From positions 1 through 55,934 of the forward strand of contig NZ_JXIQ01000085.1 of assembly GCF_000934845.1 (NCBI RefSeq): 55,934 bases of DNA, in the 5' to 3' direction. The notes under the pieces are model-generated. The model saw only the letters and a program-made list of their open reading frames with translations. It did not search any database and was not told where the DNA came from. The stretch is from Mesobacillus subterraneus (GTDB lineage Bacteria > Bacillota > Bacilli > Bacillales > Cytobacillaceae). Shown here piece by piece: positions 1 through 55,934 of the stretch (the first letter of the stretch is position 1; each line of letters begins with the position of its first letter). A program made the translations under genes and the position numbers.

Positions 1-72
1 AGCCCCGCCAGCCACAGGACGTGGCGTTATCGGCGGGCAGCGCTTGTCGGGGCTGAACAAAGCGCTTTTTTA
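1..72. repeat. Partial GC-rich intergenic hairpin element with terminator
   Basis: The left edge holds nested inverted repeats: AGCCCCG (1-7) pairs with CGGGGCT (48-54), CCGCC (5-9) with GGCGG (32-36), and GCCAC (11-15) with GTGGC (21-25). AGCGCTTGT (39-47) also pairs with ACAAAGCGCT (57-66) ahead of a T-run, giving a rightward terminator shape. The sequence resembles from memory a GC-rich element repeated between genes in many Bacillus genomes, and this copy is cut by the window edge. The hairpins are seen; family membership is recall and inference. Confidence 0.55.
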
Positions 73-1887
73 TTGATAGGATGCTTCTAGTTGGTCAATT
101 AGAGATCCTACATAACTGACGGCTTTTCGTACAGGTTCGGGAGTCGACATATCGATGCCGGCATGCTTCAGTAATTCTAGCGGCTTCATCGTTCCGCCTG
201 CGCGGAGCACCTCAAGCCAGCGGTCGACAGCTGGCTGGCCTTGCTCCTGAATCAACTGCGAAACAGCAGTCGATGCAGTCAGACCGGCAGAATAGGTGTA
301 TGGATACAAGCCCATATAGTAATGAGGCTGACGCATCCATGTGAGTCCCGCTCCTTCATCGATTTCGACTGTATCGCCCCAGAAACCGGTCAGGACCTCT
401 GTTTTCATTTCAGTAAGGGTTGTCGCCGTAAGCGCATTGCCTGCTTCTGCATGGGCATAAACACGACGCTGGAATTCAGCCTCAAGTAGGTGGGTCACAA
501 AATTATGATAATAGGTTCCTAGCAGCTGCAGGACGACCCAGCGAATCATCTGCGGGTTATCCTTATTTTTTTCAAGAAGGTATTGGGCCAAAAGCATTTC
601 GTTCATTGTCGAAGGCGCCTCTATGAAGTACATGGATGGGCGCACGTTCATGATACGCTGATTTTTATTCGCTAGGAAGAAATGGCCTGCATGGCCGAAC
701 TCATGGGCCAGCGTGAAGCAGCCGCGCATATTGTCCGCCCAGGTGATCAAGATATATGGGTGCGATCCATATGGGCTTGAGCAAAATGCCCCGGTAGATT
801 TCCCGACATTATCAGCAAGGTCGACCCATCTTTCTGCAAAGCCTTTTTCAATCATTGCGGTATAATCAGGTCCCATAATCTTCAAAGAATCAGTAATCAA
901 CTGCTGTGCCTCATCAAAACTAATTTCAGGGTCAAAGTCAGGATCGAATGGAGCCTTCAAGTCACAAAACATCATTTTATCCAAACCAAGTACCTTCTGC
1001 TTTAATTGAGCAAACCGGCGCATATGCGGGGCCAGTTCCTTGTAAATGATATCAATTTGATTGTTGTACATTTCCTTTGTAACCTGCTGTGGTTCCAAAA
1101 GCATTGCAGTAACGGATTCATACTTCCTCAGCCTTGCAAGAGTCACCTGTTTTTTTACTTCAGTTGCATAGGTGGCAGCGATGGTGTTCTTATACTGTTT
1201 AAGGGTGGAAACAAAAGATTCATAGGCTTTTCTACGGATATAAGGATTCGGTGAAAATTCATATCGGCTCTCAAATAGCGCAAAGGAGACTGGCAAATCG
1301 TTGTTTTCTTCGTCCATGATGGACGAAAACTCCATATCCGCTAGTTTTGCCATATTGTAAATGTGGTAAGGCGCTGAATGAACTTCCCCTAAAGCAGCGA
1401 GGACTTGCTCCGTTTCGGGTGATAATTTATGCTTTTTCGTGTCGAGAAGCTCCAGGAGCGTCTTTTTGAAAGGCAGGAGTCCTTCCTCTGCTTGAATGAA
1501 TTCTTCCACTTTGCCTTCCTCAAACTCGAGAATTTCTGATGAAATAAAGGATAGGGCAGCCATCGCTTTCGTGACGATCGATCCAACCTTTGCGGAGTTA
1601 GCCTGATTAGCTGGGTCAGTGCCGTCTGCGGACTGCTTCAGACTTGCATATGTATGGGCCTTGACCAATTTCTGAGTTAACTCTTCCTGGGCAGACAGGC
1701 ATTCCAGTAATGCTTTCGGCCTTGTATGTAAGGTTCCCCTGTAGTCGTCGAATTTTTTTACTTCGGACTCAATCTCCTCTAATGCCTCGATCCATTTTTG
1801 CTCCGAACGGAAAAGATCAGTAAGATCCCATGTCAATGATTCAGCAATTTCTGAGCGAACAAGACGTTTTTCCACCGTTTGATTCAT
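70..1887 (-). CDS. pepF: Oligoendopeptidase F (M3 family metallopeptidase)
   Basis: This 605-residue cytoplasmic zinc peptidase should cut short peptides, recycling intracellular or imported oligopeptides. The zinc motif HEFGH is at about residues 395-399 and is followed by a Glu-rich segment (around FIEAPSTMNE) that supplies the third zinc ligand in M3 enzymes. The length matches PepF/M3 oligopeptidases, with the alpha-helical N-terminal half typical of the family. There is no signal peptide. The ATG at 1887 has a strong AAGGAGG-type site just upstream on the minus strand. It appears monocistronic, with the MFS gene on the same strand behind its own terminator. Confidence 0.93.
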   Translation of the reverse strand: MNQTVEKRLVRSEIAESLTWDLTDLFRSEQKWIEALEEIESEVKKFDDYRGTLHTRPKALLECLSAQEELTQKLVKAHTYASLKQSADGTDPANQANSAKVGSIVTKAMAALSFISSEILEFEEGKVEEFIQAEEGLLPFKKTLLELLDTKKHKLSPETEQVLAALGEVHSAPYHIYNMAKLADMEFSSIMDEENNDLPVSFALFESRYEFSPNPYIRRKAYESFVSTLKQYKNTIAATYATEVKKQVTLARLRKYESVTAMLLEPQQVTKEMYNNQIDIIYKELAPHMRRFAQLKQKVLGLDKMMFCDLKAPFDPDFDPEISFDEAQQLITDSLKIMGPDYTAMIEKGFAERWVDLADNVGKSTGAFCSSPYGSHPYILITWADNMRGCFTLAHEFGHAGHFFLANKNQRIMNVRPSMYFIEAPSTMNEMLLAQYLLEKNKDNPQMIRWVVLQLLGTYYHNFVTHLLEAEFQRRVYAHAEAGNALTATTLTEMKTEVLTGFWGDTVEIDEGAGLTWMRQPHYYMGLYPYTYSAGLTASTAVSQLIQEQGQPAVDRWLEVLRAGGTMKPLELLKHAGIDMSTPEPVRKAVSYVGSLIDQLEASYQ

Positions 1888-1973
1888 TTTTATCTCCTCC
1901 TTTGTCCTTCCATAATACTACGAATATCGAAACAATGTTAGAGAGAAAATGAAATATTTTGAAAAATCAATAT

Positions 1974-1999
1974 AAAAAGACGGCTGTTGAGCCGTCTTT
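1974..1999 (-). terminator. Rho-independent terminator of the MFS gene
   Basis: AAAGACGGCT (1976-1985) pairs perfectly with AGCCGTCTTT (1990-1999) around a 4-base loop. Read leftward it ends in a T-run. It lies just downstream of the minus-strand MFS gene. Confidence 0.85.
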
Positions 2000-2017
2000 A
2001 TTACCATTTTGCATGAA

Positions 2018-3187
2018 TTATGCTTCCTGTTTAACGGTACGAACACTGTAAAAATGGTATAAAAGGAAAGCGATAGCAGAAAGAATAATTCCTGAAATAT
2101 ACGGCAATCCAATTGCAATCGAGAACAGCCATCCGCCTAATGGCGGTCCGATAATTCTGCCGAGCGAGTCAAAGGACGACAGGAGCCCAGTTGTTCCACC
2201 ATGGCCTGTCGTAGATTTCTTGGTTAAAAGGGAAGAAACGCTTGGCCGAATCAATCCATTGCCAATTCCAAAAATGGTCAGGTAAAGAGCGGCCGTGCCA
2301 AAACTCTCCGTCAGAAGAATCAAGCCAAACCCGATCGCCGATACAACAATGCCAAGCTGAATGACCTTCCCTTCGCCGAGTGTTTTCGTCAATCTTCCGA
2401 CTAAACCACCTTGGACAACCGCACCGGCAAGTCCCATGATCATGAATATATAGCCCAATTGAACCGAACCGAGAGCAGCTTTTTCCGCGGCAAAATAGGC
2501 AAAAGTAGCTTCGAGACCAGATAAAGAAAGGGAAACAAATAACTGAAGCAAAAACAAAAACGACAAAGGTTCTCCGACGGCTTTCACTAGTGAACTCCGC
2601 TCTCGTTGCTGACTAGTGCGCTGATCTGCTGAAAGCGACTCCTTTAAAACAAAAGTGACAACTAGGAATGTGACTAGGGATGTGGCACCTGCAATGTAAA
2701 AAGGGGTGCTCAAACTTGTTTTTGAAAATACGCCACCGATCGCTGGTCCAAAGATGAAGCCAAGTCCAACAGCAGCTCCGATGATTCCCATCCCTTTTCC
2801 GCGGTCCTCTTCTGAGGTGATATCTGCGACATAGGCCATCACCGTTGGCATATTGGCTGATGACAAAAATCCGCCGATAATCCGCGCTGCAAACAGCATC
2901 CAAAGCTGAGTAGACAGAGCCATCAGAAAAAAGGAGAGAGCCAAGCCAAGAATGCCAATCATGATGACTGGTTTTCTCCCTACCCTGTCCGAAATGCGAC
3001 CCCACATCGGTGCGAATAAAAATTGCATCAGCGAGTAAACCGCCATCAACAGTCCAAGTTGTGTAGGGGATGCCCCGATTTCCTCCGCATAAAAAGGGAT
3101 GACGGGAATGATGATCCCAAACCCGACCATCACAAGAAACATAACTAAAAATAAAATAGGCAGAGCCTTCTTTGTATTCATTCGCAT
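2018..3187 (-). CDS. MFS drug/metabolite exporter
   Basis: A 12-helix major facilitator protein of about 389 residues, close to the TetA/multidrug (DHA1) type. After the first helix pair it carries the loop 2-3 signature GRISDRVGRKP, and helix 5 shows the antiporter-like run AAVGLGFIFGPAIGG. It should export a drug or metabolite by proton antiport, but the substrate cannot be read from sequence. Start: ATG 3187 has GGAG five bases upstream. A GTG at 3193 and an ATG at 3181 are in the same frame. It diverges from the FAD oxidase gene at 3343. Confidence 0.88.
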   Translation of the reverse strand: MRMNTKKALPILFLVMFLVMVGFGIIIPVIPFYAEEIGASPTQLGLLMAVYSLMQFLFAPMWGRISDRVGRKPVIMIGILGLALSFFLMALSTQLWMLFAARIIGGFLSSANMPTVMAYVADITSEEDRGKGMGIIGAAVGLGFIFGPAIGGVFSKTSLSTPFYIAGATSLVTFLVVTFVLKESLSADQRTSQQRERSSLVKAVGEPLSFLFLLQLFVSLSLSGLEATFAYFAAEKAALGSVQLGYIFMIMGLAGAVVQGGLVGRLTKTLGEGKVIQLGIVVSAIGFGLILLTESFGTAALYLTIFGIGNGLIRPSVSSLLTKKSTTGHGGTTGLLSSFDSLGRIIGPPLGGWLFSIAIGLPYISGIILSAIAFLLYHFYSVRTVKQEA

Positions 3188-3342
3188 ATTCACTCCATTA
3201 AGTTAACGATATTGAAAATTATATCAGAAGAGCAGGGGTATAGCGAAAAGTTGACCTGATATTTTCATTTATTGGTTTTGAGTCTGAAACAGATTTTCTG
3301 TAATATGGGTAATAAGAAATTTTTACAGAAAAAGGTGTAGGG

Positions 3343-4470
3343 ATGGAAAAATATGTGGTGATCGGAGCAGGGATTCTCGGTGCCTCAACTGCTTTTCATT
3401 TAGCAAAGGACGGAAAGAGCGTAACAATTATTGACCGAGAGGAGCCAGGACAGGCAACAAATGCAGCAGCCGGAATTATCTGTCCGTGGCTGAGTCAGCG
3501 GCGGAACAAGGCTTGGTATTTTTTGGCGATAAATGGTGCGGCTTATTATCACTCGCTGATCCAGCAGCTAGAAAACGACGGGGAACAGGAAACCGGGTAT
3601 CAGCAAACTGGAGCGATAAGCGTAGATATCGCTTCAGATAAAATTCGAAAAATAGTAGAAAGAGCGATACAAAGACGGGAAATGGCACCCGAAATAGGCG
3701 ATATCCGCCAGCTAAGCGAAAAGGAAACAAAGGCGTTATTTCCGCCGTTAGCGACGAAATATGCTTCTGTCCATGTAAGCGGGGCCGCGCGCGTGGATGG
3801 CCGTCTTCTGCGGCTGGCATTATTAGCTGCTGCCAAAAAACACGGTGCCAAATGGATAGCAGGTAATGCTGCTCTTGATTTTAGCGATGGCCAGGTAACA
3901 GCGGTTACGATCAACGGAACGAGGCTAGAGGCGGACAAGTTCATAATCACAGCAGGTGCATGGGCGCCTGAGCTAGTAAAGCCACTTGGAATGGAGCTAA
4001 AGATCACTCCGCAAAAAGCCCAAATCATCCATTTGCAGCTTGAAAACGAGGATACAGGAGAATGGCCTGTTGTAATGCCGCCAAATGCTGCGTATATTGT
4101 GACATTCGCAGACGGAAAGGTAGTGATGGGCGCCACCCATGAAAACGATATGGGATTTGACTTGCGGCCGACGTTAGGCGGGATGCAGGAAATCATCGAT
4201 AAAGGTCTGGAGCTGGCACCTGGCCTAGCTGATGCAACCTTTCTTGAAACCAAGGTTGGTTTTCGGCCAGTCGCTCCGAACTTTCTCCCGATTATCGGCG
4301 CCGTTCCAGGATTCGAGAATCTTTACTTGGCAAATGGACTCGGGTCTTCCGGCCTGACAGTCGGTCCTTATCTTGGTTACCAGCTTGCAAAATTAGCAAC
4401 AGGAAAAGAACTTGATATCGATCTCGCCTTATACAATCTATCAGAAGCAATCACCAAGGATATTTCCTAG
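3343..4470 (+). CDS. FAD-dependent amine/amino-acid oxidase (DadA/glycine oxidase-like)
   Basis: The 375-residue protein starts with the dinucleotide-binding motif GAGILGAS (residues 8-15) followed by an acidic end of strand 2 (IIDREE). It has the DAO-family middle section, and its C-terminal part contains GFRPVAPNFLP and ANGLGSSGLT, typical of D-amino-acid dehydrogenase, glycine oxidase and sarcosine oxidase. It probably oxidises a small amine or D-amino acid in the cytoplasm; the substrate is unknown. The start is ATG with an AAAGGTGTAGGG site. No ThiO-pathway genes adjoin, so a thiamin role is not supported. Confidence 0.85.
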   Translation: MEKYVVIGAGILGASTAFHLAKDGKSVTIIDREEPGQATNAAAGIICPWLSQRRNKAWYFLAINGAAYYHSLIQQLENDGEQETGYQQTGAISVDIASDKIRKIVERAIQRREMAPEIGDIRQLSEKETKALFPPLATKYASVHVSGAARVDGRLLRLALLAAAKKHGAKWIAGNAALDFSDGQVTAVTINGTRLEADKFIITAGAWAPELVKPLGMELKITPQKAQIIHLQLENEDTGEWPVVMPPNAAYIVTFADGKVVMGATHENDMGFDLRPTLGGMQEIIDKGLELAPGLADATFLETKVGFRPVAPNFLPIIGAVPGFENLYLANGLGSSGLTVGPYLGYQLAKLATGKELDIDLALYNLSEAITKDIS

Positions 4471-4504
4471 GCAATGAAATATAGGAATTGAAACGCATAT
4501 AAAT

Positions 4505-4553
4505 CCCTGCATAGCGGGTATAACACTTAATCAGTGTTTACTAGAAAGCAGGG
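4505..4553 (+). other. Nested inverted repeats upstream of a small ORF
   Basis: CCCTGC (4505-4510) pairs with GCAGGG (4548-4553), and inside it AACACT (4522-4527) pairs with AGTGTT (4533-4538). The 3' arm of the outer stem overlaps the GGGAGAA ribosome-binding site of the small ORF at 4566, so folding would hide that site. There is no T-run, so it is not a simple terminator. No known riboswitch was recognised. Confidence 0.35.
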
Positions 4554-4565
4554 AGAACCATTTGT

Positions 4566-4730
4566 ATGCAATGGAAGGGCGGAAAAAGCACAGCTGATAA
4601 ACTGAATTCCCTCCACGACAGTTTGATCAGACGGAATTCAATAAATAGCAAGTCCGGTTCTCGAAAGGCTATCAAGCTGGCAATCTTGGACAAGGAGATA
4701 CATTTAACACCAGAGATTTTAAGTTTCTAA
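4566..4730 (+). CDS. Small basic hypothetical protein (54 aa)
   Basis: An uninterrupted ATG-to-TAA frame of 54 codons has a credible ribosome-binding site (GGGAGAA, eight bases upstream). The peptide is lysine/arginine/serine-rich in its first two thirds (MQWKGGKSTADKLN at the start) and ends ILSF. It resembles no family known to me. It sits alone between the FAD oxidase and the DsrE pair. It may be a real small protein or chance; only the start signal supports it. Confidence 0.3.
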   Translation: MQWKGGKSTADKLNSLHDSLIRRNSINSKSGSRKAIKLAILDKEIHLTPEILSF

Positions 4731-4746
4731 AATACCACATTAGGTA

Positions 4747-4797
4747 TATAATAATAGTGCAAACAGTTTATATTTTCTAGAAATGAAAGCGTAAGCA
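4747..4797 (+). promoter_or_regulatory. -10 box and cre site ahead of the DsrE-like genes
   Basis: A TATAAT box lies at 4747-4752; the best -35 (TTTCTA, 17 bases upstream) is poor. ATGAAAGCGTAAGCA at 4783-4797 matches the CcpA cre consensus WTGNAANCGNWNNCW at every position. The cre lies downstream of the -10, a position that in Bacillus normally means repression by CcpA when a preferred sugar is present. CcpA control is inferred. Confidence 0.5.
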
Positions 4798-4821
4798 AAT
4801 TAAGCGGAAGAAGGGTCGCTG

Positions 4822-5169
4822 ATGGCCAAAAAGAAATTTGTTTATTTCGTTTCGTTGAGCTCCAATGTTCCTTTTGTTTTGAAAAAAGCGCTGAAAAAAG
4901 CAGAGGAAGAAAATGAGGTAGCGCTTTTCTTTGATTTGGATGGTGCAAGGGTATTGGATAAACGGTATTTGAAAATGGTGGAGAGAACCCATAATATCGA
5001 TTTGCAAAAACTGATGAAGCAGGCGATGGATTTAGGAATCAAGTTTTATGGCTGCCAGATGAATGTGCTGATCGCCGATGGGCTGGAACTTGTGGAAGGA
5101 GCAGAATTGGCAGGAGTGGTAACTTTTTTGGAAGCCGCTTACCAGGCGGATGCAGTGCTAAGTTACTGA
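4822..5169 (+). CDS. DsrE/DsrF-like family protein
   Basis: A 115-residue single-domain protein of the DsrE/F-like fold, with alternating hydrophobic strands (FVYFVSL, VALFFDLDG) and the FYGCQMN motif that places Cys78 where DsrE, TusD and YchN-type proteins carry their sulfur-handling cysteine. Such proteins bind or relay sulfane sulfur, usually as hexamers in the cytoplasm; the partner here is unknown. It is 15 bases upstream of a second DsrE-like gene and probably cotranscribed behind the cre-containing promoter. No dsr, tus or rhodanese genes adjoin. Confidence 0.75.
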   Translation: MAKKKFVYFVSLSSNVPFVLKKALKKAEEENEVALFFDLDGARVLDKRYLKMVERTHNIDLQKLMKQAMDLGIKFYGCQMNVLIADGLELVEGAELAGVVTFLEAAYQADAVLSY

Positions 5170-5184
5170 TGGGGGGAAGAACTG

Positions 5185-5565
5185 ATGGAGAAAAAGAAAG
5201 TAGTAGTAATGGCGTTGCATGATGAACTGGAGTCTGCTTATCCACCCTTGAATGTTGCAGTTGGCGCTGCTTCCTCAGGTGCGGATGTCATCCTTGCCTT
5301 TTCCCGGAAAGGGGTCAACATCCTTGATAAACGGTATGTTTCGGTCCCGTCCGAGGAGCTGAAGTATCTTTCAAACGCATTGAATGACTTTGGCGTAGCA
5401 TCCGTCCATGAACTCCTGGGAATTGCTGTCAAAATGGGTGCCCAGCTGTATGTCGTTGATCTGGATGTAAAAGACAATTTTGAATTCATCCATCCAGCCG
5501 AACAAGTACCAATTAAATGGCTATTAAATGAAGCAGCATCCGCAGATTTATTCATGCATTTTTAA
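5185..5565 (+). CDS. DsrE/DsrF-like paralog lacking the conserved cysteine
   Basis: At 126 residues this shares the layout of the preceding protein: an N-terminal VVVMAL strand, a central LDKRYV segment matching LDKRYL upstream, and the strand that should carry the cysteine. There it reads GAQLYVVDLD instead of GIKFYGCQMN, so Cys78 is replaced by Val91, and the protein has no cysteine at all. It may form a hetero-oligomer with its neighbour, as in TusBCD-like assemblies, or bind a ligand without sulfur transfer. The start is ATG after a GGGGGGAAG site. Confidence 0.68.
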   Translation: MEKKKVVVMALHDELESAYPPLNVAVGAASSGADVILAFSRKGVNILDKRYVSVPSEELKYLSNALNDFGVASVHELLGIAVKMGAQLYVVDLDVKDNFEFIHPAEQVPIKWLLNEAASADLFMHF

Positions 5566-5590
5566 GATGAATTAGCAGCTATCCGAGTAG

Positions 5591-5746
5591 AAAACGATGG
5601 AATCATGACAGGTTCAGGGTGCAGGGAGGCGAAGTTGTCAAGAAAACGATGGAATCTTGACAGGTTTAGGTTGCAGAGAGGCAAAGTTGTCAAGAAAACC
5701 ACGGAATCATGACAGGTTCGGGCTGCAGGGCACCAAAGTTGCCAAA
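5591..5746. repeat. Three tandem copies of a 52-bp repeat
   Basis: Units begin AAAACGATGGAATC or a close variant at 5591, 5643 and 5695, an exact 52-base period. Each carries a TGACAGGTT core and ends in GTTGTCAAG or a variant. At the junction of units 1 and 2, TGTCAAG and CTTGACA form a perfect 7-bp stem, so each junction can fold. The repeats lie between the convergent DsrE-like gene and diguanylate cyclase gene and encode nothing convincing. Confidence 0.85.
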
Positions 5747-5758
5747 AAACCTGCAGCG

Positions 5759-7006
5759 TTAAACAGAGATCTTCTCGGAAAATCCGTTTTTGAAGGTGAC
5801 TCTATTTTTGCCGAGCTCCTTCGATTTCAGCAAAAGCTGGTCGGCGTGTATATAGCCTTTTTCCATGGAAGTATACTGATTCACTTGAAAGTAATATAGC
5901 CCGAAAGAAGAGGTGATTGTAATTTGATGCTTCTCCGATTGGTATTCGACCTCGACGGAGCTTGTTTCGACTCCATGGCGAATTTTTTCGACGAGATCGA
6001 TGGTTTGGCTAAGCGATTTCTTTCTCAGAATTATGGTGAACTCTTCGCCACCGCTGCGGAATAGGTAGTCTTCCGTGGACAAATAGGATTTTAGCGTATT
6101 GGCAAAATGCAGGATGACCCGGTCCCCTACTGCGTGATTATAAGAGTCATTGACCAGCTTGAACTTATCGATATCAGCAACGACGATGGCTATTGTTTCA
6201 TCCGTATCGTTTAATTCGCACATTGTTTTATCCATCCATGCTCTGTTCGGAATCCTGGTCAGAAAGTCTGTATAGGCCATTTGTTTAAACTTGTCCCGTT
6301 CAATCTTGTTTTTGATACTTTGTGACTTCGAATGGAACGAGCGGCTTACCAGATAGTTGAGAATGAACAGGCCGACAACCATTTCCCATTCCTGTTTCAT
6401 CAATAGCAACAGCAGCAGGCCATTCGTGAACGCTGTTTTACCGAGATCAAGCCAATTATTGCTCTCCCGGAAAAATCGGATAGCCTGCTTGAAATCCTTC
6501 ATTTCGCCCATCATAAAAAAAGCGGTCGACAAAAAAGTATAGGAAATCAAAGTAGTGATCACTGTCAGCATCAACATCAAAATCCAAAAACCAAATGGGA
6601 TGTTGGTGAACGCTTCGTGTCCCCATTGATACAAAAAGAAACCAATCGAGTAGTTCAGCGCATGTGCACCAATATTGTAAAATGTGTCCCAAAATTCATC
6701 TTTATCAGCGGTGTTGGAACGTTTCCTTGTAAAATAAACGGTGAACCGGTAGATTGTCTCAAAAATGAATAATCCGATTGGTCCTGCAAAAATTCCAAAG
6801 GATAGACTGTAGCTGATGCCATAGTCGAATTTTATTGTTCCGTTTTGCGCAGTAATCCGCAAATGATTATAAAGGCTAGAAAACAACCAATAAATAAACA
6901 ATGCAATGAAAAATACATTTTTATCTAAGGTAAAGACACCCAGCCCAAAAGCAGCAGCAATGGCAGCAAAAAATAATGTAAAATCATATAACCTAGCTTT
7001 CAGCAT
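5759..7006 (-). CDS. Membrane-bound diguanylate cyclase (GGDEF domain)
   Basis: The 415-residue protein has about 200 N-terminal residues with several hydrophobic helices, a short linker, and a C-terminal GGDEF domain. The active-site loop reads RSGGEEF (GGEEF at about 319-323), an active variant, and upstream FLTRIPNRAWMD and VVADIDKFKLVND carry the usual substrate and metal residues. It should make cyclic di-GMP from two GTP at the inner membrane face. No RxxD inhibitory site is visible five residues before the loop. ATG 7006 is preferred to GTG 7036 because GGAGAGGGG lies just before it. Confidence 0.9.
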   Translation of the reverse strand: MLKARLYDFTLFFAAIAAAFGLGVFTLDKNVFFIALFIYWLFSSLYNHLRITAQNGTIKFDYGISYSLSFGIFAGPIGLFIFETIYRFTVYFTRKRSNTADKDEFWDTFYNIGAHALNYSIGFFLYQWGHEAFTNIPFGFWILMLMLTVITTLISYTFLSTAFFMMGEMKDFKQAIRFFRESNNWLDLGKTAFTNGLLLLLLMKQEWEMVVGLFILNYLVSRSFHSKSQSIKNKIERDKFKQMAYTDFLTRIPNRAWMDKTMCELNDTDETIAIVVADIDKFKLVNDSYNHAVGDRVILHFANTLKSYLSTEDYLFRSGGEEFTIILRKKSLSQTIDLVEKIRHGVETSSVEVEYQSEKHQITITSSFGLYYFQVNQYTSMEKGYIHADQLLLKSKELGKNRVTFKNGFSEKISV

Positions 7007-7232
7007 AGGAAAAAAGTCCCCTCTCCAAACGTACACCCTAATTTTATCCTAATCATAATTACAGTTGCAAAATAATTTTTTGATTTGTGCAAATTTTGTG
7101 GGCGTTTCCCTTTCTGTAGTCGATCATAAAAGTCTATAATATCTTTATAAGCATAAAAAGTCACCGGTTATCAAAAAAATATAAGAAACATTTTCAGAAT
7201 ATTTAATTAATTATTGTTGGAGAGGGATGGAA

Positions 7233-8135
7233 ATGAAGCTGCTATTTGGCGGGATTTTGCTGCTTTTGGTGTTCGCTGTGACGGGTATATCCAAGTACCA
7301 TCAGCGGAAGAGCAGGTTGATGCAATTGCCTGCCAACAATCCGCAGGCTTTTATCGAAAAAGGCTCGCGCCAGGAAGGAAAAAAACTGGTTGCTGTCATC
7401 GGCGGTGATATAGTTCACGGTACGATTAGCTACAATTTTGTTGATGATGCAGCCAGGAGACGAAGCTGCAAGGATTATCAATTTATCAATGCTGGCGTGA
7501 ATGGGAGTACAGCTTATGATGTCCTCCAGCGCCTGGAAGACGTAATTGCCTGCCAGCCAGATTTTGTAGTCGTCCTAGTTGGGTTAAACGACGCTGCGGT
7601 TAAAATAGCACCGGAGTTTGCCAGGAAGAACACCAAGTTAGCAAAGCAAAGCGAGAAACCGTCTTTACTGGTATACGAAAAGAATCTTTCCCTGATTGTT
7701 TCTAGATTGAAAGTGGAGACTTCTGCGAAAATCGGACTTATGTCGCTGCCGGTAGCCGGTGAAAATCTCTTTTCAAAAGAGAATATGGAATTGGACCAAT
7801 ACAATGAGGGGATAAAAAACATTGCCGCTATGCATCATGTTTCCTATCTTCCTTTTAACGAAAAGTTAAAAGCTTATTTAAAGGGAAAAAACGAGACGAG
7901 AGGAGGATCGCTTAAAAATAGTTGGAAGCTCTACAAGAAATTGGTCATCGACCATCTTGTATTTGGGCACAGTCTTGACCGCATCTCGTATGCAAATGGA
8001 TACTTGCTGCTAACGGACGGCATCCATTTAAACAGTACAGCGGGGATGATCGCCGCTCATCAACTCGAGCTATTCCTTAAACAGAATGAACACAACGGGT
8101 TTGCGAATGGAACGAAAGGAAGCTATACTAGCTAA
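7233..8135 (+). CDS. SGNH/GDSL-fold hydrolase-like protein with altered block I
   Basis: A 300-residue protein with one N-terminal membrane helix (residues 3-18), probably anchored with its domain outside the cell. The GDSL-family blocks are recognisable: NAGVNGS (block II), VGLND (block III) and TDGIHLN with the Asp-x-x-His pair (block V). Block I, normally GDSITHG, reads GGDIVHG at 57-63, so the nucleophilic serine is missing. It may be inactive, act as a binding protein, or use another residue. The start ATG 7233 has GGAGAGGG six bases upstream; ATG 7227 is too close. Confidence 0.72.
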   Translation: MKLLFGGILLLLVFAVTGISKYHQRKSRLMQLPANNPQAFIEKGSRQEGKKLVAVIGGDIVHGTISYNFVDDAARRRSCKDYQFINAGVNGSTAYDVLQRLEDVIACQPDFVVVLVGLNDAAVKIAPEFARKNTKLAKQSEKPSLLVYEKNLSLIVSRLKVETSAKIGLMSLPVAGENLFSKENMELDQYNEGIKNIAAMHHVSYLPFNEKLKAYLKGKNETRGGSLKNSWKLYKKLVIDHLVFGHSLDRISYANGYLLLTDGIHLNSTAGMIAAHQLELFLKQNEHNGFANGTKGSYTS

Positions 8136-8158
8136 TACAAAAATGAGGGGGAATCTGC

Positions 8159-8623
8159 ATGCTTGCTTGGAACATACCAGGGAGAGGACAGTACCAATTG
8201 CATCATCTGGTCTTGGATTTTAACGGAACCATTGCTTTTGGCGGGGAGCTGATCCCAGGCGTTGGGGATAGAATTCAGCTGCTTAGTAGGGAAGTGGAGA
8301 TTCATGTTATTACTGCCGATACAAATGGAAGTGTGGCTCGACAGTGTGAGGGATTGCCTGTCACGGTACAAATTCTACAATCAGAGAATCATACAGGTGA
8401 AAAGGGAGAATTTGTCCGGAGTCTAACTGGCGTCCTCTCCATGGGCAATGGTGCAAATGATGAAGCGATGTTCGCCGAATCCGATCTTGCTGTGGCGATA
8501 ACCGGAAGAGAAGGCTGCGCAACAGCAACGCTTCTGAAAAGCGACCTAGTGATTGAAAATATCAATGACGCGTTGGACTTGTTGCTGAATCCTAAGCGGT
8601 TGATCGCAACGCTTCGAAAGTAG
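8159..8623 (+). CDS. Small HAD-family protein (soluble P-type ATPase-like)
   Basis: At 154 residues this matches the lone phosphatase core related to the P domain of P-type ATPases. Motif I is DFNGT (around residue 20), motif II the ITADT strand, and the C-terminal acidic motif GNGANDEAMF. It is expected to be a cytoplasmic phosphatase of unknown substrate. It begins 23 bases after the SGNH-like gene with a GAGGGGG site, so the two probably form an operon. The phasing-repeat array and a strong terminator follow. Confidence 0.75.
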   Translation: MLAWNIPGRGQYQLHHLVLDFNGTIAFGGELIPGVGDRIQLLSREVEIHVITADTNGSVARQCEGLPVTVQILQSENHTGEKGEFVRSLTGVLSMGNGANDEAMFAESDLAVAITGREGCATATLLKSDLVIENINDALDLLLNPKRLIATLRK

Positions 8624-8663
8624 AAATGAAAAAAATGCAGGAACACTAATTGGTAGCTATTTT

Positions 8664-8753
8664 CGCCAATAAGTAGCGCGGAATCGCCAATAAATTTATT
8701 TTTCGCCAATAAAACGCAAAAATCGCCAATAAAATTGTGAAAACCGCCAATAA
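8664..8753 (+). repeat. Phased array of CGCCAATAA (5 copies, about 20 bp apart)
   Basis: CGCCAATAA starts at 8664, 8685, 8704, 8724 and 8745, spacings of 21, 19, 20 and 21 bases, close to two helical turns. The spacers are AT-rich and differ. The array fills much of the 337-base gap before the two-component genes. The same motif in the opposite orientation forms another array at 31747-31857. Confidence 0.85.
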
Positions 8754-8793
8754 AAAGATTCAGGGGAATTCATCACAGGCGCGAAACTCACCC

Positions 8794-8832
8794 AATCGGC
8801 TCAATATCCAGGATATTGAGCCGATTTTTTTT
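8794..8832 (+). terminator. Strong rho-independent terminator
   Basis: AATCGGCTCAATATCC (8794-8809) pairs perfectly with 8811-8826 and is followed by eight T residues. It ends the SGNH/HAD transcript and insulates the two-component operon. Confidence 0.9.
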
Positions 8833-8876
8833 GTAAAAAAAATATATAATAGATTCACACACCACTTTTTCCATTA

Positions 8877-8912
8877 TTAAGAAAATCTTAAGATTTATGC
8901 TCAGTGTATATT
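8877..8912 (+). promoter_or_regulatory. OmpR/PhoB-like direct repeat and -10 box
   Basis: TTAAGA at 8877-8882 and again at 8888-8893 form a direct repeat with an 11-base period, the geometry used by OmpR/PhoB-type regulators. A TATATT -10 lies at 8907-8912 with no good -35, as is common in activated promoters. The site directly precedes the response-regulator gene, suggesting autoregulation. TTAAGA-AAA-TCTTAA is also a palindrome, so the binding mode is not settled. Confidence 0.45.
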
Positions 8913-8959
8913 AAGGTTCATCGCCTAGAATAAACAAGAAGGGAAGGGGGTTATTCCAC

Positions 8960-9652
8960 TTGGAGCAATACAATGTGCTTGTCGTAGATGATGAAAAGGA
9001 GATACGGGATGCGATTGAGATTTATTTAAAGAACGAGGGAATCAAAGTTATCAAGGCAGCGGATGGGATCGAGGCGATCGAGAAGCTGAACGAGCAGCCG
9101 GTGCATTTGATCCTGCTCGATGTGATGATGCCGCGTCAGGATGGGATTACGACGACGTTCCGAATTCGGGAAGACAAGAATATCCCGATCATCATTTTGA
9201 GCGCGAAAGCAGAGGATACCGATAAAATCCTCGGGCTACAAGTCGGAGCGGATGATTATGTGACGAAGCCGTTCAACCCGCTCGAATTGATCGCAAGAGT
9301 AAAATCGCAGCTCAGGAGATATGTCTCGCTCGGTACATACGAAGGGAAGACGAAGGTGATCGATCTAAAGGGCTTGACACTTGACCAGTCCTCGAAGGAG
9401 GTCACCGCACATGGAGAACCGGTAAGACTGACGCCAATCGAGTACAAGATGCTCGAGCTATTGATGACAAATGCCGGCAGAGTGTTCTCCATTCATGATA
9501 TTTATGAGCGAGTATGGAAAGAGCCGAGTTACAATGCCGAAAATACGGTAGCCGTTCATATTCGCAAGATCCGCGAAAAAATAGAGATCGATCCAAAGAA
9601 TCCGAGATTTTTGAAGGTGGTGTGGGGGATTGGATACAAAATTGAAAAGTAA
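8960..9652 (+). CDS. OmpR-family response regulator
   Basis: A 230-residue regulator with a receiver domain (acidic pair D10/D11, phosphoacceptor D54 in LLDVMMP, conserved VTKPF lysine near 103) and a C-terminal winged-helix domain (about 130-228, with NTVAVHIRKIREKIE recognition helix and GIGYKIEK end). When phosphorylated by the overlapping kinase it should bind DNA as a dimer. The start is TTG, supported by GGGAAGGGGG 10 bases upstream. It resembles the VanR/YclJ group, but its target is unknown. Its 3' end overlaps the kinase gene by 23 bases. Confidence 0.92.
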   Translation: MEQYNVLVVDDEKEIRDAIEIYLKNEGIKVIKAADGIEAIEKLNEQPVHLILLDVMMPRQDGITTTFRIREDKNIPIIILSAKAEDTDKILGLQVGADDYVTKPFNPLELIARVKSQLRRYVSLGTYEGKTKVIDLKGLTLDQSSKEVTAHGEPVRLTPIEYKMLELLMTNAGRVFSIHDIYERVWKEPSYNAENTVAVHIRKIREKIEIDPKNPRFLKVVWGIGYKIEK

Positions 9653-11852
9653 GTATGTATTTGCGGCATGGGTGCTCTTGATGGCATTTGGTTTGAGCGG
9701 GATTTTTTCCTTGCTGACAAACAGCAGCCGATATGTGCAGGGGAATTATTTTCAGTCGCAGGAATTCAACTCACAAATGGATCAGTTTATCGCGATGTTG
9801 AATGTCTACGAGCTTTATGGAATGCCAAAAGCAGAAATGAAAAAGCAGATTACCGTTACTGATGAGGAAATAGAAGAACATCGAACAAGATATGGAAACC
9901 TTGCAGAGCAAATTTCCAATATCAGAATGCAATATGAAGATCAAATTCAGGTTGCAAATGATACAGGAAACAAGGCGGTCGAAGCGGTCCTTAAGAAGGA
10001 AAGAGACGCAAAAGTCGCGGACATAACAGAGAATTTCAAGAGCGATGAATATGTCCGCGCTAAAGTTGTGAAAGAAAAAGAAAAGAAGATTGATGAATTT
10101 TACAAGGGGCTGCAAAGTTACCAACGTGAATTCAATAATCTAGAGGGTGCCTTCAAATATTACCTGAAAGACAATGCAACAGGCGAAGTCTATACGAATC
10201 TTACCATTTCGAAGGGAAAAACGGCCTCTGACTATCTGAATAAAAAGGAAATGTATTATTTACAGGATTACGAGAACCTGCAAAATATCTACATGTATGA
10301 AATATTTATGCCTTTTAATGAAGTGGCTGAAGAAATTTTAAGAAATCATAAAGACCGGGAGGTGACCGGCCAAATCGGACTTTCCAAGCATGCGTCAGAA
10401 AAAAACAGCGTGATCATGAATTATCGAGACTACCAAAAGGGTCAAACACTCTTTTTCGGTTATCTCCTAACTAGCATCGCTACCTTGATTGCGAGCTATT
10501 TCCTCGGAAAAAGAAAACTGGCAACCGTAGTTGGTTCTTTTGATCAGTGGAAGCCCCTTTATAGGAAAATCCCGCTGGACGTTAGAGCAGGAATACTTTT
10601 AACAACCTTGTTTTTCCTGTTGCTGTCAATGTCTCTGATTAATCAACAATTTGTGTATTATCATGAAAATTTCTTTGCGAATGTTATCGACTTGATTGTC
10701 AGCCTGATTGTAGCAGCTTCCTTGCTGGCATTCGCCTGGATCCAGCTGAGCTTTCTTTCTGAGTATCGCAACGATTGGCCAAAGTTTGAGGAGGAAATGA
10801 AAAAAACGATAGTAGCAAAAAGCTATCATGCCATTGTAAATGCGTTTTTCATCAAGAGCATTGGTTTCCAGCTGCTCATTCTTCTCGGGATTGTATTTGC
10901 AATGGGCATGCTGTTCGTAGCGGTCCTTGTAGCGGGCGGAGGGCATGTAATCGTAATAGCTTTCGCATTTGGAGTGGTCAATTTGCCACTTTTCATCCTA
11001 ATCATGAGCAAGGCTGGCTATCTGAATAAAGTATTGACGCATACAGAGGAACTGGCTGCAGGAAATTTAGGCGCGAACATACCGGTGAAAGGCAAGTCGG
11101 CAATCGCTAGGCATGCTGCCAATATTAATGACCTGCGAACGGCTGTGAATGTCTCCAACAAGGAACAGGCAAAAAGTGAACGGCTGAAAACGGAGTTGAT
11201 TACCAATGTAAGCCATGATCTCAGGACGCCGCTTACTTCGATTATCACCTATACAGAGCTTCTCAAAACGCCTGACCTAGACCAGGAGGATCAGGCCTCC
11301 TATATCGAAATCCTCGACCGTAAATCGAAACGGCTGAAAGTGTTGATCGACGACCTGTTCGAGGCAACAAAAATGGCGAGCGGAAATATTGACCTTCACA
11401 AGGAAAAGGTGGACATTAATCAGCTGCTGCAGCAAGCTTTAGCCGAGCATAATGAAGCGCTGAGTCAGTCCTCTCTACAGCTGCGCGTAACACAGCCAGA
11501 TCATTCGATTTATGTTTATGTAGACGGGCAAAAGCTCTGGAGAGTTTTCGATAATCTGATTGGCAATATTCTGAAGTATGCACTGGAAAATACGAGAGTG
11601 TATATTTCGGTAAAAGCAGACCAAAACCAGGTAGTGCTCCTCTTTAAAAATATTACCAAATACGAGCTGGGCGATGACCAGGGTGAACTGTTCGAGCGCT
11701 TCAAACGCGGTGATCAGTCGCGTCATACAGAGGGATCCGGACTAGGGCTCGCAATCGCTAAATCCATCATCGACCTGCACGGAGGCTCACTTGAGATCGA
11801 CGTCGATGGCGACCTGTTCAAGGTGACGATCACGCTGGACCAATACGCTTAA
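9630..11852 (+). CDS. Sensor histidine kinase with large extracellular domain
   Basis: A 740-residue membrane kinase. One helix (residues 9-28) is followed by an unusually long helical extracellular region to about 270 that contains several charged coiled-coil-like stretches. Four or more further helices (about 273-465) lead into HAMP-like, HisKA (NVSHDLRTPLTS, H529) and ATPase domains (N-box FDNLIGNILKYA, G2 box GSGLGLAIAKS). The G1 box is not the usual DxGxG but KNITKYELGDD, as in some Bacillus VanS-like kinases. The start is TTG with AAGGTGG nine bases upstream. The signal is unknown. Confidence 0.9.
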   Translation: MDTKLKSKYVFAAWVLLMAFGLSGIFSLLTNSSRYVQGNYFQSQEFNSQMDQFIAMLNVYELYGMPKAEMKKQITVTDEEIEEHRTRYGNLAEQISNIRMQYEDQIQVANDTGNKAVEAVLKKERDAKVADITENFKSDEYVRAKVVKEKEKKIDEFYKGLQSYQREFNNLEGAFKYYLKDNATGEVYTNLTISKGKTASDYLNKKEMYYLQDYENLQNIYMYEIFMPFNEVAEEILRNHKDREVTGQIGLSKHASEKNSVIMNYRDYQKGQTLFFGYLLTSIATLIASYFLGKRKLATVVGSFDQWKPLYRKIPLDVRAGILLTTLFFLLLSMSLINQQFVYYHENFFANVIDLIVSLIVAASLLAFAWIQLSFLSEYRNDWPKFEEEMKKTIVAKSYHAIVNAFFIKSIGFQLLILLGIVFAMGMLFVAVLVAGGGHVIVIAFAFGVVNLPLFILIMSKAGYLNKVLTHTEELAAGNLGANIPVKGKSAIARHAANINDLRTAVNVSNKEQAKSERLKTELITNVSHDLRTPLTSIITYTELLKTPDLDQEDQASYIEILDRKSKRLKVLIDDLFEATKMASGNIDLHKEKVDINQLLQQALAEHNEALSQSSLQLRVTQPDHSIYVYVDGQKLWRVFDNLIGNILKYALENTRVYISVKADQNQVVLLFKNITKYELGDDQGELFERFKRGDQSRHTEGSGLGLAIAKSIIDLHGGSLEIDVDGDLFKVTITLDQYA

Positions 11853-11859
11853 TCAACAA

Positions 11860-11897
11860 CCCCCTTTGCCAGGCAGAGGGGGTGTTTACTGTTTTTG
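11860..11897 (+). terminator. Terminator after the sensor kinase
   Basis: CCCCCTTTGCC (11860-11870) pairs with GGCAGAGGGGG (11872-11882) with one G-U pair. The following T-tract is interrupted, so termination may be moderate. Confidence 0.6.
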
Positions 11898-12707
11898 GCG
11901 GATTTTTATATACAGAATCCTTGATAGCACGATCATCCCTGCATGAAAAAAGCTATTCCAGAGCTTGTTCGTCCCCATTTTTAATAGGCGCGCCTGCTTC
12001 ATAATCCAATCCATTCCAGTTAATCCTATAAACATGTTCAGCCTTGGAAGCACTCCCTGCTTCGAAGAGTTGCTGACAAAGAAAACAGCGCAAACCAAAC
12101 TATAGAGTGGAGCAAGAACGAAATGCTCATGCCATGAATGATACCTTCTCGGCCAAAAGCGTACCTTTCTTCCGACTGAAGATAGATAGATCCAAGTAAG
12201 CCCAATGACCTCAGTCGTCAAGTATTGGGCAAGCACCAACACTGATTTTTTTTCGCAATCAGGGCGCGGTAAAACCAATCGCCGATCGAAAAATAAACCA
12301 TTAGAAAGAATACCGTATAGGATGGCTTCCACCAGTATACTTTATAGATTTTCAAGCGCAGGAATAATCGTTCAATCGCATAATAAATCAGCGTGATGGA
12401 AAGCTTCCAGTACCGATTTTTCCGGTACAAGGGTAGCAAGGTAGCAGTAATGGGAACATAGAATCCCTGCGATAAAATTGCCCCGAGAAATTGGTCAGGC
12501 GCCGTTTTTATGAATATTTGGCTTATAGGAGTAGCCTTTTAATAAAATAAGGACTAGGTACTCAAAAAAATAGGCCAATCCAATATTTGAGAACAGCAGC
12601 GTCCAAATCTGCTTTTGCCGTCTGTTGATCGTTAATAGGAAAAAAAGCAAGACATGAACAGCAGCCAGCAGCAGAAAGGGAGGAGCGTTCGTTCGAGTTT
12701 TTATCAT
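11886..12707 (-). pseudogene. Frameshifted CBO0543-family membrane protein
   Basis: Three minus-strand pieces together read as one CBO0543-like polytopic membrane protein (about 270 residues; function unknown). Piece 1 starts MIKTRTN at ATG 12707 and breaks after KGYSYKP near 12517, where one base is missing. Piece 2 continues QIFIKTAPDQFLGAILSQGF and runs to FYRALIAKK near 12250. There, in a run of eight A residues, the frame shifts again to SVLVLAQYLTTE, which continues through YHSWHEHFVLAPLY to 11886. The homopolymer break could be a sequencing error; the first break is less easily excused. Confidence 0.72.
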
Positions 12708-12785
12708 ATCAACACCCCGGTTTTCGTATCTAGCTATACTATTTGCTAATTCCAAAAAAATATTTACCGGGACAAGCGTTAGATC

Positions 12786-12814
12786 ATGACTAGTGTAAAG
12801 ACACATGGTAAGAT
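12786..12814 (+). promoter_or_regulatory. niaP promoter with embedded palindrome
   Basis: ATGACT (12786-12791) and TAAGAT (12809-12814) are spaced by 17 bases. The perfect palindrome GTGT-AAAG-ACAC (12793-12804) lies wholly in the spacer, where a repressor would block polymerase. Because the downstream gene resembles niaP, the niacin-responsive repressor NiaR is the natural candidate, but the identification is inferred. Confidence 0.45.
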
Positions 12815-12895
12815 AGAGAAGCAACAGATTCATGGTGGTAAAACAATTTTTTTTAGGGAAACTAGTTTTACACGCTAATGCGGCAGGAGGTTTTT

Positions 12896-14107
12896 ATGAA
12901 AAAGTCACAGGAAATATCAGAAAAGAAGCTGTTAGGAATTGCCGGACTAGGCTGGATGTTTGATGCGATGGATGTGGGAATTTTGTCCTTTGTCATCGCA
13001 GCCTTGCAGGTAGATTGGGGATTAACAGGCAAGGAGATGGGCTGGATCGGCAGCGTGAACTCGATTGGAATGGCAGTCGGTGCCTTAGTGTTTGGATTGC
13101 TTGCTGACAGGATTGGCCGGAAAAACGTCTTTATCATTACCTTATTGCTTTTCTCTGTCGGAAGTGGAATCTCTGCGCTGGCAACGAGCTTATCCTTCTT
13201 TTTGTTGTTACGATTTGTGATTGGGCTAGGATTGGGCGGTGAACTGCCAGTTGCTTCCACACTTGTTGCCGAAAGTGTCCCTGCTGAAAAACGCGGACGC
13301 GTCGTGGTCCTGCTCGAAAGCTTCTGGGCTGCAGGCTGGCTTGTTGCTGCGTTAATCTCTTACTTCATCATTCCGAATTTCGGCTGGCAAATGGCATTGA
13401 TTCTGAGTGCATTGCCGGGATTATATGCGCTGTATCTGCGCATCAACCTGCCTGATTCACCAAGGTTCCTGGCGGTTGCCAAAAAAGAACGGCTGACGAT
13501 TTGGGAAAGCATTTCAGAGGTATGGTCAAGAGAACATTTCAAGAGAACGGCGATGCTTTGGATTCTCTGGTTTACTGTCGTATTTTCTTATTATGGCATG
13601 TTTCTCTGGCTGCCAAGCGTGATGGTGATGAAGGGCTTCACCTTGATCAAGAGCTTCCAGTATGTCTTGATCATGACGCTTGCTCAATTGCCGGGATATT
13701 TCACCGCCGCATGGCTGATTGAAAAAGCAGGCCGGAAGTTCGTGCTGGTAGGGTATTTAATTGGAACAGCCGTCAGCGCCTACTTCTTTGGAACGGCAGA
13801 TTCTCTGGCATTGCTGATTATCACCGGCATTCTGCTGTCGTTTTTCAACTTAGGTGCCTGGGGTGCACTTTATGCTTATACACCTGAACAGTACCCAACA
13901 ACCATCCGCGGCTCCGGGGCGGGAATGGCTGCATCCTTTGGCCGGGTCGGCGGCATAGCCGGTCCGCTGATGGTACCATATTTATCAGCACAAAACCTAT
14001 CCATCACCGCCATTTTTACGATTTTTTGCATCGCCATCCTGATCGGTGCCGCAGCCGTATTTTTCTGGGGCACAGAAACAAAGCAGAAAGAGCTTGCCCA
14101 AACTTAA
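12896..14107 (+). CDS. niaP: Niacin transporter (MFS)
   Basis: The 403-residue MFS protein closely resembles B. subtilis NiaP (YceI) as I recall it. Shared segments include LGWMFDAMDVGILSFVIAAL near the start, GSVNSIGMA, FGLLADRIGRKNVF, GELPVASTLV, and FNLGAWG and YTPEQYPT late in the protein. It should import nicotinate/nicotinamide for NAD salvage. ATG 12896 is the start because GCAGGAGG lies just before it; the ATG at 12878 has no such site. It reads divergently from the CBO0543 pseudogene. Confidence 0.87.
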   Translation: MKKSQEISEKKLLGIAGLGWMFDAMDVGILSFVIAALQVDWGLTGKEMGWIGSVNSIGMAVGALVFGLLADRIGRKNVFIITLLLFSVGSGISALATSLSFFLLLRFVIGLGLGGELPVASTLVAESVPAEKRGRVVVLLESFWAAGWLVAALISYFIIPNFGWQMALILSALPGLYALYLRINLPDSPRFLAVAKKERLTIWESISEVWSREHFKRTAMLWILWFTVVFSYYGMFLWLPSVMVMKGFTLIKSFQYVLIMTLAQLPGYFTAAWLIEKAGRKFVLVGYLIGTAVSAYFFGTADSLALLIITGILLSFFNLGAWGALYAYTPEQYPTTIRGSGAGMAASFGRVGGIAGPLMVPYLSAQNLSITAIFTIFCIAILIGAAAVFFWGTETKQKELAQT

Positions 14108-14336
14108 AAGGAAAAGCCCGCTCTTTTTGAAAGAAAGATGCCCTTATAGAGCTGAAATTGCTCGTATAAGGGTATCATTCTGTTTGGAAGATGCCCTTAT
14201 TGCAGTAGTTTTAGTGAAAATCATGACAAATATAAAATTTGGGGAGAGATGATTTCCAAGTCGCTATAAAAATCGAAAACTCGCTATTATTTTGAAACAG
14301 GCTAGGGCTTGCGCTAGTATTATGTTTCTGTTGGCA
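14108..14336. repeat. Intergenic region with short repeated motifs
   Basis: No gene is convincing here. GATGCCCTTAT occurs at 14138 and 14190 with an inverted relative (GTATAAGGGTATC) between them. TCGCTATAAA at 14261 and TCGCTATTAT at 14281 are 20 bases apart and look like a two-unit variant of the TCGCCAATAAA arrays at 8.7 and 31.8 kb. Confidence 0.5.
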
Positions 14337-15074
14337 TTACTGGCTTATTTCCTTGAATTCCCTAGGTGTGATGCTGTTATATTTTTTAAAAAGCACTGTA
14401 TAGTAGCTTTGGTTGCAGAATTTGAACAACAAGGCTATATCCGATATCGAGGTGTCTGTATGGAGGATGAAGTATTTTGATTCCTCAATTCGTCTTTTGT
14501 TGATGAACTCCGTGATGGAAATGCCTACCTCCCGTTTGAATTTTCCCGATAGGTAATTAGGGTGGACAAACACATTTGCTGCAACAATCTCGAGGGAAAG
14601 GTCCTTTAAGATGTTTTCATAAATGTAAGAGATTGCCTGATTGACGGTGCGGCTATAGTTATGATTGGAGCTTTCATCTTTCAGTGTTTTTAAAAAGTGC
14701 TGTAGCATATCGTATTCGAGCATTTCGATGGGATCCAATGTCTGGTATTTTTCCAATTCTAAAATATAAGTATCGCTGAGATGGAAAGCGGTCTCTGGGT
14801 GGACGCCTCCCTTAATGATCGCACGGGTGAAAAGAGTACACATTGCAATAAGACTATTTTTGCGGGATCTGACCGGATCGTTCGCCAGTTTTGCACCTTT
14901 TAGCTTGTTGATTCGCTTGAGGATATCGAAGGCAAGTTCTTCTTTTCCTTTTGAAAGAGCCTCCATTAGCTGTTCCTCTAGATTGTATGGAGGATGCAAA
15001 TAATTTTCCTGTTGGTTTCTCACTCTTGATAATAGAAACTGTTTTATGATGGAGGGGCTGATGGAAGTGGTCAT
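14337..15074 (-). CDS. AraC-family transcriptional regulator
   Basis: A 245-residue regulator with an unclassified N-terminal helical part and two C-terminal helix-turn-helix motifs (about 145-243): LSLEIVAANVFVHPNYLSGK for the first, and ISDIALLFKFCNQSYYTVLF followed by ITPREFKE for the second. It is transcribed divergently from the sugar-binding lipoprotein gene, so it is the likely activator of that operon. The N-terminal part lacks an obvious cupin sugar-binding domain. ATG 15074 has GAGGTG close upstream. Confidence 0.85.
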   Translation of the reverse strand: MTTSISPSIIKQFLLSRVRNQQENYLHPPYNLEEQLMEALSKGKEELAFDILKRINKLKGAKLANDPVRSRKNSLIAMCTLFTRAIIKGGVHPETAFHLSDTYILELEKYQTLDPIEMLEYDMLQHFLKTLKDESSNHNYSRTVNQAISYIYENILKDLSLEIVAANVFVHPNYLSGKFKREVGISITEFINKRRIEESKYFILHTDTSISDIALLFKFCNQSYYTVLFKKYNSITPREFKEISQ

Positions 15075-15127
15075 TTTTCACCTCGATACATTATGAATTT
15101 ATTAAAAATATGAATTATTTAATATAA

Positions 15128-15143
15128 TTGTAAGCGCTTGCGG
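15128..15143 (+). promoter_or_regulatory. cre-like site between the AraC and binding-protein genes
   Basis: TTGTAAGCGCTTGCGG fits the core of the CcpA cre consensus (TGNAANCGNWNNC) and has a palindromic GTAAGCGCTTGC centre. It lies in the divergent promoter region, which fits catabolite repression of the maltose operon. Control by CcpA is inferred. Confidence 0.5.
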
Positions 15144-15190
15144 CTTATAATTCAAGTGAATCAATATCTTTTATATAAGGGGGCATTACA

Positions 15191-16456
15191 GTGAAAAAAT
15201 GGTGGTCCATATTCGTAACGGTTGCACTTGTTGCTGGAATCATTGCAGGCTGCAGCGGAAACTCTGGTACAACAACAAAAGAAGGGGACAACGGTGCAGC
15301 TGTAGACAAAGAAAAAACAGCGGAAACAGTTACCTTGAAATTCGCTGCCCAGAATGATAATACACCAGCGACAAAACAGCTGATCGATGAGTTTAACAAA
15401 AGCCAGGATCAGTACAAAGTGGAATGGGTTGAAATGACGAACGATTCAGCGCAGATGCACGATCAGCTTTTAACTTCTTTATCGAGCGGTTCAGATGAAT
15501 ACGACATCCTGTCACTCGATGTTGTATGGGCTGGTGAATTTGCAGGGGCAGGTTATTTGGAACCGATCGATGCCCGCATGAAAGAAGAAGGAATAAGCAA
15601 GGATGATTTCAACAGTGGATCGATGGCTTCAGGGAACTATCAAGGCAAGCAATTCACCCTGCCATTCTTTCCTGACCTCGGTCTGCTATACTACCGCAAG
15701 GATATTGTCAGCCAAGAGGATGCAGCCAAGCTTGATAGCGGGAAGTATACGTATGCGGACCTAGGTGCCATGGCTGAAAAATACACCGGCCAAGGCGGAA
15801 CGAAATTTGGTTTCCTATACCAGTCCAAACAGTATGAAGGCTTGACGGTCAATGTGAATGAATTTTCGAAGTCATTTGAAGATGTGAAAGGCGGACTAGA
15901 ACAGATGTATGCCTTCACTAATGCTGCCTGGGCTCCGCAAGACCTTCTTAACTTTACGGAAGGGGAAACACATACAACGTTCGAACAAGGAAATGCCGTT
16001 TTTGCACGTAACTGGCCGTATCAATTTGGCCGTATCAAAGGGCAGGAAGATGGTGTTAAAGTTACCGTTGACCAAGTAGGCATTGCTCCGCTGCCAAATG
16101 GCGGATCGGTCGGCGGCTGGCTGCTAAGCATCAATAAGTCCTCCAAGAATGTAGATGGTGCATGGGAATTTGTTAAGTTTGTCTCAGGCAAGGAAGGCCA
16201 GAAAACCATGTCCACTGTCGGAGGCTATCTGCCAGGCTTCAATGAACTATTAGAGGATCAGGAAGTCATTTCTTCCAATGATATGCTTTCTTACGAAGGA
16301 TTCAAAAATGCATTGTCGAATACGATTGCTCGTCCAGTTTCTCCTGAGTACTCCAAGGTGTCTGATACAATCCAGATAAATGCCCATAAATATTTGAGCA
16401 CTGGTGAAGGACTGGAAGAAGCAGTAAAAGCAATCGAAGAAGCAACAAAAAAATAG
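15191..16456 (+). CDS. Maltose/oligosaccharide ABC transporter substrate-binding lipoprotein
   Basis: This 421-residue family 1 solute-binding protein has a lipoprotein signal peptide: a basic start, a hydrophobic stretch, and the lipobox IAGC at about residues 18-21. The mature protein has the usual two-lobe features such as YDILSLDVVWAGEFA and LPFFPDLGLLYYRKD. It should bind a maltose- or trehalose-type sugar outside the membrane. The start is GTG with an AAGGGGG site. Two permease genes, two GH65 phosphorylases and a phosphoglucomutase follow, supporting a disaccharide substrate. Confidence 0.9.
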   Translation: MKKWWSIFVTVALVAGIIAGCSGNSGTTTKEGDNGAAVDKEKTAETVTLKFAAQNDNTPATKQLIDEFNKSQDQYKVEWVEMTNDSAQMHDQLLTSLSSGSDEYDILSLDVVWAGEFAGAGYLEPIDARMKEEGISKDDFNSGSMASGNYQGKQFTLPFFPDLGLLYYRKDIVSQEDAAKLDSGKYTYADLGAMAEKYTGQGGTKFGFLYQSKQYEGLTVNVNEFSKSFEDVKGGLEQMYAFTNAAWAPQDLLNFTEGETHTTFEQGNAVFARNWPYQFGRIKGQEDGVKVTVDQVGIAPLPNGGSVGGWLLSINKSSKNVDGAWEFVKFVSGKEGQKTMSTVGGYLPGFNELLEDQEVISSNDMLSYEGFKNALSNTIARPVSPEYSKVSDTIQINAHKYLSTGEGLEEAVKAIEEATKK

Positions 16457-16474
16457 ATTCATTGATTGTAAGGG

Positions 16475-16503
16475 AGGCTCTATTTTGACTAGAGCCTTTT
16501 TTC
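16475..16503 (+). terminator. Intra-operon terminator after the binding-protein gene
   Basis: AGGCTCT (16475-16481) and AGAGCCT (16491-16497) form a stem followed by a T-run. Located between the binding protein and permease genes, it would make the binding protein more abundant than the membrane subunits. Confidence 0.75.
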
Positions 16504-16552
16504 CATCAAGCTCCTTGTTGGAGGATTTAGCGGAAAAGAGGTGTCCAACTAG

Positions 16553-17767
16553 ATGAAAAAAATTGGTCTGAGAGAATTTTTGTTCCTTGCTCCTGTTATC
16601 GTGCTGATCTCGATCTTCTCATTGGTGCCGGTGATTCAGTCATTTACTTATACCTTCTTTGACTACAGGCTTAATGACCAACAGAACGCAGGTCTCTATC
16701 TGAACGAGCGGTTCAATTATGAATTATTTGATGAGACACAGCTTTACTTGACGATGTTTTTAGAAGAAGACAAGCAGCAGGTAACCGATCCTGTGCTTTT
16801 GGGAAAAATTGATACAGTCATTGCCAAGGTAGAGGATAAAGCAAAGGCTTTTGCGGGCAAAGAAGGTGTCCAAAAGATTACCAAAGAAGAGAAAACGGAG
16901 CTGATAGTTCTCTCAAAAGAGACGCAGGAAGTGGTCCAACAACTTGCTGAGCAATATGACACTGCAAATGAAGAAAACCTGCCGCTAATTGCGAAAGATA
17001 TTGAAAACAGCATTATACCTGCCAATTTCATCGGCCTCAAGGGGTATAAACAGGCACTAGGCGATGCCAGACTGGGCGCTGCACTTGTCAACACTACTAT
17101 TTTCACCTTTGTTTCTGTCGCGTTTGAATTGGTGTTGGGCCTGGCCCTAGCGATGATCATGAACAAAGCAATGAGAGGAAAGGGACTCATTCGGACGACA
17201 TCCTTGATTCCGTGGGCAATTCCTACAGCTGTAGCTGCTTTGATGTGGAGTTATTTATATGACGGAAGCAGTGGGATTGTTGCTCACTTGTTTCAAATGG
17301 TCGGCCTTGTCGATAACTCCAGGGAATTGCTGCTATCAGCAGGCGGTGCGATGGTTTCGACCATTCTTGCTGATGTTTGGAAGACGACGCCATATATGGC
17401 GTTGCTGCTATTAGCTGGGCTGCAGAATATTTCAAAAGACACCTATGAAGCGGCTGATATTGATGGAGCCAGCTCCATTCAGAAGTTCTTTACGATTACG
17501 ATCCCGTTGCTCAAACCATCGATCCTTGTTGCATTGCTGTTCCGTACCCTCGATGCTTTCCGGGTATTTGACCTGATCTATGTATTGACAGGCGGCGGAC
17601 CTGGCGGAGCGACAGAAACTTTATCAATCTATGGATATAAAGCAATGTTTGCCCAGACAAACTTTGGCTATGGTTCCGTCATCGTCATGATCATGTTCGT
17701 CTGCGTTGCCGTAATTGCAACCATTTATGTTAAGTTCCTTGGCGCTAATTTGATGGATAAAAACTAA
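16553..17767 (+). CDS. Sugar ABC transporter permease (MalF-like) with extracellular insert
   Basis: A 404-residue inner-membrane subunit. The first helix lies at about 9-29 and the ABC transporter membrane domain covers about 180-395; the EAA motif is EAADIDGASSIQKFF, which contacts the ATPase. Between helix 1 and the core is a charged helical insert of about 100 residues (roughly 45-165), larger than in most Gram-positive sugar permeases and reminiscent of the MalF P2 loop, but at another position. It pairs with the downstream permease. Confidence 0.88.
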   Translation: MKKIGLREFLFLAPVIVLISIFSLVPVIQSFTYTFFDYRLNDQQNAGLYLNERFNYELFDETQLYLTMFLEEDKQQVTDPVLLGKIDTVIAKVEDKAKAFAGKEGVQKITKEEKTELIVLSKETQEVVQQLAEQYDTANEENLPLIAKDIENSIIPANFIGLKGYKQALGDARLGAALVNTTIFTFVSVAFELVLGLALAMIMNKAMRGKGLIRTTSLIPWAIPTAVAALMWSYLYDGSSGIVAHLFQMVGLVDNSRELLLSAGGAMVSTILADVWKTTPYMALLLLAGLQNISKDTYEAADIDGASSIQKFFTITIPLLKPSILVALLFRTLDAFRVFDLIYVLTGGGPGGATETLSIYGYKAMFAQTNFGYGSVIVMIMFVCVAVIATIYVKFLGANLMDKN

Positions 17768-17784
17768 AGGGGGCGTACTGAAAA

Positions 17785-18618
17785 GTGGACACAACAAGCA
17801 AAAAAATGAAATGGATTGTTGGCTTTTTGATTGCGATCTATCTGTTCGCAATGTTCTTCCCCTTTCTCTGGATTTTGATTACATCTTTTAAAACGTCAGG
17901 GGAAATATATGGGGATGGGGCCTTTCGATTCATACCGGATAATCCAACTCTGCAAAACTTCATTACGGTAATCGTTGACAAAGGCATTCTTGGAGCAATT
18001 AAGACGAGCTTGATTGTCTCTTTCACAACGACTATCTATATTGTCCTTGTCGCGACATTTGCGGCGTACGCGATCTCCCGCTTTGATTTCAAAGGGAAAA
18101 ATGTCCTGCTAGGAATCATTCTTGCGGTATCGATGTTTCCCCAAATGATTGTTGTTGGGCCAGTCTATAATTTATTCCAGGATCTAGGATGGACGAACAG
18201 CTACGCCATTATTCTTCCTTATTCAACAATTACATTGCCGATGGCTGTCTGGATCCTTGTGACCCATTTTAATCAAATTCCGCTGGCGCTGGAGGAATCA
18301 GCAAAGATGGATGGAGCAACACCAGTACAGACCTTGTTTAAAATCGTCTTTCCGCTGGCAGCTCCCGGTGTATTTACGACGGCGATTATCGTTTTTATCG
18401 CGGCCTGGAACGAGTTCCTGCTGACGATTACAATCAATTCAAACAAAAGCTATCACACTGTTCCGGTTGCGATTTCCTTCTTGCGCACCCAATTTGAAAT
18501 TCTTTGGGGTGAGGTTGCCGCGGCTACGACAATTGTTACGATTCCAACGCTGTTAATTGTTCTCTTTTTCCAGAAGCAGATTGTTTCAGGATTGACTTCA
18601 GGCGGCGTAAAAGAATGA
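17785..18618 (+). CDS. Sugar ABC transporter permease (MalG-like)
   Basis: The 277-residue protein has six hydrophobic helices, the EAA loop ALEESAKMDGATPVQTLFKI, and the C-terminal VSGLTSGGVKE tail seen in MalG-type proteins. With the preceding permease it should form the channel for the sugar bound by the lipoprotein. The start is GTG, preceded by AAGGGGGCG. No ATPase gene is found in the cluster, so it probably uses a shared MsmX-type ATPase. Confidence 0.9.
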   Translation: MDTTSKKMKWIVGFLIAIYLFAMFFPFLWILITSFKTSGEIYGDGAFRFIPDNPTLQNFITVIVDKGILGAIKTSLIVSFTTTIYIVLVATFAAYAISRFDFKGKNVLLGIILAVSMFPQMIVVGPVYNLFQDLGWTNSYAIILPYSTITLPMAVWILVTHFNQIPLALEESAKMDGATPVQTLFKIVFPLAAPGVFTTAIIVFIAAWNEFLLTITINSNKSYHTVPVAISFLRTQFEILWGEVAAATTIVTIPTLLIVLFFQKQIVSGLTSGGVKE

Positions 18619-18638
18619 TTTAGGAGTGAGTGAAGAGT

Positions 18639-20915
18639 ATGACTTGGACCTTAACTAGCAATGAACGGACACAGGATTCTCTGCTTCTGGAGGAAAGCTT
18701 ATATTCGCTTGGGAACGGATACCTGGGCATTCGAGGAAACTTTGAAGAAGGCTACGGGGAAGGCATGGAATCCATTCGAGGTGCATACCAGAATGCTTTT
18801 CATGACATCATTGAAATTCCTTATGGGGAAAAGCTGTTTGCCTTTCCAGAAACACAGCAAAAATTGGTCAATGTAATCGACTCACAGACCATCCAAATTT
18901 TCTTTGGCGAGGAGGAGGAACGTTTTTCCTTATTCGAAGGGAAAGTTCTTTCCTATAACCGCCAGCTTCATCTGGATAAAGGTTATGCAGATCGGGTGAT
19001 CCACTGGCAATCTCCTGCAGGGAAGGAAGTCAAATTGACCTTCCGTCGGCTTGTATCGTTTTTCTACCGTGAATTATTCGTGATAGAGACAATGATCGAA
19101 CCGGTAAATTTTTTTGGCAAAGTCAAAATCCTTTCTTCTATTAATGGAAATATAGCCAATTACGTCAATCCAAATGATCCGAGGGTTGGATCCGGACATG
19201 CAAAAATGCTGTCGGTAAAGGAAACGGGTATCTCACAGGAAATTCTCTACACCTTGAATGAAACGTTTGTTTCAAAGCTGCAAACTTCCTGTGTGTCCAC
19301 CCACCATCTCTCTGGTGCGGAAGGCGTTCCCGAGTTTGTAAAAAAAGATTCAGGGGTAGAGATGGTCATTGATTTCCAATTGTCTGGCCCTGTTAAGCTG
19401 ACGAAATGGAATGTGTATACGGACAATCTTCGGCATGAAGGGAATATAGTGGAACAAGGAATGGGAATCATTCAAAACTTACGGGAAAAAACCTTTGATC
19501 AAATTTTGGAATTGCAAACAGAATATATGGAAGGCTTCTGGGAAGGCTCCGATATTATCATTCGCGGCGATGACAACCTCCAGGAAGGAATCCGCTTTAA
19601 TCTGTTCCAGCTGCTGCAGTCTACAGGCAGGGACAAATACAGCAATATTTCAGCCAAAGGGCTCTCCGGTGAAGGCTATGAAGGACATTACTTCTGGGAC
19701 ACGGAAATTTATATTCTTCCTGTGTTCATGCTAAGTCATCCTGACCTTGCGAAGCAGCTTTTACGATACCGCTACTCCATTTTGGATCATGCTCGTGCCC
19801 GCGCAAAGGAAATGGGCCATAAACAGGGGGCTTTGTTTCCGTGGCGGACCATTTCAGGGGGAGAATCGTCCTCGTATTTTCCCGCAGGTACGGCGCAGTA
19901 TCATATTAGTGCGGACATTGCCTATAGTTATGTCCAGTATTACCTCGCTACGGAAGATAGGGATTTTATCATGGAATATGGGGCAGAAGTATTGTTTGAA
20001 ACTGCCCGGCTATGGCTGGAAGTTGGTCATTATCACGAAGGTTTATTCAAGATTGATGCGGTTACCGGCCCGGATGAATACACGTGCATCATTAACAACA
20101 ATTACTACACGAATGTGATGGCAAAATATAATCTTCAATGGGCAGCAAAGGTTTACCAGATGATGCTGGACAAAGAGCCGGAGCAACTGGCACAGCTCGC
20201 TGACAGACTGAAGTTATCAACAGCGGAGGTCAACAGCTGGGAAAAAGCCGGCCAGAACATTTATCTGCCTTATGACAAAGAACTCAAAATAAATCCACAG
20301 GATGACTCCTTCCTGAAAAAAGCGGTATGGGATTTTGATCATACGCCGAAGGATCACTATCCTCTGCTGCTGCACTACCATCCGCTTACCTTATACCGAT
20401 ACCAGGTATGCAAGCAGGCGGACACCGTTCTCGCCCATTTTTTACTTGAGGAGGAGCAAGATTTCGAGACGATTAAAAATTCATTCAGTTATTATGAGCG
20501 AATTACGACACATGACTCATCCTTGTCTTCCTGCATATTCAGCATCATGGCCGCTAAAATAGGAGACTATAAAAAAGCGTATGAATACTTTATTGAAACC
20601 GCTCGGCTTGACCTTGATAATACCCATGGAAACACGAAGGATGGGCTTCATATGGCAAATATGGGCGGGACATGGATGTCGATTGTTTATGGTTTTGCAG
20701 GTCTGCGGCTTAAGGAAAACGGAATCGTCTTGAATCCTTCTATTCCAGAAAACTGGAGCCAATATGGATTTAAAGTCAAGTATAAAGGAATGCGATTGGA
20801 TATTTTGATTAGCCAGGCTGGCGTGAAACTTGAACTCGTTGCCGGAGAGGAACTTACTTTGTATTTGAACGGTGAAAAAATCACCTTGCGAAGCGGCAAG
20901 GAATATGTCTCCTGA
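18639..20915 (+). CDS. GH65 family disaccharide phosphorylase (first copy)
   Basis: A 758-residue glycoside hydrolase family 65 protein that should split an alpha-linked glucose disaccharide with phosphate, giving beta-glucose 1-phosphate. The N-terminal LGNGYLGIRGNFEE, the barrel segment EGHYFWDTEIYILPVF and the catalytic-Glu region AVTGPDEYTCIINNNYYTN mark the family. The last segment differs from that of maltose phosphorylases, so a trehalose, kojibiose or nigerose specificity is possible. ATG 18639 is preferred; GTG 18630 is in frame but only three bases from AGGAG. Confidence 0.88.
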   Translation: MTWTLTSNERTQDSLLLEESLYSLGNGYLGIRGNFEEGYGEGMESIRGAYQNAFHDIIEIPYGEKLFAFPETQQKLVNVIDSQTIQIFFGEEEERFSLFEGKVLSYNRQLHLDKGYADRVIHWQSPAGKEVKLTFRRLVSFFYRELFVIETMIEPVNFFGKVKILSSINGNIANYVNPNDPRVGSGHAKMLSVKETGISQEILYTLNETFVSKLQTSCVSTHHLSGAEGVPEFVKKDSGVEMVIDFQLSGPVKLTKWNVYTDNLRHEGNIVEQGMGIIQNLREKTFDQILELQTEYMEGFWEGSDIIIRGDDNLQEGIRFNLFQLLQSTGRDKYSNISAKGLSGEGYEGHYFWDTEIYILPVFMLSHPDLAKQLLRYRYSILDHARARAKEMGHKQGALFPWRTISGGESSSYFPAGTAQYHISADIAYSYVQYYLATEDRDFIMEYGAEVLFETARLWLEVGHYHEGLFKIDAVTGPDEYTCIINNNYYTNVMAKYNLQWAAKVYQMMLDKEPEQLAQLADRLKLSTAEVNSWEKAGQNIYLPYDKELKINPQDDSFLKKAVWDFDHTPKDHYPLLLHYHPLTLYRYQVCKQADTVLAHFLLEEEQDFETIKNSFSYYERITTHDSSLSSCIFSIMAAKIGDYKKAYEYFIETARLDLDNTHGNTKDGLHMANMGGTWMSIVYGFAGLRLKENGIVLNPSIPENWSQYGFKVKYKGMRLDILISQAGVKLELVAGEELTLYLNGEKITLRSGKEYVS

Positions 20916-20937
20916 TTTATCCAATTCGATTTATCAT

Positions 20938-20990
20938 GATTTTCCCTTTTGCAGGGGAAATCATGGTATAATAGTGCAAACGTTTGTTCA
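20938..20990 (+). promoter_or_regulatory. Hairpin, -10 box and operator ahead of maltose phosphorylase
   Basis: CATGATTTTCCC and GGGGAAATCATG (about 20938-20965) can fold into a stem just before TATAAT (20967-20972). TGCAAACGTTTGTTCA (20975-20990) follows at once. It is a near-palindrome resembling a LacI/MalR-type operator, or a cre with one mismatch. A bound repressor there would block transcription start. No strong -35 is visible. Confidence 0.5.
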
Positions 20991-21012
20991 ACTGTAAAGG
21001 GAGATAAAAGCT

Positions 21013-23304
21013 ATGAAAAGATTATTTGAGATTGATAGCTGGAAGATCATTGAAACGGAATTACATCGAGAGGATTTCCGCCTGGCTGAAAGCATTATGA
21101 GCCTTGGGAATGGACATATGGGCATGCGCGGGAATTTTGAAGAAACATACACAGGAGATTTTCACCGCGGTTCCTATATTGCTGGTGTCTGGTTTCCTGA
21201 TAAAACCCGTGTCGGCTGGTGGAAGAACGGGTATCCGGATTATTTTGGGAAGGTGATCAACTCTACGAACTTTATCGGGATCAAAGTTCTTATCGATGGC
21301 GAAGAAGTGGATTTGAATAAGGCCGAAGTAAGCAAGTACTATCGCGAGCTTGATATGCAGCATGGTGTTATGACACGTACATTCACCATCAATCAAAACG
21401 GCAAGGAAACAGAAGTGGAAGTCGTGCGCTTCCTGTCAGTAGCTGACAAGGAGCTGGCAGCGATTCGCTACGCCGTCACAGCCAAGAACTACGATGGAAT
21501 CGTAACCTTTGTTCCTTATCTCGATGGCGATGTTCGCAATGAAGACTCCAATTATGAAGAAGATTTCTGGTATGAAATCAGCAGGGATGCAGCAGCTTAT
21601 CGCGGCAGCCTGGTGATGAAGACGAAAGACAATCCATTCGGCACACCGACTTTCCAAGTTGCGGCTACTATGCAAACGGTTGTGGAAGGGGAAGTAGTCA
21701 AACAGAAAGTCAGCCAAAAGGAAGAATATGTCGAAAATGTGATCGAAGTGAAAGCGGACAAGGGGCAGACAGTGACCCTTTATAAATATGTTGCTGTTAC
21801 GACGGACCGTGATTATGAAGCGTTTGAGCTGGTTGCAAAAGGCCGTGACGTCCTTGATCGATCTGTTGCACAAGGCTTTGAACAGCTTTTGGAAAAGCAC
21901 AGCAAGGGCTGGGAGAGCCGCTGGGAAATCGCAGATATCGAAATTGCCGGGGACGATTCGGCTCAGCAAGGAATCCGTTTCAACCTGTTTCAGCTGTTTT
22001 CCACTTATTATGGGGAAGATTCACGCTTGAACATCGGACCTAAAGGCTTCACGGGGGAAAAATATGGCGGTGCGACATACTGGGATACGGAGGCTTATGC
22101 AATCCCGCTCTATTTGTCGACTGCAGAGTCAACGGTTGCCCGAAATCTGTTGATCTATCGCCACAACCAGCTTGACGGCGCCTTCCATAATGCAAAGCAG
22201 CAAGGATCAAAGGGTGCGCTTTTTCCAATGGTGACGTTCACAGGTGTGGAGAGCCATAACGAGTGGGAAATCACATTCGAAGAGATTCACCGTAATGGAG
22301 CCATCGCCTATGCGATCTACAACTATGTCAACTATACGGGCGATAAAAATTATCTCCATGAATACGGAATCGATGTACTCGTCGGCATTTCCCGTTTCTG
22401 GGCAGACCGCGTCCACTACAACAAACCGAAGAATGTGTATATGATTCATGGCGTTACCGGACCGAATGAATACGAAAATAATGTGAACAACAACTGGTAC
22501 ACGAACCGCATCGCGGTCTGGACATTGCGCTACACGCTTGACGTCATTGATTTCCTAAACCAAAATGGCCATGAGGCGCGCCTCGTCGGCCATGCGATAA
22601 CAGAGGAAGAGCTGACAAAGTGGCAGGAAATCATCGAAAAAATGTACTTCCCATATGATGAAGAAAAGGGCGTATTCATTCAGCACGATACATTCCTTGA
22701 TAAAGATCTGATGACGGTGGAGGAGCTTGCCGCTGAGGAACGCCCGATCAATCAAAATTGGTCATGGGACAGAATTTTGCGCAGCTGCTTTATCAAGCAG
22801 GCGGACGTCCTTCAAGGCCTATACTTCTTCAATCACGAGTTCACAAAGGAAGAGAAGCGCCGCAACTTTGAATTTTATGAGCCAATGACCGTTCATGAAT
22901 CTTCTCTATCTCCAAGCGTTCATGCGGTGCTTGCTGCAGAGCTTGGCATGGAAGAGAAGGCATATGAAATGTACAACCGCACGGCCCGCCTCGACCTTGA
23001 CAATTACAACAACGATACAGAAGACGGCCTGCACATCACAAGTATGACCGGTGCATGGCTGGCGATCGTCCAGGGCTTCGCAGGTATGCGCACAGCAGAA
23101 GGCGTATTGTCATTCGCGCCATTCATCCCGAAAGCATGGAATCAATACAGCTTCCACATCATCTACCGCGACCACTATATCAAGGTAGAAGTAAACCAAG
23201 AAAGCGTCGTCCTCACACAGCAAGGACCTGAACTCGCGATAAAACTTTACGGCAAGGCAGCAACCATCCCTGCAGAAGGCGAGCTTTCTATAAAATATCG
23301 ATAA
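21013..23304 (+). CDS. Maltose phosphorylase (GH65)
   Basis: This 763-residue GH65 enzyme carries the maltose-phosphorylase form of the catalytic region, HGVTGPNEYENNVNNNWYTN, plus LGNGHMGMRGNFEE near the start and ATYWDTEAYAIPLYL in the barrel. It should convert maltose and phosphate to glucose and beta-glucose 1-phosphate, the substrate of the adjacent beta-phosphoglucomutase. It has its own promoter and operator. It is a clear but distant paralog of the preceding gene, so the pair probably handles different sugars. Confidence 0.92.
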   Translation: MKRLFEIDSWKIIETELHREDFRLAESIMSLGNGHMGMRGNFEETYTGDFHRGSYIAGVWFPDKTRVGWWKNGYPDYFGKVINSTNFIGIKVLIDGEEVDLNKAEVSKYYRELDMQHGVMTRTFTINQNGKETEVEVVRFLSVADKELAAIRYAVTAKNYDGIVTFVPYLDGDVRNEDSNYEEDFWYEISRDAAAYRGSLVMKTKDNPFGTPTFQVAATMQTVVEGEVVKQKVSQKEEYVENVIEVKADKGQTVTLYKYVAVTTDRDYEAFELVAKGRDVLDRSVAQGFEQLLEKHSKGWESRWEIADIEIAGDDSAQQGIRFNLFQLFSTYYGEDSRLNIGPKGFTGEKYGGATYWDTEAYAIPLYLSTAESTVARNLLIYRHNQLDGAFHNAKQQGSKGALFPMVTFTGVESHNEWEITFEEIHRNGAIAYAIYNYVNYTGDKNYLHEYGIDVLVGISRFWADRVHYNKPKNVYMIHGVTGPNEYENNVNNNWYTNRIAVWTLRYTLDVIDFLNQNGHEARLVGHAITEEELTKWQEIIEKMYFPYDEEKGVFIQHDTFLDKDLMTVEELAAEERPINQNWSWDRILRSCFIKQADVLQGLYFFNHEFTKEEKRRNFEFYEPMTVHESSLSPSVHAVLAAELGMEEKAYEMYNRTARLDLDNYNNDTEDGLHITSMTGAWLAIVQGFAGMRTAEGVLSFAPFIPKAWNQYSFHIIYRDHYIKVEVNQESVVLTQQGPELAIKLYGKAATIPAEGELSIKYR

Positions 23305-23374
23305 CAGTCTCTGTTGCTAAATGGGGAAGACAGGATAATGACAGTCTGAATGTTTTCAAAAAGGAGATTTACTC

Positions 23375-24043
23375 ATGGTTAGATCACTTAAAGCATTTAT
23401 TTTTGACCTTGATGGGGTCATCACTGATACAGCGGAATACCATTTTTTAGCGTGGAAAGCGCTGGCGGAGGAGTTAGGGATTTCGTTTACTCGCGAGGAT
23501 AACGAGCAATTGAAGGGCGTTTCCCGGATGGATTCGCTCGAAAAGATTCTCGAGCTTGGCAGCCGGACAGGCGATTTTTCAGCGGACGAAAAACAAGCTT
23601 TAGCTGAAAAGAAAAATGAGCACTACCTAACCTTGATCCAGAACATCACTCCTGATGACCTGTTGCCGGCGATCAAGGAATTGATTGCCGACATTAAAAC
23701 AAGCGGGCTAAAACTAGGCCTTGCGTCCGCTAGCAAGAATGCATTTACTGTGATGGAATCGCTCGGGTTAAAAGCCGAATTTGATGGGATAGTAGATGCA
23801 AAAACAGTCGCACACGGCAAACCGCATCCGGAAGTGTTCCTTCGCGCAGCAGAAATGCTAGGGGTTGAGCCGGAGGCCTGCATCAGTATCGAGGATGCAG
23901 CAGCAGGCATACAGGCTATCAAAGCTGCCGGCATGTTCGCTGTTGCAGTCGGTCCTAAGGAAAGCTTTGAAAATGCTGATATTGTCTATGCCAGCACTGC
24001 AGAGCTGTCTTTGGAGAAGATAATAGAAGTGTATAATGGCTAA
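23375..24043 (+). CDS. pgmB: Beta-phosphoglucomutase
   Basis: A 222-residue HAD-superfamily mutase: FDLDGVITDTAEYHF supplies the nucleophile and acid/base Asp pair, LGLASASKN the motif II serine, and SIEDAAAGIQAIKAAGM the C-terminal acidic motif. It interconverts beta-glucose 1-phosphate and glucose 6-phosphate, completing the phosphorolysis pathway of the two GH65 enzymes. AAGGAG precedes the ATG. It is 70 bases behind the maltose phosphorylase and probably cotranscribed. Confidence 0.93.
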   Translation: MVRSLKAFIFDLDGVITDTAEYHFLAWKALAEELGISFTREDNEQLKGVSRMDSLEKILELGSRTGDFSADEKQALAEKKNEHYLTLIQNITPDDLLPAIKELIADIKTSGLKLGLASASKNAFTVMESLGLKAEFDGIVDAKTVAHGKPHPEVFLRAAEMLGVEPEACISIEDAAAGIQAIKAAGMFAVAVGPKESFENADIVYASTAELSLEKIIEVYNG

Positions 24044-24051
24044 TATTTCAG

Positions 24052-24083
24052 AACCCAGAAGCAGATGTACAGCTGGGTTTTAT
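24052..24083 (+). terminator. Terminator after pgmB
   Basis: AACCCAG (24052-24058) pairs with CTGGGTT (24073-24079) ahead of TTTATAAATTTT. It closes the maltose operon. Confidence 0.65.
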
Positions 24084-24088
24084 AAATT

Positions 24089-24121
24089 TTAAAAAAGCGA
24101 TCACCCATGGAGTGATCGCTT
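24089..24121 (-). terminator. Leftward-facing terminator hairpin
   Basis: AAGCGATCAC (24095-24104) pairs perfectly with GTGATCGCTT (24112-24121). The run of A residues on its left gives a U-tract only for leftward transcripts, so it may be a back-up terminator for the FAD/Rieske gene. Confidence 0.65.
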
Positions 24122-24346
24122 CATTTCCTATAAAAGCTGGGCATCTTGTTGATCTTTGTTCTAATGACATATCTGATTTATGTCATCTGGATTCATAAAA
24201 CACTTTTAGCGGAAAAGGGATAATCTTATCTGTCAGGTGACTTTCCATTTTTGAAAGGCCTTTATCCTGGTTGGGGCACTTTATTAACCGGTTGTGAACC
24301 ATATAATCCCGGTCGGGGAATGCGTTTCCTGCTGGACAAAACCAAA
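24122..24346. other. Gene-free stretch with one perfect inverted repeat
   Basis: I see no gene. ATGACATA (24164-24171) and TATGTCAT (24179-24186) form a perfect 8-bp inverted repeat with a 7-base spacer and no T-run. It may be an operator or a small RNA hairpin; its role is unknown. Confidence 0.4.
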
Positions 24347-24380
24347 AAAAGCCGCCACTCAAACATGAATGGCGGCTTTT
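24347..24380. terminator. Bidirectional terminator
   Basis: AAAAGCCGCCA (24347-24357) pairs perfectly with TGGCGGCTTTT (24370-24380). It ends the minus-strand FAD/Rieske gene four bases away and can also act rightward. Confidence 0.85.
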
Positions 24381-24383
24381 GCT

Positions 24384-25913
24384 TTATTCTAGATCGACTT
24401 TTTCCAGCGGCAGTTCGGCGGGACCGTCGATGACATCGCCTTTATAAGAGAAGCGTGATCCGTGGCAAGGGCAGTCCCAGGTGCGATCGCCATTGTTCCA
24501 GTTAAGCTCGCAGCCCATGTGAGTACAGGTGGTATCCACGACATGCAGCTGGCCGTTTTCATCACGATAAGCTCCAGCTCGTTTGCCGTTCACTGTAACG
24601 ACGGCGCCTTCCTCCTGACCGAGGCCCTCTGGATTTGTCGATGGCCGATCCAGTTTTCCTTTCATCAGCTCCTTTGCAACGAGGGCATTATCAGCAACAA
24701 ATGCTGCGACATCGGGTTTTGAATGGAATCTTTGTGGTTCGAAAACGTCCTCGTAAGGATTTTCCTTCCGTAAGACAAGGTCGGTCATGAGCAGCGCGGC
24801 CTGTATGCCATTGCTCATTCCCCATTTCCGGTAGCCAGTGGCAACAAAAATGTTATCCGTGCTCGAGGAGTATTTTCCAACATAAGGTATTTTATCAAGT
24901 GTAGTCGGATCCTGGGCGCTCCAACGGAATGGGATGTCTTTTACGCCGAACGTCTCGGCAGCAAACGCCTCGAGGGCTTCATAATACTGGTGTGTATTGT
25001 CATCCTGTCCGGTAATATGACTGTCTCCGCCAAACAGCACAAGCTTCTCGCCGTTCCAGTCCGTAGAGCGCAGGGAGCGAGTCGGTGTTTCGGCATTGAT
25101 GTACATCCCGCCTGGGAATTCCTTTTCAGTCTTGACAGCAAGCACATAGGAGCGATGGACCTGCATCCTGGCAAAATAAAAGCCTTTTAGATCATAAAAT
25201 GGAAAATGAGTGCTGATGATCAGCTGATTGCAGTGCACCTTATGCCCGTCCCTTGTTGTAACAACGGGCTCAGAGCCTTCCTCCAAATCGACAGCGGTTG
25301 TATGTTCATAAATCTGGCCGCCCATTTCTGTAAAACGGTCCACTAAATGCTTCAAAAATTTCAGCGGGTGAAATTGCGCCTGGTTTCTCATGACAATTGC
25401 CGCCATTGCATCGACAGGAACTGGCAGCTTGGAAACATACTCACTGCCCTCCACACCCAGCTTCTCATAAGCCTTAAATTCCGACAGCAGCTTCGCCATT
25501 TCCTTGTCAGAATTGGTATATAAATAGGCATCTTCTTCAGAAAAATCGCAATCAATCTGTTGTTCTTTTACGAGCTGTTTGACAAATTGCATGGCAGCGA
25601 AATTGGCTTGATAGTAAAGGCGCGCATGGTCCTCACCAAAATGGCTGATGAGCTCATCATAAATCAGTCCATGCTGGGCAGTCACCTTTGCGGTCGTATG
25701 TCCGGTTGTTCCATTTAAAATGCTCCCAGCTTCGATTACAGATACTTTCGCACCAGCCTTTGCCAGCAAATAGGCAGAGGTCAAGCCGGTGATTCCACCT
25801 CCAATAATCGCAACGTCTGTCCTTAGATCTTCCTGCAGCTTCGAGAAAGCAGGCAGCTCAGCTGTCGTGCGCCAATAAGGTTCAGGGAAACGAGGTAGCT
25901 TTGAATCGTTCAT
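24384..25913 (-). CDS. FAD-dependent oxidoreductase with C-terminal Rieske domain
   Basis: About 509 residues. The N-terminal DAO-type FAD domain has the dinucleotide motif IIGGGITGLTSAYLL and a long substrate domain. The C-terminal 90 residues form a Rieske [2Fe-2S] domain with CTHMGCELNW and CPCHGSRF, which hold the two Cys-His ligand pairs. Such fusions occur in many Bacillus genomes; the electron donor and product are not established. ATG 25913 is the start, seven bases after AAGGAGG; the in-frame TTG at 25919 is less likely. No signal peptide is seen, so it should be cytoplasmic. Confidence 0.88.
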   Translation of the reverse strand: MNDSKLPRFPEPYWRTTAELPAFSKLQEDLRTDVAIIGGGITGLTSAYLLAKAGAKVSVIEAGSILNGTTGHTTAKVTAQHGLIYDELISHFGEDHARLYYQANFAAMQFVKQLVKEQQIDCDFSEEDAYLYTNSDKEMAKLLSEFKAYEKLGVEGSEYVSKLPVPVDAMAAIVMRNQAQFHPLKFLKHLVDRFTEMGGQIYEHTTAVDLEEGSEPVVTTRDGHKVHCNQLIISTHFPFYDLKGFYFARMQVHRSYVLAVKTEKEFPGGMYINAETPTRSLRSTDWNGEKLVLFGGDSHITGQDDNTHQYYEALEAFAAETFGVKDIPFRWSAQDPTTLDKIPYVGKYSSSTDNIFVATGYRKWGMSNGIQAALLMTDLVLRKENPYEDVFEPQRFHSKPDVAAFVADNALVAKELMKGKLDRPSTNPEGLGQEEGAVVTVNGKRAGAYRDENGQLHVVDTTCTHMGCELNWNNGDRTWDCPCHGSRFSYKGDVIDGPAELPLEKVDLE

Positions 25914-26093
25914 CAACAATCCTCCTTAAAAGTCTTCATAGTCTTTAATTTTTCCTGTTTTCGTGAGAATCATGCTAGTTTTCCTTTTACCCCGTAAAAA
26001 TGGCAATAGACAAGTTTTTCCCAAATGAAGCGAATTGACCAGGATTCGAAGTACTGCATGTTAAAATAAAGATAAAAAGCTACGGAGGCCAAT

Positions 26094-27419
26094 ATGAAAA
26101 TTGCAGTTTTTGGGACAGGCTATGTTGGTCTTGTCACCGGTGTTTGTTTTGCCGAAATAGGCTACAATGTTACTTGTTTTGATATAGAGGAAACGAAAAT
26201 CGACACTCTTTCCCAGGGGAAGTGTCCGATTTTTGAGCCGGGTCTTGAGGAGATGCTGAGAAGAAATCTTGCTAATGGAAGGCTTTCTTTTACAAACGAT
26301 GGAAAAGCCGCTTGCAGGAACGCTGATTATTTTTTCATCGCAGTCGGAACGCCTGAAAAGGAAGATGGATCAGCAAATCTTGAGTACCTGGAGGGCGCAA
26401 TTGCCGAGATCGGCAACAATCTGAACAAGGATGCCATCCTTGTCATTAAAAGTACGGTGCCTGTTGGGACTAATGAGCTGGTCAAGGACAAACTGAAAGC
26501 CATCATTCCGAGAGAACTGCGGGTATGCGTCGTGTCAAATCCTGAGTTTCTCCGCGAGGGATCGGGCATTCTTGATACCTTTCACGCAGACCGGATTGTC
26601 ATCGGGGCAGATGATCAGGAGACCGGCCGCGCGGTGGCTAGGCTCTATGAACCATTTGACCGGCCGATTTTACAGACAGATGTCCGCAGTGCCGAGCTAA
26701 TCAAGTATGCGGCCAATGCGTTTTTGGCGACGAAAATTAGTTTTATCAATGAAATCGCAAATTTATGTGAGTATATGGGTGCTGATATCGGCGACGTGGC
26801 AAAAGGAATCGGCATGGACCACAGAATTGGCAGCCAGTTTTTAAATGCGGGAATTGGCTATGGAGGATCCTGTTTTCCGAAGGATACAAAGGCGCTGGAA
26901 AAACTGACAGAGTCCTGCAATTATGACTTTAAAATTCTTCGTTCCGTCATCGAGGTGAACAGCAGGCAGAAACAGCAGCTTTTTTATAAAGCAAAGGAGC
27001 TGTTTGGCAGTCTTCACGGAAAAAGGGTGGCTGTGCTGGGCCTTGCGTTCAAGCCGCATACCGATGACATCCGCGAGGCGCCCGCTATGGAGCTGATTGC
27101 TAGGCTGCTGGACGAACAAGCGGATATCTCTGTCTATGACCCGGCTGCTTCGGGCAAAGTATCACAAGTTTTTGGCAGCAGGCTTTATTATGCTGAAAAT
27201 GCCGATGCTGCCATCAAAGGAGCGGATGCAGTGTTCATCATGACCGAATGGCCGGAAATCACCGAGTATGACTTAGCGCGGTATCGATTACTGATGCGGC
27301 AGCCAATTATTTTTGACGGGCGAAACTGCTATGACGTTGCCGAGGCAGAAGCAGCGGGAATAGCGTATGTTTCTGTCGGCAGGAAGGCAGTGAATGTTCA
27401 AGTCAGTCTGAAGCGGTGA
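26094..27419 (+). CDS. ugd: UDP-glucose 6-dehydrogenase
   Basis: The 441-residue enzyme oxidises UDP-glucose twice with NAD to UDP-glucuronate, a precursor of acidic wall or capsule polymers (TuaD in B. subtilis). The N-terminal NAD motif GTGYVGLVTG, the substrate segment SNPEFLREG, and GYGGSCFPKDT with the catalytic Cys260 are all present. A C-terminal UDP-binding domain follows. No glycosyltransferase genes adjoin, so the final polymer cannot be named. GGAGG precedes the ATG. The YbaK gene follows closely. Confidence 0.94.
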   Translation: MKIAVFGTGYVGLVTGVCFAEIGYNVTCFDIEETKIDTLSQGKCPIFEPGLEEMLRRNLANGRLSFTNDGKAACRNADYFFIAVGTPEKEDGSANLEYLEGAIAEIGNNLNKDAILVIKSTVPVGTNELVKDKLKAIIPRELRVCVVSNPEFLREGSGILDTFHADRIVIGADDQETGRAVARLYEPFDRPILQTDVRSAELIKYAANAFLATKISFINEIANLCEYMGADIGDVAKGIGMDHRIGSQFLNAGIGYGGSCFPKDTKALEKLTESCNYDFKILRSVIEVNSRQKQQLFYKAKELFGSLHGKRVAVLGLAFKPHTDDIREAPAMELIARLLDEQADISVYDPAASGKVSQVFGSRLYYAENADAAIKGADAVFIMTEWPEITEYDLARYRLLMRQPIIFDGRNCYDVAEAEAAGIAYVSVGRKAVNVQVSLKR

Positions 27420-27453
27420 TGGCATGCAAAACCTCAGGTCGGGAGGGACCAGG

Positions 27454-27930
27454 ATGGCAAAGGGCAAAACGAATGCAATGCGAATTTTAGATAAACAGAA
27501 AGTATCGTATGAAATTTTCGCTTATGATGCGAAGGACGGAAAGATTGACGGAGTGACGGTTGCCGGCAAAATCGGCCGCGACCCCGCACAGGTGTATAAA
27601 ACGCTTGTAGTAGTTGGGGCAAGCAAGAATTTATATGTCTTCGTTCTTCCCGTCGCAGCCGAGCTGGACCTGAAAAAGGCGGCAAAGGAAGCTGGCGAGA
27701 AGAAGGTGGAAATGCTGCCGGTCAAGGATATCCAGAAATTTACCGGCTATATCCGCGGCGGCTGCTCACCGATTGGCATGAAAAAGAACTATCCAACGTT
27801 CTTAGACGAGAGCGCACGAGCACGAAATACGATCATCGTCAGTGCCGGGAAAATCGGCTTCCAAGTCGAGCTCGCACCGGATCAGTTGATTCAGGCAACT
27901 GACGCGAAATATGCCAATTTGAGAATCTGA
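27454..27930 (+). CDS. ybaK: Cys-tRNA(Pro)/aminoacyl-tRNA deacylase, YbaK/EbsC type
   Basis: At 158 residues this matches the single-domain YbaK family, which hydrolyses cysteine mischarged on tRNA(Pro). Conserved features are KTNAMRILDK at the N-terminus, the catalytic-lysine region VYKTLVVVG, and RGGCSPIGMKK in the second half. ATG 27454 is chosen because GGGAGGGACCAGG directly precedes it; an upstream ATG at 27424 lacks this. It lies 34 bases after ugd and probably shares its transcript, with a strong terminator behind. Confidence 0.9.
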   Translation: MAKGKTNAMRILDKQKVSYEIFAYDAKDGKIDGVTVAGKIGRDPAQVYKTLVVVGASKNLYVFVLPVAAELDLKKAAKEAGEKKVEMLPVKDIQKFTGYIRGGCSPIGMKKNYPTFLDESARARNTIIVSAGKIGFQVELAPDQLIQATDAKYANLRI

Positions 27931-27941
27931 ATAGCTTTCCT

Positions 27942-27975
27942 AAAAAACAGTCTCTGGATGCGGAGACTGTTTTTT
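27942..27975 (+). terminator. Terminator after ybaK
   Basis: AAAAAACAGTCTC (27942-27954) pairs perfectly with GAGACTGTTTTTT (27963-27975). Confidence 0.9.
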
Positions 27976-28108
27976 ATGAGCTTTTCTATTGAATTTCCGC
28001 TAAAAAAGACTAAGCAATTTGCTTCGAAAAATAGGAAAACTTTCGTGCCAGCTAGCACCAAACTAGGCGTTTTGCATAGATTACATGGAATACATCAAGA
28101 GAGGGGAT

Positions 28109-28783
28109 ATGAGATTGCATAGCAATAACTTCTACCCATACGGACCGAATCAGCAATTGGAAGCTGAATATGATTATGATGGAAATGAATACGAACAACA
28201 GGTGTACCCTAGAATGTATGGTGGCTTCCCAGGAGGACCGGGCGGCTTCCCAGGGATTCCAGGTGGATTTCCAGGAGGGCCGGGCGGCTTCCCAGGCAGT
28301 CCAGGCGGCTTCCCGGGAGGACCGGGTGGATTTCCGGGTAATCCAGGCGGATTTCCAGGAGGACCGGGTGGGTTTCCAGGCAGTCCAGGTGGTTTCCCAG
28401 GAGGACCGGGTGGGTTTCCAGGCAATCCAGGTGGCTTCCCAGGAGGACCGGGTGGCTACCCAGGCAGTCCAGGTGGCTACCCAGGTAACCCCGGAGGACC
28501 AGGGGGATCACCTAGCGGAGGCCAGGCAGGAGGTCCGCCATCATCTCCGCCGCCAACCTATGTACCGCAGGAGCAAGCAACGGCCTTTGCAGTCGATCCA
28601 GGCGGAATCCGCAGATGCTTGTACCGATTTACTTATATTTGGTTGATGAACGGCAGAAGCTTTTGGTACTACCCGGTATTCCTTGGACGCAATTCAATAG
28701 CCGGCTGGAGATGGAGCCGCCGCCGCGGTTGGGTATATTACGGCGTAGATTTAAGTCAGATCCGTTCATTTCAGTGTCAATAA
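28109..28783 (+). CDS. Collagen-like glycine/proline-rich protein
   Basis: A protein of about 224 residues with three parts: a tyrosine/asparagine-rich head, a central block of 13 GG(F/Y)PGxP heptads, and a conserved tail (about the last 65 residues) rich in Trp/Tyr/Arg with [10 protein letters not shown] and [10 protein letters not shown]. The tail resembles that of Bacillus proteins often annotated as collagen-like or 'transporter'; no transport function is supported. The block is not a strict Gly-X-Y collagen repeat. There is no signal peptide, so a spore or surface location is only a guess. The start is uncertain: ATG 28109, TTG 28115 or ATG 28085. Confidence 0.75.
28220..28492 (+). repeat. 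13 tandem 21-bp coding repeats
   Basis: Thirteen in-frame 21-base units encode GGFPGxP (GGYPGxP in the last two). GGP units alternate with IP/SP/NP units, giving a 42-base higher-order period that implies duplication of paired units. Unit number probably varies between strains. Confidence 0.9.
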
Positions 28784-28785
28784 GT

Positions 28786-28815
28786 AAAAAAAGAGAAGCA
28801 TGCTGCTTCTCTTTT
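28786..28815. terminator. Bidirectional terminator between convergent genes
   Basis: AAAAGAGAAGCA (28789-28800) pairs with TGCTTCTCTTTT (28804-28815), with A- and T-runs on both sides. It serves both the collagen-like gene and the alpha-glucosidase gene. Confidence 0.85.
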
Positions 28816-28865
28816 CTGCTTCACAAAGTTGCAGGAGCGTTCTAATTTTGTTCAGCAGTGGTGAA

Positions 28866-30524
28866 TTATTTTGTATAAACCCTTGTTTCATAAGGTTTGA
28901 AGGTGAACGCTGCTGCTGGTCCATGGTCTTCCACTTGATAATTGTGGAGCAAAAGCCTGCTTGTTTCGAGCGGGAAACCGTCAAATGCGAAGCTTGCCGG
29001 TTCACCGGACAAATTTGAAATCACGATCGCCTGCTTGTCATCCAATGTACGCGTGTATGCATAGATCTGCTCATGTCCTTCCAGAACCAAGTCGTATGTG
29101 CCGTAAGTGAACACTTGATTGGCCTTCTTCATCTGAATCATCTTTTTGTAAAAATGAAGGATGGAATCTTGGTCCATGAGCTGAGCTTCTACATGAACAG
29201 CTTGGTAATTTGGGTTTATCCCTAACCATGGACTTCCGGTTGTGAACCCGGCATTTACAGCATTGGACCACTGCATAGGTGTTCTAGAGTTGTCGCGGCT
29301 TGTTGCCCAGATGAAGTTCATGATTTCTTCATGGGAGACGCCATTTTCACGACGAATAGTGTACAGGTTTTTAGTGGCAACATCATCGTAATCATCGATG
29401 GAAGGAAATTGAACATTCGTCATGCCAATTTCTTGGCCCTGATAGATGAAGGGCGTACCCTGCATTAGGAAGTACATTGCGGCAAGCGCAGTCGCACTTT
29501 CGCGCCAGTAGGACTGATCATCTCCCCAGGTGGAAACAATTCGAGCCTTATCATGGTTTTCGATGAATAACGCATTCCAGCCTTTTCCTTCGAGGCCTTT
29601 TTGCCAGCGGGTAAAGGTGTTTTTCAATTTTGCCAAGTCCAGTGCTTTTTTTTCAGAATCCCACAAGTCAAGATGTTCAAACTGAAAGACCATATTGAAC
29701 TTCCCCTGCTCCTCGCCGACCCAGAGATCCGCTTCCTCGATGCTGACACCATTTGCTTCCCCAACTGTCATGATATCGTACTTAGCGAAGGTCTCCTGTT
29801 TCAGTTCCTCAAGGAATGTCTGGATTCCATCGACATTCATATGCTTTTCAAAAGAAGACACATAGGGCAGTCCTTCAGGGTTTGGCATATCCTTCAGACC
29901 TTCCTCTTTTTTGATATGACTGATGGCGTCCACTCGGAAGCCGTCGATTCCCTTATCCAGCCACCAGTTAATCATCTCATACAATGCCGTACGGACTTGT
30001 TTATTTTCCCAGTTTAGGTCTGGCTGTTTGCGAGAGAAGATGTGCAAAAAGTACTGATTTGTCAGCTCATCGTACTCCCAGGCAGAGCCGCCAAAAATGC
30101 TCTCCCAGTTGTTTGGTTCTGCGCCGTCCTTGCCATCGCGCCAAATATACCAATCGCGTTTCGGACTGTGCTTGGATGCGCGGGATTCGATGAACCATTG
30201 GTGCTCATCGCTCGTATGGTTGATCACAAGGTCAATAATCAATTTCATGCCGCGCCTGTGCGTTTCAGCGAGCAGCTGGTCAAAATCTGCCATCGACCCA
30301 AATTCATCCATGATATCCTGATAATCACTAATATCATATCCGTTATCGTCATTAGGGGACTTGTACATTGGGCAGATCCAGATGACATCGATCCCCAAAT
30401 CCTGTAAATAATCAAGCTTTGAAATGATTCCTTGCAAATCGCCGATGCCATCGCCGTTGGAATCCATGAAGCTCCTAGGATATATCTGATAGGCAACAGC
30501 CTCTTTCCACCACGTATGTTTCAA
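28866..30524 (-). CDS. malL: GH13 alpha-glucosidase (MalL-like)
   Basis: A 552-residue cytoplasmic GH13 enzyme that should release glucose from maltose, isomaltose or short maltodextrins. It carries the conserved regions DLVINHTSDEH, GFRVDAISHI (nucleophile Asp), GEANG (acid/base Glu) and IENHDKAR (transition-state Asp). Alanine after the nucleophile, rather than the Val of many oligo-1,6-glucosidases, resembles Geobacillus exo-alpha-1,4-glucosidase. The start is TTG 30524, seven bases after GAGGAGG. It complements the maltose operon at 15-24 kb. Confidence 0.92.
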   Translation of the reverse strand: MKHTWWKEAVAYQIYPRSFMDSNGDGIGDLQGIISKLDYLQDLGIDVIWICPMYKSPNDDNGYDISDYQDIMDEFGSMADFDQLLAETHRRGMKLIIDLVINHTSDEHQWFIESRASKHSPKRDWYIWRDGKDGAEPNNWESIFGGSAWEYDELTNQYFLHIFSRKQPDLNWENKQVRTALYEMINWWLDKGIDGFRVDAISHIKKEEGLKDMPNPEGLPYVSSFEKHMNVDGIQTFLEELKQETFAKYDIMTVGEANGVSIEEADLWVGEEQGKFNMVFQFEHLDLWDSEKKALDLAKLKNTFTRWQKGLEGKGWNALFIENHDKARIVSTWGDDQSYWRESATALAAMYFLMQGTPFIYQGQEIGMTNVQFPSIDDYDDVATKNLYTIRRENGVSHEEIMNFIWATSRDNSRTPMQWSNAVNAGFTTGSPWLGINPNYQAVHVEAQLMDQDSILHFYKKMIQMKKANQVFTYGTYDLVLEGHEQIYAYTRTLDDKQAIVISNLSGEPASFAFDGFPLETSRLLLHNYQVEDHGPAAAFTFKPYETRVYTK

Positions 30525-30562
30525 TGGGAACCCTCCTCGAGTATAGTAGGGATAGTCTTGCG

Positions 30563-30619
30563 CGTGCAAACGATTGCATCATTACCGCGTATTATAGCAT
30601 AGGGATGATTAACTGACAA
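30563..30619 (-). promoter_or_regulatory. malL promoter and operator
   Basis: On the minus strand TTGTCA (30614-30619) and TATAAT (30591-30596) are spaced 17 bases, a good vegetative promoter. Downstream, TGCAATCGTTTGCA (within 30563-30579) is a near-palindrome matching both the cre consensus and the operator at the maltose phosphorylase promoter. Joint control by CcpA or a LacI-type maltose repressor is inferred. Confidence 0.6.
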
Positions 30620-30752
30620 TATGGAATAATGTTAAAGGTGTTTGTAATTCGTCTGTTGTCTGACAACAACTTCTCCATAATATTTGCCTGTTGCAGCTTT
30701 TAGGGTCTATCATGAATAGTATTACAGAAAAATATAAGCAGAAGGTGAAGAG

Positions 30753-31613
30753 ATGATTAAGTGCATAGCAACTGATATGGATGGAACATTATTGACGGCG
30801 ACCCAAAAGATCCCACTTGAAAACCGCAAAGCGATTATCAGCGCCAAGGAGCAGGGCGTGGAGGTTGTGGTTGCGACCGGGCGCTCTTACCACGAGGCTA
30901 AATTCGTGGTGGAGGAAGCAGGTTTAAAGCTGCCAATGATTTGTGTGAATGGCGCCGAGGTCCGTTCGGAAGCAGGCGAGGTTATTGCCTCCAGTCCGCT
31001 GGATAAGGCGATCGCCAGTCAGGCTGCATTACGGCTTGTGGAGAGCGGTGTCTATTTTGAGGTATATACAAACGAAGGCACATTCACGGAAGACATAGAT
31101 AAAGCAGTCTCCACAATTGTGGATATTTTTTCAACCGCCAATCCAGAAGTACCAATCGAACAGATTGCTGCGTCAGCCGAAGAAAGGCTGCACAAAGGGT
31201 TGATTACAAAAGTAGATCATTATGACGAGTTATTCGAAGACGATCAATATGAAATTTACAAATTGTTGGCTTTCTCTCTCGATGATGCCAAGCTTGATGC
31301 CGCCAGGATTGGGTTGAAGGAAATTGCCGGATTAGCGGTAAGTTCATCTGGGCGGGAGAATATCGAGATCTCAAGCCTAGAAGCACAAAAAGGCATCGCG
31401 CTTGGAAAATTCGTTCAATCAAGAGGGATTACCCTGGAGGAAACGATGGCTATCGGAGATCATTTTAATGACGTATCTATGCTGGAAAGAGTCGGAAAAT
31501 CGGTTGCAATGGGCAATGCAGTCGAAGAAATCAAAGCATTATGCGATGAAGTGACAATGACGAATGAAGAGTGCGGAGTCGCGAAGGCCATTAGGAAGGT
31601 ATTGACAGACTGA
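30753..31613 (+). CDS. Cof-type HAD-IIB phosphatase
   Basis: The 286-residue protein has the Cof signature: DMDGTLL at residues 8-14, a motif II threonine in VVATGRS, a type IIB cap, and the C-terminal GDHFNDVSMLE with the acidic pair. Members dephosphorylate sugar phosphates, pyridoxal phosphate or FMN; the substrate here cannot be told. AGAAGGTGAAGAG precedes the ATG. It stands alone between malL (divergent) and bshB2 (convergent). Confidence 0.88.
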   Translation: MIKCIATDMDGTLLTATQKIPLENRKAIISAKEQGVEVVVATGRSYHEAKFVVEEAGLKLPMICVNGAEVRSEAGEVIASSPLDKAIASQAALRLVESGVYFEVYTNEGTFTEDIDKAVSTIVDIFSTANPEVPIEQIAASAEERLHKGLITKVDHYDELFEDDQYEIYKLLAFSLDDAKLDAARIGLKEIAGLAVSSSGRENIEISSLEAQKGIALGKFVQSRGITLEETMAIGDHFNDVSMLERVGKSVAMGNAVEEIKALCDEVTMTNEECGVAKAIRKVLTD

Positions 31614-31746
31614 TTTTCGAAAAGATTGGTAGAATCTTGTAGGTTTTGCTGTCGATTAGCGATAATACCACCGCCGAGTGAGGAAGATGACGTAAAATTG
31701 TACAGGAAGGAGAGTTTAACTTCCTATTATAAAGACGCTAACCATT

Positions 31747-31857
31747 TTATTGGCGAAAATCGAGTTTTATTGGCGGAGTTCACAATTTTATTGGCGAAAA
31801 TCGAATTTTATTGGCGATTTTCACAGGTTTATTGGCGAAAATCAAAATATATTGGCG
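31747..31857 (-). repeat. Phased array of TTATTGGCG (6 copies, about 20 bp apart)
   Basis: TTATTGGCG, the reverse complement of the CGCCAATAA motif at 8.7 kb, starts at 31747, 31767, 31788, 31808 and 31829, with a sixth copy near 31849 that has one change. Spacings alternate 20 and 21 bases. The array lies in the 400-base gap between convergent genes, which otherwise holds only terminators. Confidence 0.87.
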
Positions 31858-31890
31858 AACTGGAAATTTTCCTTGATTTTTTCCAATTCA

Positions 31891-31915
31891 AAAAAACCGG
31901 GCACCACGCCCGGTT
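31891..31915 (-). terminator. Leftward terminator downstream of bshB2
   Basis: AACCGGGC (31895-31902) pairs with GCCCGGTT (31908-31915). The A-run on the left gives a U-tract for leftward transcription. Confidence 0.7.
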
Positions 31916-31984
31916 CAATTCTTACTGTTCGGTCCTGCCAATCCATGCAGAATCGTCCGTTCTGTTTCTGCATCATCATCCCAC

Positions 31985-32017
31985 TAAAATGAAAAATCCA
32001 CCTGTACTAGGTGGATT
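31985..32017 (-). terminator. Terminator at the bshB2 stop codon
   Basis: AATCCACC (31995-32002) pairs with GGTGGATT (32010-32017), followed leftward by a T-rich tail. It overlaps the end of bshB2. Confidence 0.7.
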
Positions 32018-32681
32018 AAAATGGATACGTCCAAAAGCGTTCATTATGAAGCCAAGCCATCGTTTGTGGATCCTTCGCTTTCAGCTTGTCAGCCATATTT
32101 GCAAGCATCAGCTCGGTTTGCGAGCGGTGGGCGCGAATGGCATCGAGCTTGATGTCGGCAACGGCACTGATATTATAGACGATGTCCGGTTCGCCAAGCT
32201 CTTCAACACAATTGCGCGAAAATGCGACACAATGCAGTTTTGGCCTGCTTGTTTCGGGCATTTTTTCTACTGCCCGCACCACTGCCGCCCCTGTTGCTTC
32301 ATGGTCGGGGTGGACGGAGTAGCCAGGGTAGAAGGTGATAATAAGCGACGGGTTCAATTCAGTGATCAGAGAGGACATGAGGTTTGTGAGTCTGTTTTCA
32401 TCCTCAAACTCAATCGTCTTGTCACGGAAGCCAAGCTTTCGCAAATCATTGATTCCCATTGCTCTAGCAGCGTTGTCTAATTCTTGTTCGCGAATCGCCG
32501 GTAAGGTTTCCCTATTTGCAAACGGCGGGTTTCCCATATTTCGACCCATCTGTCCAAGTGTCAGACAGGCATATGTGACAGGCGTCCCCATATTGACATG
32601 GGATGCAATTGTCCCTGAAACACCGAATGCCTCATCATCAGGATGAGGGAACACGACAAGAACCTGCCTTTCTTTTTCCAT
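32016..32681 (-). CDS. bshB2: Bacillithiol biosynthesis deacetylase BshB2
   Basis: The 221-residue protein belongs to the LmbE/PIG-L zinc deacetylase family. HPDDE (residues 13-17) and the later HPDHEATG supply metal ligands and the catalytic base. It should deacetylate GlcNAc-malate to GlcN-malate, the second step in bacillithiol synthesis, and may act on S-conjugates. ATG 32681 is chosen because AAAGGAGAGA lies before it. Its partner yojF is 27 bases upstream, as in B. subtilis (yojF-yojG). Confidence 0.93.
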   Translation of the reverse strand: MEKERQVLVVFPHPDDEAFGVSGTIASHVNMGTPVTYACLTLGQMGRNMGNPPFANRETLPAIREQELDNAARAMGINDLRKLGFRDKTIEFEDENRLTNLMSSLITELNPSLIITFYPGYSVHPDHEATGAAVVRAVEKMPETSRPKLHCVAFSRNCVEELGEPDIVYNISAVADIKLDAIRAHRSQTELMLANMADKLKAKDPQTMAWLHNERFWTYPF

Positions 32682-32708
32682 GTAAAATCTCTCCTTTCTC
32701 AGCAATCG

Positions 32709-33056
32709 TTAGTCGAACGGCGTTTCGCTTATTTCAAGGGCAACGGCTAATTTCCCATTGAAATCATGGCCAGCAAGCAGCAGCCTGCCCTTTTGATCAA
32801 TCTCAAAATGAGTAATTCCTTCTGCGTACACCCAGCCGAATGGGATCTTTAAACCTACTCGATACGGGCCTTCCCCAGTAATTTTCCCGCGTTCATAAGT
32901 GACCTTTGCATTGCGGATATAGGCGCCTGATGAAAAGAACGACTCATCGTTATGGGAAGCGTATGCCCCATTGGTTGTTTCCAAATGAATGTAGACTTCC
33001 TTGTCTTTCAAACGGTCCAATGCGTCCTGGACAGTTGACAAAATCACCGGATCCAT
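32709..33056 (-). CDS. yojF: YojF family protein (DUF1806)
   Basis: A 115-residue soluble protein of unknown function, invariably found beside bshB2 in Bacillus. It has the family features DKEVYIHLETTNGAYA near residue 20, GPYRVGLKIPFGWVYAEGIT in the middle, and a C-terminal LAVALEIS strand. The start is ATG 33056 behind GGAAGGAGG. Cotranscription with bshB2 hints at a role in bacillithiol metabolism, but this is inference from context. Confidence 0.88.
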   Translation of the reverse strand: MDPVILSTVQDALDRLKDKEVYIHLETTNGAYASHNDESFFSSGAYIRNAKVTYERGKITGEGPYRVGLKIPFGWVYAEGITHFEIDQKGRLLLAGHDFNGKLAVALEISETPFD

Positions 33057-33100
33057 CGTTGTTCCTCCTTCCCCGGATTTCGACGTGTTCAAGTTTATAC

Positions 33101-33150
33101 AAGCAGAAGGGACACCTTGTTAGTGAAAAGCCCACTCCTTCTGCTTTTTT
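33101..33150 (+). other. Long inverted repeat upstream of yojF
   Basis: AAGCAGAAGG (33101-33110) pairs perfectly with CCTTCTGCTT (33137-33146), and an inner AGTG/CACT stem (33122-33125, 33133-33136) stacks on it. It ends in a T-run on the plus strand, so it can terminate rightward or antisense transcripts; leftward it lies in the yojF leader or promoter. Confidence 0.5.
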
Positions 33151-33225
33151 AGTTTAGGAAAAGCGATGCTATGTCTATTTTACTAAAAAATTCTACTGAA
33201 AGCGAAATGTACGCTTTGGCCGTAT

Positions 33226-33257
33226 AAAAAAGGATGGCAGCTGCCACCCCTTTTTTT
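33226..33257 (-). terminator. Terminator after pdxK
   Basis: A hairpin centred on TGGCAGCTGCCA with flanking GG/CC and long A- and T-runs lies just beyond the pdxK stop and can act in both directions. Confidence 0.8.
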
Positions 33258-33261
33258 CAAT

Positions 33262-34086
33262 TTACTCTCCGCGGTTGCCGCCTGCATATTGATTGTAGGC
33301 AAGATGTGCGGTTGGTCCTACGTATTCGTTTAGTCGGAAGCCGTGCTTGATTGCCTCTGTGATAAATTTTTTCGCGACTCCGACTGCTTCTGGGACTGTA
33401 TGGCCTTTTGCGAGCTGAGCGGTGATGGCGGCTGCAAATGTGCAGCCTGCTCCATGAATGAAGCCCGAAACTACTTTTTCCGATTCGAACAGAGTGAAGT
33501 CTTTGCCATCATAGAGAAGGTCAACTGCTTTATCGTGGTTGAGCTTGCTGCCGCCTTTAATCAACACGTTTTTTGCGCCAAGCTCATGGATTTTCCCCGC
33601 AGCTTCTTTCATATCATCAATCGTGCGGATTGGACCAGTCTGAGCCAGCTGCCATGCTTCGAAAATATTAGGTGTGACGATCGTCGCCCTTGACAGAAGA
33701 AATTCCCTCATTGCGTCGGTATTTTCAGGCATCAACACCTCATCTTCTCCCTTGCAGACCATAACGGGGTCAATAACGACTTTATCCAAGTGATATTCGT
33801 CGATTTTCCGGGCGGAGAGCTCGATGATATCAACCGTTCCCAGCATCCCTGTCTTCATTGCATCGATTCCGACGGATAGAATCGTTTCCAGCTGTTTCTC
33901 GACCAGTTCCACTTGATGAGTAAATACTTCATGATGCCAATGATTCTTGGGATCCATCGTCACGACCGTGGTAAGTGCGGTCATTCCGTAAACGCCAAGT
34001 TCCTGGAATGTTTTTAAGTCAGCCTGGATACCTGCGCCGCCGCTAGTATCGGATCCTGCGATGGTCAACACCTTTTTCAAACTCAT
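33262..34086 (-). CDS. pdxK: Pyridoxine/pyridoxal kinase, ThiD-like
   Basis: This 274-residue ribokinase-fold enzyme has AGSDTSGGAGIQADLKTF near the start, GMLGTVDII, VIDPVMVCKG and the C-terminal GAGCTFAAAIT anion hole. It resembles the Bacillus PdxK/ThiD2 group, which phosphorylates pyridoxal or pyridoxine and sometimes hydroxymethylpyrimidine, so vitamin B6 salvage is the best call. ATG 34086 has ATGGAGGTAG upstream; the ATG at 34101 lies inside that site. No thiamin genes adjoin. Confidence 0.88.
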   Translation of the reverse strand: MSLKKVLTIAGSDTSGGAGIQADLKTFQELGVYGMTALTTVVTMDPKNHWHHEVFTHQVELVEKQLETILSVGIDAMKTGMLGTVDIIELSARKIDEYHLDKVVIDPVMVCKGEDEVLMPENTDAMREFLLSRATIVTPNIFEAWQLAQTGPIRTIDDMKEAAGKIHELGAKNVLIKGGSKLNHDKAVDLLYDGKDFTLFESEKVVSGFIHGAGCTFAAAITAQLAKGHTVPEAVGVAKKFITEAIKHGFRLNEYVGPTAHLAYNQYAGGNRGE

Positions 34087-34589
34087 GTGAACTACCTCCA
34101 TTTATAGAATGGCGGCTGCCTGAATAGACAGGACCGCCGCCGCAACACTTTCTTATGATTATACCAATTCTACCAGATTAGACAAAAGAATTGGTTTTAA
34201 AGCAAGCAGGATAGGTAAAAATTAACTTTTGACAATTATGTGTCATTCATATCTTGACGTGAGGAAAGTTACTGAGTAGAAAAATGAATTAAGATAGGAT
34301 GGGTTATAGGAAAATTTTCTAAAAAAAACTTTGTTAAAGAAATAGACAATTTTCATCTATATTATTGTAACAATTACATTGGTTATCCCTAGTCATTTTC
34401 CAGTAGATTATAGGTAGAGGGGTATTAACCATTTTGGCATAGTGAAATGTTTCTTTTTATGCAGGTATGTCAAGCTCGGGTAGGATAGAGATTGCCAGTT
34501 TATAAGAAATCATCATTTCTATTAACCTAAAAGGTTGCCAATTGCTGAACGAGACCAACGGATGACCGAACAAATAAGGGGTGAAGAAC
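34087..34589 (+). promoter_or_regulatory. 500-bp leader/promoter region of the fdh-moco cluster
   Basis: No gene is seen. TTGACG (34254-34259), a 17-base spacer and TAGAAA form a candidate promoter. TGTAA-CAA-TTACA at 34365-34377 is a perfect palindrome that could be an operator. The AACC-TAAA-GGTT stem near 34530 is short. I could not recognise a molybdenum-cofactor riboswitch or an Fnr box (TGTGA-N6-TCACA). Confidence 0.35.
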
Positions 34590-35390
34590 ATGACAAAGAA
34601 AGGCCTTCCTGAGGAATATCCAATCAGCCTGATTTTGAATGGATATGAAATTGCTGTTTTTCAGCTGACAAATCTGGATCTGGAAGATTGGGTTTACGGC
34701 TACCTTTTTTCAGAAGGGTTGATCGATGGCCCAGAGGATGTTGTTAGCGTTGATATTAGGGAAAAGGCTGGCATATTGAATGTGACGTTATGCAATTCCT
34801 TCGATCCAGAACAGATGTTTTCGAAAAAGAAACACTATACAGCTGGCTGCGGCCGCGGAGTGACCTTCTTTTCAATGACGGATGTCAAAAATTTCAATAA
34901 AGTGAATTCCAATGACACCTATTCGTTGACGTATTTATTGAAAAAACGAGCGGAATTTGCGCAAAATTCCCCATTGTACCTGGAAACGGGTGGAATGCAT
35001 GGAGCCTGCCTCATTCTGGAGGATGGCAGCATCGAAGTCCGGGAAGACATCGGCAGGCATAATGCTGTTGATAAGATTATCGGACACGCAATTCGAAAGC
35101 GTTTGCAGCCAGATCGGCTCATCTTGCTTACGACCGGCAGAGTTTCTTATGAGATGCTCTCAAAAGCCGCAAAATTTGGTTTTGCCGTCATCGGTTCGCG
35201 CACAGCCGCGACTAAGCAGGCGGTTCAGCTGGCGCGATTCCTCAATATAGAAGTTGTCGGCTATCTTCGCGGCAAAATGGCGACGATTTACACATCGGCC
35301 GGGAGGATTCATGATGATTTAACTCCCCGCGCCGCTGCGGAAGACCTGCTTGAAAGGGGGGAAGCCCAGGCCCAGCAACTATTAAATTAA
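34590..35390 (+). CDS. fdhD: Formate dehydrogenase accessory sulfurtransferase FdhD
   Basis: The 266-residue protein transfers sulfur from a cysteine desulfurase to the molybdenum cofactor before its insertion into formate dehydrogenase. Family features are FSEGLIDGPEDV, the cysteine loop TAGCGRGVTFF, GGMHGACLI, EDIGRHNAVDKIIG and TTGRVSYEM. Only one cysteine is present in the loop, as in many Gram-positive forms. ATG 34590 is chosen with AAGGGGTG upstream; GTG 34581 overlaps that site. It opens the fdh-moco cluster. Confidence 0.94.
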   Translation: MTKKGLPEEYPISLILNGYEIAVFQLTNLDLEDWVYGYLFSEGLIDGPEDVVSVDIREKAGILNVTLCNSFDPEQMFSKKKHYTAGCGRGVTFFSMTDVKNFNKVNSNDTYSLTYLLKKRAEFAQNSPLYLETGGMHGACLILEDGSIEVREDIGRHNAVDKIIGHAIRKRLQPDRLILLTTGRVSYEMLSKAAKFGFAVIGSRTAATKQAVQLARFLNIEVVGYLRGKMATIYTSAGRIHDDLTPRAAAEDLLERGEAQAQQLLN

Positions 35391-35446
35391 CACTAATTTG
35401 GGGATTAAGGATGTTCAAGCAACTATTGGGAAGGAGAGAGAGAGAG

Positions 35447-38428
35447 ATGGTTGAAATCAACCTGAATCGCAGGCAGTTTCTTAAGCTGTCAGGTGCCACT
35501 GCGGCAACCCTGGCAATTGTCGAGCTCGGATTCAATGAAAAAGAAGTCCATGCGAAAACAAAAGAACTCAAGATTGCCAAAGCTACTGTAACACCAACCA
35601 TTTGTCCATACTGCGCTGTGGGCTGCGGGATTTTAGTCCATACGAAAAACAATGATGTGGTATATACGGAAGGGGATCCGGATCATCCCATCAATGAAGG
35701 AAGCCTGTGCAGCAAAGGGACAACGATCAGACAATTATTCACCTCAGAAAAGCGCGTCCTGAAGCCGCGTTACCGCGCTCCAGGCAGCGATAAGTGGGAA
35801 GAAAAAGATTGGGGATGGATGCTAGATACTATCGCCAAACGAGTGAAAGAAACACGGGACAAAACATTCGTTGAAAAATCAAACGGAATTTTTGTCAATA
35901 AAACAGAAGCGATTGCCAGTCTTGGCGGCGCAGCTCTGGATAACGAAGAAACGTATTTGCTTGCGAAAATGATGAGAGGGCTTGGTGTCACCTATTTAGA
36001 GCACCAGGCACGAATATGACACAGTTCAACGGTTGCCGGTCTGGCACCATCATTTGGTCGTGGAGCAATGACAAATCACTGGACTGATCTGCAGCATACC
36101 GATTGTGCGCTGATCATTGGTGCGAACCCTGCTGAAAACCATCCAATCAGCTTCAGATGGCTTTTAAAAGCAAGGGAAAACGGAGGGAAAATACTGTCAG
36201 TCGACCCGCGTTTCACAAGAACGTCATCTCAGGCTGATATTTATGCACCGCTTCGTTCTGGAACGGATATTCCTTTTATCGGCGGATTGATCAATTATGC
36301 GATTGAACACGATCTTGTTCACAAAGAGTATGTTGCTAAATATACAAATGCTTCCTTTATCGTCAAAGAAGGCTTCACATTCAAGGACGGCTTGTTCAGC
36401 GGATATGATCCAAAAACCCGTTCCTATGACATGGCGAGCTGGTCTTTTGAAACACAAGAAGATGGAACTCCGGTCAAGGATGAAACACTGCAGCATCCTC
36501 GCAGCGTGTTTCAGTTGCTGAAAAAGCATTATTCCCGTTATGATGTCGACTCTGTGTCAACAGTGACAGGAACACCGAAGGAAGAATACCTCAAGGTGGC
36601 AGAGGCTTACTGTGCAACAGGAAAGCCTGGAAAATCCGGTACGATCCTTTATGCGATGGGTACAACCCAGCATACGGTCGGCACCCAAAACGTTCGCTCT
36701 TATGCAATGCTGCAGCTGCTTCTTGGCAATATCGGTATGCCTGGCGGCGGAGTGAATGCACTTCGCGGCGAATCAAACGTACAGGGCTCCACCGACTTCG
36801 GTCTGTTGTTCGGGGACCTTCCAGGATATCTGGGAGCGCCGAAAGAGCAGCCAGTACACGCAACCCTTAAAGCTTATCTCGAAAAAGAAACACCTGCTGC
36901 TGGTTATTGGAGCAATAAGCCGAAATTTGTCGTCAGCCTTCTCAAGGCATGGTATGGCCCGAACGCGACGAAAGACAATGAATTCTGCTATCAGTATCTT
37001 CCAAAAGGAAACAAGAATTACTCTCATATCGCCCTGTTCAATGCCATGTATAAAGGCGAGTTGACTGGTGCATTCCTGTTTGGAACCAATCCTGTCGTCG
37101 GCGGTCCGAACGCTGGCAAGGAAAAAGAAGCACTCAGCAAGCTCGACTGGCTCGTTGCAATGGACCTTTGGGAGACAGAAACATCCGCATTCTGGCAAAA
37201 AGAAGCTGGCAGTGATCCTTCAAAAATCAACACAGAAGTGTTCCTGCTTCCGGCCGCGTCCTCCTATGAAAAAGAAGGAACGGTATCAAACAGCGGACGC
37301 TGGATGCAGTACCGCTGGAAGGCGATCGAACCTAAAGGCGAATCAAAGGCAGATATGGAAATCATCCATATGCTGATGCAAAGAATCAAAGGCCTGTATA
37401 AAAATGAAAGCTCGCCTGCTGCAAAATCGATTAATGCACTGTACTGGAATTACGGGGAACATGATCACCCAGAATTTGATCTTGTCGCCCGTGAAATCAA
37501 CGGCTATTACACGAAGACAGGCAAGCAGGTCGAGAACTTCGGCATGCTCGCAGATGACGGCTCGACATGTTCGGGAAACTGGATTTATTCAGGCTTTTAT
37601 CCGGAAGAAGGCAATCTGTCCAAGCGCCGTGACAACAAGGATAATGGCATGGGCAACTTCCTGAACTGGTCTTATGCATGGCCGATGAACCGCCGGATTC
37701 TATACAACCGAGCATCGGCAGATCCAGCTGGAAAGCCTTGGAATAAGGATAAGGCAGTCATCTGGTGGGATGCTGCTGCGAAAAAATGGACGGGACATGA
37801 TATTCCAGACTTTAAAGCGGTTGTCGCCCCAACTGATAAGGGGGGTATGAACCCATTCATCATGCTAAAGGATGGCGTCGGCGGCATGTATGCTCCAACG
37901 CTCAACGACGGACCATTCCCAGAGCATTACGAACCGTTTGAAAGTCCGGTGCCAAATGCTTTCTCTAGCCAGGAATACAATCCGACCATCAAAGTCTGGG
38001 GTGGCGACTTCAACTTAAAAGGCACGAAGAAGCAGTATCCGATCGTGGCGACAACGTACCGTGTAAGTGAACACTGGCAATCCGGTTCGATGACGCGTAA
38101 CCAGGAGTGGCTGTCAGAGCTTGCCGGACATATGTACATCGAAATGAGTGAAGAACTTGCGAAGGAAAAAGGCATCAAGAATAAGGATCAAGTCATCGTG
38201 ACATCCGCACGCGGCGAGGTTAAAGCCTATGCGATGGTAACGAAACGCTTCAAGCCGCACATGATTAATGGCAAGAAGGTGCACCAGATCGGCATGCCTT
38301 GGCACTTCGGTTTTAAAGGATATGCAACAGGGGATACAGCAAACCGCTTAACACCTCATATCGGGGACGCTAATACCATGATTCCTGAATATAAGGCATT
38401 CCTCTGCGACGTAAGGAGGGCTGACTAA
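35447..38428 (+). CDS. fdhA: Formate dehydrogenase alpha subunit, selenocysteine-containing (UGA at 36017)
   Basis: One 993-residue selenoprotein is read through an in-frame TGA at 36017-36019. The N-terminus has a Tat signal, NRRQFLKLSG. C53-x2-C56-x3-C60-x27-C88 binds a [4Fe-4S] cluster. The sequence on both sides, LEHQARI-U-HSSTVAGLAPSFGRGAMTNHW, matches E. coli FdnG around U196, so residue 191 is Sec, the molybdenum ligand. The remainder has the molybdopterin domains (GANPAENHP, GMPGGGVNALRGESNVQG, molybdopterin-binding C-terminus). It oxidises formate outside the membrane. ATG 35447 follows AAGGAG; ATG 35411 is an alternative. Read without Sec it would look like two broken genes. Confidence 0.93.
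36017..36048 (+). promoter_or_regulatory. Bacterial SECIS element of fdhA
   Basis: Counting the U of UGA as 1, G15-G16 and C31-C32 pair, U17 is bulged, UGCC (18-21) pairs with GGCA (27-30), and GGUCU (22-26) is the apical loop. E. coli fdhF has the same bulged U17 and loop G23/U24, the bases contacted by SelB, and the same GGUUGC...GGUCUG...CACC spacing. The hairpin lies within the coding sequence, as in all bacterial selenoprotein mRNAs. Confidence 0.88.
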
Positions 38429-39261
38429 TGGCAACGGCTGAATATGTAAAATTTGTCGATGTGACCAAATGTGACGGCTGTCGCGCCTGTATGGTCGCCT
38501 GCAAAAACTGGAATGACCTTCCGGCTGAGCCGGAAGCGTTCCAGGGCAGCGTCCAATCACATGCGAATGTGACAGCGAACACTTGGAATGTGCTGTCATT
38601 CATTGAACACGAGAACGGACAAGGCAATCTTGAATACCTTTTCCGCCACTCCTCCTGTTTCCATTGTACGGATGCCGCCTGCGTCAAGGTGTGTCCAGAG
38701 GATGCGATGCACTACACAGAATTTGGCACTGTCGATGTGGACAGCGATAAATGCGTCGGCTGTGGTTACTGTGTGCAGAACTGCCCATTTGATGTGGTTC
38801 AGCTGGCAACCTACAAAGATACAAACGGCAAAGAGTACAAAAAAGCACAGAAATGCACGATGTGCGTTGACCGTCTGGAAGAAGGGATGCAGCCTGCTTG
38901 TGTCACTACTTGTCATACAGACGCCATGGAGTTTGGAACAAAAGAAGAAATGCTCAAGAAAGCCGAAAAGCGCCTGAGCGAAATTAAAGAGAGATTTCCT
39001 AACGCAATGATTTACAACCCAGAAGGAGTCGGCGGTACTCATACGATTTACGTCCTTGCCGAAAAACCTTCTGTATACGGCTTGCCTGAGCAGCCGAAAG
39101 TTCCGACATCAGCGATCGTCTGGAAGGATTATGCTCAGCCAATCGGCAAAATGATGCTTGGAGCAACAAGCATGGCGCTTGTTGGTGCATTCGTCAGCAA
39201 CAAGCTGTTCAATAAAGAGGGCAAAGACCATGAAGAGGATGGAGGTGGCGGCCATGAGTAA
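38428..39261 (+). CDS. fdhB: Formate dehydrogenase beta (Fe-S) subunit
   Basis: A 277-residue electron-transfer subunit of the FdnH/FdoH type with four ferredoxin-like cysteine clusters: CDGCRACMVAC, CFHCTDAACVKVC, CVGCGYCVQNC, and CTMCVDRLEEG with a later CVTTC. They should carry four [4Fe-4S] clusters that pass electrons from the Sec subunit to the cytochrome. One membrane helix (about 235-255) anchors it. ATG overlaps the fdhA stop by one base, with GTAAGGAGGG upstream, so translation is coupled. Confidence 0.94.
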   Translation: MATAEYVKFVDVTKCDGCRACMVACKNWNDLPAEPEAFQGSVQSHANVTANTWNVLSFIEHENGQGNLEYLFRHSSCFHCTDAACVKVCPEDAMHYTEFGTVDVDSDKCVGCGYCVQNCPFDVVQLATYKDTNGKEYKKAQKCTMCVDRLEEGMQPACVTTCHTDAMEFGTKEEMLKKAEKRLSEIKERFPNAMIYNPEGVGGTHTIYVLAEKPSVYGLPEQPKVPTSAIVWKDYAQPIGKMMLGATSMALVGAFVSNKLFNKEGKDHEEDGGGGHE

Positions 39262-39961
39262 AACCCAGTATTCAGGTGTAAAAGTCAAACGCTTTTCGAA
39301 AGGCTTTGTTGTTGCGCATGCAGTGAACGCCATTTCCTTCTTCGCCCTTTATATCACGGCCTTGCCGATGTATACGGAATGGTTTGACTGGCTCTACCCT
39401 GTGCTTGGCGGTCCAGAAGGCGCCAGAAGGCTTCACAGGATTTTCGCTGTCGCGTTTATAACGCCGACTTTTATCTGGCTGATCTTGGAACCGAAAGGCC
39501 TGCTTCGCTGGGGCAAGGAACTTGTTACCTGGAAAAAGCGGGATTTACAGTTTTTCACCGAGTTCGTCAAAGAACTGTTCGGCTTTAATTTCAAACATGT
39601 GAAGCAGACTTTCTTCAATGCTGGGGAAAAAATCAACTCCATCATCCAGATTTTTACGGCGATACTGATCATCGGCTCTGGATTTCCGATGTGGTTCCCG
39701 GACTTGTTCCCGGCAGCAATCGTTCAATGGGCATATGTGGCTCATAATGTTGGCTTCGGTTTGGCGATTGCAGTCGTAGTCGGTCATATCTACCTGAGCG
39801 TCATTCACAAAAACTCTCGTCCAGGATACACTGGTGTCCTTACAGGCGAGGTTCCGGCAGAATGGGCAAAAGAACACTATACAGAATGGTATGAAGAAGA
39901 AGTCAAGAAAGGCAACTTTCCCGATCTTGACAAAGGAAAAAACAAGAAAAAAGGCGCTTAA
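39254..39961 (+). CDS. fdhC: Formate dehydrogenase cytochrome b subunit
   Basis: The 235-residue integral membrane subunit has four hydrophobic helices (about 18-38, 63-80, 130-150, 160-185). Histidines in VVAHAVNAISF, RRLHRIF, VAHNVGF and VVGHIYLSVIH are placed to ligate two b hemes. It receives electrons from FdhB and reduces menaquinone. ATG 39254, behind GGAGGTGG, overlaps fdhB by eight bases. An ATG upstream at 39158 lies inside fdhB and lacks a site. Confidence 0.92.
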   Translation: MSKTQYSGVKVKRFSKGFVVAHAVNAISFFALYITALPMYTEWFDWLYPVLGGPEGARRLHRIFAVAFITPTFIWLILEPKGLLRWGKELVTWKKRDLQFFTEFVKELFGFNFKHVKQTFFNAGEKINSIIQIFTAILIIGSGFPMWFPDLFPAAIVQWAYVAHNVGFGLAIAVVVGHIYLSVIHKNSRPGYTGVLTGEVPAEWAKEHYTEWYEEEVKKGNFPDLDKGKNKKKGA

Positions 39962-39973
39962 AACCTTTGACAG

Positions 39974-40020
39974 AGGGAATGGGTCCATCAAATGGGTCCA
40001 TTCCCTAAAAATTTTTTTAC
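39974..40020 (+). terminator. Hairpin between fdhC and fdhE
   Basis: AGGGAATGG (39974-39982) pairs perfectly with CCATTCCCT (39998-40006) and is followed by AAAAATTTTTTT. It can act as a partial terminator so that structural subunits outnumber the maturation proteins. Confidence 0.65.
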
Positions 40021-40048
40021 TAAAATCTAATGAAAAGAGGCTACTGCC

Positions 40049-40858
40049 ATGAAAAAGTCCGTTGTCTCAAAAGAGTACCAGAAGCTGCAGAAGGAAATTA
40101 TTTCCTTGCAGGAACAATGGAAAACGTCCCTTGACCCTGACCGAATTCTTCCAAGGATAGATAAAGCAGCCATGGAATCAGGGGTGCCAGTCGTTGCATG
40201 GACGGCGATTGACTTTGACATACCACTATTCTTACAGTGGATAGAGGATATAGGCAAGTTATTAGCGAATTATCAACCAGAGCTAGAAAAAACAATCGAA
40301 ACAATCAAGGGGCTTTTAGATGAAGAGACAGCAAAACGCTGGATTGATGAAGCCTTTGCTTTTAACCATATTTATTTCGCCAGCTTTGCAGAGGAGCAAG
40401 AAATCGATGGATGGATTCCGCAATTTATCGCGGAAACGGTACTACGGCCTTATTTGCAGCTGACCGCGGAAAAAGTCCAGGGGGAAATTCAGTACGCCGT
40501 TCATGGCGCCGGATGCCCTGTCTGCGGAGAACCGGTCCGGCTTGCACAGCTGGAAGACGGTGGAAAAAAGGTATTGCACTGTCCGCGCTGCCTAGCCCAC
40601 TGGCATGATAAACGGATTACATGCTCCCATTGTGGCAATGAGGACCATGAAACAGTCCATTTCTTGACGATCGAAGGAGAGTCCGCCGCGCAAATCCAGG
40701 TTTGTGAAGAATGCAAAGGCTATACGAAAATAATTGATACAAGACAATATATTGTAAAGCCGACACCGGCAATGCTAGACTTGAATACAATCCACCTCGA
40801 TTTTGTAGCACAGGAAAATGGCTACAAATCCGCTGGGGAAACCAAACAGACAAATTAA
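40049..40858 (+). CDS. fdhE: Formate dehydrogenase maturation protein FdhE
   Basis: A 269-residue cytoplasmic accessory protein needed for respiratory formate dehydrogenases. The N-terminal half is helical. The C-terminal half holds four CxxC pairs (CPVC, CPRC, CSHC, CEEC at about 155-225) that bind metal in two rubredoxin-like domains, as in E. coli FdhE. Its presence fits the FdnGHI-type selenoenzyme rather than the soluble cysteine enzymes of B. subtilis. AGAGG precedes ATG 40049. Confidence 0.92.
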   Translation: MKKSVVSKEYQKLQKEIISLQEQWKTSLDPDRILPRIDKAAMESGVPVVAWTAIDFDIPLFLQWIEDIGKLLANYQPELEKTIETIKGLLDEETAKRWIDEAFAFNHIYFASFAEEQEIDGWIPQFIAETVLRPYLQLTAEKVQGEIQYAVHGAGCPVCGEPVRLAQLEDGGKKVLHCPRCLAHWHDKRITCSHCGNEDHETVHFLTIEGESAAQIQVCEECKGYTKIIDTRQYIVKPTPAMLDLNTIHLDFVAQENGYKSAGETKQTN

Positions 40859-40873
40859 AAGAGGTGCTGTCGG

Positions 40874-41473
40874 ATGAAAGCCGGAGCGATTATTTTGGCA
40901 GGCGGCAAATCTAGCAGGATGGGAACGAACAAGGCTCTCCTGAAATTTCATGAAAAATCGAATATTGAGAGAATGAAGGATGAGTTACAACAAGTATTTG
41001 ATGATATAATTCTAGTAACGAATGATCCTGAAAGCTATCAGTTTTTACAATTGAAAAGTGTAACAGACCAGTATCCGGGTTCCGGGCCGCTTGCGGGCAT
41101 CCATGCAGGGCTGGAAGCATCAGATTACGAAGAGAATTTCATCGTAGCCTGTGATATGCCGTTTGTATCTGCAGAGCTTGCCGGAAATCTTGTAAAAGCG
41201 CTCAAGCACCACGATGCCGTTGTGCCCGTCAGTGATGGCAGGGAGCATCCGCTTTTTGCGGCGTACCAAAAACGGGTTGCCCGCGATGCGGTGAAATGCA
41301 TCGAGGACGGCAACTTAAGGATCAGGCATATGCTTGCAAAACTGGATGTTCGCTACCTCGAGGACTCAGACTTGCAGCTGTATGGCGGCAGCAATCTGGA
41401 ACGCATTTTTTTTAATATGAACCATCCCGATGAATATGAAGCTGCGAAGAAATGGATGGAATCCGGGGAATAG
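40874..41473 (+). CDS. mobA: Molybdenum cofactor guanylyltransferase
   Basis: The 199-residue nucleotidyltransferase carries ILAGGKSSRMGTNKALLKF, which binds GTP, and VACDMPFV, which holds the metal-binding Asp. It attaches GMP to molybdopterin to form the bis-guanine-dinucleotide cofactor used by formate dehydrogenase. AGAGGTG precedes the ATG. It lies 15 bases after fdhE, so the cofactor genes belong to the same operon. Confidence 0.92.
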   Translation: MKAGAIILAGGKSSRMGTNKALLKFHEKSNIERMKDELQQVFDDIILVTNDPESYQFLQLKSVTDQYPGSGPLAGIHAGLEASDYEENFIVACDMPFVSAELAGNLVKALKHHDAVVPVSDGREHPLFAAYQKRVARDAVKCIEDGNLRIRHMLAKLDVRYLEDSDLQLYGGSNLERIFFNMNHPDEYEAAKKWMESGE

Positions 41474-41503
41474 TTTCAGGTGCCAGAAAGGAAGATAGCC
41501 AGC

Positions 41504-42736
41504 ATGCAATTTTTCAAAGTGAAAACGGTTGAAGAGACATTTGCGTTAATCGATGAAAAAATTAGCAAAATCAAAGAAACCGAAGTTCGTGCGCTTGATG
41601 AATCCCTTCATTCTATCCTGGCCGAGGACATCAAGGCCGATGAGAATGTACCGGGCTTTGACCGCTCTACCGTCGATGGGTATGCGGTCATCGCCAGAGA
41701 CACCTATGGTTCATCAGAATCGATGCCTGGATTTCTGAATGTTACCGGAGAGATTCATATGGGCGAAGTGGCGGTCAAACCAGTGGGCAGGGGAGAAGCC
41801 ATTAATGTACCGACGGGCGGAATGCTTCCACCGGGCAGCGACAGCGTGCTAATGATCGAGCATTGCGAGGAAATCGGCGGGCTATTGAATACGTACAAGC
41901 AGATCGCTCCTGGCGAAAACGTTATCCGTTCAGGCGAGGATATTCGCATCGGCGAGGTGCTGTTAACCGCAGGGACGAAATTGCGGCCGCAGGAGCTGGG
42001 AGCCTTGGCGGCACTTGGTATTTCCGAGGTGAAGGTCTATCGCAAATTGAAAGCTGCTTACCTATCTTCAGGCGACGAAATCGTTCCTTTTGAAACCAAA
42101 ACACTTGAAACTGGGCAAATCCGTGACATTAACTACCTGACTGTCAAAGGCTTGGCCAATGAATGGGACATCGAGCTGATGTATGGCGGCATCACCGGCG
42201 ATGATTATCAGGAGTTTGCTAGCAAGGCACGTGAACTATATCAACAGGTGGACTGCCTTATTTTATCAGGGGGAAGTTCCGTTGGCACGAAGGACTACAC
42301 AACGGAGGTCATCCAGTCCCTTGGAGCTCCAGGCGTGTTTGTCCATGGAATCTCAATCAAGCCAGGCAAGCCGACGATTTTGGCGGTAGCAGATGGAAAG
42401 CCGGTGATTGGATTGCCGGGGCATCCGGCATCGGCAATGATCATCTTCAAGTTGTTTGGCGAACAGATCTTCCGCAGGCTAAAAGGGGAAAAAAAGGAAC
42501 AGAAGCCCGAGCGGATTTTCGCTCGGATTGTTAAAAACATCGCATCCTCAGCAGGAAGATCCGATTATATCCGGGTCAGGCTGGAAAAAAAGGATGGGGA
42601 ATGGTGGGCCGAGCCAATCATCGGCAAATCAGGGCTAATCACAACTTTGGTAAAAAGCGATGGAATCGTTGAGATTATTTCCGAAAAAGAGGGAATTTCT
42701 CAAGGCGATTACGTTCCAGTCATTTTGACGAGATAG
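41504..42736 (+). CDS. moeA: Molybdopterin molybdotransferase MoeA
   Basis: The 410-residue enzyme inserts molybdate into adenylated molybdopterin. Signature segments are FDRSTVDGYAV, NVPTGGMLPPGSDSVLMIEH, ILSGGSSVGTKDYT, GISIKPGKPTILA and GLPGHPASAMI. The MoeA domain order (N-terminal, MoCF-like and C-terminal barrel) appears complete. ATG 41504 is preferred because AAAGGAAG precedes it; GTG 41480 is an in-frame alternative. It is followed by a second moeA-like gene. Confidence 0.93.
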   Translation: MQFFKVKTVEETFALIDEKISKIKETEVRALDESLHSILAEDIKADENVPGFDRSTVDGYAVIARDTYGSSESMPGFLNVTGEIHMGEVAVKPVGRGEAINVPTGGMLPPGSDSVLMIEHCEEIGGLLNTYKQIAPGENVIRSGEDIRIGEVLLTAGTKLRPQELGALAALGISEVKVYRKLKAAYLSSGDEIVPFETKTLETGQIRDINYLTVKGLANEWDIELMYGGITGDDYQEFASKARELYQQVDCLILSGGSSVGTKDYTTEVIQSLGAPGVFVHGISIKPGKPTILAVADGKPVIGLPGHPASAMIIFKLFGEQIFRRLKGEKKEQKPERIFARIVKNIASSAGRSDYIRVRLEKKDGEWWAEPIIGKSGLITTLVKSDGIVEIISEKEGISQGDYVPVILTR

Positions 42737-42749
42737 GGGGAGCCGCATC

Positions 42750-44669
42750 ATGGATAAAATCCGCTATAACCGAAAGATTTATCTAGAAGACAAGCCGCGC
42801 GCGCAAGCAAGGGAGGAAGTCCTGTCTGCATTTGACTTGCCCCAGAAAAAGGAATGGATTCCGGCTGCTGCTGCCCTTGGCCGTATTACTGCTGAACCTG
42901 TTTTCGCCAAGGTTTCGATGCCTTTTTACCATGCATCCGCGATGGATGGAGTTGCTGTCAACGCCGAGGATACGTATGAAGCCCATGAGCAGCGCCCGCT
43001 CCAGTTAAAAAAGGATGAGCAATTCACCTATGTTGACACCGGAAATGCCATCCCTCAGGAATTTAATGCCGTCATTATGGTCGAAAACATTCATGTTATC
43101 GACGATGAGACGATCGAAATCATCGAGCCGGCAACGCCATGGCAGCATATCCGCCCGATTGGCGAGGATATCGTTCAGGAGGAAATGCTGTTCACACAGG
43201 GGCATCAGCTGCGTCCTGCCGATCTTGGCGCACTGCTTGCCGCACAGGCCACCGAGGTGTGCGTAGTGAAAAAGCCGCTTGTAACAATCATTCCAACAGG
43301 AAATGAACTGGTCAGCGCAGATGCATCGCTGTCGTCAGGCCGAATCATCGAGTTCAATGGCACCGTTTTTAGCGCTTATGTAGAAGATTGGGGCGGCCAG
43401 CCTTTGTTGCATCCGATCGTTAAGGATGAACCGGAAAAAATTAGAGAAGCATTGCTGAACGCGGCTGACACATCTGAAATCGTTGTGATCAACGCAGGTT
43501 CTTCTGCAGGTTCAAAGGATTATACGGTACACATTCTGGAGGAGCTTGGCACTGTTTTTACCCATGGTGTTGCGACAAGGCCGGGCAAGCCTGTCATTTT
43601 GGGAAAAATAAAAGAGAAAGTGGTCGTAGGGGTTCCGGGTTATCCGGTTTCGGCCTATATGGCATTAGAGTGGTTTGTCAGGCCGCTCATTTGCAAGTAT
43701 CTAGGGGTCCAAGAGCCAGAACGGGCAAAGCTGAAAGTCAAGCTTGGCCGCAGGATTGTCTCCACGATGGGGGCAGAGGACTTTGTCCGAATGAATATCG
43801 GCTATGTGAATGGACAATTTGTCGCCAATCCGCTGACGCGTGCGGCGGGCGTTACGATGTCGCTCGTGCGCGCAGACGGCTTGCTCGTCGTGCCGCCGGA
43901 AGAGTTGGGATACGAACAGGGAGATACTGTCGAGGTTGAGCTTTACAGACCGGTGGAAGAGATAAAAAATGCAATCGTCTTCAGCGGCAGCCATGACATG
44001 ACAATAGACCTGCTATCCTCCCAGCTCAAAAATCAGCGCACCGACATGAAAATTGTTTCTTCCCATGTTGGCAGCATGGCCGGTTTGATGGCAATCAGAA
44101 AAGGGGAAGCCCATGTAGCGGGCATTCATTTGCTTGACCCAGAGACAAAGGAATATAATATTACCTATGTAAGGAAATTACTTGCTGGGCAAGACGCAGT
44201 CCTTTACCCCTTCTTGAAGAGAACGCAAGGCTGGATGCTTCCAAAAGGCAATCCGCTCGGAATTGAACATGTCAGCGACATCGCCGCGAAGAATGCCGAT
44301 TATGCCAACAGGCAAAAAGGTGCCGGTACTCGTATATTGTTCGATTTATTGTTACGAGAAGCTGGCCTCGACGCAGACCAGATCAATGGGTATGACCGTG
44401 AAATGTTCTCCCATTTAAGCGTCGCTGCTGAAGTAAAGGGAAACGACAATGCCGCCGGACTCGGGATCTACCCGGCTGCCCGGGCAATGGGACTCGACTT
44501 CATCCCGGTTGCAGACGAAAGCTATGATTTGCTGATGACAAAAGCATTTTTCGAAAGTGAAAAGGGAAGATGGTTAACATCGGTGATTCAATCACACGCC
44601 TTCCAATTAGAAGTCGACAAAATCGGCGGATACGCTGTCGTCGAAAATCCTCAACCTATATATTTTTAA
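42750..44669 (+). CDS. MoeA-like protein fused to a periplasmic-binding-protein-like domain
   Basis: This 639-residue protein has a complete MoeA-like part (about 1-405: YHASAMDGVAVNAED, NAGSSAGSKDYT, GVATRPGKPVILG, GVPGYPVSAYMALEW) joined to a C-terminal binding-protein-like domain (about 410-639: GSHDMTIDLLSSQL, GSMAGLMAIRKGEAHVAGIHL). The second part resembles the molybdate or LysR-type substrate domain found in such fusions. It may sense or deliver molybdate or act in tungsten use. No signal peptide exists, so that domain is cytoplasmic. It lies 13 bases after moeA. Confidence 0.88.
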   Translation: MDKIRYNRKIYLEDKPRAQAREEVLSAFDLPQKKEWIPAAAALGRITAEPVFAKVSMPFYHASAMDGVAVNAEDTYEAHEQRPLQLKKDEQFTYVDTGNAIPQEFNAVIMVENIHVIDDETIEIIEPATPWQHIRPIGEDIVQEEMLFTQGHQLRPADLGALLAAQATEVCVVKKPLVTIIPTGNELVSADASLSSGRIIEFNGTVFSAYVEDWGGQPLLHPIVKDEPEKIREALLNAADTSEIVVINAGSSAGSKDYTVHILEELGTVFTHGVATRPGKPVILGKIKEKVVVGVPGYPVSAYMALEWFVRPLICKYLGVQEPERAKLKVKLGRRIVSTMGAEDFVRMNIGYVNGQFVANPLTRAAGVTMSLVRADGLLVVPPEELGYEQGDTVEVELYRPVEEIKNAIVFSGSHDMTIDLLSSQLKNQRTDMKIVSSHVGSMAGLMAIRKGEAHVAGIHLLDPETKEYNITYVRKLLAGQDAVLYPFLKRTQGWMLPKGNPLGIEHVSDIAAKNADYANRQKGAGTRILFDLLLREAGLDADQINGYDREMFSHLSVAAEVKGNDNAAGLGIYPAARAMGLDFIPVADESYDLLMTKAFFESEKGRWLTSVIQSHAFQLEVDKIGGYAVVENPQPIYF

Positions 44670-44739
44670 AAGGCGTGGGGAAAGGGAAAAATCCAAAACA
44701 TACATCCTGATCTGGATCAGTTTTATAGAGGTGATTTTG

Positions 44740-45204
44740 ATGAATTTTGAAATAGCGAAAGATCCAATCAACGTTCAAGCGGTGATTGATAAAGTAATCC
44801 AGCGCGAAGCAGGGGCAATCACAACATTCATTGGCACTGTCCGTGAATGGACAAAGGGAAAGAAAACCGTTTACCTTGTATATGAAGCCTATGAGCCAAT
44901 GGCTGTCAAAAAACTGGAGCAAATTGGCACGGAAATTCAGGAACGCTGGAGTGGCGCACAGGTCGCAATCACGCATCGGGTAGGCAAACTCGATATCACG
45001 GATATTGCGGTCGTGATCGCCGTTTCCACCCCTCACCGCAACGATGCCTATGAAGCCAATCGTTACGCGATAGAGCGCATCAAGGAAATCGTCCCAATCT
45101 GGAAGAAAGAGCATTGGGAGGATGGCGAAGAATGGATTGGCAACCAACTAGAAACTGTCCCATATCCGACAGGGAAACCGGAGGAGAAGGATTTCCATGA
45201 ATAA
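44740..45204 (+). CDS. moaE: Molybdopterin synthase catalytic subunit
   Basis: A 154-residue MoaE protein that converts cyclic pyranopterin monophosphate to molybdopterin using MoaD thiocarboxylate. Conserved features are AGAITTFIGTVREWTKGK, YEAYEPMA and RVGKLDITDIAVVIAVSTPHR, with the catalytic lysines near the C-terminus (PIWKKEHW). ATG 44740 follows AGAGGTG. It overlaps moaD by eight bases, so the two synthase subunits are translationally coupled. Confidence 0.94.
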   Translation: MNFEIAKDPINVQAVIDKVIQREAGAITTFIGTVREWTKGKKTVYLVYEAYEPMAVKKLEQIGTEIQERWSGAQVAITHRVGKLDITDIAVVIAVSTPHRNDAYEANRYAIERIKEIVPIWKKEHWEDGEEWIGNQLETVPYPTGKPEEKDFHE

Positions 45205-45430
45205 ACTATTATTTTTTGCCCACCTGCGAGACGAAGCTGGCCATGAATCAGTCGAAATCGATGCTGCAGGCAAGACGGTTGCTGAACTGAAGCGAATGGT
45301 TGCAGAAAAATATGGTGTCCAAAAGCTTGATAGTTCCATGACAGCGATCAATGAAGAATTTGCATCCAATGAGGAAGTCATTAAAGAAGGGGATACCATC
45401 GCCTTCATCCCGCCAGTTTCCGGCGGTTGA
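45197..45430 (+). CDS. moaD: Molybdopterin synthase sulfur-carrier subunit
   Basis: The 77-residue ubiquitin-fold protein ends in FIPPVSGG, the Gly-Gly tail that MoeB adenylates and that then carries the thiocarboxylate. It overlaps the 3' end of moaE, with a GGAGAAGG site before the ATG. MoeB, its activating enzyme, is encoded 75 bases downstream. Confidence 0.94.
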   Translation: MNKLLFFAHLRDEAGHESVEIDAAGKTVAELKRMVAEKYGVQKLDSSMTAINEEFASNEEVIKEGDTIAFIPPVSGG

Positions 45431-45505
45431 TCGATAGCAAATACCCGTTCCGTTGACAGACTTTTCGATGGAATCTGGGCGTTTGTTTTACAGGAGGTAA
45501 CACCT

Positions 45506-46525
45506 ATGTCAGAAAGGTATTCACGCCAGACGCTGTTTCCTCCAATAGGAAAATCTGGACAGGAAAAAATTCGCAGCAAGCATGTGCTGATGATTGGTGC
45601 AGGTGCTTTAGGATCAGGAAACGCCGAGCTGCTAGTGAGAGCTGGGATCGGCCGTCTGACGATAGTCGACCGTGATTATATCGAAGCAAGCAATCTGCAA
45701 AGACAGCAATTATACACCGAAGAGGATGTCGCTCAGAAGCTTCCCAAGGCTGCCGCAGCTGAAAAAAGACTGAAAGCCATCAATTCTGATGTGGAGATCC
45801 GTGCCTTGATCGCAGATGCCACTCCTGAAAAACTGGAGGAGCTAGTCGATGGTGTCGATTTAATCATCGATGCGACGGATAATTTTGAAACAAGAATGGC
45901 GATTAATGATATTTCGCAAAAGTACCAGATTCCGTGGATTTATGGTGCCTGTGTCGCCAGCTTTGGCATGAGTTTCTCGATCATTCCTGGAAAAACGCCA
46001 TGTCTAAACTGCTTGCTGAAGACGATGCCGCTGCAAGGGATGACTTGCGACACAGGTGGCATCATTGGGCCTGCCGTACAAATGGTCATCGCCCATCAAG
46101 GCAGCGAAGCACTGAAAATTCTTGTCGAAGACTGGGATGCGCTCAGAACTTCTTTTGTCAGCTTTGATCTGTGGCGAAATCAGTATGCAAGCATGAAAAT
46201 GTCAAAAGCGAAGGATTCTGGCTGCCTCTCCTGCGGCGAAAATCCGACCTACCCTTATTTGGATGCGGAAAATAGGACGAAAACGACGGTTCTGTGCGGA
46301 CGGGATACAGTCCAGGTTAGACCGCCGAAGCAGCAGCAGCTGAACCTTCAGGAAACGGCTGAAAAAATGAGGGATTTGGGTTATCAAGTAAAAGCGAACC
46401 CCTATCTAGTATCGGTCGAAATAGACGAAAACAGGATGGTCATTTTCCAAGACGGCCGAGCATTAATCCACGGGACGAAGGATTTGGCACAGGCACGCAG
46501 CATCTATCAGCGGTTTTTAGGCTAG
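45506..46525 (+). CDS. moeB: Molybdopterin-synthase adenylyltransferase MoeB (ThiF family)
   Basis: The 339-residue E1-like enzyme activates the MoaD C-terminus with ATP. It has the nucleotide motif GAGALGSGNAELLVRAG, the strand DRDYIEASNLQRQ, and two cysteine pairs (CLNC, CLSC) that bind zinc. The 80-residue C-terminal extension (GRDTVQVRPP through IHGTKDLAQAR) is the form found in Bacillus MoeB and ThiF. Adjacency to moaD decides for MoeB. CAGGAGG precedes the ATG. It ends the cofactor operon at a strong terminator. Confidence 0.91.
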   Translation: MSERYSRQTLFPPIGKSGQEKIRSKHVLMIGAGALGSGNAELLVRAGIGRLTIVDRDYIEASNLQRQQLYTEEDVAQKLPKAAAAEKRLKAINSDVEIRALIADATPEKLEELVDGVDLIIDATDNFETRMAINDISQKYQIPWIYGACVASFGMSFSIIPGKTPCLNCLLKTMPLQGMTCDTGGIIGPAVQMVIAHQGSEALKILVEDWDALRTSFVSFDLWRNQYASMKMSKAKDSGCLSCGENPTYPYLDAENRTKTTVLCGRDTVQVRPPKQQQLNLQETAEKMRDLGYQVKANPYLVSVEIDENRMVIFQDGRALIHGTKDLAQARSIYQRFLG

Positions 46526-46533
46526 AGAAATGC

Positions 46534-46567
46534 AAAAACCCCCTGCCGGCTTCCGGAGGGGGTTTTT
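46534..46567. terminator. Bidirectional terminator after moeB
   Basis: AAAAACCCCC (46534-46543) pairs with GGGGGTTTTT (46558-46567) with an inner CCGG stem. It ends the moeB operon and the convergent stress-protein gene. Confidence 0.88.
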
Positions 46568-46587
46568 GAAAAAACTTTTTGCTTGGT

Positions 46588-46917
46588 TTATTTTCCTTCA
46601 TTGTTTGCAACAAGGACTAAGCGTCCCTTATCCAATTCGACTTCATACTGCTCGGCTTCTTGCTTTGTGAGTCCGAGTGATTCGAATTTGCTGCGCAGTT
46701 CGTCTCCGCGTGATTTGAACATATTGCCGATGGAATCAAAGAAGCCCTGTTCCTTGAAGCCGAGATCGCCTGTTTCGGTTGCCTCTGTCAAGTGTTCACT
46801 GCGGTTTTCCTCATGAGCGAATATATAAATATTTTCTTTCCCAAAACCTGCAGCCTCGAGCGAGCTGATTTTTTCCGTTGCCTGTACGCCGTTTTCAACG
46901 ACTTCGATTTTTACCAT
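46588..46917 (-). CDS. yflT: General stress protein, YflT/GsiB-17M type
   Basis: A 109-residue acidic protein starting MVKIEVVENGVQATEKI, with YIFAHEENRSEHLTEA and a C-terminal YEVELDKGRLVLVAN strand, as in the heat-induced stress protein family YflT (GSP17M). These proteins are often under SigB, but I found no clear SigB promoter here. The function is unknown. GGAGGAAG precedes the ATG. Confidence 0.83.
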   Translation of the reverse strand: MVKIEVVENGVQATEKISSLEAAGFGKENIYIFAHEENRSEHLTEATETGDLGFKEQGFFDSIGNMFKSRGDELRSKFESLGLTKQEAEQYEVELDKGRLVLVANNEGK

Positions 46918-47074
46918 GCTATCTTCCTCCTTAGTGATTTTTCATCTATACTAGTTTGGGAAGCTGTTATAGCCTTCCACGTCTACACTCTATATATAAC
47001 CGATATACGCTCGTCTAAACTTGTTGGGAAAAATGTTCACATATCGTTATGGAAAGAAAGGAGCGACTTTCAGG

Positions 47075-47749
47075 ATGCAATTGCTGAAAAACGGGTGGGC
47101 ATCCTTGCTGGCGGAGGAATTTGAAAAAGCCTATTACCTTGAATTAAGAGAATACTTGATGGAAGAATACGAGAAGGAAACGGTCTATCCCGAGAAGGAA
47201 GACATCTTCAATGCATTGCTGTTTACCGACTATGATAAGGTGAAAGTAGTCATTCTTGGTCAGGATCCCTATCATCGACCAGGGCAGGCCCATGGTCTTA
47301 GTTTTTCGGTTAAACCAGGGGTTGCCGTCCCGCCATCCCTGCGAAATATTTTCAAGGAGCTGAAAGAGGACCTTGGCTGCAAAATTCCCAATCATGGCTA
47401 TTTAAAAAACTGGGCAGACCAAGGTGTCCTGCTGTTAAATACGGTACTAACAGTCAGAAAGGGAGAAGCGCATTCCCACAAGGGGAAGGGATGGGAAATC
47501 TTCACCGATAAAGTTATCAAACTGTTGAATGAGCGTGAAGCACCAGTGATTTTCATCCTTTGGGGCAAACCAGCCGAAACGAAAAGGAAGTTAATTGATG
47601 AAAGCAAGCATAAAATCATCCAGTCTGCCCATCCAAGCCCTTTGTCTGCCAGCAGAGGCTTCTTTGGAAGCAAACCTTTCTCTAAAGTGAATGAGATTTT
47701 GCGACAATCGGACAGACAGGAAATCGATTGGCAAATCGAAGATAGGTAA
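47075..47749 (+). CDS. ung: Uracil-DNA glycosylase
   Basis: The 224-residue family 1 enzyme removes uracil from DNA. It has the catalytic [18 protein letters not shown] motif and the C-terminal [17 protein letters not shown] intercalation loop. ATG 47075 (MQLLKNGW) matches the usual N-terminus and has AAAGGAG upstream; the ATG at 47021 gives an unlikely extension. The gene order ung-ywdI-ywdK-gerQ is that of B. subtilis. Confidence 0.95.
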
Positions 47750-47770
47750 TTGTTTCTTAAAAATTCGACA

Positions 47771-47786
47771 TGTTCCACGTGAAACC
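47771..47786 (+). other. parS: parS site (ParB/Spo0J binding)
   Basis: TGTTCCACGTGAAACC matches the parS consensus TGTTNCACGTGAAACA at every position but the last. ParB loads at such sites and spreads to organise and segregate the origin region. It lies between ung and ywdI, in a block that in B. subtilis lies on the origin-proximal left arm. Confidence 0.8.
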
Positions 47787-47899
47787 GACAGCAAATTCTT
47801 CTACAGTCGAAAATAGTGCGGATATAAGGTAAAATGAAACCATACGACAACATAGAATCTGATCTTACCTTATCAGCTAGCGTCCGTGGAGGTGAATGC

Positions 47900-48202
47900 A
47901 TGAATATTTCTCTGCAAAAATTGCTTTTAAAAATGGAAGAAGAAATAAGGATAGCCAAATCAGCACGATCAGAAGCTGCACAGCGAGAACGTATCCAGTC
48001 CATTAAAACGCTTTGTGAACTTGTTCTTGATGAACCAGGAGGATCCGGGCAAGGCCCAATCGTCCAACAGCCAGCTCAACCATTTATTCCTGCCCAACCA
48101 CAGCAGCAACTGCCGGCGAGCCAGCCATCTCCAATCGCTCTGCAACCGAAAAAACTGGAAATGGATGATAACTCAAACGGAGATTCGCTATTCGATTTCT
48201 AA
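47900..48202 (+). CDS. ywdI: YwdI family protein
   Basis: A 100-residue protein with a charged helical N-terminal half (LQKLLLKMEEEIRIAK) and a proline/glutamine-rich, low-complexity C-terminal half ending SLFDF. Position and sequence match B. subtilis YwdI (DUF5327), of unknown function. ATG 47900 directly follows GGAGGTGA; the frame extends upstream to ATG 47834 without a good site. Confidence 0.8.
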   Translation: MNISLQKLLLKMEEEIRIAKSARSEAAQRERIQSIKTLCELVLDEPGGSGQGPIVQQPAQPFIPAQPQQQLPASQPSPIALQPKKLEMDDNSNGDSLFDF

Positions 48203-48224
48203 ATTAAAAATAGAGGTGAAAACG

Positions 48225-48596
48225 ATGAAAATATTTATCATAATTGGAGCGATCAATGCCTTTCTTGCAGTCGCGCTAGGAGCTTTTGGTGCGCATGGAC
48301 TGGAAGGCAAGGTGGAGCCGAAATATATTGAAATCTGGAAAACGGGTGTTACCTATCAGATGTTCCACGCAATCGGAATTTTATTCATTGGCGTGCTGCT
48401 AGGAAAACTCCCGGCAACTTCACTGCTAAACTGGTCAGGCTGGCTGATGCTGATCGGAATCATCCTATTTTCCGGAAGCCTGTATACGCTGACGCTTACA
48501 AAAATCAGCATCCTCGGTGCCATCACCCCACTTGGCGGAGTATCATTCCTCGCCGCTTGGGTATTATTAATCATTGCCGCAGGAAAATATCTATAA
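48225..48596 (+). CDS. ywdK: DUF423 membrane protein YwdK
   Basis: The 123-residue protein has four membrane helices and the DUF423 signature AVALGAFGAHGLEGK near residue 15, with GVTYQMFHAIGI following. The function of the family is unknown. AGAGGTG precedes ATG 48225, 22 bases after ywdI. The frame is open upstream to 48015 over ywdI, but only the shorter form fits the family. Confidence 0.88.
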   Translation: MKIFIIIGAINAFLAVALGAFGAHGLEGKVEPKYIEIWKTGVTYQMFHAIGILFIGVLLGKLPATSLLNWSGWLMLIGIILFSGSLYTLTLTKISILGAITPLGGVSFLAAWVLLIIAAGKYL

Positions 48597-48697
48597 TAAA
48601 ATGGGTTGTTTTTTCAGAGCCATTCGGCAATTTTCGGACTTTGAACGCTTTAAGTAACAAAAAAACGGCCGAAGCCGCTTTGTAGGGTTGAGGATCT

Positions 48698-49225
48698 TTA
48701 TCTAGGCGGGTAAGCTGTTAATCCAGGACCGCCTCCGTAGGGGTAATCATATTCGATTTCTTCATCAAACGTTACGTAATCCACGTAAATCATTGGCAAT
48801 AGATAGCGTTTGCCCGTCTGTGGGTCACTGAGGATGAGATGATCCCTTCCAGCTGCTTCAATGATTCCTTGGAAAATTTTTGCATTCCACTCGGTGTTAT
48901 TTTCGAAAGTCGCATACACCGTTGCAAGCTTTCCTTTGTTCAAGCGAAGGATATTTTCGATATAGGATGCTTCGATTGGAAGCATTCCTGGTACCTGGAC
49001 GCCTCCAACAGCACCTCCACCAACACCAGGCATGAAACCGCCGGACTGGGCAGGGGGGAAGGGAGTACCTCCTTGCCCCATTTGCCCCATCTGCCCCATC
49101 TGTCCCATTTGAGCCATTTGCGGCATCTGTCCTGGCGCAGCCGATTTTTCTTCATTGCCGCTATAAGGCTGATACATCTGTGGAAACGCTCGGTAATTAT
49201 AGTAGGGATTATTGTATTGAGTCAT
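48698..49225 (-). CDS. gerQ: Spore coat protein GerQ
   Basis: The 175-residue coat protein is needed for function of the cortex-lytic enzyme CwlJ and is crosslinked into the coat by transglutaminase. The N-terminal half is Tyr/Gln/Met-rich with a repeated QMG run (QMPQMAQMGQMGQMGQMGQ). The conserved C-terminal half begins PIEASYIENILRLNKGK and includes DPQTGKRYLLPMIYVDYV. Convergent placement after ywdK is as in B. subtilis. Expression late in the mother cell is expected from the family. Confidence 0.93.
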   Translation of the reverse strand: MTQYNNPYYNYRAFPQMYQPYSGNEEKSAAPGQMPQMAQMGQMGQMGQMGQGGTPFPPAQSGGFMPGVGGGAVGGVQVPGMLPIEASYIENILRLNKGKLATVYATFENNTEWNAKIFQGIIEAAGRDHLILSDPQTGKRYLLPMIYVDYVTFDEEIEYDYPYGGGPGLTAYPPR

Positions 49226-49357
49226 TGCGTAGCCTCCTCAAAAATGATTTCTTTCTCAACTAAGCTTTAATAGGATAGAGTACAAGTAACCGATCCTCAC
49301 TAGTTCATCATATGAGGGAAGCTGCGTTTTATGACTCAAACATTTTAAACGAACGGA

Positions 49358-49393
49358 CAAAAAACCCCCAAGCATTTGCTTGGGGGTTTTCTT
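49358..49393 (-). terminator. Terminator after hemQ
   Basis: AAAACCCCCAAGCA (49361-49374) pairs perfectly with TGCTTGGGGGTTTT (49377-49390), with T-runs in both directions. Confidence 0.9.
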
Positions 49394-49398
49394 ATCTT

Positions 49399-50142
49399 TT
49401 AAACATTCAGGAATGCAGGGATGCGGTCTTCTTCTAGCAGAGTTCCTACGAAGAAGGATCCGAATTCGCCATAGCGGGCGCTGACTTCATCAAAGCGCAT
49501 TTCATAAACAAGCTTCTTGAATTGCAGGACATCGTCAGCGAACAAAGTGACGCCCCATTCATAGTCGTCGAAGCCAACGGAGCCGGTGATGATCTGCTTT
49601 ACTTTGCCTGCATACTGGCGGCCGATCATGCTGTGGCTGCGCATCATATTGCGGCGATCTTCCATTGGGAGCATATACCAGTTGTCTGCACCTTGGCGCC
49701 GCTTGTCCATTGGATAGAAGCAAACATACTTAGCCTTTGGAAGTTCAGGGTAAAGGCGGGCAAGGATTTGCGGGTTCTGATATGGATCTTCGCCAGCCGG
49801 CAAATAGTTGCTCAGCTCGACAACTGAAACATAAGAATGAGCAGGAAGCGTGAATTCAGCAAGTCTCGATTTGTTGAATTCTGTTTCGATCTCATTTAAT
49901 TCTTCCATCGTTGGGCGCAGGATCATCATCATGAAGTCTGCTTTTTGGCCGACAATCGTATACAGGGCATGACTTCCTTGTTTATCAGTCTGAGTCTTGT
50001 CCCATTTTTCCACAAGGCCTAGAAATTCTTGAATGATTTCTTGGCGTTCTTCAGCTGGAATCATCTTCCAGGTTATCCAATCAACCGTGCGGAAATCATG
50101 TAGGGAATACCAGCCATCTAAAGTCTGTGCTGCATCAGTCAT
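49399..50142 (-). CDS. hemQ: Coproheme decarboxylase HemQ
   Basis: The 247-residue chlorite-dismutase-fold enzyme uses peroxide to decarboxylate coproheme to heme b, the last step of the Gram-positive heme pathway. It carries [13 protein letters not shown] near the N-terminus, [18 protein letters not shown] with the substrate tyrosine, and the [10 protein letters not shown] segment with the proximal histidine. ATG 50142 (MTDAAQTL) has GGAGTG upstream. It is divergent from pta, as in B. subtilis. Confidence 0.94.
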
Positions 50143-50320
50143 TTCTATCACTCCTAAAAATAAATTATATCAATATCATAGCATAGTTTCTCCTTTCGCC
50201 ATGTTAATATTACCCGGGATTGTTTATCCTGTTTAGAAAAAGGATATTTTGTTAAGGATTACAAATAGTAAAAGAAGCACGGAACAGGTAGGAAAATTTT
50301 TAATAAAAAGATTTCAATGG

Positions 50321-50365
50321 TGAAAGCGGTATCACTCTTGTATTTTAATGGCGGTAAAGTATGCT
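50321..50365 (+). promoter_or_regulatory. pta promoter with upstream cre
   Basis: TGAAAGCGGTATCA (50321-50334) matches the cre consensus. It lies just upstream of TTGTAT (50338-50343) and TATGCT (50360-50365), spaced 16 bases. A cre above the -35 is the arrangement by which CcpA activates pta and ackA in B. subtilis, so overflow acetate production is probably controlled the same way. Confidence 0.65.
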
Positions 50366-50393
50366 AATAGTATAGATTAAAGGAGGAGTCAGC

Positions 50394-51374
50394 ATGAGTG
50401 ATTTATTTGAAGGCTTGAAAGCCAAATTAACCGGTCAAAATTTACGGATCGTGTTTCCGGAAGGACTCGACGAACGGATTTTGACAGCAGCCGGAAAACT
50501 AGCTGCAGACGGCGTATTAACCCCGATTTTAATAGGAGATATTGAACAAATCCAGGCGAAGGCATCAGACTTGGATGTATCGCTTGACGCAGCAGAAATA
50601 TATGATCCTGCCAACTTCGCGATGATGGACGAGCTTGTCGCAGCCTTTGTGGAGAGACGGAAGGGGAAAGCCACAGAGGAGCAAGCGCGCAAAATTCTGC
50701 TTGATGAAAACTATTTTGGCACAATGCTAGTGTACTCAAACAAAGCAGACGGCCTTGTCAGCGGGGCAGCCCACTCGACTGCGGACACGGTAAGACCGGC
50801 ATTGCAAATCATCAAAACAAAGGAAGGCGTACGCAAGACATCCGGAGTTTTCATTATGGTTCGTGAAGAGGAGAAGTATGTATTCGCCGACTGTGCGATC
50901 AATATTGCTCCCGACAGCCAGGACCTTGCTGAAATTGCGGTTGAAAGTGCGAAGACAGCCAGAATGTTCGATGTGGAACCGCCGCGCGTGGCAATGCTTA
51001 GCTTCTCCACAAAAGGCTCAGCTGTCTCCCCAGAAACGGAAAGGGTATCAGCAGCAGTAGCCGAAGCCAAGCTCCGTGATCCGCTGCTAATTGTTGATGG
51101 AGAGTTCCAATTCGACGCCGCCTTCGTTCCATCGGTTGCAGAGAAGAAAGCTCCAGATTCAGTGATCATGGGCAACGCCAATGTGTTCGTATTCCCAAAC
51201 CTTGAGGCAGGGAATATCGGCTATAAAATCGCACAGCGCCTTGGCGGATTTGATGCAATCGGACCGATTTTGCAAGGGCTGAACCGCCCGGTAAACGATT
51301 TATCGCGCGGCTGCAGTGAAGAAGATGTGTACAAGCTGGCACTGATCACAGCAGCACAGGCGTTAACTAAGTAA
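50394..51374 (+). CDS. pta: Phosphate acetyltransferase
   Basis: A 326-residue short-form Pta that exchanges acetyl-CoA and phosphate to acetyl phosphate and CoA for overflow acetate formation. Family segments include [40 protein letters not shown], and [16 protein letters not shown] with GPILQGL near the end. AAAGGAGGAG precedes the ATG. The gene has its own promoter with a cre site and a terminator behind. Confidence 0.95.
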
Positions 51375-51387
51375 AAAGAATAGATTC

Positions 51388-51423
51388 TCGGCTGGTCGGA
51401 ATTTTTCGATCGGCTTTTTTTCA
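51388..51423 (+). terminator. Terminator after pta
   Basis: CGGCTGGTCG and CGATCGGC around GAATTTTT form a G-U-containing stem followed by seven T residues. Confidence 0.6.
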
Positions 51424-51469
51424 GCAGCTTCAACGAAAAAAAGCTAAAGGTAGAAAAGAGGAAATTGCG

Positions 51470-52306
51470 ATGGATGAGGCGCTTAGTTTACTGCGTCAGG
51501 ATAAATGGAGAGTGATCGACCAGTCAGCTCTTGGCCCTGAATTTCATGCCCTGCAGTCATTCGGGACGGACGATACATTATGTGAATCGGTCGGAAAAGG
51601 CGAGTCACCGGCAACAGCGAGAGCATGGGTTCATCATGACACAGTCGTCCTTGGAATCCAGGATACAAGGCTTCCCTATCTCGAGGGCGGACTCGACTAC
51701 CTGGAAAGGCAAGGGTACAAGTATATTGTTCGCAACTCGGGTGGTCTTGCCGTCGTGCTGGATGAAGGAGTCCTCAATCTTTCGCTCGTTCTCCCTGAAA
51801 AGGAAAAAGCGATCGACATCAATCGCGGCTATGATGCCATGTGGTTATTGGTCAAGGAGTTGTTCGCTGATTTTAACAAAAGCATAGAGGCTAAGGAAAT
51901 TGCTGCATCCTATTGTCCTGGAAGCTATGATCTGAGCATCGGCGGGAAAAAATTCGCCGGAATCTCGCAGCGCCGTCTGAAAAAGGGGGTCGCTGTGCAA
52001 ATCTATCTTTGTGTCTCAGGGAAGGGCAGCCAGAGGGCTGAATTGATCCGTGGGTTTTATGAACGCGCCATTAACGGAGAAAGGACGAAATTTACCTATC
52101 CAAAAGTCCAGCCAGAGGTGATGGCCTCCTTGTCCGAATTATTCGGAGTGGATCTCACCATTCAAGAGGTGATGCTGCGGCTGTTAACATTCCTACAAGC
52201 AAACAGCAACGAACTCACCTCAGGATTTTTGAACGGAGACGAGCTGGAGCTTTTTGACCATTATTACCAGCGAGTGATCGAACGGAATGAAAAATTTTTG
52301 GAATAG
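51470..52306 (+). CDS. lipL: Octanoyl-[GcvH]:protein N-octanoyltransferase
   Basis: The 278-residue LplA-fold amidotransferase moves octanoyl groups from GcvH to the E2 subunits of 2-oxoacid dehydrogenases. It has the lipoyl-ligase features [22 protein letters not shown] and [12 protein letters not shown], and YCPGSYDLS holds the conserved catalytic cysteine. Synteny pta-lipL-rsfA agrees with B. subtilis ywfL. A GAGGAAA-type site precedes the ATG. Confidence 0.9.
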
Positions 52307-52314
52307 TCGACAAG

Positions 52315-52346
52315 AAAAGCTGGAATCGAATGATCCCAGCTTTTTT
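52315..52346 (+). terminator. Terminator after lipL
   Basis: AAAAGCTGG (52315-52323) pairs with CCAGCTTTT (52336-52344), followed by more T residues. Confidence 0.8.
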
Positions 52347-52408
52347 AAAAACATAGAGGCAGTTGTTGCCATCTTCTCCTTCTCCATCTTCGGGTCATGA
52401 TTGGAGCG

Positions 52409-53263
52409 TTATTCGGCTACTTTTTCGAGATTGCCATTGCGGTCCATCTTAAACTTGGTTGCTGATCGCTCTTCCTCATCAAACAGGGCGAGTTTGCGGG
52501 CCCGGTTCATGATTTTCATGAGTGTTTCGTAATCTTCCTGCATGGTGTTCGTATTTTCCTCGAGACTGGTGATTTTGTTCTGCAAGTCTTCATTTTGTTT
52601 TCTTAAACTATTGATTTCTCGTTTCAATCTTTCATTCTCGCTCTTATAAATGTCAATCTGGAGCGATGAACCGCTCAGGCTTTGCAGATAGGCGATGACA
52701 TGTCCCATCGTTAATCCGGTTGGCGGAACGGTGTAGCGGACAGGCGCTGTACGAGATACAGGTGTTTCGACCGTTTTCGCAGGTATTTCGGCTAGCTCTT
52801 CGGCTGTTTCTACTGAATAATCCTTCGGGGTCTTGTCCTTGTTTACAAACGCTTGCATTTCGGCCATCAGTGCAGCGTCGATCTGCTTGTCGTCCTGTTC
52901 CAGTATCGATAGATCGAAGCTGGGCTGGTCACCATTTCCTGCTGCTGGCGATCCTGTTAAACTGTCATCTAAAGTTGGAACCGGCGGATTGTAGAGCAGT
53001 TTCTTTTTACCGCTCTGATCTTTTCCTAGGATTCTCTGTCTCTGTTTCCGCTGCTTTTTGGCAATCTGCAATGCTTTTTCATAGCTATGCCGCACGACGG
53101 CGTTCCAGCGAAATCCGCAGGCGGCGGAAGTGCGGTCCAGCTTGTCGCCTACCTCTTCAAAAGCGTTCAATTGGGTGCTTCCTTCCCTTACATGGCGGAG
53201 CACGGTTTCAGCCAGCAGTAAATCATTTTCCTCTGTCCAGGCATCTTGACGTGTTTTCATCAT
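52409..53263 (-). CDS. rsfA: Prespore-specific regulator RsfA
   Basis: A 284-residue Myb/SANT-like DNA-binding protein. The N-terminal domain (about 5-70: [33 protein letters not shown]) matches RsfA, which tunes SigF-dependent genes in the forespore of B. subtilis. The middle is a variable linker, and the C-terminal third (about 205-255) is a coiled coil rich in Glu/Leu/Asn. GGGAG precedes the ATG. The neighbouring lipL and ywfO genes confirm the orthologous locus. Confidence 0.9.
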
Positions 53264-53548
53264 TTTTCAACTCCCTTTTAAAACTTATAATTCAAGCTTG
53301 TCCGGAAATTGGAAACCTTATACATCGTATAATGGAAGGATAGTAGATTTTTTGCGGGAAATACGTGTTTTCCATATAGCTAGATAAGCAAATAGGCCTG
53401 TTCAACAGCTTGCAATCAAGTACAATTAGAGGTAAAATACGCTTTAGTCTTAAAGAAAAGCGCGGCCGCCTTGCACAGCTACAAGCAAACGATGGATCAG
53501 GTTAGGCTGGTAAAGAACGGCGAGTTTGTAAAGAAAGGATTGTCTTAA
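53264..53548. other. Intergenic region with a degenerate repeat copy
   Basis: No gene is seen. About 53487-53536 (CAAACGATGGA, CAGGTTAGG, GGCGAGTTTGTAAAGAAA in order) resembles the 52-bp repeat at 5591-5746 with deletions. It sits directly before the ribosome-binding site of the DUF1450 gene. Confidence 0.35.
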
Positions 53549-53770
53549 ATGGCAAACGAATTTCGTGTTTGCGACGATTGTCAGGCCGTAAACCTTAAAA
53601 CATTAATTCCGAAGCTCAAGCAGCTCGATCCTCAAGCAACGATTGAAATCGGCTGCCAGTCCTACTGTGGACCAGGCAGGAAAAAGACATTCGCATTCGT
53701 CAACAATCGTCCCGTCGCTGCACTAACCGAGGAAGAATTGATAGAAAAAGTACAGAAGAAGCTTAAATAA
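53549..53770 (+). CDS. DUF1450 family protein
   Basis: A 73-residue protein with four cysteines (C8, C11, and two in [13 protein letters not shown]) arranged as in DUF1450 proteins, which resemble a small thioredoxin-like or 2Fe-2S ferredoxin fold. The function is unknown. An AAGAAAGGA site precedes the ATG, and a strong terminator follows. It stands alone between rsfA and ywfO. Confidence 0.82.
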
Positions 53771-53789
53771 ACTTTTTCAAAAAAAAAGC

Positions 53790-53819
53790 AAATCACCTTT
53801 ATAATGAGGTGATTTTTTT
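53790..53819 (+). terminator. Terminator after the DUF1450 gene
   Basis: AAATCACCT (53790-53798) pairs with AGGTGATTT (53807-53815) and runs into T residues. Confidence 0.88.
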
Positions 53820-53924
53820 AAACATATTTGCTACATTTTTTGTAAAAATTTGCAGAAAACCGTGATGATTTGACGAAGGAAACAAGCTATAATGGAAACA
53901 AGCTAATCAGGGAGAAGGAGAACG

Positions 53925-55241
53925 ATGGAATATTCGGAAGAAAAATTATTTGAAGAAAAAGTATTCAAAGATCCAGTACACCGGTATGTCCATGTCCGTG
54001 ACCGAGTGATCTGGGATCTGATCGGGACGAAGGAGTTCCAGCGTTTGAGAAGGATCAAGCAGCTCGGCACAACGTATTTGACCTTCCACGGAGCTGAGCA
54101 CAGCCGTTTCAACCATTCACTCGGTGTCTATGAAATCACCCGGCGGATCGTGGATAATGTGTTTGCTTCCCGTCCTGAATGGAATGAGGGGGAGCGCCTG
54201 CTTTCTTTATGTGCCGCCCTGTTACATGATTTAGGCCATGGACCGTTCTCCCACTCGTTCGAGAAAGTTTTCGACCTCGATCACGAAGATTTTACAAGGA
54301 AAATCATTCTTGGCGATACAGAAGTGAACCAAGTTCTTTCAAGGGTGGCGGTAGATTTTCCGAGAAAGGTAGCCGAAGTAATCGAAAAAACGTATGAAAA
54401 TAAGTTGATCATCAGCTTGATTTCGAGTCAGATTGACGCAGACCGGATGGACTACCTGCAGAGAGATGCCTATTTTACAGGAGTCAGCTACGGACATTTT
54501 GATATGGAACGAATTTTGCGTGTCATGCGACCGCGGGAAGATCAGGTCGTCATCAAGCAGAGCGGGATGCATGCTGTCGAGGACTATATAATGAGCCGCT
54601 ACCAGATGTACTGGCAAGTCTACTTCCATCCTGTGACAAGAAGTGCGGAGGTCATCCTGTCGAAGATCCTGCACCGTGCCAAACACCTTCATGAACAAAA
54701 CTATACATTTAAACATAAACCGCACCATTTTTACTCGATTTTTGAGGATCGAATCTCCTTGCAAGACTATTTAAAATTAGACGAGGCAGTCTTTCTCTAT
54801 TATTTTCAAATATGGGAAGAAGAGGAGGACCAGATTCTCAGCGATTTGTGCCGCCGCTTTAATAATCGCAATCTGTTTAAATATGTCGAGTTCGACCCTG
54901 CAAAAGAATACAAGAAGCTGGCAAAGCTTTCGGTGCTGTTCGAGCAGGCAGGGATTGACCCGGAATACTATCTGGTAGTCGATTCTTCCTCAGACCTTCC
55001 ATATGATTTTTACCGTCCTGGCGAGGAGGAAGAACGCCTGCCAATCCACCTGCTGAAAAAGAATGGGGAGATCCGCGAACTGTCTCGTGAGTCTGAGATT
55101 GTCGACGCCATTTCTGGTAAAAGGCGGACAGATCATAAATTATACTATCCAGCCGATTTTTTGGAAAAGGAAAAAGCACGACCTGAAATGATGCAGATTG
55201 CACAGATTCTTGAGCTGAACTTAGACAATGGGACCATTTGA
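53925..55241 (+). CDS. ywfO: HD-domain phosphohydrolase YwfO
   Basis: The 438-residue protein has an HD domain near the N-terminus: FNHSLGVYEITRRI provides the first histidine, LLHDLGHGPFSHSFE the HD pair, and SQIDADRMDYLQRD the last Asp. It is a dNTP triphosphohydrolase-like enzyme of the SAMHD1/YwfO type, and may hydrolyse deoxynucleotides. GGAGAAGGAG precedes the ATG. ywgA starts 18 bases downstream, so they are probably cotranscribed, as in B. subtilis. Confidence 0.9.
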   Translation: MEYSEEKLFEEKVFKDPVHRYVHVRDRVIWDLIGTKEFQRLRRIKQLGTTYLTFHGAEHSRFNHSLGVYEITRRIVDNVFASRPEWNEGERLLSLCAALLHDLGHGPFSHSFEKVFDLDHEDFTRKIILGDTEVNQVLSRVAVDFPRKVAEVIEKTYENKLIISLISSQIDADRMDYLQRDAYFTGVSYGHFDMERILRVMRPREDQVVIKQSGMHAVEDYIMSRYQMYWQVYFHPVTRSAEVILSKILHRAKHLHEQNYTFKHKPHHFYSIFEDRISLQDYLKLDEAVFLYYFQIWEEEEDQILSDLCRRFNNRNLFKYVEFDPAKEYKKLAKLSVLFEQAGIDPEYYLVVDSSSDLPYDFYRPGEEEERLPIHLLKKNGEIRELSRESEIVDAISGKRRTDHKLYYPADFLEKEKARPEMMQIAQILELNLDNGTI

Positions 55242-55259
55242 TACAGGAGTTGACGCGTT

Positions 55260-55766
55260 TTGTTAAAAGACCACGCTAAAATCATACATGCCATTTCCGT
55301 TTCTGGAGAGGTCACCGGCAGGAAAAAACTGCAGAAAATGATCTATATCGCCAAAAAGTTGGACTTTCCGTTCCAAGAACGCTTTCAGTTTCATTTTTAT
55401 GGACCGTATTCGGAAGAGCTGACTTTACGAGTGGAAGAGCTTTGCAATATGGGCTTTTTGGAAGAAGTGAAAGAAAAGAAAGGCGGCTATTACCAGTACC
55501 GCTACACCCTTACAGAAGCTGGCCAGGAATTCCTCGGAGAGAACAGCGTCGAGATGCCACGGCTACATGATTGTCTGACCGATATCAACGGACAAAATGC
55601 CAGATTCCTTGAACTCGTTTCCACTGTTTTGTATTTTGATAACTTGTCAGAAGCCGAGGTCCGGGAAAAAATCCAAACCGTGAAAAAAAGCCAGAAATAC
55701 AGCAACGAAGAAATAGACGAAGCTTACTCATATATAGCGAGTTTAAAAAATAAGTCCAGGCAATAG
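55260..55766 (+). CDS. ywgA: YwgA family protein
   Basis: A 168-residue soluble protein of unknown function. It starts at TTG with CAGGAGT upstream and has KLQKMIYIAKKLDFPFQERF and FHFYGPYSEEL early on, followed by a winged-helix-like segment (GGYYQYRYTLTEAGQEFL). The fold suggests a DNA- or protein-binding antitoxin-like (Panacea/YwgA) domain. It matches B. subtilis ywgA by position after ywfO. Confidence 0.85.
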   Translation: MLKDHAKIIHAISVSGEVTGRKKLQKMIYIAKKLDFPFQERFQFHFYGPYSEELTLRVEELCNMGFLEEVKEKKGGYYQYRYTLTEAGQEFLGENSVEMPRLHDCLTDINGQNARFLELVSTVLYFDNLSEAEVREKIQTVKKSQKYSNEEIDEAYSYIASLKNKSRQ

Positions 55767-55775
55767 TTTTTAATG

Positions 55776-55820
55776 AATCGAGTATGGAACCTAATCTAAG
55801 GTTTTGTGCTCGATTTTTTT
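55776..55820 (+). terminator. Terminator after ywgA
   Basis: AATCGAG (55776-55782) pairs with CTCGATT (55809-55815), with an inner AACCT/AGGTT stem and a run of T residues. Confidence 0.8.
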
Positions 55821-55934
55821 ATAAAAAAGAGATATATGCCCGGAATACAGAAATAGAAGGAAACTAGTCACACATGTACCCGTGAAAAGAGGAAACAGCG
55901 GTTCACGGTCACATACAAGGGAAACATGTGCCCG
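55821..55934. other. Right-edge intergenic region with short repeats
   Basis: No gene is seen up to the edge. ACATGTACCCG (about 55873-55883) recurs as ACATGTGCCCG at the edge (about 55924-55934), and CCGTGAA can pair with TTCACGG between them. This may be the start of another intergenic repeat family. Confidence 0.35.

Follow-up and report, generated by a model that had tools for sequence, protein, structure and literature searches.

An FdnG-type formate dehydrogenase gene of Mesobacillus subterraneus with an internal TGA that is very probably read as selenocysteine

Formate dehydrogenases related to the Mesobacillus enzyme

Among the systems closest to the locus described here is formate dehydrogenase-N (FDH-N; FdnGHI; 1kqf_A) of Escherichia coli. 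The locus lies in a 55,934-nucleotide stretch of Mesobacillus subterraneus DNA, hereafter the window, which was analysed as a whole. Its fdnG gene encodes a catalytic subunit of the same family as E. coli FdnG, with UGA at the same place and with the His and Arg that follow it. The two systems also share a Tat signal, iron–sulphur and cytochrome b partners, and a hairpin immediately 3′ of the UGA. The two FdnG proteins are identical at 466 of 976 aligned residues, and the hairpin letters are GGTAGCAAGTCTTGCTCC in E. coli compared with GGTTGCCGGTCTGGCACC in the window. The window departs from the E. coli system in that its beta and gamma subunits score under the formate dehydrogenase (FDH) cut-offs, and in that an fdhE-like gene and molybdenum cofactor genes directly follow.

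The solved structures that best match window FdnG are the selenocysteine (Sec) FDHs 1h0h, 6sdr and their relatives, which are presumably Desulfovibrio enzymes; they align across the Sec site, and the likeness concerns the catalytic subunit only. In the top-matching chain, 1h0h, a modified residue occupies the Sec site, and the next eleven chains are named as selenocysteine-containing FDHs. FdnG proteins in records of Syntrophomonas, Thermosyntropha and Thermincola (among loci L106–L130) are 52–62% identical to that of the window. Nearly all of those read have TGA at the site, and L109, L110, L111 and L116 carry the same GGTTGCCGGTCTGGCACC letters as the window. Several appear by eye to have another hairpin layout, and two (L113 and L130) are cysteine (Cys) versions, unlike the window.

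Bacillus subtilis has ForCE1 and ForCE2 (YjgC/YrhE). Passages of PMC8808070 describe electron transfer from formate to menaquinone by these enzymes, as is proposed below for the window. According to the same passages, the enzymes lack hemes and predicted transmembrane segments, pair with a different subunit and have Gln in place of the active-site His. YjgC is a much weaker match to window FdnG (202.0 bits) than is the best solved chain (1078.3 bits).

Gene structure and reading frame of fdnG

The source genome is a 3.90-Mb draft assembly (99.99% complete, 0.61% contaminated), and the window corresponds to contig 23 of its 208 contigs. An open reading frame (ORF) listing made under standard rules splits fdnG (35447..38428, + strand) into 35411–36019 and 36068–38428. 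The original prediction, made from the letters of the window, held that these apparent two genes are one catalytic subunit, and the present analysis bears this out. The frame is identical 5′ and 3′ of the TGA at 36017..36019 (+ strand), and a domain search identified the two halves as complementary portions of a single enzyme, with the Tat signal and Fe4S4 domains before the TGA and those for molybdopterin and dinucleotide binding beyond it. Translation of 35447–38428 with TGA as Sec yields 993 residues with a single internal TGA, at residue 191. NCBI holds a curated model for full-length FdnG, TIGR01553 (FDH-N alpha), against which the joined protein scores 1325.6 bits over residues 6–990 (cut-off 814.2). 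The individual domain matches are TAT_signal (26.7 bits, cut-off 22.7; NRRQFLK in the N-terminal translation), Molybdop_Fe4S4 (79.1 bits), Molybdopterin and Molydop_binding. The start at 35447 is favoured over the upstream ATG at 35411 because it is preceded by GGAAGGAG.

The TGA had also been predicted to fall at the Sec position of FdnG-type enzymes, between conserved residues. Residues U196, H197 and R446 of E. coli K-12 FdnG align with window residues 191, 192 and 440, in agreement with the predicted Sec position. The three E. coli residues are taken here to be the metal ligand, the His and the distal Arg of the active site. With a Sec/Cys ligand position followed by His, a distal Arg and an Fe4S4 domain, window FdnG fits the FDH-N catalytic subunit. 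Positions 35447–38428 very probably constitute one intact FdnG-type FDH gene, whose internal TGA would be read as Sec in a SelB- and SECIS-dependent manner. The enzyme belongs to a known type: an FdnG exported by the Tat system, accompanied by FdnH-like and FdnI-like subunits and presumably quinone-linked.

The SECIS hairpin and its conservation

The Rfam model for a bacterial SECIS element (SECIS_3, RF01989) matches at 36014..36072 (+ strand), positioned at the fdnG UGA, with 65.1 bits (gathering cut-off 63; E 5.7e-14). In the fold, the apical hairpin at 36031..36048 (+ strand) is formed by GGU-U-GCC, the loop GGUCU and GGC-ACC, with one bulged U. When 150 of 518 candidates in the source genome were scored with SECIS_3, the fdnG copy was the sole match above the cut-off. 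Sub-threshold scores were 18.6 bits for an FDH paralogue on contig C52 and 17.8 bits for another place in the window's contig, and an FDH paralogue on contig C4 had no listed match among these scored candidates.

Conservation was followed in 101 full-length rows, corresponding to 91 distinct proteins, of which 71 combine TGA with an identity of at least 63%. Synonymous entropy was scored on degenerate codons at which at least 95% of these 71 rows share the amino acid. Across the seven hairpin codons (195–201), the mean normalised synonymous entropy is 0.059, compared with 0.747 for 391 other conserved codons. The span starting at codon 195 has the lowest value of 185 such spans, so that the hairpin is frozen at its silent sites. 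The 18 hairpin letters are identical in 68 of the 71 distinct TGA rows, and in the remaining three a one-base change retains the pair.

Taking all distinct TGA rows together, six of six hairpin pairs are formed in 77 of 87, five in one and four in nine. The ten rows with fewer than six pairs, counted in the window's register, comprise eight from Syntrophomonadaceae/Gelria, an Eisenbacteria MAG (L134) and a distant copy from the window's own family (L145). In the four distinct Cys rows, 2, 2, 3 and 4 of the six pairs remain. The contrast between Sec and Cys is clear within the Bacillaceae (six pairs versus two and two), but not in the Syntrophomonas group, where the pair count fails to separate them because the Cys row L130 also keeps four.

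Paralogous FDHs were located by protein similarity, and their hairpins were then read directly. Two further FDHs of the source genome, on contigs C52 (L138, near 634) and C4 (L139, near 1596), carry TGA in frame at the equivalent position; both show GGUCU hairpins that fall below the SECIS_3 cut-off. Among the listed paralogous fragments that contain a single TGA and are about 30% identical, the loop GGUCU and fully paired stems are present in 27 of 27, two from the source genome and 25 from the genus. Fragment L151 also gave a second, chance pattern match that lacked this loop, and that match is not counted among the 27. Nineteen fragments have the six-base stem GTCGCC/GGCGAC, seven have GTCACC/GGTGAC and one has GTTGCC/GGCGAC. 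By eye, the G–C to A–U exchange in the paralogue stem is compensated although each side alters an amino acid; this covariation may represent a single event between two paralogue groups (19 and 7 fragments).

Selenocysteine machinery in the source genome

A genome-wide search for the Sec machinery had been put forward as a check on the selenoprotein reading. The bacterial Sec-decoding trait is complete in the source genome, with selA, selB, selD and tRNA-Sec each found above the curated cut-off. The tRNA-Sec lies on contig C45 (13215–13307) and scores 58 bits against a cut-off of 47; ARAGORN reports it as tRNA-SeC with anticodon tca, and its predicted fold has a 7-pair acceptor stem. The matches for selA (contig C142) and selB (contig C52) score 556 and 368 bits, respectively, the latter with SelB-wing_2 and SelB-wing_3 domains. 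The selD match scores 394 bits, and the gene itself contains an in-frame TGA, within a U-G-C-K motif. Contig C205 carries the selenouridine synthase YbbB (318.6 bits).

Fourteen well-known genomes served as controls, in which the models exceeded their cut-offs once for selA, twice for selB, twice for selD, once for YbbB and five times for tRNA-Sec; with matches in five of the 14, the tRNA-Sec model lacks specificity when used by itself. Three controls without a selA match, Caulobacter vibrioides, Thermus composti and Thermotoga maritima, exceeded the cut-off of this model (RF01852). Within the genus, tRNA-Sec is above the cut-off in 20 of 21 genomes, and the one miss (G010) is a genome of 66% completeness. 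Genome G006 has two such matches on contig C332, at 395489–395581 and 406070–406162, about 10 kb apart, scoring 50.9 and 56.1 bits.

In the source genome, selD (L021, contig C142) adjoins selA on the opposite strand, and its TGA is near the start of the gene. The selD hairpin has the loop GGUUC, not GGUCU, at a greater distance from the UGA.

Conservation of the Sec site and alternative readings

The related loci number 103, including the best 80 of 299 confirmed, and some of them show one gene twice. The Sec site is spanned by 101 of these (L129 and L132 fall short), and its codon is TGA in 98, TGT in two and TGC in one. This recurrence, taken with the E value of the SECIS match, argues against an in-frame TGA by chance. 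For close strains, in which a Cys codon or inactivation had been named as possible counter-evidence, TGA was found in 23 of 23 same-genus loci (L025–L047, from 21 genomes). The fdnG gene is present in all 21 genomes and is unbroken save for the TGA in 19; it is split in G001 and G020. In G020, where some other FDH frames are short too, the split is possibly an assembly error.

The nearest named records are those of Cytobacillus oceanisediminis (96%), Chryseobacterium sp. ISL-80 (96%) and M. subterraneus (93%). The Chryseobacterium record (L107), whose FdnG shares this 96% identity with that of the window, is mislabelled or contaminated. Another record (L069), titled Paenibacillus sp. BSR1-1, is placed among Neobacillus in the tree.

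Eight pairs of sequences were tried for dN/dS, one of which was skipped because a row in it had been removed as a duplicate, and three of the remaining seven were saturated in dS after the TGA. The four usable pairs gave dN/dS values after the TGA of 0.053, 0.084, 0.088 and 0.059, with dS above 1 in three of the four. The half of fdnG after the TGA is under purifying selection. Overall, the comparative evidence for recoding of the fdnG TGA is strong.

Three other explanations of the interrupted frame were weighed. A pseudogene reading, with the TGA due either to a nonsense mutation that inactivates the gene or to faulty sequencing, and with decay of the downstream half, would be in keeping with a standard-rule ORF that terminates at 36019 and with the additional breaks in the two same-genus assemblies. 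It is highly improbable, however, given that TGA occupies the same codon in nearly all loci, that the downstream half is constrained in every usable pair, that maturation genes are retained around fdnG and that the silent sites of the hairpin do not vary freely. Two separate products, a short N-terminal Fe4S4 protein ending at the TGA and a C-terminal molybdopterin protein beginning at ATG 36068, would correspond to ORFs that both exist mechanically. Such an arrangement has no need for the TGA codon itself to be conserved, and a start at 36068 loses residues 191 and 192, the counterparts of E. coli U196 and H197. A GGAG lies just two bases 5′ of that ATG, which is too near for a normal ribosome site. 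Separate translation of the two halves is very hard to credit.

Genome-wide reassignment of TGA, for example to Trp, with no selenium involved, would equally keep the frame open when TGA is read as a residue. Against it, TGA terminates 5 of the 32 window ORFs taken as genes, the codon changes in relatives lead to Cys, not Trp, and the full Sec machinery is present, which leaves reassignment with an almost negligible probability. The pseudogene, two-protein and genome-wide recoding readings were all rejected on conservation, selection, TGA stops and machinery. The Sec reading of a single intact fdnG is the one followed below.

Neighbouring genes and proposed mechanism

The flanking genes from fdhD to the second moeA-like gene are all on the + strand. 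The gene for the FDH accessory sulfurtransferase, fdhD (34581..35390), scores 169.5 bits against TIGR00129 (cut-off 140.9). An fdnH-like gene for an iron–sulphur subunit (38428..39261) has TIGR01582 as its best NCBIfam match, at 239.1 bits, below the cut-off of 334.7. An fdnI-like gene for a cytochrome b subunit follows (39254..39961; Ni_hydr_CYTB, 62 bits), with TIGR01583 as best NCBIfam match at 88.3 bits, below the cut-off of 115.85; its start was set by eye at an ATG overlapping the end of fdnH, and the ORF was listed from TTG 39158. As these partners score below the cut-offs of the FDH models TIGR01582 and TIGR01583, the products are described as FdnG accompanied by FdnH-like and FdnI-like subunits, not as an FdnGHI complex.

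Further downstream are genes for an FdhE-like FDH accessory protein (40049..40858; TIGR01562, 57 bits, below the cut-off of 187.65) and a MobA-like molybdenum cofactor guanylyltransferase (40874..41473). The latter is below the cut-offs of both TIGR02665 (113.3 bits; cut-off 151.85) and its best match NF011056 (179.1 bits; cut-off 379). They are followed by a moeA-like molybdopterin molybdotransferase gene (41480..42736; NF011068, 402.5 bits, below the cut-off of 534) and a gene for a second, longer MoeA-like protein of 639 residues (42750..44669), which scores 729.1 bits against the same model and covers positions 2–640 of 647. In the tandem moeA-like pair (41480–44669) the second gene is the longer, and most related Bacillaceae loci show the pair in this arrangement. 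A MoeB/ThiF family adenylyltransferase gene lies downstream of the cluster at 45506–46525, about 7 kb past fdnG.

When the window neighbours were compared by tblastn with 80 related loci, matches were found for fdnH in 80, fdhE in 76, fdnI in 74, mobA in 61 and fdhD in 60. Each moeA matched in 69, a count that includes cross-matches between the moeA genes and out-of-cluster matches in Syntrophomonas loci. A pyridoxal/HMP kinase gene upstream of the fdnG cluster matched in 48. Nearly all Bacillaceae loci show the gene order seen in the window.

Sequence analysis shows the gene structure, the SECIS element, the machinery and the selective constraint, and the following mechanism is proposed. During translation of fdnG, the UGA at 36017 would be bypassed as a stop. 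By analogy with known families, the hairpin just 3′ of it would be bound by the elongation factor SelB, which would deliver Sec-tRNA; SelA would convert seryl-tRNA-Sec with selenophosphate from SelD. Selenium would thereby be incorporated at residue 191, as in known families, and Sec191 would act as the Mo/W ligand beside His192 and Arg440. FdhD, the FdhE-like and MobA-like proteins and the two MoeA-like proteins may mature the enzyme and its cofactor. The Tat-exported FdnG would oxidise formate outside the cytoplasmic membrane, and electrons would pass through the fdnH-like iron–sulphur subunit and the fdnI-like cytochrome b to menaquinone. Because the FdnH-, FdnI- and FdhE-like proteins score below the FDH cut-offs, this electron path is inferred from known families.

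Selenocysteine use across the family

The original prediction stated that most Bacillus species, B. subtilis among them, lack selenocysteine. The control genome of B. subtilis had no selA and no tRNA-Sec match; in the window's family at large, selA was found in 172 of 193 genomes (E <=1e-60). The reading as a selenoprotein FDH is supported, with its rarity overstated; the feature is typical of its family, and Sec use is the norm there. One genus (g20) accounts for 13 of the 21 genomes without selA. An FdnG-type FDH was found in 121 of the 193 genomes (E <=1e-200), and FDH and selA occur together in 119. Two genomes have the FDH only (G179, 81% complete; G183, 80% complete), 53 have selA only and 19 have neither. 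Fisher's test for co-occurrence gives p 1.4e-7, a value that is descriptive only because the genomes are related. A listed row holding an in-frame TGA is present for 119 of the 121 FDH genomes, and in the other two (G001 and G101) the listed match starts past residue 191. The exact position of the codon was read in the 101 site-spanning loci and six added stretches.

Passages of PMC1794560 count three selenoproteins in Firmicutes/Bacillales. In the one library searched, no paper was found that pairs Mesobacillus with selenocysteine, and Neobacillus was not found among the listed literature matches. A term search of PMC13188914, PMC5330540 and PMC12013277 found nothing on Bacillus or the higher taxa that contain it. 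Unlike B. subtilis, the usual representative of the genus, many Bacillaceae have the Sec system, and the formate metabolism of these bacteria should therefore depend on selenium supply. A gene finder that treats TGA as a stop would split the key enzyme FdnG in two.

Replacement of selenocysteine by cysteine

The six added stretches have Cys in G184 (contig C60) and G026 (contig C159) and TGA in G184 (contigs C40 and C11), G026 (contig C144) and G020. The G026 Cys locus (L142) and L094 are apparently one gene, since their contigs are equally long and their letters at the site match. A FastTree tree of the 91 rows was built with column 191 masked and rooted at the midpoint; L145 and L106 form long branches. 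The four Cys rows correspond to three changes on this tree, one shared by L140 and L094 in the Bacillaceae and one each in L113 and L130 in the Syntrophomonadaceae. The nesting and the midpoint root point to a direction from Sec to Cys. Such a replacement is described for FdhA in passages of PMC1794560.

The chances are judged about even for a wider scenario. In it, Sec decoding is ancestral and standard in the family (Mesobacillus, Neobacillus and kin), is kept by several Sec FDHs and SelD, and has been lost in certain genera. At least one lineage would have exchanged Sec for Cys in FdnG while retaining the machinery and Sec copies, so that both FDHs are present in one cell.

In G026 (88% complete, 4% contamination), the Cys and TGA copies lie on contigs of 4.3 and 8.8 kb, and the case for coexistence there is weak because both contigs are short. 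In G184 (100% complete, 2% contamination), the Cys copy occupies a contig of 229 kb, whereas the TGA copies are a distant one (47–49%) on a contig of 635 kb and a closer one (67%) on a contig of 6.7 kb. True coexistence of Sec and Cys copies would offer a natural comparison of both chemistries in one genome. Replacement by Cys where TGA copies persist in the genome is mildly notable; in both L140 (G184) and L142 (G026), the Cys FdnG gene has a degraded hairpin, and the assembly also contains TGA copies.
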